NCBI GenBank assembly: GCA_947624165.1
Contig: CANQJC010000018.1
Span: forward strand, 1 to 40,103
DNA from: an uncultured Clostridia bacterium
GTDB taxonomy: Bacteria; Bacillota; Clostridia; UBA1381
Length of the DNA stretch: 40,103 nt
Direction of reading: 5' to 3'
Below, piece after piece: positions 1 to 40,103 of this stretch. The notes under the pieces were generated by a model. That model made no database searches. It was not told where the DNA came from and saw only the letters and a list, made by a program, of their open reading frames with translations. A program made the position numbers and the translations under genes. Positions within the stretch are counted from its first letter, which is position 1, and every line of letters begins with the position of its first letter.

Positions 1-2
1 CG

Positions 3-92
3 GGTCCGCAAGGTGCGACAGGCGCGACAGGTGCGGTCGGTCCTACGGGTCCGCAAGGCGCGACAGGTGCAACGGGTGCGGTCGGTCCCACG
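3..92 (+). repeat. Two tandem 45-bp units in the collagen stalk
   Basis: Bases 3-47 and 48-92 encode the same 15-residue block ([15 protein letters not shown]) and differ only at a few third codon positions. The array probably continues to the left of the window. Repeats of this kind change copy number between strains by slippage or recombination, so stalk length may vary and short-read assembly may have collapsed it. Confidence 0.85.
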
Positions 93-596
93 GGTCCGCA
101 GGGTCCCGCAGGTTCACAAGGTCCCGCAGGTCCGCAAGGTCCCGCAGGTCCGCAGGGTCTCCCCGGCACGGACGCTCCCGCCGCTTCCGCTGTAACGTAC
201 TACGCCGAATCTCCCACAGGCACGCCGACTGCCGTTGACGCAGGCACCGACGTGTTGTTTACAACTCAAGGCTCGGCTGTCGGAACGGGAATCACAGCCG
301 GTGCGGGTGGAGCGGAATTTACGCTCGCCGATGAGGGAACGTATCTTGTTTTGTTCCGCGTTAACGCCACCGAAGCAAATTCCACGCTCGTTGTGACGCT
401 TAACGACGCAGAGCAGGAATACACGTTATCAGAAAATCCCGCCGCCGGTTCGCCCATTGTCGGTTCGGTTCTTGTTTCGACAACAGCGGCAAATACCGTA
501 CTGTCGGTTACAAACCCGTCGGCAGGGACGCAGTTCAACATTCCCGCCGACACGAATACTCCGGGAGCGATAATTACAATTGTGAGAATAGGATAA
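3..596 (+). CDS. Collagen-like repeat surface protein, C-terminal part (5' truncated by window edge)
   Basis: The open frame enters from the left edge and ends at TAA 594-596. It opens with 19 uninterrupted Gly-X-Y triplets (bases 3-173), rich in GPQ, GAT, GPT and GPA. A non-repetitive domain of about 140 residues follows, Ala/Thr/Val-rich with alternating hydrophobic strands and ending in AIITIVRIG. This architecture of collagen stalk plus compact beta-rich head is known from BclA-type exosporium and other bacterial collagen-like proteins, where the head trimerises like a C1q/TNF jelly roll; that fold is inferred here. The many Thr residues in the stalk are potential O-glycosylation sites, and a glycosyltransferase gene follows 84 bases downstream on the same strand. 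The Arg/Val-rich reading in another frame over the repeats is a shadow. The true start and any signal or anchor lie outside the window. Confidence 0.85.
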
Positions 597-614
597 ACAA
601 GCAATACGGATAAA

Positions 615-640
615 TAAGCCGCGGCAAAAGCCGCGGCTTA
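615..640 (+). terminator. Hairpin after the collagen-like gene
   Basis: A perfect 11-bp stem (615-625 with 630-640) closes an AAAA loop 18 bases after the stop codon. The tail is TTAAATTT rather than a pure T run, so termination may be partial and some transcription could continue into the glycosyltransferase gene. Confidence 0.6.
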
Positions 641-680
641 AATTTGATACTCCGAAATTGTTTTGAATCGAGGTTGTTTT

Positions 681-1769
681 ATGAACAAATATAAAATTGC
701 GGTGTACGCCATAAGCAAGAACGAGGAAAAGTTCGCGGACAGATGGATGGATTCGATGAGCGAAGCGGACGCGATATACGTCGCGGATACGGGTTCCGAC
801 GACGCGACCGTCGAGAAGCTACTTGGGCGCGGCGCGGTCGTCAACGAAATCAGCGTGAATCCCTGGAGATTCGACGAAGCGCGCAATATATCCATGAGTT
901 TTATTCCCGACGATTTTGACATATGCGTATGCACCGATCTTGACGAAGTTTTCGAAAAAGGGTGGCGCGCGCTGATAGAAAATGCTTGGAACGACGATAC
1001 CACGCGTCTCAAGTACACGTATACCTGGAGCTTCAATGACGACGGTTCTCCCTCGGTAACGTTTCTTTATGAAAAGATCCATGCGCGCGAGGGATTCAAA
1101 TGGATACACCCCGTACACGAGGTACTGGATTATTTCGGTTCGAAGCCCGATGTTTACGCGCGTGAGGACAGAATACGCCTTAATCATTATCCCGATAAAA
1201 CGAAATCGCGCGGGCAATACCTGGAGCTTCTGGAACTGTCTGTCAGGGAATCACCCGACGACGACAGAAATATGCACTACCTCGGACGCGAATACATGTA
1301 TCGCGGTCAATGGGACAAATGTATAGCGACGCTCAAAAAACATCTCGCGATGCCGTCCGCCGACTGGAAAGACGAGCGGTGCGCGTCGATGAGGTATATT
1401 GCGCGGGCATATAAAGCGAAAAATGATTTTTACAGCGCGAATGTATGGCTTTTGCGCGCGATCGCGGAAGCACCGTATCTGCGCGAGCCGTATGTCGAAG
1501 CGGAGCGGCTCATGTATGATATGGGCAACTGGTACGGAGTTGTTTTTATGGCGCGCGAGGCACTGAAGATAACGAAGCGTCCCGAAAGCTATATTAACGA
1601 AGGCTTTTGCTGGGATTCGACAGTCTATGACCTTGCCGCCGTCGCCTGTTTTAATATCGGGGCATACGCGGAATCACTCGAATACGCAAAGAAAGCCGCC
1701 GCCCTGTCGCCCGATAACGAACGCATGAAAAATAATCTTCGCTTGATAGAGGAAAAGAATAAAGCGTGA
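681..1769 (+). CDS. Family-2-like glycosyltransferase with C-terminal TPR repeats
   Basis: The 362-residue protein has an N-terminal GT-A fold: AVYAISKNEEKFADRW at the start, VADTGSDD around residues 35-41, and a DLD metal/nucleotide-sugar motif (D86-L-D88, in CTDLDEVF). From about residue 190 it becomes helical, with TPR-like units (MHYLGREYMYRGQWDKCIATLKKHL; YAESLEYAKKAAALSPDNERM). TPR domains in such enzymes usually hold a protein acceptor. No signal peptide or membrane segment is visible, so it should act in the cytosol. The start at 681 is preferred over TTG 663 because GAGG (670-673) sits 7 bases upstream. It follows the collagen-like gene, which suggests that it glycosylates the Thr-rich collagen stalk; this is inference from position only. 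The sugar cannot be predicted. Confidence 0.8.
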   Translation: MNKYKIAVYAISKNEEKFADRWMDSMSEADAIYVADTGSDDATVEKLLGRGAVVNEISVNPWRFDEARNISMSFIPDDFDICVCTDLDEVFEKGWRALIENAWNDDTTRLKYTYTWSFNDDGSPSVTFLYEKIHAREGFKWIHPVHEVLDYFGSKPDVYAREDRIRLNHYPDKTKSRGQYLELLELSVRESPDDDRNMHYLGREYMYRGQWDKCIATLKKHLAMPSADWKDERCASMRYIARAYKAKNDFYSANVWLLRAIAEAPYLREPYVEAERLMYDMGNWYGVVFMAREALKITKRPESYINEGFCWDSTVYDLAAVACFNIGAYAESLEYAKKAAALSPDNERMKNNLRLIEEKNKA

Positions 1770-1799
1770 CGTGACGAACGTTCGTGAAACGATAAAAAA

Positions 1800-1824
1800 G
1801 CCCTTGCCGATCAGCGGCAAGGGC
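1800..1824 (-). terminator. Terminator of the hybrid kinase gene
   Basis: A 10-bp stem (1800-1809 with 1815-1824) with a 5-base loop is followed, read on the minus strand, by CTTTTTTAT. It lies just past the kinase stop codon at 1831 and may also stop rightward transcription from the glycosyltransferase gene. Confidence 0.8.
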
Positions 1825-1830
1825 ATATGT

Positions 1831-4407
1831 TTATTTCAGAAGCTCGTTTAACACCTCGTTGAGTTTTTCAAACTCTATCGGCTTTGCTATATGATTATTC
1901 ATTCCGCTGTCAAGCGCGGCTTTTTTATCCTCCTCAAACGCGTTGGCGGTCATCGCGACCACAGGTATATTGGCAAGCTCCTTATTGTCGAGAGCGCGTA
2001 TGGCGCGCGTGGCTTCATATCCGTTCATTATCGGCATTTGCACGTCCATAAGTATCAGGCTGTAATAACCCGGCTTGGAATTTTTGACCATGTCGACGGC
2101 AACGGTTCCGTCCTCGGCTGTTTCGACCTTGAAGCCGCTTTCACTGAGTATCTCGACCGCGATCTCACGGTTAAGCTCGTTATCCTCAACGAGAAGCAGT
2201 CTCTTCCCTTTCAGCGATTCCGCTGCTTTGGGAATAGCGGGTCCTTGGGTTTCCTGCGTACCGTTTATCGCCGAAATAAGCGTGTCGCGCAGCTCGGAAA
2301 TAAATATCGGTTTGTTGCAGAAGCCCGTAACGCCCGCCTCACGCGCTTCGTTTTCGAATATGCTCCAGTCATACGCCGTAAGTACGATTATCGGAACGTT
2401 TTTACCCGCTATCGAGCGTATGCGCCGCGCGACTTCTATACCGTTCAAATCCGGCAACGCCCAATCGATAATATACGCGTAAAACTCGTCTCCGACCTCC
2501 ACCGCCTGCTTTGCGCGGAGTACCGCTTCCTGCCCGTGCAGCGTCCACTCGGAACGCATACCTATCTGCATAAGCATCTTTGTCACGCTGTCGCACGTGG
2601 AAAAGCTGTCGTCCACCACAAGAACTCTCATTCCGGCAAGCTCGCGGATGACCTCTATCTGCTTGCGCTCGTGTGCAAGACGGAATTCCAGATTTATGAT
2701 AAACTCCGTTCCGGCGTTCTGCTCGCTCTTTGCTTCTATGGTACCGCCCATCGTCTCGACTATGCTCTTTGTAATAGCCATACCGAGACCCGTTCCCTGA
2801 ATACCGCTGACTGTCGACGTTTGCTCGCGCTCGAACGGTTCAAACACATGACGGAGAAATTCGTCGCTCATGCCTATTCCCGTGTCCTTGACGCGTATTT
2901 CGTAAGCACCGTATCCGTCCGGCGCGCCGGGTTTCTGGATCACCGTGAGCGACACCGAACCGCCCGACGGAGTGAATTTGATAGCGTTGCTGAGCAGATT
3001 CAAAAGCACCTGATTCACATGAAGCTTGTCGCAGTAAATATCCTCGTCCACGACGTCGATCGTATCCATAAAGAAATTCAGACGTTTTTCCTGCATTTGA
3101 GTTTGAATGATATTCCTCATATCCCTGAATATATCGGAAATACTACACTCTTTTTCTTCAATATTCAATCGTCCGCTTTCTATGCGGCTCATATCGAGTA
3201 TATCGTTAATAAGACTGAGAAGATGGTTGCTGGACGACATTATCTTCGTGAGATATTCCTTGACCTTTTCCTTGTTGTCGAGATTTGTCTCGGCAAGCGT
3301 GGTGAAACCGATTATGGCATTCATGGGCGTTCGTATGTCATGCGACATGTTGGAAAGGAACATCGTCTTTGCCTTCTCCGCCGCTTCGGCTTTATGCAGC
3401 TTCTCTTCCAGAACGGCGCGCTCCACCGCCTTCTGCGTAGCCATCTTCGCGTTACGGCTCACCCAGCAATAATACAGAATTACGGTTATCGCCATAACCA
3501 CGCCGAGCCAGAAGCATATACGCTGTACCGCAAAAACGCTTGAAAAAGCTTCTTTTTCGGGTACGGAAACGGCTATTGACCATTGGTTGATGTCCGCGGG
3601 AGAATAGTACATATACTCCCAGCCGTCCATATCTTTGGTACGGAAAACAACATAACCCGTGCCGAGAGAAAGAATGTCGTCGGTATATGCTTTCCAGTCC
3701 TTTTTACCCTTCGTTTCGCGTTCTTCATTACCGGCGTAATACTCATCGATATTACCCAATGAGTCATGCCACGTATCGAGTATGAAATCACCCGATTTCG
3801 TATCAATTATGTACACGGACGCGCTTGCGTTATAAATGTTATCTATATTCAGACTGTTCGGCAGCGTATCCAGATCCGTCACGCCGTACAATACGGCGGC
3901 TGTCTGTCCGTCCTGGATAATAGGCACGTAATGTCTCAGTATCGGTTTGTCCGACGACAGACCGTAGGTTCTGTTCGATACATGTTCTCCCTTCGGCGCG
4001 ATCTCCGCAAAGGATATCCTGTCGTCGTCCGCGGCGTCCGTGATAGTGCCGTCCGGTAAAAGTATCTTATCGTTTGCCATAAGCACGCGCACCTTCATCG
4101 TTTCAAACAACGGCGTGTTCGCCTCCATAACGGCGCATGTCGCGTCTATATCGAAATTATCCGCCTGCGATATGGTTTTCGCGGTGGCGTTAAGCAGACG
4201 GCTGTCGCGTTCAAGCATGGAAGTCACTTCCTCCTTGACCGTATTTACGCCTTCCTCCATACGGCTTATCGAACGCTCGCGCAGTACGGAATTGATTTGA
4301 AAATATGCGGCGAGCAGAAAAACAACGATAGCGATGATAACTATTCCCGTAGCAGTCAAGCTTCTGTCCATTTTGATTGCCTTGTTTTTTTTGCCAAACT
4401 TAAACAT
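1831..4407 (-). CDS. Membrane hybrid sensor histidine kinase with two receiver domains
   Basis: The 858-residue protein has a membrane segment at about 19-36, an extracytoplasmic sensor of some 260 residues (Cache-like, inferred) and a second membrane segment at about 298-315. These are followed by a HisKA domain (SHDIRTPMNAIIGF, phospho-acceptor H356) and a HATPase domain with N box (LLNLLSNAIKFTP), G1 (DTGIGM) and G2 (GTGLGMAI). Two receiver domains come last: the first (VLVVDDS at 595) has D648 and K699, the second (LLLVEDN at 737) has D788. No output domain follows, so phosphate must pass to a separate partner, as in phosphorelays, and none is encoded nearby. The start is supported by GGGGGA 6-7 bases upstream of ATG 4407. 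It is monocistronic, with its own promoter and terminator. The signal sensed is unknown. Confidence 0.93.
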   Translation of the reverse strand: MFKFGKKNKAIKMDRSLTATGIVIIAIVVFLLAAYFQINSVLRERSISRMEEGVNTVKEEVTSMLERDSRLLNATAKTISQADNFDIDATCAVMEANTPLFETMKVRVLMANDKILLPDGTITDAADDDRISFAEIAPKGEHVSNRTYGLSSDKPILRHYVPIIQDGQTAAVLYGVTDLDTLPNSLNIDNIYNASASVYIIDTKSGDFILDTWHDSLGNIDEYYAGNEERETKGKKDWKAYTDDILSLGTGYVVFRTKDMDGWEYMYYSPADINQWSIAVSVPEKEAFSSVFAVQRICFWLGVVMAITVILYYCWVSRNAKMATQKAVERAVLEEKLHKAEAAEKAKTMFLSNMSHDIRTPMNAIIGFTTLAETNLDNKEKVKEYLTKIMSSSNHLLSLINDILDMSRIESGRLNIEEKECSISDIFRDMRNIIQTQMQEKRLNFFMDTIDVVDEDIYCDKLHVNQVLLNLLSNAIKFTPSGGSVSLTVIQKPGAPDGYGAYEIRVKDTGIGMSDEFLRHVFEPFEREQTSTVSGIQGTGLGMAITKSIVETMGGTIEAKSEQNAGTEFIINLEFRLAHERKQIEVIRELAGMRVLVVDDSFSTCDSVTKMLMQIGMRSEWTLHGQEAVLRAKQAVEVGDEFYAYIIDWALPDLNGIEVARRIRSIAGKNVPIIVLTAYDWSIFENEAREAGVTGFCNKPIFISELRDTLISAINGTQETQGPAIPKAAESLKGKRLLLVEDNELNREIAVEILSESGFKVETAEDGTVAVDMVKNSKPGYYSLILMDVQMPIMNGYEATRAIRALDNKELANIPVVAMTANAFEEDKKAALDSGMNNHIAKPIEFEKLNEVLNELLK

Positions 4408-4458
4408 ATCTCGTCCCCCTATTGCGTCAATTCGAATCTGCGGTAATATTCTGTTTTT

Positions 4459-4487
4459 ATTGTATCATAAACGCGCGTATTATTCAA
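4459..4487 (-). promoter_or_regulatory. Predicted sigma-A promoter of the hybrid kinase
   Basis: Read on the minus strand: TTGAAT, a 17-base spacer, then TACAAT preceded by an extended TGA. It lies about 50 bases upstream of the kinase start. Confidence 0.55.
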
Positions 4488-4569
4488 GTCAAAAAAACGC
4501 GGTGAAAATAAAAGTAAAAAAACCGTAAATTATGTCTGTTTTTTTTATGATTTTAACTCTTAAGACACT

Positions 4570-4598
4570 TTTAAAAACGTCGTGTTTCAGGTTATAAT
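4570..4598 (+). promoter_or_regulatory. Possible sigma-A promoter of the symporter gene
   Basis: A perfect TATAAT -10 box at 4593-4598 is paired at 17 bases with only a weak TTTAAA -35. The start codon is 30 bases downstream, so the leader is short. Confidence 0.45.
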
Positions 4599-4628
4599 AA
4601 ATATATAATTTTAAAATGGGGGATTTTT

Positions 4629-5981
4629 ATGAACAAACGAGGTAAATTCTCAAACGGTTTCGGCTTTGTCCTCGCCGCGGCGGGCAGCGCGGTCGGGCTG
4701 GGAAATATATGGCGTTTTCCGTATCTTGTCGCAAAGTACGGCGGCGGCATATTCCTTATCTTTTACATTCTGCTCGTGCTCACGTTCGGCTACACGCTTA
4801 TGATAGCCGAAAACGCGATAGGCAGAAAATCGGGCAAGAGCGCGCTGTGCGCATTCGGAGAGCTAAGCAAAAAGTGGGCTTTTCTCGGCGTTATCGCGAC
4901 GCTTGTCCCAATGATAATTCTGCCGTATTATAACGTTATAGGCGGCTGGGTAATCAAATACACCGTAACGTTCGTATCAGGCGGTCACTCGCGCGCCGCG
5001 TCCGACACGTTCTTTAACGATATGCTCGCTTCTCCGTCGCAGCAGCTTTTATTCCAGTTTCTGTTTTCAGCGGTAACAACGCTTGTAATACTGCGCGGCG
5101 TTCAAAAGGGCATTGAGAAATTCAGCACGATACTTATGCCGCTGCTCATAGTCCTCGCCATAATCGTCGCGGTATATTCGATAACGCTTCCCGGCTCGTC
5201 GCTCGGGCTGAAATATCTCTTTATTCCCGACTTCAAGCATTTTTCCGTTTCGGGTATCCTCGGCGCGCTCGGTCAGATGTTCTATTCGCTTTCGCTGGCT
5301 ATGGGTATCATGATAGCCTACGGCTCGTACCTGCCGAAAGAAAACGATTTGGAAAAGAACGTGAGCCGAATCGAATTTTTTGATACGGGTATCGCGCTTC
5401 TTGCCGCGCTGATGATCATTCCAGCCGTGTTCGCATTTTCCGGCGGCGACGAAAGCGCGCTCACTGCAGGTCCCGGACTTATGTTCGTAACGCTGCCGAA
5501 GGTTTTCGAAAGTATGGGCATGTCTACGATTATCGGCTCGGCATTTTTCATACTCGTACTGCTCGCCGCGCTCACGTCTTCCGTTTCGATCATGGAAGCG
5601 ATCGTATCGTCGCTGTGCGACAGGTTCGGCTGGAGCAGAAATAAATCTACCGTATGCGTCGGCATAGGTTCGTTCCTTGTAGGAATACCCCCAATACTCG
5701 GTTACAGCGTGTGGAGCGGCGTAACGATAGGCGGCATGACGATCCTCGACATAATGGACTTTATAACGAACTCCGTACTTATGCCGATACTGTCTCTGCT
5801 GACGTGTATATTCATCGCGTACGTTCTGGGCGTATCGGTAATACATGACGAGGTGGAAATTTCGTCAAAATTCAAACGTAAAAAGCTTTTTGACCTTATG
5901 ATAAAATATATCGCGCCGATTTTCATTGTAGCAATACTGATTTCGTCAATATTGAGCGCGCTCGGCATAATCCGCGTATGA
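4629..5981 (+). CDS. Sodium-dependent transporter, neurotransmitter:sodium symporter (SNF) family
   Basis: The 450-residue integral membrane protein opens with the family signature in TM1 (GFVLAAAGSAVGLGNIWRFPYLVAKYGGG), where unwound backbone and side chains bind sodium and the amino-acid substrate in LeuT-like carriers. I count about 11-12 hydrophobic segments across the protein, a usual number and length for bacterial members. The family imports amino acids or related amines by sodium coupling; the substrate cannot be told from sequence. ATG 4629 is preceded by a strong GGGGGA at 4618-4623. The gene stands alone, divergent from the kinase gene, with a T-run terminator 10 bases after the stop. 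Confidence 0.93.
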   Translation: MNKRGKFSNGFGFVLAAAGSAVGLGNIWRFPYLVAKYGGGIFLIFYILLVLTFGYTLMIAENAIGRKSGKSALCAFGELSKKWAFLGVIATLVPMIILPYYNVIGGWVIKYTVTFVSGGHSRAASDTFFNDMLASPSQQLLFQFLFSAVTTLVILRGVQKGIEKFSTILMPLLIVLAIIVAVYSITLPGSSLGLKYLFIPDFKHFSVSGILGALGQMFYSLSLAMGIMIAYGSYLPKENDLEKNVSRIEFFDTGIALLAALMIIPAVFAFSGGDESALTAGPGLMFVTLPKVFESMGMSTIIGSAFFILVLLAALTSSVSIMEAIVSSLCDRFGWSRNKSTVCVGIGSFLVGIPPILGYSVWSGVTIGGMTILDIMDFITNSVLMPILSLLTCIFIAYVLGVSVIHDEVEISSKFKRKKLFDLMIKYIAPIFIVAILISSILSALGIIRV

Positions 5982-5990
5982 CAGACAAAG

Positions 5991-6020
5991 AAACCCGAAG
6001 CATCAAGCTTCGGGTTTTTT
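5991..6020 (+). terminator. Terminator of the symporter gene
   Basis: An 11-bp stem (5991-6001 with 6007-6017), 5-base loop and TTTTTT tail (6015-6020) form a classical intrinsic terminator. Confidence 0.9.
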
Positions 6021-6031
6021 CGGATAAAATA

Positions 6032-6058
6032 AGAAAAGGGAGCCGCGCTCCCTCTTCT
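6032..6058 (-). terminator. Terminator overlapping the stop codon of the small DUF6514-like gene
   Basis: Arms 6032-6043 and 6047-6058 pair with one mismatch around a 3-base loop. The minus-strand tail is T-rich (TTTTCTTATTTT). The TAG stop of the small gene (6057-6059) lies inside the hairpin. Confidence 0.7.
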
Positions 6059-6257
6059 ATTGATTCATAAAATCTTCTACCGCATCACGCAGATGCAACG
6101 GGCTTAAATCGTGCTCGTTAAACAAATCCGCAAGATGTTCGACTGCTGCTTTGATAGTTGAAATGTCCGATACGCAATCGGTATCATCGAAACAGATCCC
6201 GTAAACGAAACATTCCTCTCCTTCGAACGATTTCTTTTCTTTTGTTACTTTGTACAT
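6057..6257 (-). CDS. Small acidic protein, DUF6514-like
   Basis: The 66-residue protein has a pattern I recall from the clostridial DUF6514 family: an N-terminal strand pair (CFVYGICFDD), a middle VSDISTIKAAVEHLADLFNEHDLSP and a closing LRDAVEDFMNQ. No function is known for the family; it is soluble, with no signal peptide or metal motif. AAAGGAG 5-6 bases before ATG 6257 supports the start. A predicted promoter lies about 45 bases upstream and a terminator overlaps the stop codon, so it is transcribed as a very short unit, perhaps with the 27-codon ORF just upstream. The family assignment is from memory and uncertain. Confidence 0.7.
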   Translation of the reverse strand: MYKVTKEKKSFEGEECFVYGICFDDTDCVSDISTIKAAVEHLADLFNEHDLSPLHLRDAVEDFMNQ

Positions 6258-6302
6258 TTTTTCTCCTTTGTCTCTTATTTGTTTCCTCCTTTGTATGTTT
6301 AT

Positions 6303-6331
6303 ATACTACCACTTCCGTTTGAGAAAATCAA
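6303..6331 (-). promoter_or_regulatory. Predicted promoter of the DUF6514-like gene
   Basis: Minus strand: TTGATT, 17-base spacer, TAGTAT. It is placed to give a leader of about 40 bases carrying two purine-rich AAAGGAG stretches, the second of which is the ribosome binding site. Confidence 0.45.
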
Positions 6332-6389
6332 TATCTTTTACTGTATTGTAAGTAATTTGTAACAGGCGAAACATTCGCGCAATATTCAT
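6306..6389 (-). CDS. Candidate 27-codon small ORF upstream of the DUF6514-like gene
   Basis: ATG 6389-6387 follows AAGGAG by 8 bases, an excellent ribosome binding site in otherwise gene-free DNA. The frame reads 27 codons, starting MNIARMFRLLQITY and ending FLKRKW, to TAG at 6308-6306. The peptide is basic and partly amphipathic. It lies in the direction of the DUF6514-like gene and could be a leader peptide or an independent microprotein. Its stop codon overlaps the -10 box predicted for the next gene. Without conservation data it stays a candidate; the ribosome binding site is the only direct support. Confidence 0.35.
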   Translation of the reverse strand: MNIARMFRLLQITYNTVKDIDFLKRKW

Positions 6390-6458
6390 GTTATATACTC
6401 CTTCCGCGCAAATCGGTCGAAAACGCGGTATATTGCCGTAATATTGCGAATACCTGTT
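6361..6458. repeat. Long imperfect inverted repeat between DUF1015 and DUF6514-like genes
   Basis: The inner arms 6373-6386 and 6440-6451 match over 12 bp apart from a 2-base insertion. The outer arms AACAGG (6361-6366) and CCTGTT (6453-6458) also pair. The 53-base centre contains the ribosome binding site and start codon of the candidate small ORF. Possible roles are the 3' end of the DUF1015 transcript, an operator, or a leader structure. There is no T run beside it. Confidence 0.5.
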
Positions 6459-6496
6459 TTATTTATTCTCAAAACATACGTCAATATTAGCGGAAT

Positions 6497-7756
6497 TTAT
6501 TTGATTCGCTTACATTCCATATAAAATCTTTTATCGGCGGCTTCACCCATTGAAAACGTCTTTCTGGGCAGCGCGCCGTCCTTTATTACCGTTTCGAACA
6601 GCGCGTTCTTTTCCATTCGTTCCACCATAAAGCCTATCGTGCCGCTCTCTTTCGTAAGCTTTTCCACAACGTCGTCGCCGTGGATGTAGTCTATACGGCA
6701 GCCGTTTTCGGCGATATATTCGTCGAGAAAAAGCTGCAATGTGCCGACGGGAAGATTGCTCGGAGCGTTCTTTACGTAAACCGCGCCGCTTTTTCCTCCG
6801 TAGGTGTAGCGTATCTTCTGACCGCCGTTATCCTCGTATGACGCGTTGTAATGCGATACGAGCGCGGAAAGCAGCTTTTCGGGATCGCAGCCGAACACCA
6901 CGCGCTGAATAGGCTCGAATTCGAGCGCGTCGTCGTGGATATTCTCGACCTCGACGAGTGCGTACCGCGCGGGATGCGTTTCCGCTTCGGCAGGGCTGAG
7001 CGTCTTTTTTATCTCCTCCCAGCACGTTTTCGCCGTGGCGAGAGAGTGGTTTCCGTCGCCCGCCGCGAACGCAAGCACGCCTTTGCCGCGAACGCCGTAT
7101 TTCTTTTCGAATCGGTCCTTGTTTTCAAGCGCGTCAAGCGCGGATATTATCTCCGTCTTTGCCGCGCCGTTTACGAGATAACCCGTAAGATGACCGCCGC
7201 CGAGCATTAAATCGAAATCGTACAGCTTTTCAAAATCCGCTTTTTTCGACGCGATCGGCTCTATAACCGTTTTTTCTCTGTCGTCGATAAGCATAATGAT
7301 GTGCGGCAGCTCCAGCGGCGCGTTACGGCGCACCCTTTGACGCGGCGGGATACGCTCGACTATCGTCCCCTCTGTGGCGCGTATCTTCGACTGCGAGCCT
7401 TTTGTAAAATCGTACTCCTCCAAATCGAGCATACCGATAACGCCCTTGCGCGTCCTGCCGTCGGACTGCGTCCTTTCGACGTATATAAGCGCGTCTTGAA
7501 GCTTCCTGAACAATCCCGATTCAAGATATTTCCGCATTTGGGCGTTGATATTTTCTATCCGCTCATCGGCGTTGTCACCGTCAAGGTACACCTCGGGAAA
7601 AATCAAATTAAGCGTCGACGGACTATCGCCGACGATCTGCGCCGCCCTTTCCCAGTATTCCGGCTCGGACGTGTACTGGTCGCACGCCACGACGCTCCAT
7701 TTTGTGTGATCTGTGTTTTGCGGAATAAGTATATCCGCAGGTTTGAATATTGACAT
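6497..7756 (-). CDS. DUF1015 family protein
   Basis: The 419-residue protein begins MSIFKPADILIPQ and carries segments typical of clostridial DUF1015 proteins: WSVVACDQYTSEPEYW near the start, a central FAAGDGNHSLATAKTCWE and LVEVENIHDDALEFEPIQRVV. The GDGNHSLATAK stretch is the best conserved part and looks like an active or binding site; the biochemical function of the family is not established. The start is 7756 rather than an in-frame codon at 7795, because AGGAGG (7764-7769) is 7 bases upstream. It is the last gene of the minus-strand series mutS2-ybaK-DUF1015 and is separated from ybaK by a short palindromic repeat. Confidence 0.85.
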   Translation of the reverse strand: MSIFKPADILIPQNTDHTKWSVVACDQYTSEPEYWERAAQIVGDSPSTLNLIFPEVYLDGDNADERIENINAQMRKYLESGLFRKLQDALIYVERTQSDGRTRKGVIGMLDLEEYDFTKGSQSKIRATEGTIVERIPPRQRVRRNAPLELPHIIMLIDDREKTVIEPIASKKADFEKLYDFDLMLGGGHLTGYLVNGAAKTEIISALDALENKDRFEKKYGVRGKGVLAFAAGDGNHSLATAKTCWEEIKKTLSPAEAETHPARYALVEVENIHDDALEFEPIQRVVFGCDPEKLLSALVSHYNASYEDNGGQKIRYTYGGKSGAVYVKNAPSNLPVGTLQLFLDEYIAENGCRIDYIHGDDVVEKLTKESGTIGFMVERMEKNALFETVIKDGALPRKTFSMGEAADKRFYMECKRIK

Positions 7757-7778
7757 ATACCGTCCTCCTGTTTTGTTG

Positions 7779-7812
7779 GGCGTGCGCGTCCGCACGCCTA
7801 AATCATAATTTA
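7779..7812. repeat. Short palindromic element, copy 1 (between ybaK and DUF1015)
   Basis: Bases 7779-7798 form a perfect 8-bp hairpin (GGCGTGCG / CGCACGCC, loop CGTC). It is followed by a flank, AAATCATAATTTAT, that recurs at 10892-10905 beside a second copy of the same hairpin (10742-10761). The flank here runs into the stop codon of ybaK. It looks like a minimal or internally deleted relative of the larger element at 10726-10905. Confidence 0.65.
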
Positions 7813-8298
7813 TAATCTAACAACATCCTCAAACACGCACCCCGTCGCTTTTTGCAGATCGTTCGGTTTCATTATCAGCGTGCAGCCGCACACGCCGCCG
7901 CTTACGGCTATGGCGTCATGCTCCAATGCGGATGAGTTTACATAAGTCGGGTATTTCTTTTTCATCCCAATCGGCGAAACGCCGCCCCTGATATAGCCGG
8001 TCAACTGCAAAAGCTCCTTAACGTGCGTCATTTCCGCGCTTTTGTTTCCCGAAACCTTCGCTAATTTTTTCAAGTCAAGCTCGTCGGCAACGGGTATGCA
8101 GGTTACCATAATTCCTGTTTTGTCGCCGCGAACGACGAGCGTCTTAAACGACTTTTCAGGCGGTATTCCCGTGCGCGCGGCTATTTCCTCGCCGAAGTGC
8201 TCGCCCACCTTTTCCGCTTCGTATTCTACCGTTTCGTATTTTATCCCCGCCGCGTTTAATATTCGCATCGCGTTTGTTATAGTTTTCTTCTTTGCCAT
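7810..8298 (-). CDS. ybaK: YbaK/EbsC-family aminoacyl-tRNA deacylase
   Basis: The 162-residue protein covers the whole YbaK/ProX-like editing domain. Characteristic parts are the N-terminal NAMRILNAAGIKYETVEY, KTLVVRGDKTGIMVTCIPVADELDLKKLAK, the GYIRGGVSPIGMKKKYPTYVN loop, and the C-terminal GCTLIMKPNDLQKAT. Family members hydrolyse mischarged Cys-tRNA(Pro) in trans after prolyl-tRNA synthetase error. The conserved Lys before LAK and the GGVSPIG loop are the expected catalytic and substrate elements. The ATG lies 4 bases after the mutS2 stop, and its ribosome binding site (AAGGA) is inside the last mutS2 codons, so translation is probably coupled. Confidence 0.93.
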   Translation of the reverse strand: MAKKKTITNAMRILNAAGIKYETVEYEAEKVGEHFGEEIAARTGIPPEKSFKTLVVRGDKTGIMVTCIPVADELDLKKLAKVSGNKSAEMTHVKELLQLTGYIRGGVSPIGMKKKYPTYVNSSALEHDAIAVSGGVCGCTLIMKPNDLQKATGCVFEDVVRL

Positions 8299-8302
8299 CG
8301 CT

Positions 8303-10705
8303 CTAATCCTTCTTTATTTCAACGACGGTCACGCCGTCCTCACCCTCGCCGAAGCGTCCGTTTCTGTACGACTTCACATACCTGTGCCGACGCAGATTTT
8401 CTTGTATGCCGCGTCTGAGTATGCCGGTACCCTTGCCGTGAATTATGTTAACCGGCGAAAGTCCCGCAAGATAGCAGTCGTCGAGGTATTTCTCAACGTT
8501 CATCCACGCTTCCTCCAGATTCATGCCGCGCACGTCGACCTCGGTCGAAACGCTTTTTGCCTTTGACGCGAACGAGCGCGACGGTCTCGCGAACTGCTCC
8601 GCAAGCTCCTTGGAGTTGCTTTTCTCGATTTTTCTGAGGTTTGTGATATGCACGTCCATTTTGATGATTCCCGCCTGCACGCGAACGTTTCCGTTTTTGT
8701 CGGGTTCTTTTAGGACGGTCGCTTCCTGGTTCATGCTGAGGATTTTTACCGACGTACCCGGCTTTAAGTCCTTCGGCGGCTCGACGTAGGTTTTTTTCGG
8801 CTTCGCCGCCTTTTCCATAGCCTTGTCGAGCGAGTCCTCGCGCTTCTTGAAGCCGCCGCGCGCCTTTGAGATTTTTTCTTCAAGCTCGCCGCTCTTTATG
8901 CCCTTTTCTCGCATTTTTTCAAGGTCGCGGATTATTGCGTTCGCTTCCTCCTTCGCGTTCATCACGAGTATTTTTGCTTCACGCCGCGCTTCGTCCATCA
9001 CGCGCGATTTATTTTCCTTGAGCTTTATCCTATCCTTTTCGACCTCTTTGCGCAATTCCGTCAATTCTCGCTTTAACCGCGCCGCGTCGTCCGCTTCACG
9101 CCGCGCCTTTGTGCGGTTCTGTTCGAGGTCTGTTATTACGTCCTCAAATTTTACGTCCTCGTCGGACAATATATCGTTCGCGCGGTTTATTACGCGCTCG
9201 TCAAGACCGAGTTTGCGCGATATGGCGAACGCGTTCGATTTTCCAGGTACGCCGATAAGAAGCCGATACGTCGGCTGTAAGCTCTCTACGTCAAACTCGC
9301 ACGACGCGTTTTCAACTCCGTCGGTCGACAGCGCGAAAAGCTTCAATTCACTGTAATGCGTCGTCGCTACCGTTTTCACGCCGCGCGCGCGTAAGAATTC
9401 GAGTATAGATATCGCAAGTGCCGCGCCCTCGGTGGGGTCCGTTCCCGCGCCAAGCTCGTCGAACAGCGCGAGAGACGTAAAATCCACCTGCCTGAGTATA
9501 TCGACGATATTAACCATATGCGACGAAAATGTGGACAGGCTCTGCTCGATCGACTGCTCGTCGCCTATATCGGCGAAAACATTCGTGAACACAGCCGCTT
9601 CGCTCCGCTCGCCGACCGGTATGTGAAGTCCGGCGGCAGCCATAAGCGAGCATAGCCCGATCGTTTTAAGCGTAACCGTTTTGCCGCCCGTGTTCGGACC
9701 CGTTACAACAAGCGTGTCAAAATCACCGCCCAAGTATATGTCGTTCGCAACGACCTTGTCCTTGTCGATAAGCGGGTGACGCGCGCGCTTCAAGGCAATT
9801 CTGCCCTTGTCGTTTAAAATCGGTTCCGTAGCGTCCATATCAAGAGAAAGCTTCGCTTTACAGAACATAAAATCAAGCGTGGAAATGTGCTTGTAGTTTG
9901 TGAAAACAGCGTGAGAATTATCGCATACAAGCGCGGACAATTCCGCCAAAATACGTTCGATCTCCGCTTGTTCCCTGCCGCGCAGGTCGCGGATCTCGTT
10001 GTTGCTGTTCACGACGCTCATGGGTTCTATGAAGAGCGTCGCGCCCGTAGCCGAGCTGTCATGCACTATACCCTGAACCTCCTGTTTGTACTCGCTTTTT
10101 ACGGGAATTACGAATCTGTCCGAGCGCATGGTGACGATCGCGTCCTGCAAATATTTTTTATAGTGCTGAGAATGTATCATCGAATTGAGCGTTTCGCGTA
10201 TTTTTCCGTTCAGGCCGCGTATTTTTCGTCTTATTGTATTAAGCTCCGGCGACGCGTCGTCCGCAATTTCGTCCTCGGAAATTATGCATGAATTTATTCT
10301 GTCCTCGACGGATTTTGCGGTGATCATCTCCGCTTCGATTCCGTGCAGCGTCTCACATTCAGCCGCCGCTTCACCGAGGTACGCCTTCATTCTGCGCGCG
10401 ATATAAAGAAGGCGCGATATCTCGATCAGCTCCTTCGCCCGCAGCACACCGTTCCTCTCCGCGCGTTTCACCGCGCCGCGCACGTCCGCGGCCGATAAAT
10501 TTACCGGCGGCCCGCCGAGCTTCAGCGAGGTTATGACCGCTTCGGTGGTTTCGCGCTGCGCTTTTTTCGCTTTTTCAAGCTCGGAAAACGGCGTGATATT
10601 CAGTATTTTCTTTTTAACGCTCTCACTGTCGGTATATGACGCCATGCGTTCGAGAATTTTATCGAATTCGAGCGTTTTCAGTGATTTGTTCTGTTTGTTT
10701 GCCAT
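8303..10705 (-). CDS. mutS2: MutS2: ATPase/endonuclease acting on stalled or collided ribosomes and recombination intermediates
   Basis: The 800-residue protein has the full MutS2 order: N-terminal helical core (FDKILERMASYT), MutS ATPase with Walker A TGPNTGGKT (about residues 332-340), Walker B LALFDELGAGTDPTEGAAL and the downstream TTHYSEL. A long charged coiled coil (about 515-630), a KOW-like segment (LKPGTSVKILSMNQEATVLKEP) and a C-terminal Smr domain from about residue 722 (VDVRGMNLEEA; NIIHGKGTGILRRGI) follow. It lacks the mismatch-recognition domain of MutS1. MutS2 has been described both as a suppressor of recombination and as a ribosome-collision rescue factor. AAAGGA precedes ATG 10705. 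It heads the series with ybaK and DUF1015; no clear promoter was found in the repeat-filled region upstream. Confidence 0.97.
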   Translation of the reverse strand: MANKQNKSLKTLEFDKILERMASYTDSESVKKKILNITPFSELEKAKKAQRETTEAVITSLKLGGPPVNLSAADVRGAVKRAERNGVLRAKELIEISRLLYIARRMKAYLGEAAAECETLHGIEAEMITAKSVEDRINSCIISEDEIADDASPELNTIRRKIRGLNGKIRETLNSMIHSQHYKKYLQDAIVTMRSDRFVIPVKSEYKQEVQGIVHDSSATGATLFIEPMSVVNSNNEIRDLRGREQAEIERILAELSALVCDNSHAVFTNYKHISTLDFMFCKAKLSLDMDATEPILNDKGRIALKRARHPLIDKDKVVANDIYLGGDFDTLVVTGPNTGGKTVTLKTIGLCSLMAAAGLHIPVGERSEAAVFTNVFADIGDEQSIEQSLSTFSSHMVNIVDILRQVDFTSLALFDELGAGTDPTEGAALAISILEFLRARGVKTVATTHYSELKLFALSTDGVENASCEFDVESLQPTYRLLIGVPGKSNAFAISRKLGLDERVINRANDILSDEDVKFEDVITDLEQNRTKARREADDAARLKRELTELRKEVEKDRIKLKENKSRVMDEARREAKILVMNAKEEANAIIRDLEKMREKGIKSGELEEKISKARGGFKKREDSLDKAMEKAAKPKKTYVEPPKDLKPGTSVKILSMNQEATVLKEPDKNGNVRVQAGIIKMDVHITNLRKIEKSNSKELAEQFARPSRSFASKAKSVSTEVDVRGMNLEEAWMNVEKYLDDCYLAGLSPVNIIHGKGTGILRRGIQENLRRHRYVKSYRNGRFGEGEDGVTVVEIKKD

Positions 10706-10725
10706 TGGTTTGTTCCTTTTTTTGT

Positions 10726-10905
10726 GGTAAATTGTGGTTTAGGCGTGCGCGTCCGCACGGCGCATCTCGTGAGCCTCTCCTTGAGGAGAGGTGGCATCGC
10801 GAAGCGATGACGGAGAGGTGGCAACGAATTTTAGAACCACCTCTCAGTCGCCTACGGCGACAGCTCCCCTCAAGGGGAGCCTTACGCCGCCAAATCATAA
10901 TTTAT
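10726..10905. repeat. Palindromic MITE-like element, copy 2 (between GH43 gene and mutS2)
   Basis: This intergenic block is built of nested inverted repeats. The outer ends TAAATTGTGGTTTAGGCG (from 10728) and the reverse complement of the right end (CGCCGCC AAATCATAATTTA) are similar. Inside are a CCTCTCC-TTGA-GGAGAGG palindrome (10775-10791), CATCGC-GAAGCGATG (10795-10809), GTCGCC-TACGGCGAC (10848-10862) and CTCCCC-TCAAGGGGAG (10864-10879). Strings of this type (GAGGGGAGCTGTCGCC..., CACCTCTCCGTCATCGC...) are, from memory, dispersed repeats in many gut Clostridia genomes. It shares a hairpin and a flank with 7779-7812. It codes for nothing; it may be non-autonomous mobile DNA or act on RNA stability or termination between the GH43 gene and mutS2. 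Confidence 0.75.
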
Positions 10906-10909
10906 CTCA

Positions 10910-12406
10910 TCATTCCACCCTAAACCGCGTCACCTTCGCCGCGGCAGTCGTTTCCGTATCCGATTGTGCGTAAACGCCGATCAGCGCGCCGGTAAAGCAG
11001 CGTTCGGCGACGTCGGTCGTTATGAATTTTGCCGACGCGCTGCCCGCGCGCACGTACTCGCCGCCGCTTGCGGCATAGAAAAATTCATACTTTTCCGTGT
11101 CCGATTTTATCTTAAACTTAATTCTGCCTTTGGGTGCTTCCGCGCGGTATACTTCCTTTACAAAATCATCCGCGCGCGCCGTCACGATTATATAATCATT
11201 GCCGTTTTCACGCTTTTTCGCGACGGAATAAATATTGTCGGGCGACAGGTACACGCAAAGTCCCGATTTGTCGCCGTTTTCGCGCGGTTCAAATTCAATC
11301 TCCGCTTCCGCAGTACATTCAAAATCCGGCTGACGTACCGCCGCCATTGACGGAAAGCCGCGCTTGTCCGTTAATTTCGTGTTCGGGCGAAGCGTTAAAA
11401 CGCCGTTTCCGCGCTTTATATAATCGTCGTTTCTTCCGCGCACGAAAAGCCACTTTTCTTCCCAATCCGCAAATTGAAAATCACACGCGAACCCCTTGCT
11501 TATACGCTGCTCCGCGTCCGCTTCATTTTCGATACGCGCCCTGTTATTTTCAGCCGTAAACCAGCCGTCTATTCGCTTTACGGGCGTTAAAAACGTTTCG
11601 CGTCCGAGCGTCGTTTTGCCCGACACATACGGTCTTGCCGCAAGATGTACCATGTACCAATCGCCGCTTGGCGTTTCAACCAAATCGGCGTGACCGGCGC
11701 ACGAGATTTGCTTCGTCGTGTCGTTTCGGTTCGTAAGTATCGGATTGTACGGACACGGCTCGTATTCGCCCCAAATATCGCGGCTTCTTGCGAGAACAGC
11801 CGTGTGGTTTTCTCCCGTGCCGCCCTCGGCGGCGAGAAGGTAGTACCAACCGCCGATGTGATAAATATGCGGAGCTTCGAGCCAGCCGCCGCCCGTACCT
11901 TCCCATATACGCCGTATTTCACCGATCACCTTCCCCGTTTTCGGGTTCATTTCGGCAAGCGATATGCCTTCGGTCTCGTATAACTCGCTCCTGCTGCCGC
12001 AGTCGTTGGCGCAGCAGTACATTTTACCGCCGTCGAACAATATCGACGGATCTATCCCGTCCATATCCGTCCACACCGCGTCCGACCATTCGCCGCGCGG
12101 ATCGGTCGCGGAAATGATAAAATTACCCTTACCGCTGAACGTCGCGATAATATAGAAAACGCCGTCGTTATAACGTATGGTTGGAGCCCACACGCCGCCC
12201 GACGCTTCCGCTTCCGACATGGGAAGCTGCATTGGACGCGTTACAGCGTTTGCGATATGCTCCCAATTTACCAGGTCTGCGCTGTGATAAATCGGTATCG
12301 CGGGAAAATACTCGAACGTGCTCGTCACGAGGTAATAATCGTTTCCGACGCGGCACACGCTCGGGTCGGGATTAAATCCGCGTATTACGGGATTAAAATA
12401 TTTCAT
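10910..12406 (-). CDS. Glycoside hydrolase family 43, beta-xylosidase / arabinofuranosidase type
   Basis: The 498-residue protein lacks a signal peptide, so it is probably cytoplasmic. The N-terminal five-bladed propeller has the three GH43 acidic residues in expected contexts: D14 in GFNPDPS (base), D119 in MDGIDPSILFD (pKa modulator) and E177 in WLEAPHIY (acid). A C-terminal beta-sandwich (about 300-498) matches the accessory domain of the larger GH43 xylosidases (WLFVRGRNDDYIKRGNGVLTLRP; RFRVE at the end). The likely substrates are xylo-oligosaccharides or arabinose-substituted oligosaccharides; the exact one is uncertain. Its start overlaps the stop of the DUF1961 gene in an ATGA, so the two are translationally coupled. 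Confidence 0.92.
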   Translation of the reverse strand: MKYFNPVIRGFNPDPSVCRVGNDYYLVTSTFEYFPAIPIYHSADLVNWEHIANAVTRPMQLPMSEAEASGGVWAPTIRYNDGVFYIIATFSGKGNFIISATDPRGEWSDAVWTDMDGIDPSILFDGGKMYCCANDCGSRSELYETEGISLAEMNPKTGKVIGEIRRIWEGTGGGWLEAPHIYHIGGWYYLLAAEGGTGENHTAVLARSRDIWGEYEPCPYNPILTNRNDTTKQISCAGHADLVETPSGDWYMVHLAARPYVSGKTTLGRETFLTPVKRIDGWFTAENNRARIENEADAEQRISKGFACDFQFADWEEKWLFVRGRNDDYIKRGNGVLTLRPNTKLTDKRGFPSMAAVRQPDFECTAEAEIEFEPRENGDKSGLCVYLSPDNIYSVAKKRENGNDYIIVTARADDFVKEVYRAEAPKGRIKFKIKSDTEKYEFFYAASGGEYVRAGSASAKFITTDVAERCFTGALIGVYAQSDTETTAAAKVTRFRVE

Positions 12407-13065
12407 ATCTCATATACCTTTAAATTTGAATACTCGCCTATCATCGGAGCCATTTGCCTAAAGCCTATCTTGCCGCCGCCCAAGACCGCGCCGTATTCCT
12501 CACCGTCGTCCTGCCATGAAAATACCGTTAAATCGTTTATCGCAAAATCGATTTTGCCGTTCTTTTTCGTCAGACAAATATGATAGCTTTCAAACGCATC
12601 GTCACAATTAGGGATCGGATCCGCTCCCTGTACGACAAGATGAAAACCCTTGCTTTTGCGCAGGTTACACGTGTGGAAGCCGCGCTCGTCGTCCCACTTG
12701 CGTCTGAAGTACGACACGTGGTACGCGTTTATGTCGCCGGAGTGGTAGAGATTGTACTGTCCGTCGCGCGGCGCGAGCGACGGGTCAAACAAGTCCTCGT
12801 CATTACAGCCCTTCGCGCTGAAAAACATTATCGCAAGTCCCGGTTCCTCGATAGGACGAAAATCCCATTCTATGCACACGTCCGACGGGAAGTCCTCAGG
12901 ACACCAGTACACGAAATTCGACTTCTGTCCCAAATCAGGCGAAAGCGCGTTTTTCATACGCATTTTTCCGTTTTCAAAATAAATCTCCGCGCTGCCCTCG
13001 AGACGAAAGCCCTCTACGTCCTCCGCGCATGACAGCTTGTTCTCATAAATCAACTTCTTATTCAT
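12403..13065 (-). CDS. DUF1961 family protein, first gene of the GH43 operon
   Basis: The 220-residue protein has the pattern of DUF1961: YENKLSCAEDVEGFRLEGSAEIYFENGKM, then NFVYWCPEDFPSDVCIEWDFRP, GLAIMFFSAKG, DGQYNLYHSGDINAYHVSYFRRKW, a GFHLVVQGADPIP stretch and a C-terminal IGFRQMAP. The alternating strands suggest a concanavalin-like beta-sandwich (inference). The family's enzymatic role is not settled, but genes occur in polysaccharide utilisation clusters. ATG 13065 is chosen over the in-frame 13110 because AGAGGG is about 6 bases upstream and the alternative lies almost at the predicted transcription start. It overlaps the GH43 gene by 4 bases (ATGA), implying joint action on the same glycan. 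Confidence 0.82.
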   Translation of the reverse strand: MNKKLIYENKLSCAEDVEGFRLEGSAEIYFENGKMRMKNALSPDLGQKSNFVYWCPEDFPSDVCIEWDFRPIEEPGLAIMFFSAKGCNDEDLFDPSLAPRDGQYNLYHSGDINAYHVSYFRRKWDDERGFHTCNLRKSKGFHLVVQGADPIPNCDDAFESYHICLTKKNGKIDFAINDLTVFSWQDDGEEYGAVLGGGKIGFRQMAPMIGEYSNLKVYEI

Positions 13066-13100
13066 ATCGTTCCCTCTGAATACAATATTTCCGTATATGT

Positions 13101-13130
13101 ATTCTATCACAGCCGCCGCTTGTCTGTCAA
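13101..13130 (-). promoter_or_regulatory. Promoter of the DUF1961-GH43 operon
   Basis: Minus strand: perfect TTGACA, 18-base spacer, TAGAAT with extended TGA. The leader is about 30 bases. No inverted-repeat operator stands out beside it. Confidence 0.7.
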
Positions 13131-13187
13131 CAACCGTGCGTCTTTTGCTTCACGCTTTATCGTTGTCCGTATTTTCAGACGTTATGC

Positions 13188-13214
13188 AAAAAACAGCCCG
13201 TAGGGCTGTTTTTT
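13188..13214 (-). terminator. Terminator after the 123-residue unknown gene
   Basis: A 12-bp stem (13188-13199 with 13203-13214) with a GTA loop has A and T runs on both sides, so it can work in both directions. It overlaps the stop codon of the minus-strand gene ending at 13213 and insulates it from the DUF1961-GH43 operon. Confidence 0.88.
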
Positions 13215-13584
13215 ATTTTGCGATATTTCCGAGCGGACCGAGAATGCTTAACATTTTGTCATGCACTTCAAGAAGCGAAGCAGCTTTCGCCTTCAAATCC
13301 GCGTCCATGCTCTCGTCCTTTGACAGCACGTCGAGGAAATGCTTCAGCGCGTTTATGTCAGCCATACTGTCCGCCGCTCTGCCGCTGTGATTGTTCATGT
13401 ACGCGCCGTGTTCCTTTGTATACTCCTGCTCGGCTTTGTACAGCACGTCGTCAAGTTTACCCTGCGCGTGCAGCGATTCGATTTCCTTTTCGACCGACTC
13501 CAGCAGCGGATTGAAATCCTTACCCGCCTGCGCCGCCTCGCGGAACTTACCTATAAAATTTTTAACTCCGTCAAAAAAAGCCAT
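13213..13584 (-). CDS. Unknown small helical protein
   Basis: The 123-residue protein starts MAFFDGVKNFIGKFREAAQAGKDFNPLLESVEKEIESLHAQGKLDDV and continues as charged, Ala-rich helices to LLEVHDKMLSILGPLGNIAK. There are no cysteines, no signal peptide and no membrane segment. I do not recognise a family. ATG 13584 is preceded by AGGAGG at good spacing; the in-frame start at 13614 would lie almost on top of the -10 box and is rejected. A perfect-consensus promoter drives it, and a strong terminator follows, so it is a single-gene unit likely to be well expressed. By size and composition it could be a structural or stress-related cytosolic protein; this is a guess. Confidence 0.8.
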   Translation of the reverse strand: MAFFDGVKNFIGKFREAAQAGKDFNPLLESVEKEIESLHAQGKLDDVLYKAEQEYTKEHGAYMNNHSGRAADSMADINALKHFLDVLSKDESMDADLKAKAASLLEVHDKMLSILGPLGNIAK

Positions 13585-13616
13585 TGTCGCAACCTCCTGT
13601 TTTACTTTATACACTA

Positions 13617-13644
13617 ATTATAGCATATACTCATGCCCTGTCAA
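13617..13644 (-). promoter_or_regulatory. Consensus sigma-A promoter of the 123-residue unknown gene
   Basis: Minus strand: TTGACA, 16-base spacer, TATAAT with extended TGC. Both hexamers are perfect, the best promoter in the window together with that at 30623-30650. Confidence 0.85.
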
Positions 13645-13713
13645 GTTTTTGCTTTTACATATGTAAAATTTAACGAAACACGCCTTATTTTATATTAAAT
13701 ATTAAAAAAAGGA

Positions 13714-13742
13714 TTGAAAAAACGAAGAATATAGTATAAAAT
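13714..13742 (+). promoter_or_regulatory. Promoter of glmS
   Basis: TTGAAA, 17-base spacer, TAAAAT. The resulting leader is only about 40 bases and AT-rich, too short for a glmS ribozyme. Confidence 0.65.
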
Positions 13743-13787
13743 ATTTTTATATACTGAGTTTATATAACCGCAGGGAGGTATTTTAAT

Positions 13788-15614
13788 ATGTGTGGTATTG
13801 TAGGTTATATCGGTTCGGAGCAAGCCGCGCCGATTTTGCTTGACGGGCTTTCGAAGCTCGAATACAGAGGATACGACAGCGCGGGCATCGCGGTGTTTGA
13901 CAAAGACAAAATCGAGGTCGCGAAGGCAAAGGGCAGGCTCTCCGTCCTTGCCGAAAAAACAGACGACGGCAAAACGATACACGGCTATATGGGTATCGGA
14001 CACACGCGCTGGGCGACGCACGGAGAACCGTCCGACGAAAACGCGCATCCGCACATTTCGAATTCCGGCAGATTCGCGGTAGTACATAACGGAATTATAG
14101 AAAATTACATCGCGCTGAAAAAGAAGCTTGTCGAAAGAGGATTTGAATTCATTTCCGAAACGGATACGGAGGTGATAGCGCACCTTTTTGAATACTATTA
14201 CAAGGGCGACATCATGGACGCGATGATACGCGTTATAAACCGCGTCGAAGGCTCGTACGCACTGGGCGTACTCTGTTCGGATTATCCCGATCAGTTTATC
14301 GCGGTAAGAAAATCAAGTCCGTTGATCGTAGGTCTGGGCGACGGAGAAAACTTTATCGCTTCGGACGTTACCGCTATCCTCAAGCACACGCGCGATATTT
14401 ATTATCTCGAGGATAACGAGATGGTCGTTCTCAGGAAGGACGGCGTAAAAATATACAACAAGGACAAGGAAGAAATCTCAAAGGAAAAGTTTACCGTGGA
14501 CTGGGACGTGAGCGCAGCGGAAAAGGGCGGCTACGAGCACTTCATGATGAAGGAGATCGAGGAGCAGCCCAAGGCTCTGCGAGACACGATAAGTCCGAGG
14601 ATCAAGGACGGCAGGATCGTTCTCGACGACATTTCTCTCACGACGGAGGACATCAAAAACATAAATAAAATCTACATAGTAGCCTGCGGCAGCGCGTACC
14701 ATGTCGGCGTAGTCGGCAAGTATGTTATCGAAAAGATGTGCCGTATACCCGTTGAAGTACAGGTCGCTTCGGAATTTCGTTACTGCGATCCGATAATTAA
14801 GAAAAACGACCTCGTAATCGTTATAAGTCAGTCGGGCGAAACTGCGGACACTCTCGCCGCGCTCAAGGAAGCGAAAAATCACGGCGCGAGAATACTGTCT
14901 ATCGTGAATGTTGTCGGCAGCGCGATAGCGAACGCGTCCGACGACGTTATCTACACATGGGCGGGTCCCGAAATCGCCGTCGCGACGACAAAAGCGTACA
15001 GCACGCAGCTCGCGGTCGTATATCTCATAGCAGCATATATGGCTGAAAAGCTCGGTATGCTCACCTCGGGCGAATACGCAAACTTTATAGCTGAGATCGA
15101 AGCACTCCCCGACAAGGTCGCTCAAATACTCACGTCAAAGGAGGAACTTCAGTTCCTCGCGTCGAAATTCTTCAACTGCCGCTCGATATTCTTCATAGGC
15201 AGAAATCTCGACTACGCCGTATCGCTCGAAGGTTCTCTAAAGCTTAAGGAAATATCCTACATACACAGCGAAGCATACGCGGCGGGCGAGCTGAAGCACG
15301 GAACGATATCGCTTATCGAGGACGGTACTCTCGTTGTCGCGCTCGCGACAGGTCAGGAGCTTTTTGATAAAACGGTATCAAACGTCAAGGAAGTCAAAGC
15401 GCGCGGAGCGGTCGTCATGGGCGTCACAACGGACACGCACGAGAACATGGAGGACGTGGCTGACTACGTTGTTAAAATCCCTTCGGCGCACGAAATGCTT
15501 CTCCCCTCTCTCACCGTCGTTCCGCTCCAGCTGTTCGGCTATTACGTCGCGTCTTTAAAGGGCTGCGACATAGACAAACCGCGCAACCTTGCAAAATCCG
15601 TCACGGTGGAATAA
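13788..15614 (+). CDS. glmS: Glutamine--fructose-6-phosphate aminotransferase (isomerizing)
   Basis: The 608-residue protein has the complete GlmS layout. The N-terminal glutaminase domain has the nucleophile Cys2 after Met (MCGIVGYIG), LEYRGYDSAGIA and the GHTRWATHG loop. Two SIS domains bind fructose-6-phosphate (IVACGSAYHVG, ISQSGETADTLAAL; FFIGRNLDYAVSLEGSLKLKEISYIHSEAYAAGELKHGTISL), and the C-terminal tail is DKPRNLAKSVTVE. It makes glucosamine-6-phosphate, the entry to peptidoglycan and amino-sugar synthesis. GGGAGG lies 10 bases upstream of ATG. The gene is monocistronic with its own promoter and a bidirectional terminator. No glmS ribozyme or riboswitch is visible upstream, so control by metabolite must differ from that in Bacillus. 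Confidence 0.98.
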   Translation: MCGIVGYIGSEQAAPILLDGLSKLEYRGYDSAGIAVFDKDKIEVAKAKGRLSVLAEKTDDGKTIHGYMGIGHTRWATHGEPSDENAHPHISNSGRFAVVHNGIIENYIALKKKLVERGFEFISETDTEVIAHLFEYYYKGDIMDAMIRVINRVEGSYALGVLCSDYPDQFIAVRKSSPLIVGLGDGENFIASDVTAILKHTRDIYYLEDNEMVVLRKDGVKIYNKDKEEISKEKFTVDWDVSAAEKGGYEHFMMKEIEEQPKALRDTISPRIKDGRIVLDDISLTTEDIKNINKIYIVACGSAYHVGVVGKYVIEKMCRIPVEVQVASEFRYCDPIIKKNDLVIVISQSGETADTLAALKEAKNHGARILSIVNVVGSAIANASDDVIYTWAGPEIAVATTKAYSTQLAVVYLIAAYMAEKLGMLTSGEYANFIAEIEALPDKVAQILTSKEELQFLASKFFNCRSIFFIGRNLDYAVSLEGSLKLKEISYIHSEAYAAGELKHGTISLIEDGTLVVALATGQELFDKTVSNVKEVKARGAVVMGVTTDTHENMEDVADYVVKIPSAHEMLLPSLTVVPLQLFGYYVASLKGCDIDKPRNLAKSVTVE

Positions 15615-15635
15615 AAACGAATCTTAAAAAAGTAC

Positions 15636-15666
15636 AAACGCCCCGAACAAAACATTCGGGGCGTTT
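15636..15666. terminator. Bidirectional terminator between glmS and the NlpC/P60 gene
   Basis: A 12-bp stem (15636-15647 with 15655-15666), 7-base loop, with T tracts on both strands. It serves glmS from the left and the convergent NlpC/P60 operon from the right. Confidence 0.9.
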
Positions 15667-15676
15667 TAATCATATT

Positions 15677-17248
15677 TTATTTTATAACGACCGCGCAGTT
15701 TAAATCGTCAAGCCACGTCTTACCGCTTCCGCGAAGCGTCGAAAGGTCGTTCACGACTATACTTCTCGGCTTCACTATAACACCCGGCTTATCAGCCGGA
15801 ACAAGCGAGCTTATGTCGTTAATCGTGTAGTACAGACCTTCATACTTTCCGAGATACAACATCTCGTGACCCGGCATTATCAATATCGCGCCGGCGGCAA
15901 CCGTGTCAAGAAAGGCTTTACGTTCCTCCGTCGTCATATTTGTCATTTCCGTCACCTGCGCCGGCATCTTCGACTGCCACGTTGTATTGCGCGCAAGCTC
16001 GAATCCGAAACAGCGGTACACTTCACGAGCGTATGACGAGCAGTCCTGAGAATTCATCATACCGCCCCAGCCGTATCTGTTGCCAAGCGACTTGAACGCC
16101 TGAGTGACGACGTTTGCGGACGTGTAATCGAGATATCCGACGTTTACATCACGGTTTGCCGGTATAAGCGCGCGCTTTTGATAGAAATTACCGTTCTCGT
16201 CGCGCGCACCCATCAGCACAACGTAATTATTCCAGGGAAGTCTGTAAGTCACAGTATCGGCATACTGAGGGTCGAGAGGCAGGACCGTTCCCATTGTGAG
16301 AAGCTTTTCGTTAAGATCCTCGTCCGCGCTCGGTTCCAGATATACCTTTTCGCCCGTCACCACAAGAATATCATCGGGATTTTTGAATTTCTCCCATTCC
16401 TCCTTATTTTTGCATACCGCTATATCCTCTGTCGGCACCCAGCCGGAGCAGCAGGCGTTCTTCGCAAGAGTAAACTTACCGTCGCCCGTCGTGAACATTA
16501 TCACAAGCGGCTCGTTTACGGCAACCCCGCTCGCGACAAGGTCATCCCATTCGGGATCGGACGGGTCGTCGGACAGGTAATCCTCATATGGATATGCCTT
16601 CATCACGGTTCTGTTTACCGCAAAGCCGTATTTATACTCCATATTCTCTGTCACGGGCGCGTTTCTGATATTTTCGCGTATCTCTTCGTAATACTCCTCC
16701 TCGACGGGACTTCCGTTTATGTAAAGACCTGACGGCGAATTAAATCCCGCGTTCGCTTCGGCAAGCTCGACGCCGTTATACGTCCCTTTAATTGCCGACA
16801 AATCGTTTGTATTCGTTTCTGCGGCGGCATAATTTTTCTTATTGAATTCGGCTATTTCCTCGCTTGTCATTATTATTTCGTCCGAGCAGGCTTCGTTGTT
16901 ATGCCAGAAGGAAGCAAGACACATTTCGCTTGTAACATTCGGAGCCTTCGCGGTGCTCTCCATATTCGCCGCATCGTCGCCCGAACCGCGAGTATAGTCG
17001 GACGCGACTATCTCGCCTACCGGCTCAAGATTTTCGTTCCAGCGGAACAGCTTCGCCTTGACGGCATTATCGGGCGCAATCGAATCGAGAACGTTTTTCA
17101 GCTCCTCCTCGTTAAAGTTCCTTGCGTTGATAAGCGTCCCTTCTGTGTCGTAATACGCGCATATATACCTTGTTTCGGCATACGCGTGTACAGCGCACGG
17201 AATAATCATGAACGCCGCCGCCGCGGCAATAATCTTTTTTAATTTCAT
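15677..17248 (-). CDS. Secreted NlpC/P60-type cell-wall peptidase with SH3-like region and clostridial N-terminal module
   Basis: The 523-residue precursor starts with a signal peptide (MKLKKIIAAAAAFMIIPCAVHAYA). Next comes a small module of about 50 residues (ICAYYDTEGTLINARNF ... KAKLFRWNENLEPV), shared with the upstream nucleotidase. The middle has SH3-like strands (VNRTVMKAYPYEDYLSDD; VTGEKVYLEPSADED). The NlpC/P60 domain contains the nucleophile Cys in NSQDCSSYAREVY (about residue 402) and His in MPGHEMLYLG (about 460). The combination resembles gamma-D-Glu-diamino-acid endopeptidases that trim peptidoglycan stems or recycle muropeptides. The start at 17248 rather than 17266 rests on TGGAG 6 bases upstream. 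It is the second gene of the operon, 26 bases after the nucleotidase stop. Confidence 0.88.
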   Translation of the reverse strand: MKLKKIIAAAAAFMIIPCAVHAYAETRYICAYYDTEGTLINARNFNEEELKNVLDSIAPDNAVKAKLFRWNENLEPVGEIVASDYTRGSGDDAANMESTAKAPNVTSEMCLASFWHNNEACSDEIIMTSEEIAEFNKKNYAAAETNTNDLSAIKGTYNGVELAEANAGFNSPSGLYINGSPVEEEYYEEIRENIRNAPVTENMEYKYGFAVNRTVMKAYPYEDYLSDDPSDPEWDDLVASGVAVNEPLVIMFTTGDGKFTLAKNACCSGWVPTEDIAVCKNKEEWEKFKNPDDILVVTGEKVYLEPSADEDLNEKLLTMGTVLPLDPQYADTVTYRLPWNNYVVLMGARDENGNFYQKRALIPANRDVNVGYLDYTSANVVTQAFKSLGNRYGWGGMMNSQDCSSYAREVYRCFGFELARNTTWQSKMPAQVTEMTNMTTEERKAFLDTVAAGAILIMPGHEMLYLGKYEGLYYTINDISSLVPADKPGVIVKPRSIVVNDLSTLRGSGKTWLDDLNCAVVIK

Positions 17249-17274
17249 TTTATTCTCCATTCGCATCTTATATT

Positions 17275-19503
17275 TTATCCGACTGACGGCGGGATCTTTT
17301 CCGCAACATACTCAAGCTCGGGATATTTCAGTATCAATCCGTTGTACTCGTAAAGAATACCGTTTCCGCTGTAATTATTTACATATACCTCCTCCTGCTC
17401 GGGGAACAGCTTTACTGCGTGCGGTCCGTCGGGAAGCTCTATCTGAAGCGACCTGAGATTTACCGTTTCCGTGACCTGTTGTCCGTTTTCGTCCTTCTTA
17501 TCGAACGTTACCGTCTCGTCCTTAACGATACCCGGCTTGCCGTACGCTTCTCCGTCCACATAGACCGCAAGCGTATCGCCGTCGTTAAGAGCGTCTGCGT
17601 TCGTGAGGGTAATATGCGCGGTATAGTTATAATCGTCGGACGAATGTGCGGTCGTTACTATTCTGCGCTCCCATACCGGCATTGTAAGCACGTCTTCACC
17701 GTTATTCGTTAATGATTTGATGTAGTCGGTCAACGCTTCCACAAGTCCGCTGCCCTCGGCGATCATGTACTCCGCGCCGATTATATAGTCGTGCGACGCG
17801 AGAATGAGCTTTGTCGTGTCGTCGTTTTTATCCAAGTCTGTGTTGCCGGCGATGAGAGAAACGCTTTCTATCTTTCCGCCCGTAGGATTATTCGGGTTGT
17901 AGCGTATACGCATACCGCCTATCTGCGGGAAAGAACCTTCGTAGCTTGCCGTGAGGAAGCCCGTTTCCTCATTCTGCGCCGTTACGCCGACCGGTTTGCC
18001 GTTCTTCTCGCTTGAAATATATCCTTCAAGAGCGGCGTAGAGCTTCTTCGGAGTCATCTCCATGATACGCACGTTGTTCGCGAACGGCAGCGCGTCTATG
18101 ATATGACCGAACGTGATTTTTCCGTTCGGAATACTCACGCGGTAGCCGCCGCCGTTTTCGATTGCGACTATCGGAACCGTTATATTGCCTTCCTCGTCTT
18201 TGTACGTGTCGGGCACAATATTTTTTCCTTCCTCTATCATCGCGTCGCATATAAGATTTCCGAAATTCGTCTCGCCTACGCGTCCCTCCGAGATCATACC
18301 TCTTATGGAGCCGCCCCAAAGCGTTGTTTTCGTTTCGCCGATTTCCTGTTTCAGCGTTTGGTCGAGCTTGGAGTTTTCTTGGGTTATGGTATCGGTGACC
18401 GTTTCGTCGGGAGCGATATTGTCGAAGAATGTGCGCGAGAGCATTGTTTCATCTACTTTTACCTCTCCGTTTTCCTCGATGTTGATCGCCATTCTGCCGA
18501 CGTTTACGCTGCCTGTACCAGTCTGCGCTATCGTGATTTTGCCTTCCTGCGTGTTTACCACATGGTGCGTATGACCGTCGATGATAGCGTCAAGCTCAGT
18601 GTCCTTGAGTGCCTCGGCAAGCTCTAAGCTCGTACACTCGCCCTCCTCAGTTTCGCCCATATGCGTGAGCGCGATAATTATGTCCGCGTCCTGAGCGTCG
18701 AGAGCCGCCACTTGTTCCTTCGCGGTTGCGATCTCGTCTTTAAATTCAATACCCGCTACGTTTTCCGGCTTTGTCGACGTTCTTGTGTTCTGCGTGGTAA
18801 GCGCGAATATGCCGACCTTTACGCCGTTTCTGTTTATGATAACGTTCGCGCCGTTCTTGTCGCCGTCGGCGCACAAAAGCGCGTCGCCGTTATATGTGTT
18901 CGCCGATATTATCGGGAAGCTTGCCATATCTCTAAGCTCTTTGAAATGGTCAAGACCGTAGTCGAACTCGTGGTTTCCGGCTGCCATAACGTCGTAGCCC
19001 GCCGCGTTCATAATTGTTATTACGCTCTCGCCCTTCGACTGTGACGCAAGCGCAACTCCCTGCGTAGCGTCACCCGCGTCGACAAGAATTGCGTTGTCAA
19101 GCGTTTTTAAAGCCGCCACTCTGTCCGAGCCTATGACCGACGACGAGCCGGCAAGCGCGCCGTGCATATCGTTGGTGTGGAGGATAACGACCTCCGGCTC
19201 GTCGGATATGTCGACCGTTCTGCCGCTGTCGCTTATCGGCTCAAGACCCTCGCTCCATTCAAATACCTTTGCCTTTACAGCGTTTTCCGGCTCGTATATG
19301 TCGGCGAATACGTCGACTTCATCGGAAGATAACGCGCCCTTGATATTCTTCGCGCCGATAAGCACGCCGGAGGCGTCGTAGTACGCGGCGCAGTGTATAT
19401 ATGCCGTTTCGTCACTTCCGACGGCGGACGCCGGAATATAAACAGCCGCTGCGGCGACCGCAGTAAGAAACGCCGCGCATTTTTTTACAAACATACTCTT
19501 CAT
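17275..19503 (-). CDS. Secreted bifunctional metallophosphatase / 5'-nucleotidase
   Basis: The 742-residue precursor has a signal peptide (about 1-28), then a module at 34-92 (IHCAAYYDASGVLIGAKN ... KAKVFEWSEGLEPI). The metallophosphatase domain follows: ILHTNDMHG (108-115), VDAGD (141-145), AAGNHEFDYG (174-183), ALTHMGE and DGHTHHVV, giving the dinuclear metal ligands. The 5'-nucleotidase C-terminal substrate domain shows GETNFGNLICDAM, ENGGGYR and FPFANNV-like DALPFANNVRIMEM. About 130 extra residues at the end form a separate beta-rich domain. The enzyme should dephosphorylate extracellular nucleotides to supply nucleosides and phosphate. No sortase or S-layer anchor is seen. Promoter and operon with the NlpC/P60 gene are described separately. 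Confidence 0.94.
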   Translation of the reverse strand: MKSMFVKKCAAFLTAVAAAAVYIPASAVGSDETAYIHCAAYYDASGVLIGAKNIKGALSSDEVDVFADIYEPENAVKAKVFEWSEGLEPISDSGRTVDISDEPEVVILHTNDMHGALAGSSSVIGSDRVAALKTLDNAILVDAGDATQGVALASQSKGESVITIMNAAGYDVMAAGNHEFDYGLDHFKELRDMASFPIISANTYNGDALLCADGDKNGANVIINRNGVKVGIFALTTQNTRTSTKPENVAGIEFKDEIATAKEQVAALDAQDADIIIALTHMGETEEGECTSLELAEALKDTELDAIIDGHTHHVVNTQEGKITIAQTGTGSVNVGRMAINIEENGEVKVDETMLSRTFFDNIAPDETVTDTITQENSKLDQTLKQEIGETKTTLWGGSIRGMISEGRVGETNFGNLICDAMIEEGKNIVPDTYKDEEGNITVPIVAIENGGGYRVSIPNGKITFGHIIDALPFANNVRIMEMTPKKLYAALEGYISSEKNGKPVGVTAQNEETGFLTASYEGSFPQIGGMRIRYNPNNPTGGKIESVSLIAGNTDLDKNDDTTKLILASHDYIIGAEYMIAEGSGLVEALTDYIKSLTNNGEDVLTMPVWERRIVTTAHSSDDYNYTAHITLTNADALNDGDTLAVYVDGEAYGKPGIVKDETVTFDKKDENGQQVTETVNLRSLQIELPDGPHAVKLFPEQEEVYVNNYSGNGILYEYNGLILKYPELEYVAEKIPPSVG

Positions 19504-19555
19504 TATAACAAAACCTCACTTCATTTTATTTTCCGTTATAGAACATACCAAGTAT

Positions 19556-19584
19556 ATTTTATCATAACGCAGCGAATATGTCTA
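19556..19584 (-). promoter_or_regulatory. Promoter of the nucleotidase-NlpC/P60 operon
   Basis: Minus strand: TAGACA, 17-base spacer, TAAAAT with extended TGA; leader of about 45 bases. Confidence 0.6.
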
Positions 19585-19662
19585 TATTGATTTATGTCAA
19601 AATTTATGCCGTTTACGTATGACAACTGCACAAAAAAGCACCGTAGAAGTCGTAAAATGATA

Positions 19663-19691
19663 TGGAAAGTAGGAAAATTATGTGATAGAAT
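19663..19691 (+). promoter_or_regulatory. Promoter of the PAP2 phosphatase gene
   Basis: TGGAAA, 17-base spacer, TAGAAT with extended TGA. The start codon lies 35 bases downstream, which argues for ATG 19726 and against in-frame starts further upstream. Confidence 0.5.
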
Positions 19692-19725
19692 TTATATGAT
19701 AAATTCAACGAAAGGAAGTAATCCT

Positions 19726-20712
19726 ATGGATATCAATTATTTAATTTTACTTCAGAATTTCCGTAACGCGACGGGAGGATTTCTCGACGCGTTCATGGAG
19801 CTTATCACAAAGCTCGGAGAAACCTCCGTGATAGTTATTGCGATAGGCATAATTTATTGGGGCTTCAACAAGAAGAAGGGCATATTCCTTATGTTCTCGC
19901 TCTACACCAACAGAATAATAAACGGCTTCATAAAAATAACGGCGTGCGTTTACCGTCCGTGGATACGCGACGCGCGTATTAAGCCGGTACCCGCGGCGCA
20001 AGCCGACGCGACGGGTTATTCTTTCCCGAGCGGACACAGCGCGAACGCGCTGAGCGTTTGGGGCGGTCTCGCCGTCGACACGAAGGACGGATTAAAATGT
20101 CCGAAATGGCTCTCCGCTCTGCTCATAATACTTGTGCTCCTCATCGGCTTCTCAAGGAATTACCTCGGCGTTCACACGCCGCAGGACGTTGTGGTCTCTC
20201 TTGTTATCGGCGCGGCGGTACTGTTCCTGACGTCAAAGCTTATACCTCTCGCCGACGAGAAAAAGAATATGGATCTGTGGATAATGCTCGGCGGCGTCGC
20301 GCTGTGCGCGCTGCTCATTCTTTACGCCGCGCTGAAATCGTATCCCGTCGATTACGCAGCCGACGGCTCCGTCATCGTCGAAGGCTCGAAAATGGCTGTC
20401 GATTCCTTTAAAAACGCGGGTATGGGCATAGGTTTCTTTATCGGCTGGTTCATAGAAAGACGGTTTATAAAGTTTTCGACCGACGACAGCAGAACCGAGA
20501 ACATAATAAGACTTGTATTCTGTATGTTTACATATATACTGCTTGACAAAGTGTCGGGCGGTGCGGCGAGCGCGCTTTCCAAAGCCGGACTGGGCGACGG
20601 ATTCGCGAAAGCCGTTATGCAGTTCGTATGCGTATTTTACTTCGTGGCGGGCGCGCCGGCGATAGTAAAGCTGTTCTCAAAGTTTTTAATCAAGAATAAG
20701 TCGGAAAAATAA
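19726..20712 (+). CDS. PAP2-family membrane phosphatase
   Basis: The 328-residue polytopic protein carries the three phosphatase motifs: K70-x6-R77-P78 (KITACVYRP), P101-S-G-H104 (SFPSGHSAN) and SR-x5-H (S143-R144 to H150, FSRNYLGVHTPQD). PAP2 enzymes remove phosphate from lipid substrates such as phosphatidic acid or undecaprenyl pyrophosphate at the membrane. Here the active-site loops face outward between helices, and several hydrophobic helices follow the catalytic core to the C-terminus. AAAGGAAG 7 bases before ATG 19726 and the predicted promoter decide the start over an in-frame ATG at 19594. The large protease gene begins 36 bases after the stop and may be co-transcribed, though no functional link is obvious. 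Confidence 0.92.
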   Translation: MDINYLILLQNFRNATGGFLDAFMELITKLGETSVIVIAIGIIYWGFNKKKGIFLMFSLYTNRIINGFIKITACVYRPWIRDARIKPVPAAQADATGYSFPSGHSANALSVWGGLAVDTKDGLKCPKWLSALLIILVLLIGFSRNYLGVHTPQDVVVSLVIGAAVLFLTSKLIPLADEKKNMDLWIMLGGVALCALLILYAALKSYPVDYAADGSVIVEGSKMAVDSFKNAGMGIGFFIGWFIERRFIKFSTDDSRTENIIRLVFCMFTYILLDKVSGGAASALSKAGLGDGFAKAVMQFVCVFYFVAGAPAIVKLFSKFLIKNKSEK

Positions 20713-20748
20713 CGCGGATATTTTATGTCAACATACGGAGGTATATAT

Positions 20749-23700
20749 ATGAAAAGACTTTTATCAGTATTGCTCGCACTCGCCGTGCTCGCGCCGACCG
20801 GCGCGGTCGTTTCGGCTTCGCCCGAGAACGGCGCGCACGACGCGGCTCTGAGATTTATCGAAAACGAGAGGGAATTTTATCGTCCTCGAAGCGGTGAAGG
20901 TCTTATGTCGCTCAACGACTACCCTCCGAGCTTTGATTTACGCGCCGCCGACCTTGACGGCAGCGGCACAAAGAAAAATTATGTCACGCCCGTAAAAAAC
21001 CAAGGCGTGTTCGGTACGTGCTGGGGTTTTTCGGCAATATCGTCGGTCGAGACAAGTATTCTGACGGCGACGAAAACGTCCTACGAGGATTGGCTCGATA
21101 AATACGATATGGATATGGACTTGTCTGAACGTCACCTCGCCTGGTTCGCATACACGCCTATCCCCGAAGGCGACGTATACGGTCAGGACGGAGAAGGCAT
21201 ATACGTTCCAGGCTCGGACGAGGATCCGAATCTGCGTTTTAAGACGGGCGGATTTGAGGCAACGGCAACGTCCGTACTTTCCTCCGGCATAGGTCCGATG
21301 TTTGAAAAAGACTTTCCGTATAGGGGTAAAGAAGAAAATATAATCTACCTTACTCCCGAGAAACATCTCTCAGACACGAACGGCGAGGGATACATACCGT
21401 ATTGCTACAGCGACAAGGACGATTGGAGTATAGATGAGGAATACCGTTACGGGCAGGTCTGCCCGCTCGAAGAAAGCTTCATGCTCCCTTCCCCGTTCAC
21501 ATACGAGTACAATGCTTCGGAGTATAAGTACGAGTATAAATACGATCCCGAAATAACGGCTTCCGCCAAGGAAATGCTTATGAGCGGACACGCGCTGCAA
21601 ACCGCGTACTGCTCGCAGGATAAATATACCAACGAAGAGACATGGGCGCATTACGTTCCGACAAGCTCGGTTGAAGATCCCGAAATCGACATATACGCCG
21701 ATCATGCCGTCGCGATAGTCGGCTGGGACGACAATTTCCCGAAGGAAAAATTTCTTTCCGAAAACGGTCTCCCTCCCCAAGACGGAGCATGGATAGTTAA
21801 AAACAGCTGGGGAGCCGAGGACAGACCTTTCCCCGACCATGACACGTGGGGCGACAAAGGATATTTTTATTTATCGTATTACGACCACAGCATAGAATAT
21901 TTTGAAGCGGTGGATATGGACGTGGACGCGTCTCGCAGCAGCGACGAATATTACAGCTTTAAGTACGACTACCTCCCTTCCAATACAAAGTCGCGCTACT
22001 TTGTTTACGACGATCCGTGCTATATGGCCAATATTTTTTATACCGGCTCGGAAACTCCCATACTTGTGCGCACGCTGACGCTTCAAACAAACACCCCCGG
22101 AACCGTTACGGAGTTTAAGCTTTACAAAATCGACGAATCGAGCGAAGATCCGACGGACGGAGAGCTTCTGGCAAGCGCGGAGAAATCGTATGAATACGCG
22201 GGTTATCACCACATCGATTTGGAGCAGCCCGTGCTTCTTCCCGCGGATACAATGTTCAGCGTGGTCGTGACAAACAAGACCGCCGACGGAAAATACGAGA
22301 TAGTAAACGACTACAACTTCTCCGAGACTTATTCAAGAATAATCATGGCGAACGATTACTCTTCTTATCCTTACGCTAAGTCCGTCGTCAACGAGGGCGA
22401 AAGCTGTATCGGCGAAACCGGCAAGGACGGGCAGGTAGAATGGAACGACTGGGGCACGCTGCTCAAAGAGATCGACAACATAGCCGCGCAGACATTTGAA
22501 GAAACGGGGCTTACGGACAGTCTTACGGAAACGGAGGACGCGCTGTCGGCATACAAGGCGGCGTCCGATGCTTACTACGACGCGCACCCCGACGAGAAAG
22601 GCGGCGACGATATCCCCGCGGAGCTTCAGTCCTATTACGACGACTGGAGAACGAAGCTTTCGCGTCTCAACGAAGCGTATAATTCCATCGAAGAAAACGG
22701 TATGGAAGCCGTGTTCGACGTCCGCGACAACTTCCCGATAAGCGTTCTTGCCGACCCCGTGGAAATTGTGGATTATCCGCTTTATTTCGACGGCGAAACG
22801 GCGTCCCTTTATAAAAATGTTGATTTTAATACCGAACCTCCGACCTTCTCGGATAAGGTCGATGTACCCGGCGCGGTATGCGAGAATAATAAGCTGACGC
22901 TCACGTCCGAATTTAAATTCTACACAAACTGCGAGGACGGATTATATCTCAGCACCGGCTCTACGCTCTGCGTACCAGAGGGCGAAAGCCCGTCGATCCG
23001 CAGCGCGTGTTCCGGCGTCGCGCTGAACAACCATATCGGCGGCGCATCCGGCATATATGGGTTCGGCGACAATACTCTCGAAATAGACGGCTCGCTCAGC
23101 GTTACCGCCGGCAATACCGCCAACGCGAGCAGCTGGGGCATTCTCGACGCGGGTATCGAAGGCGGCATGACGATAACGGGAAGCGGCAAACTTACCGCGC
23201 GCGGCGGCGATATCGTTTATGACGAGACGATAGAAGAATCAAGAGGAGATTCCTGCGGAATACTCAGTTACAGTAATCTTAACATATCTCTCTCCGAGAT
23301 AAACGCGATCGGCGGCGATTCATACGCGCCGAGCTTCGGCATGGCTGTTACATATCCAAATTCAAATACCGCGACGCACATTCTGACCGTCAGCGACGGC
23401 GCGCACATAACGGCGCGGGGAGGAAACTGTTCCGACGCGGCGCAGGGCATAAGCATCGGCTGTATGGTTCAAAATTTGATAATCAAGGATAATTCCGCCA
23501 TGAACATTGCGGTTTCGGACGGTCGTTCCAACGCCGCGGGACTTTTTCTTCAAAGCTCCGATTCCGAAAACGGCACCCCGATCGAAGGAACGATAGAGCT
23601 TTCACAAAACAGCTCTCTCGCGATATCGTCCTGTGATGCATCTATCGGCTACGGTATCGTTTCATCTACCGGTCTGCCGGTAAACGTAAAAATGGATAAA

Positions 23701-24135
23701 AGCTGTACGTTTACGTCGGAGGGTACGTCCTGCGCCGCAATAGGCGGCGATCTCACGGGCGTTATACCGATCGCCTCCGACGGCACGGTAGCGTCGTACG
23801 ACGCTGCTTCGAGAAATTATATAGAGAATGACGATACTACGGCGAAAAAGTTATCGTTTTATCCCGAAAGCGCGTTCAATATCGTTTATGAAAACGATGC
23901 GGCGGCGGTCACCGCACCCGCCGGCAAATATACGCTTATTTTCGCCGCTTACGGCAAGGACGATACTCTCACGAACGTACGCTCGGAAACGGTCGAATTC
24001 GAAAATGCGGGAACGAAAACCGTCGCGCCCGATAATTTCGGCGAAGGAAGCAAAAGGAAGAAAGCAATGCTCTGGGGAAGCGTGAACGGCATGAGAGCCA
24101 TATGCTCGTCTGCGGAAGCTTTAAGCCAAAATTAA
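20749..24135 (+). CDS. Large secreted papain-like (C1) cysteine protease with lectin-like, beta-helix and terminal modules
   Basis: The 1128-residue precursor has a signal peptide (cleavage near VSAS, about 23). The C1 domain has the oxyanion Gln85 and nucleophile Cys91 in KNQGVFGTCWGFSA, His319 in DIYADHAVAIVGWDDN and Asn352 in WIVKNSWG. About 250 residues separate Cys from His because of insertions, one Tyr/Glu-rich (TYEYNASEYKYEYKYDP). A lectin-like beta domain typical of clostridial C1 proteases follows (about 395-530), then a helical stretch (about 560-670), Gly/Asn-rich beta-helix-like turns (about 690-1040) and a C-terminal module (KKAMLWGSVNGMRAI) also found near the N-terminus of two other secreted proteins here. 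GGAGG (20738-20742) fixes ATG 20749. It probably degrades or processes surface or host proteins; the substrate is unknown. Confidence 0.9.
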   Translation: MKRLLSVLLALAVLAPTGAVVSASPENGAHDAALRFIENEREFYRPRSGEGLMSLNDYPPSFDLRAADLDGSGTKKNYVTPVKNQGVFGTCWGFSAISSVETSILTATKTSYEDWLDKYDMDMDLSERHLAWFAYTPIPEGDVYGQDGEGIYVPGSDEDPNLRFKTGGFEATATSVLSSGIGPMFEKDFPYRGKEENIIYLTPEKHLSDTNGEGYIPYCYSDKDDWSIDEEYRYGQVCPLEESFMLPSPFTYEYNASEYKYEYKYDPEITASAKEMLMSGHALQTAYCSQDKYTNEETWAHYVPTSSVEDPEIDIYADHAVAIVGWDDNFPKEKFLSENGLPPQDGAWIVKNSWGAEDRPFPDHDTWGDKGYFYLSYYDHSIEYFEAVDMDVDASRSSDEYYSFKYDYLPSNTKSRYFVYDDPCYMANIFYTGSETPILVRTLTLQTNTPGTVTEFKLYKIDESSEDPTDGELLASAEKSYEYAGYHHIDLEQPVLLPADTMFSVVVTNKTADGKYEIVNDYNFSETYSRIIMANDYSSYPYAKSVVNEGESCIGETGKDGQVEWNDWGTLLKEIDNIAAQTFEETGLTDSLTETEDALSAYKAASDAYYDAHPDEKGGDDIPAELQSYYDDWRTKLSRLNEAYNSIEENGMEAVFDVRDNFPISVLADPVEIVDYPLYFDGETASLYKNVDFNTEPPTFSDKVDVPGAVCENNKLTLTSEFKFYTNCEDGLYLSTGSTLCVPEGESPSIRSACSGVALNNHIGGASGIYGFGDNTLEIDGSLSVTAGNTANASSWGILDAGIEGGMTITGSGKLTARGGDIVYDETIEESRGDSCGILSYSNLNISLSEINAIGGDSYAPSFGMAVTYPNSNTATHILTVSDGAHITARGGNCSDAAQGISIGCMVQNLIIKDNSAMNIAVSDGRSNAAGLFLQSSDSENGTPIEGTIELSQNSSLAISSCDASIGYGIVSSTGLPVNVKMDKSCTFTSEGTSCAAIGGDLTGVIPIASDGTVASYDAASRNYIENDDTTAKKLSFYPESAFNIVYENDAAAVTAPAGKYTLIFAAYGKDDTLTNVRSETVEFENAGTKTVAPDNFGEGSKRKKAMLWGSVNGMRAICSSAEALSQN

Positions 24136-24160
24136 CCAACCTCGTATTATGTAAATTTTT

Positions 24161-24190
24161 GAATAATACGCAAGAAAAGAAATCATAATA
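24161..24190 (+). promoter_or_regulatory. Sigma-G (forespore) promoter of spoVT
   Basis: GAATA (24161-24165), exactly 18 bases, then CATAATA (24184-24190). This fits the Bacillus sigma-G consensus GnATR-N18-CATnMTA at every defined position. In Bacillus subtilis spoVT is transcribed by sigma-G, so control appears conserved. The leader is about 45 bases. Confidence 0.8.
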
Positions 24191-24239
24191 AGTTCATAGC
24201 CAATAATTATTATTTTGAATATTACAGGAGGAATTTATT

Positions 24240-24776
24240 ATGAAAGCCACAGGAATAGTAAGGAGAATAGATGATTTGGGCAGGGTCGTTATCCCCAAGG
24301 AAATACGCCGCACCATGCGTATCCGCGAAGGGGACCCTCTTGAGATCTATACAGAAAAGGACGGCGAAGTTATTTTTAAGAAATACTCGCCCATAGGCGA
24401 ACTCGGTGATTTCGCCGCAAACTATGTGGAGACGCTCGCGAAGGCAAGCGGTCACGGCGCGTGTATCACGGACCGCGACAACGTTATAGCGGTTTCGGGA
24501 CTGCCGAAAAAGGAGCTTATCGAAAAGCCGGTGTCGAGCGAGCTTGAAAACGTTATGAATGAAAAAATAATCGTAAGCTACAAGGACGGCAAGCCCGTCA
24601 CGATAGCCGACGGCGTTGACAAATACAACGCGGGCGTAGTCGTTCCTATCGTATCGGAGGGCGACACGATAGGCTCGGTACTGTTCATCATGAAGGAAGG
24701 CGAACAGCCCTCGGAGGTTGAGGAAAAGCTTGCCGAAAGCGCGGCGGGATTCCTCGGAAAGCATATGGAAGGCTGA
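24240..24776 (+). CDS. spoVT: Stage V sporulation protein T, AbrB-type transcription regulator
   Basis: The 178-residue protein matches SpoVT in length and layout. The N-terminal swapped-hairpin AbrB DNA-binding domain (MKATGIVRRIDDLGRVVIPKEIRRTMRIREGDPLEIYTEKDGEVIFKKYSP) is nearly the family consensus. A linker and a C-terminal GAF-like domain (about 55-178; GHGACITDRDNVIAVSG, AGVVVPIVSEGDTIGSVLFI) follow. SpoVT acts in the forespore, tuning sigma-G genes including germination and coat functions. AGGAGG lies 9 bases upstream of ATG 24240. The sigma-G promoter and a 13-bp T-run terminator make it a self-contained unit. It is direct evidence that the organism is a spore former. Confidence 0.97.
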   Translation: MKATGIVRRIDDLGRVVIPKEIRRTMRIREGDPLEIYTEKDGEVIFKKYSPIGELGDFAANYVETLAKASGHGACITDRDNVIAVSGLPKKELIEKPVSSELENVMNEKIIVSYKDGKPVTIADGVDKYNAGVVVPIVSEGDTIGSVLFIMKEGEQPSEVEEKLAESAAGFLGKHMEG

Positions 24777-24795
24777 AACACGCAAAACGGATATA

Positions 24796-24824
24796 AAAAA
24801 TCCCCTCGAAGCGAGGGGATTTTT
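24796..24824. terminator. Bidirectional terminator between spoVT and the toroid protein gene
   Basis: A 13-bp stem (24796-24808 with 24812-24824), loop AAG, with five A and five T at the ends, shared by convergent genes. Confidence 0.92.
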
Positions 24825-24827
24825 ATT

Positions 24828-26369
24828 TTACCGTTTGTTCTTGAATTTTAATCGTTCCTTATATTTTTCACGCTGCTCAAAACGTCTGTGCTCCTCCGTT
24901 TTTCTGTGCGTCTTGGATTTTTCCCGAGACGTTTGATTTTTATTTTTTCTCCTGAGCGACGGGAGCTTACCCGCGTTCTTAAGCGCGATGAGCGCGATAA
25001 GCACTCCGAGCAGCACGACCGAAACGGAAGCTGCCGCGATAGACTTACCCAACGTACCGCCCTGCGAAGCGGCACTCTCCTCCTCGTCGAAATCGGGAGC
25101 GTCGGTCGGCTTTACTGGACCCGGCATCTGCACGGGACCGACAAGCGCGGGACGCTTCGTCGGACGCGGCGTTGCCGACGCGCGCGGCGTGGCTGACGGG
25201 TGCGGCGCGGCGGTTTTGGTCGGTCTCATCGTGTTCGTCGGAGCCTTCGTCGAAGAAGGTCTCGTTGTCGCCGAGGGACGCGGCGTCGAGGTTTTCGCAG
25301 TCGCCGAGGGGCGCGGCGTCGACGCTTTTGCCGTCGCCGAAGGACGCGGCGTTGCGGAGCTTGACGACGTCGGCGCGGGTGTGGCGAATACGTTCGTATC
25401 ATTGACCGTCATATTAAACAGCGTCGATTTCCCTTGTATTTTACGCAGGTGGCTTGCCAGCGCGCATAACGCATACGAGGTGGCTTCGCCGTCCGATTTG
25501 TTTAAATCCGACGAAAAGCCGCCGTCGCTGTTTCGGTAATTCATTAAGCCGTCAAGCGCGCTGCCGTTGCGTGCGGTAAACTGCTTGTCGGAATCTGCGT
25601 CTATGTTCATCGCGTCAAGCGCGATAACCGTCATAGCGGTCGACGCCATATCTCCCCAATCGCCGTCGCGAAGCTGCTCATCGCTGAGATAATCGAGCGC
25701 GTTGTCCACAGCGTCGCGCGGGCTGAGATCAAACGTCCACCCTGTTTGGTTCTGAGTTATCGTATATGCTCCGCTCGTCGAATAATACGGCGCAAGAGCT
25801 GTAACGGCGCAAGCCGTATCATACACGCTGTCGTCAAAGCTGCCGTCGGTATTTTGATGTGAAAGAATACCCGCGATTATGGAATTTCTGTCGCGTATGC
25901 CCCAGTCGGGTATCTGATAATTACCGCTGTCAAGCGTTATCAACGCCCATGAAAGTCCGTTTACGCCCGTCTTGTCCACCGGCGAGACCGCGTCGCGGTA
26001 ATACGTGCTGTCGGCTACAAGATCGCGGCCGCCAACATACTGCGCGCTGCCGCCCGCCGCCGCAGCAGCGATTGCCGATCTCTGCATATCCTCCGCGCTG
26101 TGCGCTTCTCCATACGCCGCCGCGACGCCGTTAAGACCCGCCAGATATGACGCGTAGTCATAGGAAAGTCCCATACGGCTGAGCGCGGTTATATAAAGAT
26201 TTGAATCGGTCGTGCCTATGCTGTAAAGAGGGTTGTCGTTTTCATCTTTCCATTTTACGGCATCGTTAACTGCGTTCTTCAAATCATTTTCGCTGTAATC
26301 CGCGTGTACGCAAAATGTTGGTATAAGGACGGACAGCGCGCACAACGCCACAATGATTTTTTTCTTCAT
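24828..26369 (-). CDS. Membrane-anchored alpha/alpha-toroid (prenyltransferase/squalene-oxidase repeat) surface protein
   Basis: The 513-residue protein has a signal peptide (1-23) and a helical toroid of about 290 residues with QW-like repeats (HQNTDGSFDDSVYDTACAVTAL, RDGDWGDMASTAMTVIAL, YRNSDGGFSSDLNKSDGEATSYAL). A Pro/Thr/Ser/Ala-rich stalk (330-435), one membrane helix (442-462) and a very basic cytosolic tail (RRKNKNQTSREKSKTHRKTEEHRRFEQREKYKERLKFKNKR) follow. The toroid fold is shared by terpene cyclases, protein prenyltransferases, complement TED domains and transcobalamin. I see no DXDD cyclase motif, and an extracellular location argues against isoprenoid chemistry. A binding role, for example for a corrinoid or peptide, is plausible but unproven. 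It has its own promoter. Confidence 0.82.
   Translation of the reverse strand: MKKKIIVALCALSVLIPTFCVHADYSENDLKNAVNDAVKWKDENDNPLYSIGTTDSNLYITALSRMGLSYDYASYLAGLNGVAAAYGEAHSAEDMQRSAIAAAAAGGSAQYVGGRDLVADSTYYRDAVSPVDKTGVNGLSWALITLDSGNYQIPDWGIRDRNSIIAGILSHQNTDGSFDDSVYDTACAVTALAPYYSTSGAYTITQNQTGWTFDLSPRDAVDNALDYLSDEQLRDGDWGDMASTAMTVIALDAMNIDADSDKQFTARNGSALDGLMNYRNSDGGFSSDLNKSDGEATSYALCALASHLRKIQGKSTLFNMTVNDTNVFATPAPTSSSSATPRPSATAKASTPRPSATAKTSTPRPSATTRPSSTKAPTNTMRPTKTAAPHPSATPRASATPRPTKRPALVGPVQMPGPVKPTDAPDFDEEESAASQGGTLGKSIAAASVSVVLLGVLIALIALKNAGKLPSLRRKNKNQTSREKSKTHRKTEEHRRFEQREKYKERLKFKNKR
25158..25355 (-). repeat. Degenerate tandem repeat coding for the Pro/Ser/Thr stalk
   Basis: Residues 339-404 consist of variants of a 10-residue block (TPRPSATAKA/T, TPRPSATTRP, HPSATPRASA) with matching DNA repeats of about 30 bp. 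It likely forms an extended, possibly glycosylated wall-spanning stalk and may vary in length. Confidence 0.8.
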
Positions 26370-26415
26370 ATATAAAAAACCCCTTTTTCGACGTTAATTC
26401 TCAATATACATATTA

Positions 26416-26445
26416 AGTATATCATACTTTACCCGCATTTTTCAA
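26416..26445 (-). promoter_or_regulatory. Promoter of the toroid protein gene
   Basis: Minus strand: TTGAAA, 18-base spacer, TATACT with extended TGA; leader about 40 bases. Confidence 0.6.
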
Positions 26446-26540
26446 CCGTTATAAGTAACAAATATAAATTTTTATCTTCTTAATATATTTAAATAATGCC
26501 GAGGTTGTCACCATATTAAACTAAAAAAACTGAATTTTAC

Positions 26541-26569
26541 TTGTTCTTATCTCTCAAACATGATAAAAT
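26541..26569 (+). promoter_or_regulatory. Promoter of the rhamnogalacturonan lyase gene
   Basis: TTGTTC, 17-base spacer, TAAAAT with extended TGA. It overlaps the in-frame ATG at 26560, so translation cannot begin there and must start at 26605. Confidence 0.6.
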
Positions 26570-26604
26570 ATTTATATAAATTCAAGAATCGAGGAGAGAT
26601 TTTT

Positions 26605-29600
26605 ATGAAACGAATTATACCTGTCGTCATGTCGGCGGCTCTTATCCTCTCATTCTCGCTTATGTATACGACCGTCCTTGCGGCGGACGAGACCGTACCG
26701 ATCACGTATAACTACAACCTTGTAGGCGAGATGTATAAGAGCGACGATAATCAAACAAGGCAAATGGAAAAAATCGACAGAGGACTTGTCGCGATAAAGT
26801 CCGGCAGCACGGTTTTTCTATCTTGGCGTTTATTTGACAGCGAGGACAATATTTACGGCAGCGCGGGATCCGATGTAAAATTCAACGTATACCGCGACGG
26901 CGAAAAGGTAAACGACGAGCCGCTGGATAAAACAAATTACACCGACGAAACGATCGGCACGGCTTATCAAGTCGCGCCCGTTGTTGACGGCATTGAGGGC
27001 GAAAAATGCGCCGAAGCGAGCGTTTCTTCGACTTCATACATTGAAATTCCTTTGCAGAGACCCGAACAGGAAACAATAACGGCTCCGAACGGTGAGACCG
27101 TCGGAACATTCCCCTTCGGTGTGGCTGATTGTTCGACGGGTGATCTCGACGGCGACGGCGAGTATGAAATTATTATAAAGTGGACTTCCTCGGAGCATGA
27201 CGTCGGTTCGCCCGGCGACGGTATTCAGTCTCTTTCCGGCACGGTGCGCTTTGCGGCGTACAAGCTCAACGGAAAGAAATTATGGGAAAATGATATAAAT
27301 CTTGGCAAAAACGTATATTCGAGCGCGCACACGGTGCAGTTTCTCGTATACGACTTTAACGGCGACGGAAAAGCCGAAATGATGTGTCAGACCTCGCTCG
27401 GCTCGAAGGACGCTTCGGACGCGTACGTATCGCACTCCGCTAAAACCGACGAAGAAATAGCGGCGTACACGGACGAAGATAACGAGAACGCCGAATTTCG
27501 CGGCACATGGGGACCTATCACGAAAGGCGACGAATTCCTGACGGTGTTCGAGGGTGAAACGGGTAAAGCGATAGATACTATCAATTTCCCGACCGCGCGT
27601 GTTGGAGACGGTTCTTCCTTCGGCGACACATCCGGCAACCGTTCAAACAGATTTGTGGCGTCGGTCGCGTATCTTGACGGCGAAAAGCCGTACGCGGTAT
27701 ATCTGCGAGGCTACTATTTCGGAAGAAACGGCAATCAGCGCACGGGTATAAGCGGAACGAGCTTCGACGGCGAAAAGCTTTCCGTTGACTACCAATTTGA
27801 CACATTAAAGAATCAGCCCGGCTACTACGACGGCGCGGGTATTTACGTTGGCAACGGCAACCACAACTGTACAGTCGCGGACGTTGACAACGACGGCAAG
27901 GACGAATTTATAACGGGCGCGCTCTGTATGGAGGTCAACGATGATAACGAATTTAGACCCCGCTGGTGTACCTTCATGGAACACGGCGACGCGCTCCATA
28001 TAGGAGATTACGACCCGACAATACCCGGTCTTGAATTTTTCACTATCCATGAGGACGGCGGTCCGAATACCATGAGCGGAACAGAAGTTCCCATTGATTT
28101 CGGTATGACCGTTATAAACTCTAATACCGGCGAAATTATAAAGCACTGGACAAGCGGCGGCGATAACGGACGCGGAATTATGGCGAATATCGGCGCGGGC
28201 GGATTTTATCAGGTCAAAAGCGCGAATGCGGGCTGCTATCAGTCGAACGGCGGCAGTAATTTTACCGCAGGCGATTTCGGCATGAGTCAAAACTTCCGTG
28301 TATTCTGGGACGGCGACTTGTTTGACGAGCTTCTCGACGGAACAGGCGTAACGGATTGGAACGGACGCGGTATGTCGTCTATATTCGACGCGTCAAGAAG
28401 CGGCTGCACGAAGGTCAATGGAACAAAGTCAACTCCGAGCCTGCAAGCCGATATTCTGGGCGACTGGCGCGAGGAGCTTATTTATCCGACAACCGGCATG
28501 GATAAGCTTCGCGTATTCATAACGACAACGCCGACGGATTATAAGATAAAGACCCTCATGCACGACCCCGTATACCGCTCGGGCGTAGCTGCGGAGCAGA
28601 CGGCGTACAACCAGCCGCCGCACGTCGGTTTCTATATGTCGGAAAGTATGTTCAGGACCGACATTACGTCTCTGACGATAACACATGGACCGAACAGAGA
28701 AAGATACGTAAAGAACGAGCAGTTCGACAGCGACGGACTTATTGTTACGGCAAATTACGCCGACGGAGAACCCGAAGAAGTGAAGGGCTATATATTGTCC
28801 GGCTTTGACAGCGAAACCGTAGGGGACAAGACGATAACGGTCGAATATAAAGGAAAAACGGCGACGTTCGTCGTGAAGGTCCTTGACGTAAATAAAATCG
28901 AGCTTACGTCTCCCCCGACTAAAACAGAATATATTCAGGGAGAGCGTCTCGACCTGACCGGCATGGTCGTTACCGCCACCTATTCCGACGGTTTGAGCGC
29001 GGTCGTCGATAACGACTTATGCGAGACAAGCGGTTTCATCACGTCAAAGGTCGGCGAGCAGACCGTTACGGTTTCGTATGCGGGTCAGTCCGCCGAGTTT
29101 AAAGTCAACGTGAAAGAAGCGACCCTTTCAGACGTTAACGGCACGTACGAAAACAGCAAGACCAACGTCGCCACAACGTCGAGAAGTATAGGTTCGTTTA
29201 CGGGAGCGTATGTATTTGAGCATACTTTTAAGATAAATTCGATGCCCGCGGCGGGAAACATAAATAACAAGAGCACGATTTCCGGCTTTACGCTCAGATT
29301 TATGAGCGACGATACCGAAACGGTAAAAGGAGGTACAGGCAGCGGCTGGACGCTTGTCCCGAGCAGTAACCGCACGACAGCGGACGTATATTGGAAATCG
29401 AGCGAAAACCAGGCTGCGAAGATTTCCCAAACACAGCTTAAGCTCGGCGAAACATACACCGTCCGTTACGCGTTTACCGACGTCGCCACGGGCGCGGGCG
29501 CGCGCGTCAGCATGTATGTTTACGATTCAAGCAACAAAGCGGTGGTAACGGCAAAAAATCTTGAATTGCGTAACTTCACCTTTGACGCACAAAAGGCTGC

Positions 29601-29925
29601 GCCTATCAACAGAATAGATATAACCACGCAGGCGGTCGCGGAAAACACCCCCGCAAGCGTTACGATAGACGGAACGAAAGTTAAACTGTGCGGCGTCGTA
29701 GGCGTTAACGGCAGAAAGATATCCTTCAACCTCAACAATGCCGACGAGGTCGAAAACGTGCATCTCATCGCCGCAAAGTACAGAGATTCCGCGCTCACAA
29801 ATTTGAAGATCCTTAACGCAAAGGTGACCGCCCCGGGCATGTCCGAGGTGGCGACCACATTCGACCCCGATAAGATCTATGTCTGGGACGGTATGGCTCC
29901 GTTAGAGGTCTGGAGCAGAGAATAA
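26605..29925 (+). CDS. Secreted rhamnogalacturonan lyase (polysaccharide lyase family 11) with Ig-like and C-terminal domains
   Basis: The 1106-residue precursor has a signal peptide (1-26, ending VLAA). The PL11 catalytic propeller spans about 30-680: RQMEKIDRGLVAIKSGSTVFLSWR, calcium-binding blades DLDGDGEYEIIIKW, DFNGDGKAEMMCQT and DVDNDGKDEFITG, GDWREELIYPT, and MHDPVYRSGVAAEQTAYNQPPHVGFYM near its end. Two bacterial Ig-like domains of the Big_3 type follow (about 685-760 and 760-838), then a beta-rich C-terminal domain of about 260 residues that may bind carbohydrate. PL11 enzymes cut the rhamnose-galacturonate backbone of pectin by beta-elimination. GAGGAGA precedes ATG 26605. It is a single-gene unit with promoter and terminator; no cell-wall anchor is seen, so it may be released. 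Confidence 0.95.
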   Translation: MKRIIPVVMSAALILSFSLMYTTVLAADETVPITYNYNLVGEMYKSDDNQTRQMEKIDRGLVAIKSGSTVFLSWRLFDSEDNIYGSAGSDVKFNVYRDGEKVNDEPLDKTNYTDETIGTAYQVAPVVDGIEGEKCAEASVSSTSYIEIPLQRPEQETITAPNGETVGTFPFGVADCSTGDLDGDGEYEIIIKWTSSEHDVGSPGDGIQSLSGTVRFAAYKLNGKKLWENDINLGKNVYSSAHTVQFLVYDFNGDGKAEMMCQTSLGSKDASDAYVSHSAKTDEEIAAYTDEDNENAEFRGTWGPITKGDEFLTVFEGETGKAIDTINFPTARVGDGSSFGDTSGNRSNRFVASVAYLDGEKPYAVYLRGYYFGRNGNQRTGISGTSFDGEKLSVDYQFDTLKNQPGYYDGAGIYVGNGNHNCTVADVDNDGKDEFITGALCMEVNDDNEFRPRWCTFMEHGDALHIGDYDPTIPGLEFFTIHEDGGPNTMSGTEVPIDFGMTVINSNTGEIIKHWTSGGDNGRGIMANIGAGGFYQVKSANAGCYQSNGGSNFTAGDFGMSQNFRVFWDGDLFDELLDGTGVTDWNGRGMSSIFDASRSGCTKVNGTKSTPSLQADILGDWREELIYPTTGMDKLRVFITTTPTDYKIKTLMHDPVYRSGVAAEQTAYNQPPHVGFYMSESMFRTDITSLTITHGPNRERYVKNEQFDSDGLIVTANYADGEPEEVKGYILSGFDSETVGDKTITVEYKGKTATFVVKVLDVNKIELTSPPTKTEYIQGERLDLTGMVVTATYSDGLSAVVDNDLCETSGFITSKVGEQTVTVSYAGQSAEFKVNVKEATLSDVNGTYENSKTNVATTSRSIGSFTGAYVFEHTFKINSMPAAGNINNKSTISGFTLRFMSDDTETVKGGTGSGWTLVPSSNRTTADVYWKSSENQAAKISQTQLKLGETYTVRYAFTDVATGAGARVSMYVYDSSNKAVVTAKNLELRNFTFDAQKAAPINRIDITTQAVAENTPASVTIDGTKVKLCGVVGVNGRKISFNLNNADEVENVHLIAAKYRDSALTNLKILNAKVTAPGMSEVATTFDPDKIYVWDGMAPLEVWSRE

Positions 29926-29973
29926 ATAAACCAAAAGCACGTCCATGGACTGTGTTGGATTGGATTTTCGAGG

Positions 29974-30002
29974 AACGACGCGGCTTAAGCCGCGTCGTTT
30001 TT
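29974..30002 (+). terminator. Terminator of the rhamnogalacturonan lyase gene
   Basis: An 11-bp GC-rich stem (29974-29984 with 29989-29999), TTAA loop and TTTTT tail, 48 bases after the stop. Confidence 0.92.
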
Positions 30003-30041
30003 CACTCTCTATATATGTTCCCGTATTTTTCATTCCCATAC

Positions 30042-30071
30042 AAAAACCGCCTTGATTTCTCAAAGCGGTTT
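30042..30071 (-). terminator. Intrinsic terminator of the small RNA
   Basis: A 12-bp stem (30060-30071 with 30044-30055, one U-G pair), GAAA loop and a TTTTT end on the minus strand. Confidence 0.88.
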
Positions 30072-30192
30072 CATAAAATTGCTGCTTGGCAGGCGTACCC
30101 CTCTCCTGCATCTCTCAGAACTTGCGTTCCTGTCGTTACCATCGGCGTGTGGTCGGTACGAAATTTACCACCTCAAACAGCCTTTTTATTGT
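30042..30192 (-). ncRNA. Free-standing structured small RNA, family not recognised
   Basis: A consensus promoter, about 150 bases of GC-rich non-coding sequence and a T-run terminator define an independent transcript on the minus strand. In the RNA, GCUGUUUG (30181-30174) pairs with CAAGCAGC (30088-30081) as a closing stem. Inside, GUGGU/ACCAC (30171-30167, 30053 + 100 = 30153-30149), a GAAC-GCAA-GUUC hairpin with a GNRA loop (30129-30118) and GCAGG/CCUGC (30109-30105, 30093-30089) can form. CGUACC (30160-30155) and GGUACG (30099-30094) are fully complementary, giving either a kissing interaction of two loops or an alternative inner helix. The terminator has a GAAA tetraloop. I found no signature of SRP RNA, 6S, tmRNA, RNase P or a known riboswitch, and no ORF follows, so a riboswitch is unlikely. 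The exact 5' end is inferred from the -10 box. Confidence 0.75.
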
Positions 30193-30198
30193 ATATTC

Positions 30199-30227
30199 AT
30201 TATACCATAACTATTCTCTTTTGTAAA
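30199..30227 (-). promoter_or_regulatory. Consensus promoter of the small RNA
   Basis: Minus strand: TTTACA (30227-30222), 17-base spacer, perfect TATAAT (30204-30199). The -35 box lies inside the last codons of the PBECR-like gene, so the RNA is expressed independently but physically tied to that gene. Confidence 0.85.
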
Positions 30228-30588
30228 GAATTTTTTTGTTTCTTATACATCTGCGCCATTCCTTATCTTTTATTTTAAGAAAAGTAATGATTGAATTTTT
30301 ATAATCTTTTATATCTTGTGAGGTCTTTATGCGCAAAATCAGTTGAAAATTCTTTCCTCCTTCCTCAATCCGCTTTAGAACAAAGGCGGTATTGGGTTTG
30401 TTAGCCTCAAGGATATAATCGGGCTCTGCCAAAATTTGTGGTATATATTTACCAAATCTTTCATAGTCGGTCGGGTGTTTCTCACAAATATGGGATATTT
30501 GATTTTCTGTGATTATAACCTCGTCTGTAGCTATATCTTCCGTAACACACTTATATATTTCTCTGTCAATTTTTCCAACATGATTCAC
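30211..30588 (-). CDS. PBECR-type (phage barnase-EndoU-colicin E5/D-RelE-like) nuclease-domain protein
   Basis: The 125-residue protein reads KIDREIYKCVTEDIATDEVIITENQISHICEKHPTDYERFGKYIPQILAEPDYIL, then NTAFVLKRIEEGGKNFQLILRIKTS and YKNSIITFLKIKDKEWRRCIRNKKILYKRE. This matches the PBECR2/3-like domain I know from clostridial phage and mobile-element proteins, predicted to be an RNase-like fold with conserved His, Glu/Arg and C-terminal basic residues. Here it stands alone rather than fused to a phage polyvalent protein. Translation seems to start at GTG 30588 with a weak ribosome binding site. GC content is about one third, clearly below the neighbours, suggesting transfer. It has a near-perfect promoter, and the small RNA gene begins at its 3' end. 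Nuclease activity is predicted only. Confidence 0.8.
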   Translation of the reverse strand: MNHVGKIDREIYKCVTEDIATDEVIITENQISHICEKHPTDYERFGKYIPQILAEPDYILEANKPNTAFVLKRIEEGGKNFQLILRIKTSQDIKDYKNSIITFLKIKDKEWRRCIRNKKILYKRE

Positions 30589-30622
30589 ATCGCTTACCGC
30601 CGTTTCGACTTTTTTTGATTTT

Positions 30623-30650
30623 ATTATACCACTTCCGCACGAATTGTCAA
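30623..30650 (-). promoter_or_regulatory. Consensus promoter of the PBECR-like gene
   Basis: Minus strand: perfect TTGACA (30650-30645), 16-base spacer, perfect TATAAT (30628-30623). The leader is about 28 bases with little similarity to a Shine-Dalgarno sequence, so strong transcription is combined with weak translation start. Confidence 0.85.
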
Positions 30651-30725
30651 CGTTTTTCTCGTCCGTACCTCTTTGACGTGCGTTTCCATAGCCGCTTTTT
30701 GTTCCGGCTTAAATTTCTTCACGCA

Positions 30726-30759
30726 AAAATACCCGCCCATATATAAGGACGGGTATTTT
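30726..30759 (-). terminator. Terminator of the SDR dehydrogenase gene
   Basis: Arms 30726-30737 and 30747-30759 pair with one bulged A. T tracts on both strands allow bidirectional function. Confidence 0.85.
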
Positions 30760-30772
30760 ATTTAAGTTCAAA

Positions 30773-31573
30773 TTACGGCTGTTTGCCGATATAAGCAAGT
30801 ATACCGCCGTCTACGTAAAGCACGTGACCGTTTACGGCGTTCGATGCGTCGGACGCAAGGAATACCGCGGGACCCGTAAGCTCCTCAGCCTGAAGCCATC
30901 TGCCTGCGGGAGTTCTTCCGCAAATGAACTGGTCGAATGGATGTCTTGAGCCGTCCGGCTGCTTCTCACGAAGCGGCGCGGTCTGCGGCGTAGCTATATA
31001 ACCGGGGCCTATGCCGTTGCACTGGATATTGTACGCGCCGTACTCCGCGCAGATGTTTCTCGTAAGCATCTTGAGACCGCCCTTTGCGGCAGCATATGCC
31101 GAAACAGTCTCGCGTCCAAGCTCCGACATCATCGAGCAGATGTTTATTATCTTGCCGTGACCCTTCTTTATCATCGACGGAATTACCGCCTTCGCAACGA
31201 TGAACGGAGCGTTCAGGTCAACGTCGATAACAGCTCTGAATTCAGCCGCGGTCATGTCGCACATCGGGATCCTCTTAATTATACCCGCGTTGTTAACAAG
31301 AATGTCGATAACGCCGATCTCGGCTTCGATCTTCTTGACCATGTCCTGTACCATTTCCTCGTTGGTAACGTCGCATACATAACCCTTTGCGTCGATACCG
31401 TCCGCTTGATATGAAGCCAAGCCCTTGTCAACGAACTCCTGCTTGATATCGCAGAAAACGATTTTGGCACCCGACTTCGCGTATGCCGAAGCGATAGCGT
31501 AGCCGATACCGTAGCTCGCGCCGGTTACGAGCGCGACTTTGCCTTCAAGGCTGAAGTTTAAGTAATCACTCAT
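30773..31573 (-). CDS. idnO: Short-chain dehydrogenase, gluconate 5-dehydrogenase (IdnO) type
   Basis: The 266-residue classical SDR has the cofactor motif TGASYGIG (17-24), D-x-x at the second strand (FCDIKQ, favouring NAD), NNAG (94-97) and the catalytic Ser147, Tyr160 and Lys164 (SAYAAAKGG). The closest pattern I know is gluconate 5-dehydrogenase: FSLEGKVALVTGASYGIG, GIIKRIPMCDMTAAEFRAVIDVDLNAPFIVAKAV, IATPQTAPLRE and the C-terminal NGHVLYVDGGILAYIGKQP. These enzymes interconvert gluconate and 5-ketogluconate; related ones act on pectin-derived keto-uronates, which would suit the PL11 lyase nearby. AAGGAGG lies about 10 bases before ATG. It is transcribed alone. Confidence 0.88.
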   Translation of the reverse strand: MSDYLNFSLEGKVALVTGASYGIGYAIASAYAKSGAKIVFCDIKQEFVDKGLASYQADGIDAKGYVCDVTNEEMVQDMVKKIEAEIGVIDILVNNAGIIKRIPMCDMTAAEFRAVIDVDLNAPFIVAKAVIPSMIKKGHGKIINICSMMSELGRETVSAYAAAKGGLKMLTRNICAEYGAYNIQCNGIGPGYIATPQTAPLREKQPDGSRHPFDQFICGRTPAGRWLQAEELTGPAVFLASDASNAVNGHVLYVDGGILAYIGKQP

Positions 31574-31602
31574 CTTTGATTTTTCCTCCTTAAATTGTGT
31601 TT

Positions 31603-31631
31603 ATTTTAATATAAAATATTAACTATCTCAA
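31603..31631 (-). promoter_or_regulatory. Promoter of the SDR dehydrogenase gene
   Basis: Minus strand: TTGAGA, 17-base spacer, TAAAAT; an overlapping TTGAAA lies slightly upstream. The leader is about 25 bases. Confidence 0.5.
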
Positions 31632-31645
31632 AGCATTTTCAAAAA

Positions 31646-31706
31646 CCGCCAAAACGCAGCCGACGTATTTTTTTACTTCAAGCGTCGGGATAACGCGGTA
31701 TTGGCG
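31646..31706 (-). terminator. Long hairpin after the VOC gene
   Basis: Outer arms CGCCAA/TTGGCG (31647-31652, 31701-31706) and inner arms CCGACG/CGTCGG (31660-31665, 31683-31688) pair around internal loops. On the minus strand the structure ends in GGTTTTT. It follows the VOC stop at 31723. Confidence 0.65.
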
Positions 31707-31722
31707 AAGTTTACGGAAATGC

Positions 31723-32112
31723 TTACAAAAGCGGGTCGGGACGGTATATGAGGTGGCTGAAATTACCCTCTATATCCTTATACCAATACGTCTTAAGACC
31801 CTTTGCATTTTCGCTTACGTCGTGTACCTCCTCAACGCGGTCGTCCGCCTTCAGCTTTGCGACGATTTCATCGAACGCCTTCGGCGAAACTGAAAACGCA
31901 AGATGCCTTATACCCGCGCTCTTCTCAACGTCCTCGGGCTTGTCGTCCGTGGCGGTGACAAACTCGATCATACTTCCGTCCGCAAATTGCAGGAAATACG
32001 TACCCTTGCCGTTGTCATACACTACCCTGCCGCCGTACATTTCCATGTACCAGTCTTTCAGCGACAGCGTGTCCTTTGAAACGACAGCCACATGTTCGAT
32101 TCCGTAAATCAT
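31723..32112 (-). CDS. VOC (glyoxalase/bleomycin-resistance) family protein
   Basis: The 129-residue protein shows two beta-alpha-beta-beta-beta units of the vicinal oxygen chelate fold: IYGIEHVAVVSKDTLSLKDWYMEMYGGRVVYD, then MIEFVTA, IRHLAFSVSPKAFDEIVAKLKA, and the closing TYWYKDIEGNFSHLIYRPDPLL. Likely metal ligands are His and Glu in IEHV, IEF, IRHL and near the C-terminal EGN. The family includes lactoylglutathione lyases, epimerases and dioxygenases; the reaction is not predictable. ATG 32112 is favoured over TTG 32121, which sits directly against the GGAGGG ribosome binding site. It has its own promoter and is not obviously linked to the SDR gene. Confidence 0.88.
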   Translation of the reverse strand: MIYGIEHVAVVSKDTLSLKDWYMEMYGGRVVYDNGKGTYFLQFADGSMIEFVTATDDKPEDVEKSAGIRHLAFSVSPKAFDEIVAKLKADDRVEEVHDVSENAKGLKTYWYKDIEGNFSHLIYRPDPLL

Positions 32113-32156
32113 GAATATCAACTCCCTCCGATTTTTTTGATTTATACTTTAATAAT

Positions 32157-32185
32157 ATTATAGCACAAATCCGACTGAATTTCAA
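32157..32185 (-). promoter_or_regulatory. Promoter of the VOC gene
   Basis: Minus strand: TTGAAA, 17-base spacer, perfect TATAAT with extended TGC. Confidence 0.75.
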
Positions 32186-32226
32186 TAGTGATTAAGGAAA
32201 GATTATACAAAAATATACGTCGGTTT

Positions 32227-32436
32227 TTACCTCTCGCCGACGGAAAGACCGTACTTTTCGTAAAACGCGGCAATATCCTCTTTATTTTTCACAAGCTCGG
32301 CAAAGCAGAGCTTCCTCGTCGTCTCGTCGTAAAAGCCTATTATCGTTTCGCCCGTGCATATGCTCGATTCGGTCCTTATCGACTTGGCTGAAAATCCCTT
32401 TGGAATCGCAAGGATTTTTTTATTTTTGCCGAACAT
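32227..32436 (-). CDS. Unknown 69-residue protein, last gene of the scpA operon
   Basis: The protein begins MFGKNKKILAIPKGFSAKSIRTESSICTGETIIGFYD and ends AAFYEKYGLSVGER. It is soluble, with a predicted beta-rich N-terminal half and a helical end; I do not know its family. GGAGG 10 bases before ATG 32436, and a position 19 bases after the DUF2344 stop, make it a real operon member. An in-frame start at 32478 would overlap the previous gene and lacks a good ribosome binding site. In many Clostridia this place is taken by RNase G and ribosomal protein L21 genes, which are absent here. Confidence 0.7.
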   Translation of the reverse strand: MFGKNKKILAIPKGFSAKSIRTESSICTGETIIGFYDETTRKLCFAELVKNKEDIAAFYEKYGLSVGER

Positions 32437-32455
32437 TGATATCACTCCTCCGTCG

Positions 32456-33109
32456 TCAAAACGGCTCTTTATCGACACACATTATCGAATTGCGGTGTAC
32501 GTTCATAAAGCCGGCTTTAAAGTTATCCGAATACTTTTCCATCGCGTCCGCGACGCTGCGCGGTTTTAAGTTATACGCGCCGCCCGACGCGAGACACATT
32601 CTCAGAGTCAGTATTTTTCCGTCGTCATGAAGCGTTTCGAGACTGTAAATATACGGACGTATATCTGATTCCTTAACGCCGCTTTTACTCTTTTTCATGA
32701 CGATAAGCTCATCTCTTTGCATAAGCGATCCCGTGTCCGCGACGCCTTCGTATTCAAGCTCGACCGTGTACACGGCTCTGTCAAGCTTCGTGAGGTCGAT
32801 CTCCCTGCCCTCCGCGATCCTTGCCGCAAGTATTTTGTAGCCCGGCGGCATCACCGCGTTTAAAGCGGACACAAGCTCGTCCTCGGAGTAATCGCCGTCG
32901 AATCCGACCTTCATATACTCGCAGTCGGACGTTACGCCGACGGAAAGCGGCTGCGCTACCGTCATAACGGGATGCGGATTGAAGCCCTGCGAAAATACGA
33001 AATTTATATCGCTTCGGCGCACCGCGCGATGAAACAAGCGCACAAAATCAAGATGCGATATATACTTTACGCGCTCGTCGCGCGAATATTTCAATATATA
33101 ATTACTCAT
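32456..33109 (-). CDS. DUF2344 / TIGR03936 radical-SAM-linked protein
   Basis: The 217-residue protein begins MSNYILKYSRDERVKYISHLDFVRLFHRAVRRSDI and has FSQGFNPHPVMTVAQPLSVGVTSDCEYM, the hallmark of DUF2344. In other bacteria it is either fused to, or encoded directly after, the B12-binding-type radical SAM protein, as here. The pair's substrate is unknown; proposed roles concern tRNA or ribosome modification but are unproven. The start at 33109 is inside the end of the radical SAM gene (8-base overlap) with GGGGG upstream. An in-frame start at 33199 would add a very basic, unfamiliar extension that is only a frame shadow of the upstream gene. Confidence 0.9.
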   Translation of the reverse strand: MSNYILKYSRDERVKYISHLDFVRLFHRAVRRSDINFVFSQGFNPHPVMTVAQPLSVGVTSDCEYMKVGFDGDYSEDELVSALNAVMPPGYKILAARIAEGREIDLTKLDRAVYTVELEYEGVADTGSLMQRDELIVMKKSKSGVKESDIRPYIYSLETLHDDGKILTLRMCLASGGAYNLKPRSVADAMEKYSDNFKAGFMNVHRNSIMCVDKEPF

Positions 33110-34943
33110 AACAAACCCCCGACCCGAAGGACGACGCGCCGCATCCCGAGCATTTTTCGCGGCAGTTAGGCGTAGTCTGAGCCTTCTTGGCTTTTTCATT
33201 CTCGTTTATCAAGAATTTCTTTGTCACTCCCGTGTCGATATGATCCCACGGAAGCGTCTCGTCATAGCTTCTTTCGCGCGCCGTGTAAAAATCGGGATCT
33301 ATGCCAAGCTCGTCAAACGTTTTCATCCATGTGTAAAAATCAAAATGCTCTCCCCAGCCGTCAAATTTACATCCGTTTTCAACGGCTTTGATTATAACGT
33401 CGCATAAACGCCTGTCTCCCCGCGCGAAAACTCCCTCAAGATAACTTGTCTTGTTGTCATGCCAATTATAGCGTATACGGCGCGACTTTATCGCGCTTTT
33501 TAGCTCGTTCTGTTTTTCGATAAGCATATCCCGCGTGTCCTGCTTCGCCCATTGGAACGCCGTGAACGGCTTCGGAACAAAGCTCGACGTGCTGACGGTT
33601 ATGTTTATCTGCTTCGCTCTCTCCTCCTTCGGAATGGCAAAATACACGTCCAGCACCTTCTGCGCAAGCTCCGCTATGCCGCGCACATCGTCCATTGTCT
33701 CCGTAGGCAGACCTATCATAAAATACAGCTTCACATTCGTCCAGCCGCCTCTGAACAGCATATCGGTGGACTTCAGTATGTCGTCCTCGTTTATATTCTT
33801 GTTTATAACGTCGCGCAAACGCTGCGTACCCGCTTCGGGTGCGAACGTTATACCCGTTTTTCTGACCTTCTGGACCTTTTCCATAAGCTCCAGAGAAAAA
33901 TTGTCTATCCTCAGAGACGGCAGCGACAGTCCTATCTTCTTTTCCTCGGTAATTTCGAGCAGCCCGTCCGTCAGCTCCCTCAGTCCCTTAAAATCGCTTG
34001 TGGACAGCGACGAAAGCGATATCTCGTCGTAACCGCTGCATTTAAGGAGCTTGTCCGCGACGGAGAGCAGCCTTTGGGGCGTTCTTTCGCGAAGCGGACG
34101 GTAAATGTAACCCGCCTGACAGAAACGGCATCCTCTCAGACAGCCGCGCATTACTTCAAGCATCACCCTGTCATGGACGACCTCCCCGAAAGGCACTATG
34201 ATCGTTTCAGGCGTGTACGCGCCGTCAAAATCTTTCATTACGCGCTTTCTGATTTTGCTTTTTGCGTTGGGATCGTTCGGCGTCACGCTTTTTACCGTAC
34301 CGTCGCCGTTATACTCCACGTCGTAAAACGACGGCACATATACGCCCTCTATACGCGCTATCGACTTAAGATAATCGCGTTTGTTCGTTTTGCCGCTCTT
34401 CTTCCATTTTACGTATTCGTCCACTACCTCGTGGATTATTTCCTCACCCTCGCCCATCATGAAAAAATCGAATATATCCGCGACAGGCTCGGCGTTGTAC
34501 GCGCACGGACCGCCGCCGCATATTATCGGGTAAGTCTCATCCCTGTCGCGGGATCTGACGGGAATATCGGCGAGGTTGAGCATATTGACGATGTTCGAAT
34601 AACAAAGCTCGTATTGAAGGGTAAAACCCATCATGTCGAAATGCGTCACCTCGTCGCCGGTTTCGAGCGCGAAAAGACGCATACCGTATTTTTTCATTTC
34701 CTCTTCCATGTCCGTCCACGGAGCAAACACCCTCTCGCAGTACGTGTCGGAACGCTCGTTTAGGGTGTGGTAAAGTATTTTAAGTCCGAGATGCGACATG
34801 GCAATTTCATATGTGTCCGCAAAGCAGAAAGCGAAGCGCACGTCGACGCTCGACGGGTCCTTCATCACGCAGTTTAATTCCCCGCCCGTATAGCGCGTCG
34901 GCTTCGTTACGGCTGAAAGTATTTTGTCCCTATTCGTTATCAT
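33102..34943 (-). CDS. TIGR03960-type B12-binding-like radical SAM protein
   Basis: The 613-residue protein has an N-terminal cobalamin-binding-like region (VDVRFAFCFADTYEIAMSHLGLKILYHTLNE; MMGFTLQYELCYSNIVNMLNLADIPVRS; ICGGGPCAYNAEPVADIFDFFMMGEGEE) and a radical SAM core. The core has the iron-sulfur motif CLRGCRFCQAGY (Cys-x3-Cys-x2-Cys), followed by EISLSSLSTSDF and GITFAPEAGTQRLRDVINKNI. A Cys-rich C-terminus (CREKCSGCGA) may hold another metal site. The reaction is unknown. The start at 34943 is chosen over 34961 because AGGAGA lies 5 bases before it. The first 14 bases overlap the end of gerW, and the last 8 overlap the DUF2344 gene, indicating tight coupling. Confidence 0.93.
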   Translation of the reverse strand: MITNRDKILSAVTKPTRYTGGELNCVMKDPSSVDVRFAFCFADTYEIAMSHLGLKILYHTLNERSDTYCERVFAPWTDMEEEMKKYGMRLFALETGDEVTHFDMMGFTLQYELCYSNIVNMLNLADIPVRSRDRDETYPIICGGGPCAYNAEPVADIFDFFMMGEGEEIIHEVVDEYVKWKKSGKTNKRDYLKSIARIEGVYVPSFYDVEYNGDGTVKSVTPNDPNAKSKIRKRVMKDFDGAYTPETIIVPFGEVVHDRVMLEVMRGCLRGCRFCQAGYIYRPLRERTPQRLLSVADKLLKCSGYDEISLSSLSTSDFKGLRELTDGLLEITEEKKIGLSLPSLRIDNFSLELMEKVQKVRKTGITFAPEAGTQRLRDVINKNINEDDILKSTDMLFRGGWTNVKLYFMIGLPTETMDDVRGIAELAQKVLDVYFAIPKEERAKQINITVSTSSFVPKPFTAFQWAKQDTRDMLIEKQNELKSAIKSRRIRYNWHDNKTSYLEGVFARGDRRLCDVIIKAVENGCKFDGWGEHFDFYTWMKTFDELGIDPDFYTARERSYDETLPWDHIDTGVTKKFLINENEKAKKAQTTPNCREKCSGCGASSFGSGVCYE

Positions 34944-35367
34944 ACGCTTCTCCTGTGACAACAGGCTCTGCGCCTTCCTTTTTTGCCGCCTTCTTTTCGC
35001 GTCTCGCCGCGATAAAGCCGTTTACCTTGTCCAGCATACCGGGCATCATGTCCACGAGCTTGTCCATAGCCGTGGACGAGCCGTTCATGGAAATAAGGCG
35101 GACGTTTGAGTTGTTTATTACGAGAAACGCTTCCGCCTTAACGGACGCGCCGCCGCCCATACCGCCGCCGAAATGAGTATCGTCGGTTTTCTTCGCGTCA
35201 AACTCGCTGCCGCCGCCGCCGAAGCCGAACGACACCCTGGAGATAGGAAGTATGATCGTTCCGTCCTCCATTTGTATCGGGTCGCCTATTACGGAATTGG
35301 CGTTGATCATACCCTTAAAATGCTCCGAAGCACTTTCGATCATTTCGCTTACTTTATTTTCAGACAT
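34930..35367 (-). CDS. gerW: GerW (YtfJ) family spore protein
   Basis: The 145-residue protein matches YtfJ/GerW: VSEMIESASEHFKGMINANSVIGDPIQMEDGTIILPISRVSFGFGGGGSEFDAK, then GGGMGGGASVKAEAFLVINNSNVRLI and the end segment IDKLVDMMPGMLDKVN-like. In Bacillus it is made in the forespore and needed for normal germination with L-alanine; the molecular role is not known. AGGAGG precedes ATG 35367, which overlaps the DUF2953 stop by 8 bases. DUF2953 followed by gerW after scpAB is a common order in Clostridia. The C-terminus ends in a charged tail after AARREKKAAKKEG. Confidence 0.93.
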   Translation of the reverse strand: MSENKVSEMIESASEHFKGMINANSVIGDPIQMEDGTIILPISRVSFGFGGGGSEFDAKKTDDTHFGGGMGGGASVKAEAFLVINNSNVRLISMNGSSTAMDKLVDMMPGMLDKVNGFIAARREKKAAKKEGAEPVVTGEAYDNE

Positions 35368-35971
35368 CTTTACTTATCCTCCTGCTCAGTTTTTTTATTT
35401 TTATCATAACAGCCGCCGCCATAGCGGCAAGCTTGAGAATATACAATCCCCTTGTTCTTATCCGACAGTAAATACCGGCGGCAAGACACGCTTTGTCAAA
35501 ATCTGCGTCGAGAGACACGTTCCATTTATCAAGCTGCATATTTCTGTCCGTCAGCGCGATAAAGTTGTATACCGCGGCGTTTGCCGCGCCCAGCGCGATA
35601 CCCGTATACATCGCGTCTCCCGTACCGAAGCGCGACGACACGTTAAGCTCCTTTATGCGTATAGTCTTTGAAAGCGTATGCGATATTAGCTTCAGTATGT
35701 CGTCCTTCAGCTCCGTATAAACGGCTTTTGCAAGCTTCAGTACGGACGGCGTATTCTTCTCGTCGCTTTCGTCATGTTTTTCCTCAGCTTCCACAGCCTT
35801 TTTTTCGGTCTTGTCGGGCGGGTAAAGCTTTATTTTGACGAACGCGTATTTGAGAAAAATCGTTCCGTCCGCGGAACCGTCATACGAAACGTCGATCACG
35901 CAGTCCGCGGGGATCAAAAGGACGAGCAATATAACAGCGGCAACAATAAGAACGATGTATAAAGCCGTCAT
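35360..35971 (-). CDS. DUF2953 membrane protein
   Basis: The 203-residue protein starts with a membrane helix (LYIVLIVAAVILLVLLI) and has the DUF2953 pattern: strand-rich VSYDGSADGTIFLKYAFVKIKLYP, a charged linker (about 58-75), then VSSRFGTGDAMYTGIALGAANAAVYNF, DADFDKACLAAGIYCRIRTRGLYIL and a final hydrophobic/basic helix. It is found next to gerW in many spore formers, suggesting a sporulation role in the membrane, but no activity is known. GGAGGTGA 4-5 bases upstream supports ATG 35971. It lies 15 bases after scpB. Confidence 0.9.
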   Translation of the reverse strand: MTALYIVLIVAAVILLVLLIPADCVIDVSYDGSADGTIFLKYAFVKIKLYPPDKTEKKAVEAEEKHDESDEKNTPSVLKLAKAVYTELKDDILKLISHTLSKTIRIKELNVSSRFGTGDAMYTGIALGAANAAVYNFIALTDRNMQLDKWNVSLDADFDKACLAAGIYCRIRTRGLYILKLAAMAAAVMIKIKKLSRRISKDV

Positions 35972-35986
35972 GGCGTCACCTCCAGA

Positions 35987-36589
35987 TCACTCCTCGTCTG
36001 CCGCGCGGCTGCTTTCGTCCGCGCCTTCCTCATTATCCTCGTTTATTTCAAGCTGCATACCCTGCGGCGAAGGCTCGTACAATTCAGCCAAATCTATCGG
36101 CGGCAGATCTTTCGGATTTTTCAGCCCGAAACATCGCAGGAAATTTTCCGTCGTGACGTACAGTATCGGTTTACCGGGCGCGTCGAGACGGCCCTTTTCC
36201 TCGATAAGCCCGCGCTCGTAAAGTCGGTTCACGCACGCGTCGGAATTTACGCCGCGTATATGCTCGATCTGACCGCGCGTTATAGGCTGCTTGTAAGCTA
36301 TTATCGCCAAGGCTTCCATGGCGGCGTTTGAGAGCGGCTGTCTCCGCTGCTCTCCCAATATTTCCTGTATGTACCCGTAATATTCGGGACGCGAGCAGAT
36401 CTGGTAGCCCTCCGAAATATCGATGATATTAAATCCGCGCGTGTCGCGCTCATATTCTTTTTTAAGCTCGTCCACAGCCTCGGCGATGGTTTCCGCGTCC
36501 GTGTCAAGCACCACCGCGAGCTTCGCCGCCTTGACCGGCTCCCCCGCCGCGAACAGTATGCCTTCTATAGCGTATTTCAAATTAGTCAT
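35987..36589 (-). CDS. scpB: Segregation and condensation protein B
   Basis: The 200-residue protein consists of two winged-helix domains: KYAIEGILFAAGEPVKAAKLAVVLD, then LSNAAMEALAIIAYKQPITRGQIEHIRGVNSDACVNRLYERGLIEEKGRLDAPGKPILYVTTENFLRCFGL, which is the family core. ScpB dimers bind ScpA and complete the SMC-ScpAB condensin that organises and separates chromosomes. The acidic C-terminal tail is variable in the family. The ATG overlaps the scpA stop by 8 bases, the usual coupling. Confidence 0.97.
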   Translation of the reverse strand: MTNLKYAIEGILFAAGEPVKAAKLAVVLDTDAETIAEAVDELKKEYERDTRGFNIIDISEGYQICSRPEYYGYIQEILGEQRRQPLSNAAMEALAIIAYKQPITRGQIEHIRGVNSDACVNRLYERGLIEEKGRLDAPGKPILYVTTENFLRCFGLKNPKDLPPIDLAELYEPSPQGMQLEINEDNEEGADESSRAADEE

Positions 36590-37316
36590 TCTTTTTCTTC
36601 CTTGTCGTTAAAATAAAATCGCGCTTATCCTCGTCATAATCCGCGCGCAGTCTGCTGAGCCTTATCATTTCAAGCACAGCCAAAAACGTCGCTATCATTT
36701 CCGGCTTGGAATCACCTCTTTGAAACAGAGACCCAAAGCGCACTCTTTTCCCTCCGGCAAGACGCTTGCATATCTTTTCCACCATGTCGTCCACCGACAC
36801 CTTTTCCCTGCCGACAATCTGCGAGAATGCGCGTTTTTCCGGCTTCGCCATACGCAGCCTTCGCCTGAAAATGTGTGTGAACGCTTCAAGAAGCTCGTCC
36901 GTCGAATGGCTTATATCGTACTTCGGCACGGGAAAATTTATTTTTTCCGCTTCGCGGAACACCATATCCTTTGTTGCAAATTCGTTTTTCCTCAGCTCTG
37001 CGGACGCTTCCTTGAATTTTTGATATTCGGCAAGCCTTCGCGCAAGCTCTTCTCTCGGATCCTCTTCTTCCTCGTCGTCCTCGGGCGCGGGAAGGAGCAT
37101 TTTTGACTTTATATAGAGCAGATGCGAAGCCATAACGAGAAACTCGCTCGTATTGTCCAGATTCGAATCCTCGATCCCGTCTATCGCTTCAAGATACTGC
37201 GCCGTGATCTCGACGATAGGTATGTCGTAGATACTGACCTTATTTTTTTGTATGAGCGTAAGAAGCAAATCGAGCGGTCCCTCGAACGTATCAAGCTTAT
37301 ATAATACCTTATCCAT
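36582..37316 (-). CDS. scpA: Segregation and condensation protein A
   Basis: The 244-residue kleisin starts YKLDTFEGPLDLLLTLIQKNKVSIYDIPIVEITAQYLEAI, the typical N-terminal SMC-binding part, followed by SEFLVMASHLLYIKSKMLLP, an acidic linker (EDDEEEEDPREELARRL) and a C-terminal winged helix (MIATFLAVLEMIRLSRLRADYDEDKRDFILTTRK). ScpA bridges the SMC heads with ScpB. AGAGG about 8 bases upstream supports ATG 37316, 18 bases after the M50 protease gene. Confidence 0.97.
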   Translation of the reverse strand: MDKVLYKLDTFEGPLDLLLTLIQKNKVSIYDIPIVEITAQYLEAIDGIEDSNLDNTSEFLVMASHLLYIKSKMLLPAPEDDEEEEDPREELARRLAEYQKFKEASAELRKNEFATKDMVFREAEKINFPVPKYDISHSTDELLEAFTHIFRRRLRMAKPEKRAFSQIVGREKVSVDDMVEKICKRLAGGKRVRFGSLFQRGDSKPEMIATFLAVLEMIRLSRLRADYDEDKRDFILTTRKKKND

Positions 37317-37334
37317 ACTTATTCCTCTTATCGT

Positions 37335-37994
37335 TTACAGCACAAGACCTACAAAAACGTTTAAAAGACGCATTATTCCGTTCATGAACGCGTTCACGCC
37401 CGTGCCGATTATCCCGCCGAAGAAACCCGATAAGGACAGCAGCGCGATGAGTATCATCGAATATCTTTCGTACTGAAGCATTTTATAATACGTTCTGTCC
37501 GGCAGGAACATTCCCAGCACCTTCGAGCCGTCGAGCGGCGGTATAGGTATTATGTTAAAAACCATAAAACAGAGATTCCTTACCGCAAGCGCGCCGAGAA
37601 TCATGCCCGAGACGGTTATTACTCCCGTCATATCGGGCGTAAATTTTTGGTTTATCACGAAAATTATCGCGTATATGAGCAGCGACAGAAACGCCATTAC
37701 AAGGTTCGCGAGCGGACCCGCGACGGCGGTGAGTGCCATTCCCTTTTTTTGATTTTTATAGTACCTCGGGTCGACCATTACGGGCTTTGCCCAGCCGAAT
37801 CCCGTAAATATCATGAGCAGCGTTCCCACAAGGTCAAGATGAGCGAGCGGGTTTATTGTAAGCCTGCCGTTAAGGCGCGGCGTGGGGTCTCCGAGCTTCG
37901 TCGACACCCATGCGTGAGCAAGCTCATGCCCCGTAAGCGCGATGAGCGTCACGGGAACATTTATTATTATGTCCAAAAGATTACGTCCAAACAT
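37335..37994 (-). CDS. Site-2-protease family (M50) membrane metalloprotease
   Basis: The 219-residue protein has the zinc motif HELAH in the first membrane helix (VTLIALTGHELAHAWVSTKLGDPTPRLNGRLTINPLAHLD) and the third ligand in NIIPIPPLDGSKVLGMFLP. About six hydrophobic segments fill the protein. It is the short, minimal type common in Firmicutes, without PDZ or CBS domains. Such enzymes cut substrates within the membrane; the substrate is unknown, but it regularly precedes scpA in Clostridia. AGGAGA supports ATG 37994, and a strong promoter upstream makes it the first gene of the operon through the 69-residue protein. Confidence 0.93.
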   Translation of the reverse strand: MFGRNLLDIIINVPVTLIALTGHELAHAWVSTKLGDPTPRLNGRLTINPLAHLDLVGTLLMIFTGFGWAKPVMVDPRYYKNQKKGMALTAVAGPLANLVMAFLSLLIYAIIFVINQKFTPDMTGVITVSGMILGALAVRNLCFMVFNIIPIPPLDGSKVLGMFLPDRTYYKMLQYERYSMILIALLSLSGFFGGIIGTGVNAFMNGIMRLLNVFVGLVL

Positions 37995-38026
37995 ATATTT
38001 TCTCCTATACGAATACAGTTATTTAT

Positions 38027-38055
38027 ATTATATCTTTTTTTCGCTCAAATGTAAA
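38027..38055 (-). promoter_or_regulatory. Promoter of the M50-scpA-scpB-DUF2953-gerW-radical SAM-DUF2344 operon
   Basis: Minus strand: TTTACA, 17-base spacer, perfect TATAAT; leader about 25 bases. All eight downstream genes overlap or are less than 25 bases apart, so this may serve them all; gerW could have an extra forespore promoter that I did not find. Confidence 0.75.
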
Positions 38056-38068
38056 GTAATTTATCAAA

Positions 38069-38096
38069 AAAAACGGCGCGTTTCCGTGCCGTTTTT
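38069..38096 (-). terminator. Terminator of the GGDEF gene
   Basis: Arms 38069-38080 and 38085-38096 pair with one G-U around a 4-base loop. The minus-strand tail is TTTTTTTT. Confidence 0.88.
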
Positions 38097-38103
38097 ATTC
38101 TTT

Positions 38104-39279
38104 TTACTTCTTTTCCTGTTCCATTCTCTTCCTGAGATAGAACATACGTTTGTTCTCGTACATCATCGAATCGCTTCGCTCGATCGTATCCGAGAAATTC
38201 CTATCCTTTTCGGGATCGAATTTGGCGTACCCGATCGACATAGTAAGCATGATGCCGCTGTTCTTGTTACCCTCGACGGTCAGTTCTTCTACCACGGCGA
38301 TAAACTGCTTCATATCGTCAATACTCTTGTCCTTGGCAATTACCGAAAATTCGTCGCCGCCGACACGGTATGCAATAAAGTCCGTTCTGTCCTTCATCGC
38401 GTCGCGCAGGATCTTTGCCGCGCGTTGTATATATATATCTCCCGCCTGATGACCTCTTGTATCGTTTATCGTCTTGAGACCGTTAAGGTCTATTGTCAAA
38501 ATACCGTACCTGTCGGTATTCGACGCTTCAATATTATGCAGGTCCACGGAGAAGGAATTTTTATTCTTCAGCCCCGTTAAAGCATCGGTGTTTGACGAAT
38601 CCTGATAAAGCGGGTTCGATATCTTTTTAAATATACGTCTCGAAAAACGCACCGATATAAGACAGCAAAGGAATACGATTATTATCGCGAGAATACGCAG
38701 AACAATATTAAACGTGTAAATATTCTGCGCGTTTATCATCACTCCCACAACGCCCTTGACGTTGCGTCCGTCCTCGCTCACGGGATAGAAATTTGCATAA
38801 CGGTAACCGCTGTCCGTGTAAATAAAATCTCCCGAAACAATGTAATTCTTTATATACATGTCCTCGACGCTGAGCTTAACGTCCTCCTCGACTTCGCCGC
38901 CCTGCACAAAATACGGGTTATCCGCATTCTGTGTATCGAGAACGCACATTATTTCTCCGTCGTCGGCGTCCTTTTTGTATACCAGGATATCGGACACCGC
39001 CATATTATCCTTTATCGCGGAAAGATAGCTCAGTACCGCGCTGTATGCGCCATATGGAATTTCATCCTCGTAAAGACGCTTATCAAGATGAGCTTCTATT
39101 GTTTCGAATGTAAGATTTGCTCTCTCGTCGTAAGCCTCCGTCAACATTGACGTCATTATCCCGGATGTGACAAGGTATATGACAAGGCAGGAAAATATTA
39201 CAAGCGAACATGTCAGTACAGAAACCTGTACGTTGACCTTTTCAAAGCTTCGTTTAAAAAAATTCTTTATCTTTTCCAT
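38104..39279 (-). CDS. Membrane diguanylate cyclase (GGDEF) with extracellular sensor
   Basis: The 391-residue protein has a membrane helix at about 18-42, an extracellular domain of about 150 residues (Cache-like, inferred), a second helix around 190-212 (VLRILAIIIVFLCCLISV) and a GGDEF domain. The active site is intact: DALTGLKNK at its start and RVGGDEF at about 302-308. The inhibitory-site region reads DRTDFIAYRVGGDEF, with the Asp shifted by one place from the usual RxxD spacing, so product inhibition may be altered. It should make cyclic di-GMP from two GTP in response to an outside signal. GGGGATGATGAAAGGA precedes ATG 39279. It is transcribed alone; no EAL or PilZ gene is near. Confidence 0.94.
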   Translation of the reverse strand: MEKIKNFFKRSFEKVNVQVSVLTCSLVIFSCLVIYLVTSGIMTSMLTEAYDERANLTFETIEAHLDKRLYEDEIPYGAYSAVLSYLSAIKDNMAVSDILVYKKDADDGEIMCVLDTQNADNPYFVQGGEVEEDVKLSVEDMYIKNYIVSGDFIYTDSGYRYANFYPVSEDGRNVKGVVGVMINAQNIYTFNIVLRILAIIIVFLCCLISVRFSRRIFKKISNPLYQDSSNTDALTGLKNKNSFSVDLHNIEASNTDRYGILTIDLNGLKTINDTRGHQAGDIYIQRAAKILRDAMKDRTDFIAYRVGGDEFSVIAKDKSIDDMKQFIAVVEELTVEGNKNSGIMLTMSIGYAKFDPEKDRNFSDTIERSDSMMYENKRMFYLRKRMEQEKK

Positions 39280-39349
39280 AATCCTTTCATCATCCCCTTT
39301 TCGTTCATACTTATGTCTGAATTAGTATAGCGCATTATTATTATATTTA

Positions 39350-39378
39350 ATTATACTACATTTTGTTCATTTCATCAA
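39350..39378 (-). promoter_or_regulatory. Promoter of the GGDEF gene
   Basis: Minus strand: TTGATG, 17-base spacer, perfect TATAAT; the leader is about 65 bases and has no evident riboswitch. Confidence 0.6.
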
Positions 39379-39458
39379 GTTCTAAATTGATTTCGTCTGT
39401 TTTTTGTTGATTATTCACGAATTTAATGTATATGAACGATACGAAAGCATAAACGAAA

Positions 39459-39484
39459 GGGAGCCGCGCGATATTTCGGCTCCC
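39459..39484 (-). terminator. Hairpin after araA
   Basis: An 8-bp stem (39459-39466 with 39477-39484) with a 10-base loop is followed on the minus strand by CTTTCGTTT. It starts 10 bases past the araA stop codon. Confidence 0.6.
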
Positions 39485-39494
39485 AAAATCGCCA

Positions 39495-40103
39495 TTATTT
39501 AAGTTTATACGCTACGTCATTCCAAAGCAGTTCTTTTTCGAACGCCTCAACCGTCGTGTCCGCGCCGATATGAACAAATTCGATATCCATCATTGCCGCC
39601 CAGTCCTTCATCATTTCCGCCGTCACGTCGTAAGAGAGTACGCTGTGATGCGCGCCACCCGCCAAGATCCAGCAGGTCGCGCTCGTTTCGAGCGACGGGA
39701 GCGGCTTCCACATAACTCCCGCAACCGGTAATTTCGGCATAGGCTTTAACGGATTGCAAGCCTTGATGTCGTTTACGATAAGTCTCATTCTGCCGCCCAT
39801 ATCAACGAGTGACGCTACGATTGCGTCGCCGTTCTTGGAATCAAACACAAGTCTCGCGGGATCGCTTCTGTCGCCTATGCTGAGCGGATGAACCTGAATT
39901 TTCGGCTTGTCAGCCGCGACGAGCGGGCATACCTCGAGCATATGCGCGCCCAAGATGTGCTCGTTGCCCTTTTCGAGATGGTATGTATAGTCCTCCATGA
40001 ACGCTGTGCCGCCGTCCATGCCTTCTGCCATAGCCTTCATTATAGCGTCCATCGCCGCGACCTTCCAGTCGCCCTCCGCGCCGAAGCCGTAGCCGTCAGC
40101 CAT
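39495..40103 (-). CDS. araA: L-arabinose isomerase, C-terminal part (cut by window edge)
   Basis: The 202 visible residues begin at MADGYGFGAEGDWK, which is internal: full AraA has nearly 500 residues and this segment matches its last two fifths. The signature parts are the metal-site region DGYGFGAEGDWKVAAMDAIMKAM, ILGAHMLEVCPLVAADKPKIQVHPLSIGDRSDPARLVFD, and AGGAHHSVLSYDVTAEMMKDWAAMMDIEFVHIG near the end. AraA converts L-arabinose to L-ribulose in the cytosol, the first step of arabinose use, and its expected partners araB and araD would lie to the right. It fits with GH43 and the pectin lyase as part of side-chain sugar catabolism. The Met at the window edge is not the start codon. Confidence 0.96.
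   Translation of the reverse strand: MADGYGFGAEGDWKVAAMDAIMKAMAEGMDGGTAFMEDYTYHLEKGNEHILGAHMLEVCPLVAADKPKIQVHPLSIGDRSDPARLVFDSKNGDAIVASLVDMGGRMRLIVNDIKACNPLKPMPKLPVAGVMWKPLPSLETSATCWILAGGAHHSVLSYDVTAEMMKDWAAMMDIEFVHIGADTTVEAFEKELLWNDVAYKLK

Follow-up and report, generated by a model that had tools for sequence, protein, structure and literature searches.

The minus strand of the window (the whole 40,103-nucleotide stretch of DNA analysed here, from an uncultured Clostridia bacterium) carries a two-gene cassette in which a gene for a PBECR2-domain nuclease is followed by a structured RNA of the skipping-rope family (Rfam identifier RF02924). We propose, with a probability of roughly three in four, that this cassette is a mobile toxin/RNA-antitoxin (immunity) module, in which the RNA would neutralise the nuclease. 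Directly supported by the data are the pairing of the RNA with the nuclease gene, the conserved RNA structure, a separate promoter for the RNA (judged by its consensus), the selection that acts on the protein, the joint movement of the two genes and the asymmetry of their occurrence.

Layout of the cassette and structure of its RNA

From 30650 to 30042 on the minus strand, the cassette comprises, in order, a perfect sigma-70-type promoter, a 125-codon open reading frame, a second promoter, the structured RNA and an intrinsic terminator (Table 1), with the PBECR2 nuclease gene directly upstream of the RNA on the same strand. The earlier note had described the RNA half of this arrangement, and its coordinates, strand (minus) and parts are correct, including the promoter TTTACA-17-TATAAT at 30227-30199, which agrees with the consensus at 11 of 12 bases. 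Its statement that no open reading frame follows also holds, the next gene 3' of the RNA being a convergent rhamnogalacturonan lyase that ends at 29925. A riboswitch or leader is ruled out, with no same-strand gene downstream before this lyase. Between the lyase gene and the cassette lies a perfect 26-bp palindrome (29974-29999), probably a two-way terminator.

Table 1. Features of the cassette, in window coordinates
Feature	Position	Strand	Basis or remark
PBECR2 gene promoter, TTGACA-16-TATAAT	30623..30650	-	12/12 consensus bases; homology to relatives starts at its -35 box
PBECR2 nuclease gene, 125 aa, GTG start	30211..30588	-	PF18810, 51.2 bits; dN/dS 0.06-0.13
RNA promoter, TTTACA-17-TATAAT	30199..30227	-	11/12 consensus bases; -35 box within the end of the nuclease gene
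Skipping-rope RNA core	30081..30181	-	RF02924, 50.5 bits
Pseudoknot 5' strand, CGUACC	30155..30160	-	covariation; pairs with 30094-30099
Pseudoknot 3' strand, GGUACG	30094..30099	-	covariation; pairs with 30155-30160
RNA-internal hairpin, GCAA loop	30117..30130	-	fold; inner pairs poorly kept in relatives
Intrinsic terminator, GAAA loop	30043..30072	-	fold; 13-bp stem
Whole mobile cassette	30042..30650	-	sole stretch that the window has in common with L115, L116 and L118; empty site in L285

A consensus promoter scan is weak evidence by itself, since it gave three promoter-like sites against a mean of 2.4 in shuffles and did not list the RNA terminator. Among 98 distinct relatives, a promoter with at least 10 of 12 consensus bases is present within 62 nt 5' of the RNA in 94 (73 of 1960 in mononucleotide shuffles), the end of the -10 box falls 16-22 nt 5' of the RNA core in 92, and a terminator follows the RNA in 75 (17 of 490 in shuffles).

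The RNA had been taken to belong to an unrecognised, and hence novel, family; this does not stand, as the Rfam covariance model RF02924 matches it with 50.5 bits against a cut-off of 36.7, over model positions 1-80 of 80. The skipping-rope family was reportedly described by Weinberg in 2017. The window subtype differs from the family model by an insertion in the loop of the first hairpin and by extra bases in the second domain. With a folding energy of -51.6 kcal/mol, where shuffled sequences give -34.9 +/- 3.6 (z -4.6; none of 200 shuffles as good), the 151-nt stretch forms a long closing stem, a hairpin with a GCAA loop and a terminator stem, which bears out the structured RNA with closing stem, GNRA hairpin and terminator that had been noticed from the sequence; the GAAA loop of the terminator is likewise as described, and its stem, given earlier as 12 bp, measures 13 bp in the fold.

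Covariation among homologues, by which the earlier note proposed to check its stems, is found, and compensatory changes occur also in a pseudoknot that the note did not contain. In 56 window-type RNAs, hand-picked for diversity from 99 aligned, 99.2% of cells are paired and 17 of 24 pairs have changed on both sides, the observed value being reached by none of 500 shuffles on each of five measures; sliding the alignment by one to three columns leaves a pairing of only 31-45%. In this set the pseudoknot (5'-CGUNNN with N'N'N'ACG) is paired in 97%, with four of its six pairs compensated. All 99 aligned window-type RNAs give similar covariation, with the inner pairs of the GCAA hairpin poorly kept. 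An alignment of 28 RNAs of mixed subtypes pairs in only 46% of cells at the pseudoknot columns and in 60% at the first hairpin; we think that this reflects misregister between subtypes, and the support for the pseudoknot is that of the window subtype only. For the family as a whole, a pseudoknot is drawn according to a figure legend of the Rfam 14 paper. The RNA is a single unit in the window, and the region 29900-30800 contains no direct repeats.

Pairing of the RNA with PBECR genes

The product of 30211-30588 matches PF18810 (PBECR2) well above the cut-off of 27.1 bits and is also barely over that of PBECR3 (30.3 against 30). Compared with its five near relatives (L115-L119), the gene has dN/dS values between 0.06 and 0.13, and the protein is under purifying selection. 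Two residues, His33 on a helix and Ser99 on a strand, are invariant in 13 window-type sequences but not in 13 sequences of mixed subtypes. RNase toxins are among the best fold neighbours; a Foldseek search against the PDB gave nothing below an E-value of 0.3. The PBECR domains of polyvalent proteins are predicted RNases in a passage of Iyer 2017 (PMC5512222). Pfam finds no MuF domain in the 125-aa window protein. The ToxN, CptN and TenpN families are absent among its Pfam matches to E 0.1 and PADLOC matches to E 0.01, and PADLOC gives no match for it.

RF02924 was sought in 398 genomes across the phylum (E <= 0.001) and found in 28 of them, with 32 RNAs in total, the window RNA included. An iterated profile seeded with the window protein, applied within 5 kb of each RNA, found a PBECR homologue, intact or broken, at 18 of the 32. 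Fifteen of these genes are directly upstream on the same strand, two are convergent with the RNA (L034, L058) and one lies about 1.9 kb upstream (L040), separated by a 476-aa ORF that is transposase-like by eye; copies at L032, L041, L047 and L058 are broken or shortened. The remaining 14 RNAs have no PBECR gene within 5 kb, two of them (L048, L050) with the upstream side cut by a contig end. Searching the same 398 genomes for the protein, PF18810 gave 15 matches in 14 genomes, with the RNA adjoining or near in 14 of the 15. This count includes the convergent gene of genome G275, the interrupted locus L040 (genome G371, about 1.9 kb) and genome G337, whose RNA was missed by the stricter filters of the first RF02924 search and recovered by a covariance model (R1) built from 28 RNAs. 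The only match with no RNA (G324) is itself below the cut-off (20.7 against 27.1).

Loci were also fetched by protein only, using an alignment of 13 PBECR2 domains (A3), and R1 was run on the best 80 of 128 from genome contigs and on 32 from viral contigs. The RNA is present in 111 of these 112 loci (79/80 genomic, 32/32 viral), a proportion that describes this PBECR2 clade and not all PBECR domains, because an RNA pattern had first led to the contigs of nine of the 13 A3 proteins. In the sole miss (L175) the contig ends inside the gene. Contigs of Ruminococcus bicirculans and Selenomonas ruminantium (L123, L172, L177) are among those with both partners. For 110 of the 112 loci, no more than 60 nt (median 34) separate the start of the RNA from the end of the protein match; in L206 it lies 2.27 kb from the PBECR gene, with a 627-codon frame between them that is transposase-like by eye. 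The window protein alone as query retrieved three viral loci, all with the RNA, and Rfam's own RF02924 confirms the RNA in 18 of 20 sampled genomic loci (exceptions L150 and L175) and in all 13 sampled viral ones. The set has near-duplicates: when L062 and L114 (the latter on the same contig as L198) are added to the 111, the resulting 113 loci have 98 distinct RNAs. RNA-nuclease pairing is near-absolute in this PBECR2 clade. The idea of a free-standing small RNA is correct as to its own promoter and terminator but passes over the main point, the RNA being the constant partner of a PBECR nuclease gene directly upstream and the second of two cassette genes. Of the 80 genomic loci, only L142, L145, L156 and L192 have two adjacent skipping-rope RNAs after one PBECR gene, and L278 has two adjacent RNAs with no PBECR gene.

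Related PBECR families served as controls. PBECR3 gave 25 matches in 21 of 396 genomes, and R1 finds the RNA at 18 of the 25 loci (two of them pieces of one broken gene), with a nineteenth, in G371, just beyond the locus. Of the other six, four are domains embedded in frames of 1413-2356 aa and two are the genes of G315 (L234 and L247, in frames of 191 and 693 aa). For PBECR4 the 396 genomes yielded three matches, all lacking the RNA. With filters off, the PBECR3 and PBECR4 loci lacking the RNA, along with G324, yielded nothing credible (best 10.3 bits, E 0.61). When the PBECR2 and PBECR3 searches are joined and the four very long frames excluded, the RNA occurs with 19 of 22 genes. RNA and protein distances correlate with r 0.87 over 13 pairs from both subtypes (none of 10000 permutations as high), and with r of only 0.21 over 96 pairs inside the window subtype (2 of 5000 permutations); the RNA-protein pairing is old. 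The RNA with no detectable toxin gene is common, also next to decayed copies, and the toxin gene without the RNA is rare; such an asymmetry marks out a toxin-antidote pair.

The same asymmetry bears on the reading that PBECR uses the RNA as an activating cofactor or a guide and that both form one ribonucleoprotein enzyme, which we consider unlikely. Such an enzyme would be expected to show the same pairing and co-divergence, and another orphan RNA family, RAGATH-18, reportedly turned out to serve RNA-guided nucleases (PMC11061315). BECR-fold toxins are known to act without an RNA cofactor, which counts against a cofactor or guide. Against it, too, RNAs with no detectable protein gene are common, some of them beside broken copies, and no guide-like variable segment is evident, the variable bases being mostly internal covarying pairs. 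No partner shared by the orphan RNAs was seen at the inspected loci; two of these RNAs (L037, L044) adjoin a HEPN/nucleotidyltransferase pair and a sub-threshold HicA-like ORF.

Carriers and mobility of the module

Two RNA patterns retrieved 35 IMG/VR contigs, 16 with the window subtype and 19 with another. After leaving out one window-subtype contig with no RNA by the model (L102), 15 were kept, and in 12 of these the RNA comes right after a frame that ends in PBECR, whose stop lies 28-51 nt 5' of the UUGAGG of the RNA. The other three (L100, L106, L109) have no PBECR before the RNA, although for L109 the upstream sequence is limited to about 300 nt. For the other subtype, PBECR is nearby in only three of the 19 contigs (L079, and convergently in L087 and L092). 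A scan of six long proteins, of which one (L042) is from a bacterial genome and the rest from viral contigs, gives a C-terminal PBECR2 in all six and a Phage_Mu_F domain in five. One MuF protein (L104, 5124-7295) has a sub-threshold match to a zincin-type metallopeptidase between MuF and PBECR2. By stop-to-stop length, 67 of 112 PBECR genes measured are in frames of fewer than 190 codons and 45 are longer, 32 of these having at least 348 codons. A phage collection queried with the window protein gave one unannotated phage record, and gave no match to a window-type phage RNA.

Queries with the window protein and with an RNA of the other subtype both led to one set of five plasmid records from Bacillus and Planococcus, with the RNA and the gene on opposite strands in all five; thus the RNA need not be in cis. 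In the two inspected, pTA1060 and one Planococcus plasmid, the RNA is confirmed by Rfam and convergent with the gene, and the proteins score best as PBECR3. In pTA1060 (L254), a Bacillus-plasmid RNA (RF01691; 2329-2384) lies on the opposite strand about 93 nt from the skipping-rope RNA. On both inspected plasmids the gene 5' of PBECR3 (L254, 2996-3913; L296, 562-1464) encodes some 300 aa and matches HTH_36 below the threshold. A lone skipping-rope RNA occurs in 17 Lactococcus phage records, representing 12 phages by name, which we take to be virulent phages of the 949 type. Four contigs were inspected, and on three of them the RNA begins 2-3 nt behind a tRNA-Asp in a tRNA/tmRNA array; the copies in phiL47 and relatives (L085, 1729-1807; L255, 2501-2579) include an unannotated one in phiL47 itself.

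These carriers bear on two further readings. According to one, RNA and PBECR share mobile elements as cargo without being related to each other, or the RNA serves as an element at the 3' end of the PBECR mRNA, as its usual place immediately downstream on the same strand would allow. We hold this to be most improbable, given the convergent pairs (L034, L058, L087, L092 and the five plasmid records), the RNA's own promoter in 94 of 98 relatives, and a pairing that is constant over phage, plasmid and chromosomal loci. According to the other, which we consider quite improbable, the RNA works as a regulator, either type I-like or general, through base-pairing with the mRNA of the toxin or of other genes; a small RNA that has a promoter and a terminator to itself would fit this. 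However, over 45 loci the duplex energy of the RNA with its cognate gene start (-29.6 kcal/mol) hardly differs from that with non-cognate starts (-29.4 kcal/mol), so that an antisense action on the toxin mRNA gives no signal; the 32 of 112 genes in frames of at least 348 codons have their translation start far away, and where a pair is convergent, it is the 3' end of the gene that the RNA faces. Taken together, the convergent pairs, the long fusions and the lack of a cognate duplex preference suggest that the RNA acts on the toxin protein, probably by binding it.

By sequence comparison, the cassette moves as one unit. With blastn, the 40-kb window shares with L115, L116 and L118 only the roughly 610 bp from the -35 box of the toxin promoter to the terminator, with identities of 96%, 94% and 88%, respectively, and flanks that have no homology in the sequence compared. 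The GC content of the cassette is 36%, against 51 and 47% alongside. Whole PBECR/RNA cassettes with diverged toxins stand in tandem in L117 (1-1323) and L119 (2278-3557), and the SDR gene that flanks the cassette in the window is on a separate contig from the cassette in some congeners, G405 and G407 among them. In L285, from the same genus, the distance from the lyase stop to the SDR stop is about 65 bp against 847 bp in the window (counted from the sequence), and L285 is an empty site; its lyase DNA is only 70% identical, so that something else may account for part of the 170 bp left over. The RNA is present in 16 of 61 relatives (the window genome included), with up to five copies per genome, and among 19 loci of such relatives PBECR is beside the RNA in ten and not in nine, two of which (L275, L281) have little or no upstream sequence.

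Proposed function and relation to known systems

Under the toxin-antitoxin reading, the PBECR2 protein would be a RelE/colicin-like RNase toxin, and the skipping-rope RNA, made from its own strong promoter and folded into a compact pseudoknotted body, would neutralise it in trans, most likely by binding the toxin protein so as to block its active site or substrate site. The C-terminus of phage MuF head proteins, which are thought to be injected with the DNA, is formed by this toxin domain, and the RNA, at the place expected for an immunity gene, would there guard the producer or lysogen. RNAs that stand alone would give protection from incoming or unlinked toxins. Toxicity, RNA-protein binding, neutralisation and the target of the nuclease are what we infer here. 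For the wider family our confidence is evenly balanced: skipping-rope RNAs may be a new class of RNA antitoxins and immunity factors, found with BECR-type RNase toxins in mobile cassettes, on plasmids and behind virion-delivered MuF toxins, where RNA would take over from the customary immunity protein, with lone copies, including those in the tRNA/tmRNA arrays of Lactococcus phages, acting as decoys to disarm toxins of this kind.

The RNA family is already known, and the system of PBECR nuclease and skipping-rope RNA is undescribed in the literature searched: titles and the beginnings of abstracts, in a search that covered neither most subscription papers nor bioRxiv, gave no paper that pairs the two. 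The proposal offers a concrete function for an RNA family to which the portions of the Rfam 14 and Phirbo papers searched assign none; in the Phirbo text, one sentence on phage ncRNAs concerns skipping-rope RNA. If true, RNA would be an unsuspected kind of immunity factor against toxins in phage heads.

Among known systems, the module resembles the type III toxin-antitoxin systems (ToxIN, CptIN, TenpIN) in combining a predicted RNase toxin with a pseudoknotted small RNA and in its presence on plasmids, in phages and on chromosomes. In type III, as set out in part of a published account (PMC5086642), the RNA gene is upstream of the toxin gene, with one promoter and a terminator between them, whereas here the RNA follows the toxin gene or is convergent with it and has its own promoter. 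The type III antitoxin is a tandem-repeat array cut by the toxin, while the RNA here is a single unit, and the window protein, unlike the type III toxins, matches none of the ToxN, CptN or TenpN profiles of Pfam and PADLOC. Because it departs from type III in these three defining features we do not file the module there, though we infer a similar way of working. It differs from type I in that the RNA has no preferential complementarity to its own toxin mRNA (45 loci).

The MuF toxins of temperate phages have been argued, in the sections consulted of Jamet 2017 (PMC5576092), to need immunity genes immediately downstream. Five of the six long relatives scanned have this kind of polymorphic-toxin architecture, MuF with a C-terminal PBECR2, but an RNA stands in place of the downstream immunity gene, and the window copy is free-standing, with no MuF. 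The PBECR domains of polyvalent proteins belong to the same domain family, judging from the relevant part of PMC5512222, and the four long-frame PBECR3 and three PBECR4 domains have no RNA. The lone RNAs have a parallel in the pseudo-ToxI of PhiTE, a phage that, in the extract seen (PMC3475682), carries an antitoxin-like RNA with the toxin gene absent. By analogy, the lone skipping-rope RNA of the Lactococcus phages might also counter a toxin, and phages with a lone RNA may hold the antidote as a counter-defence.
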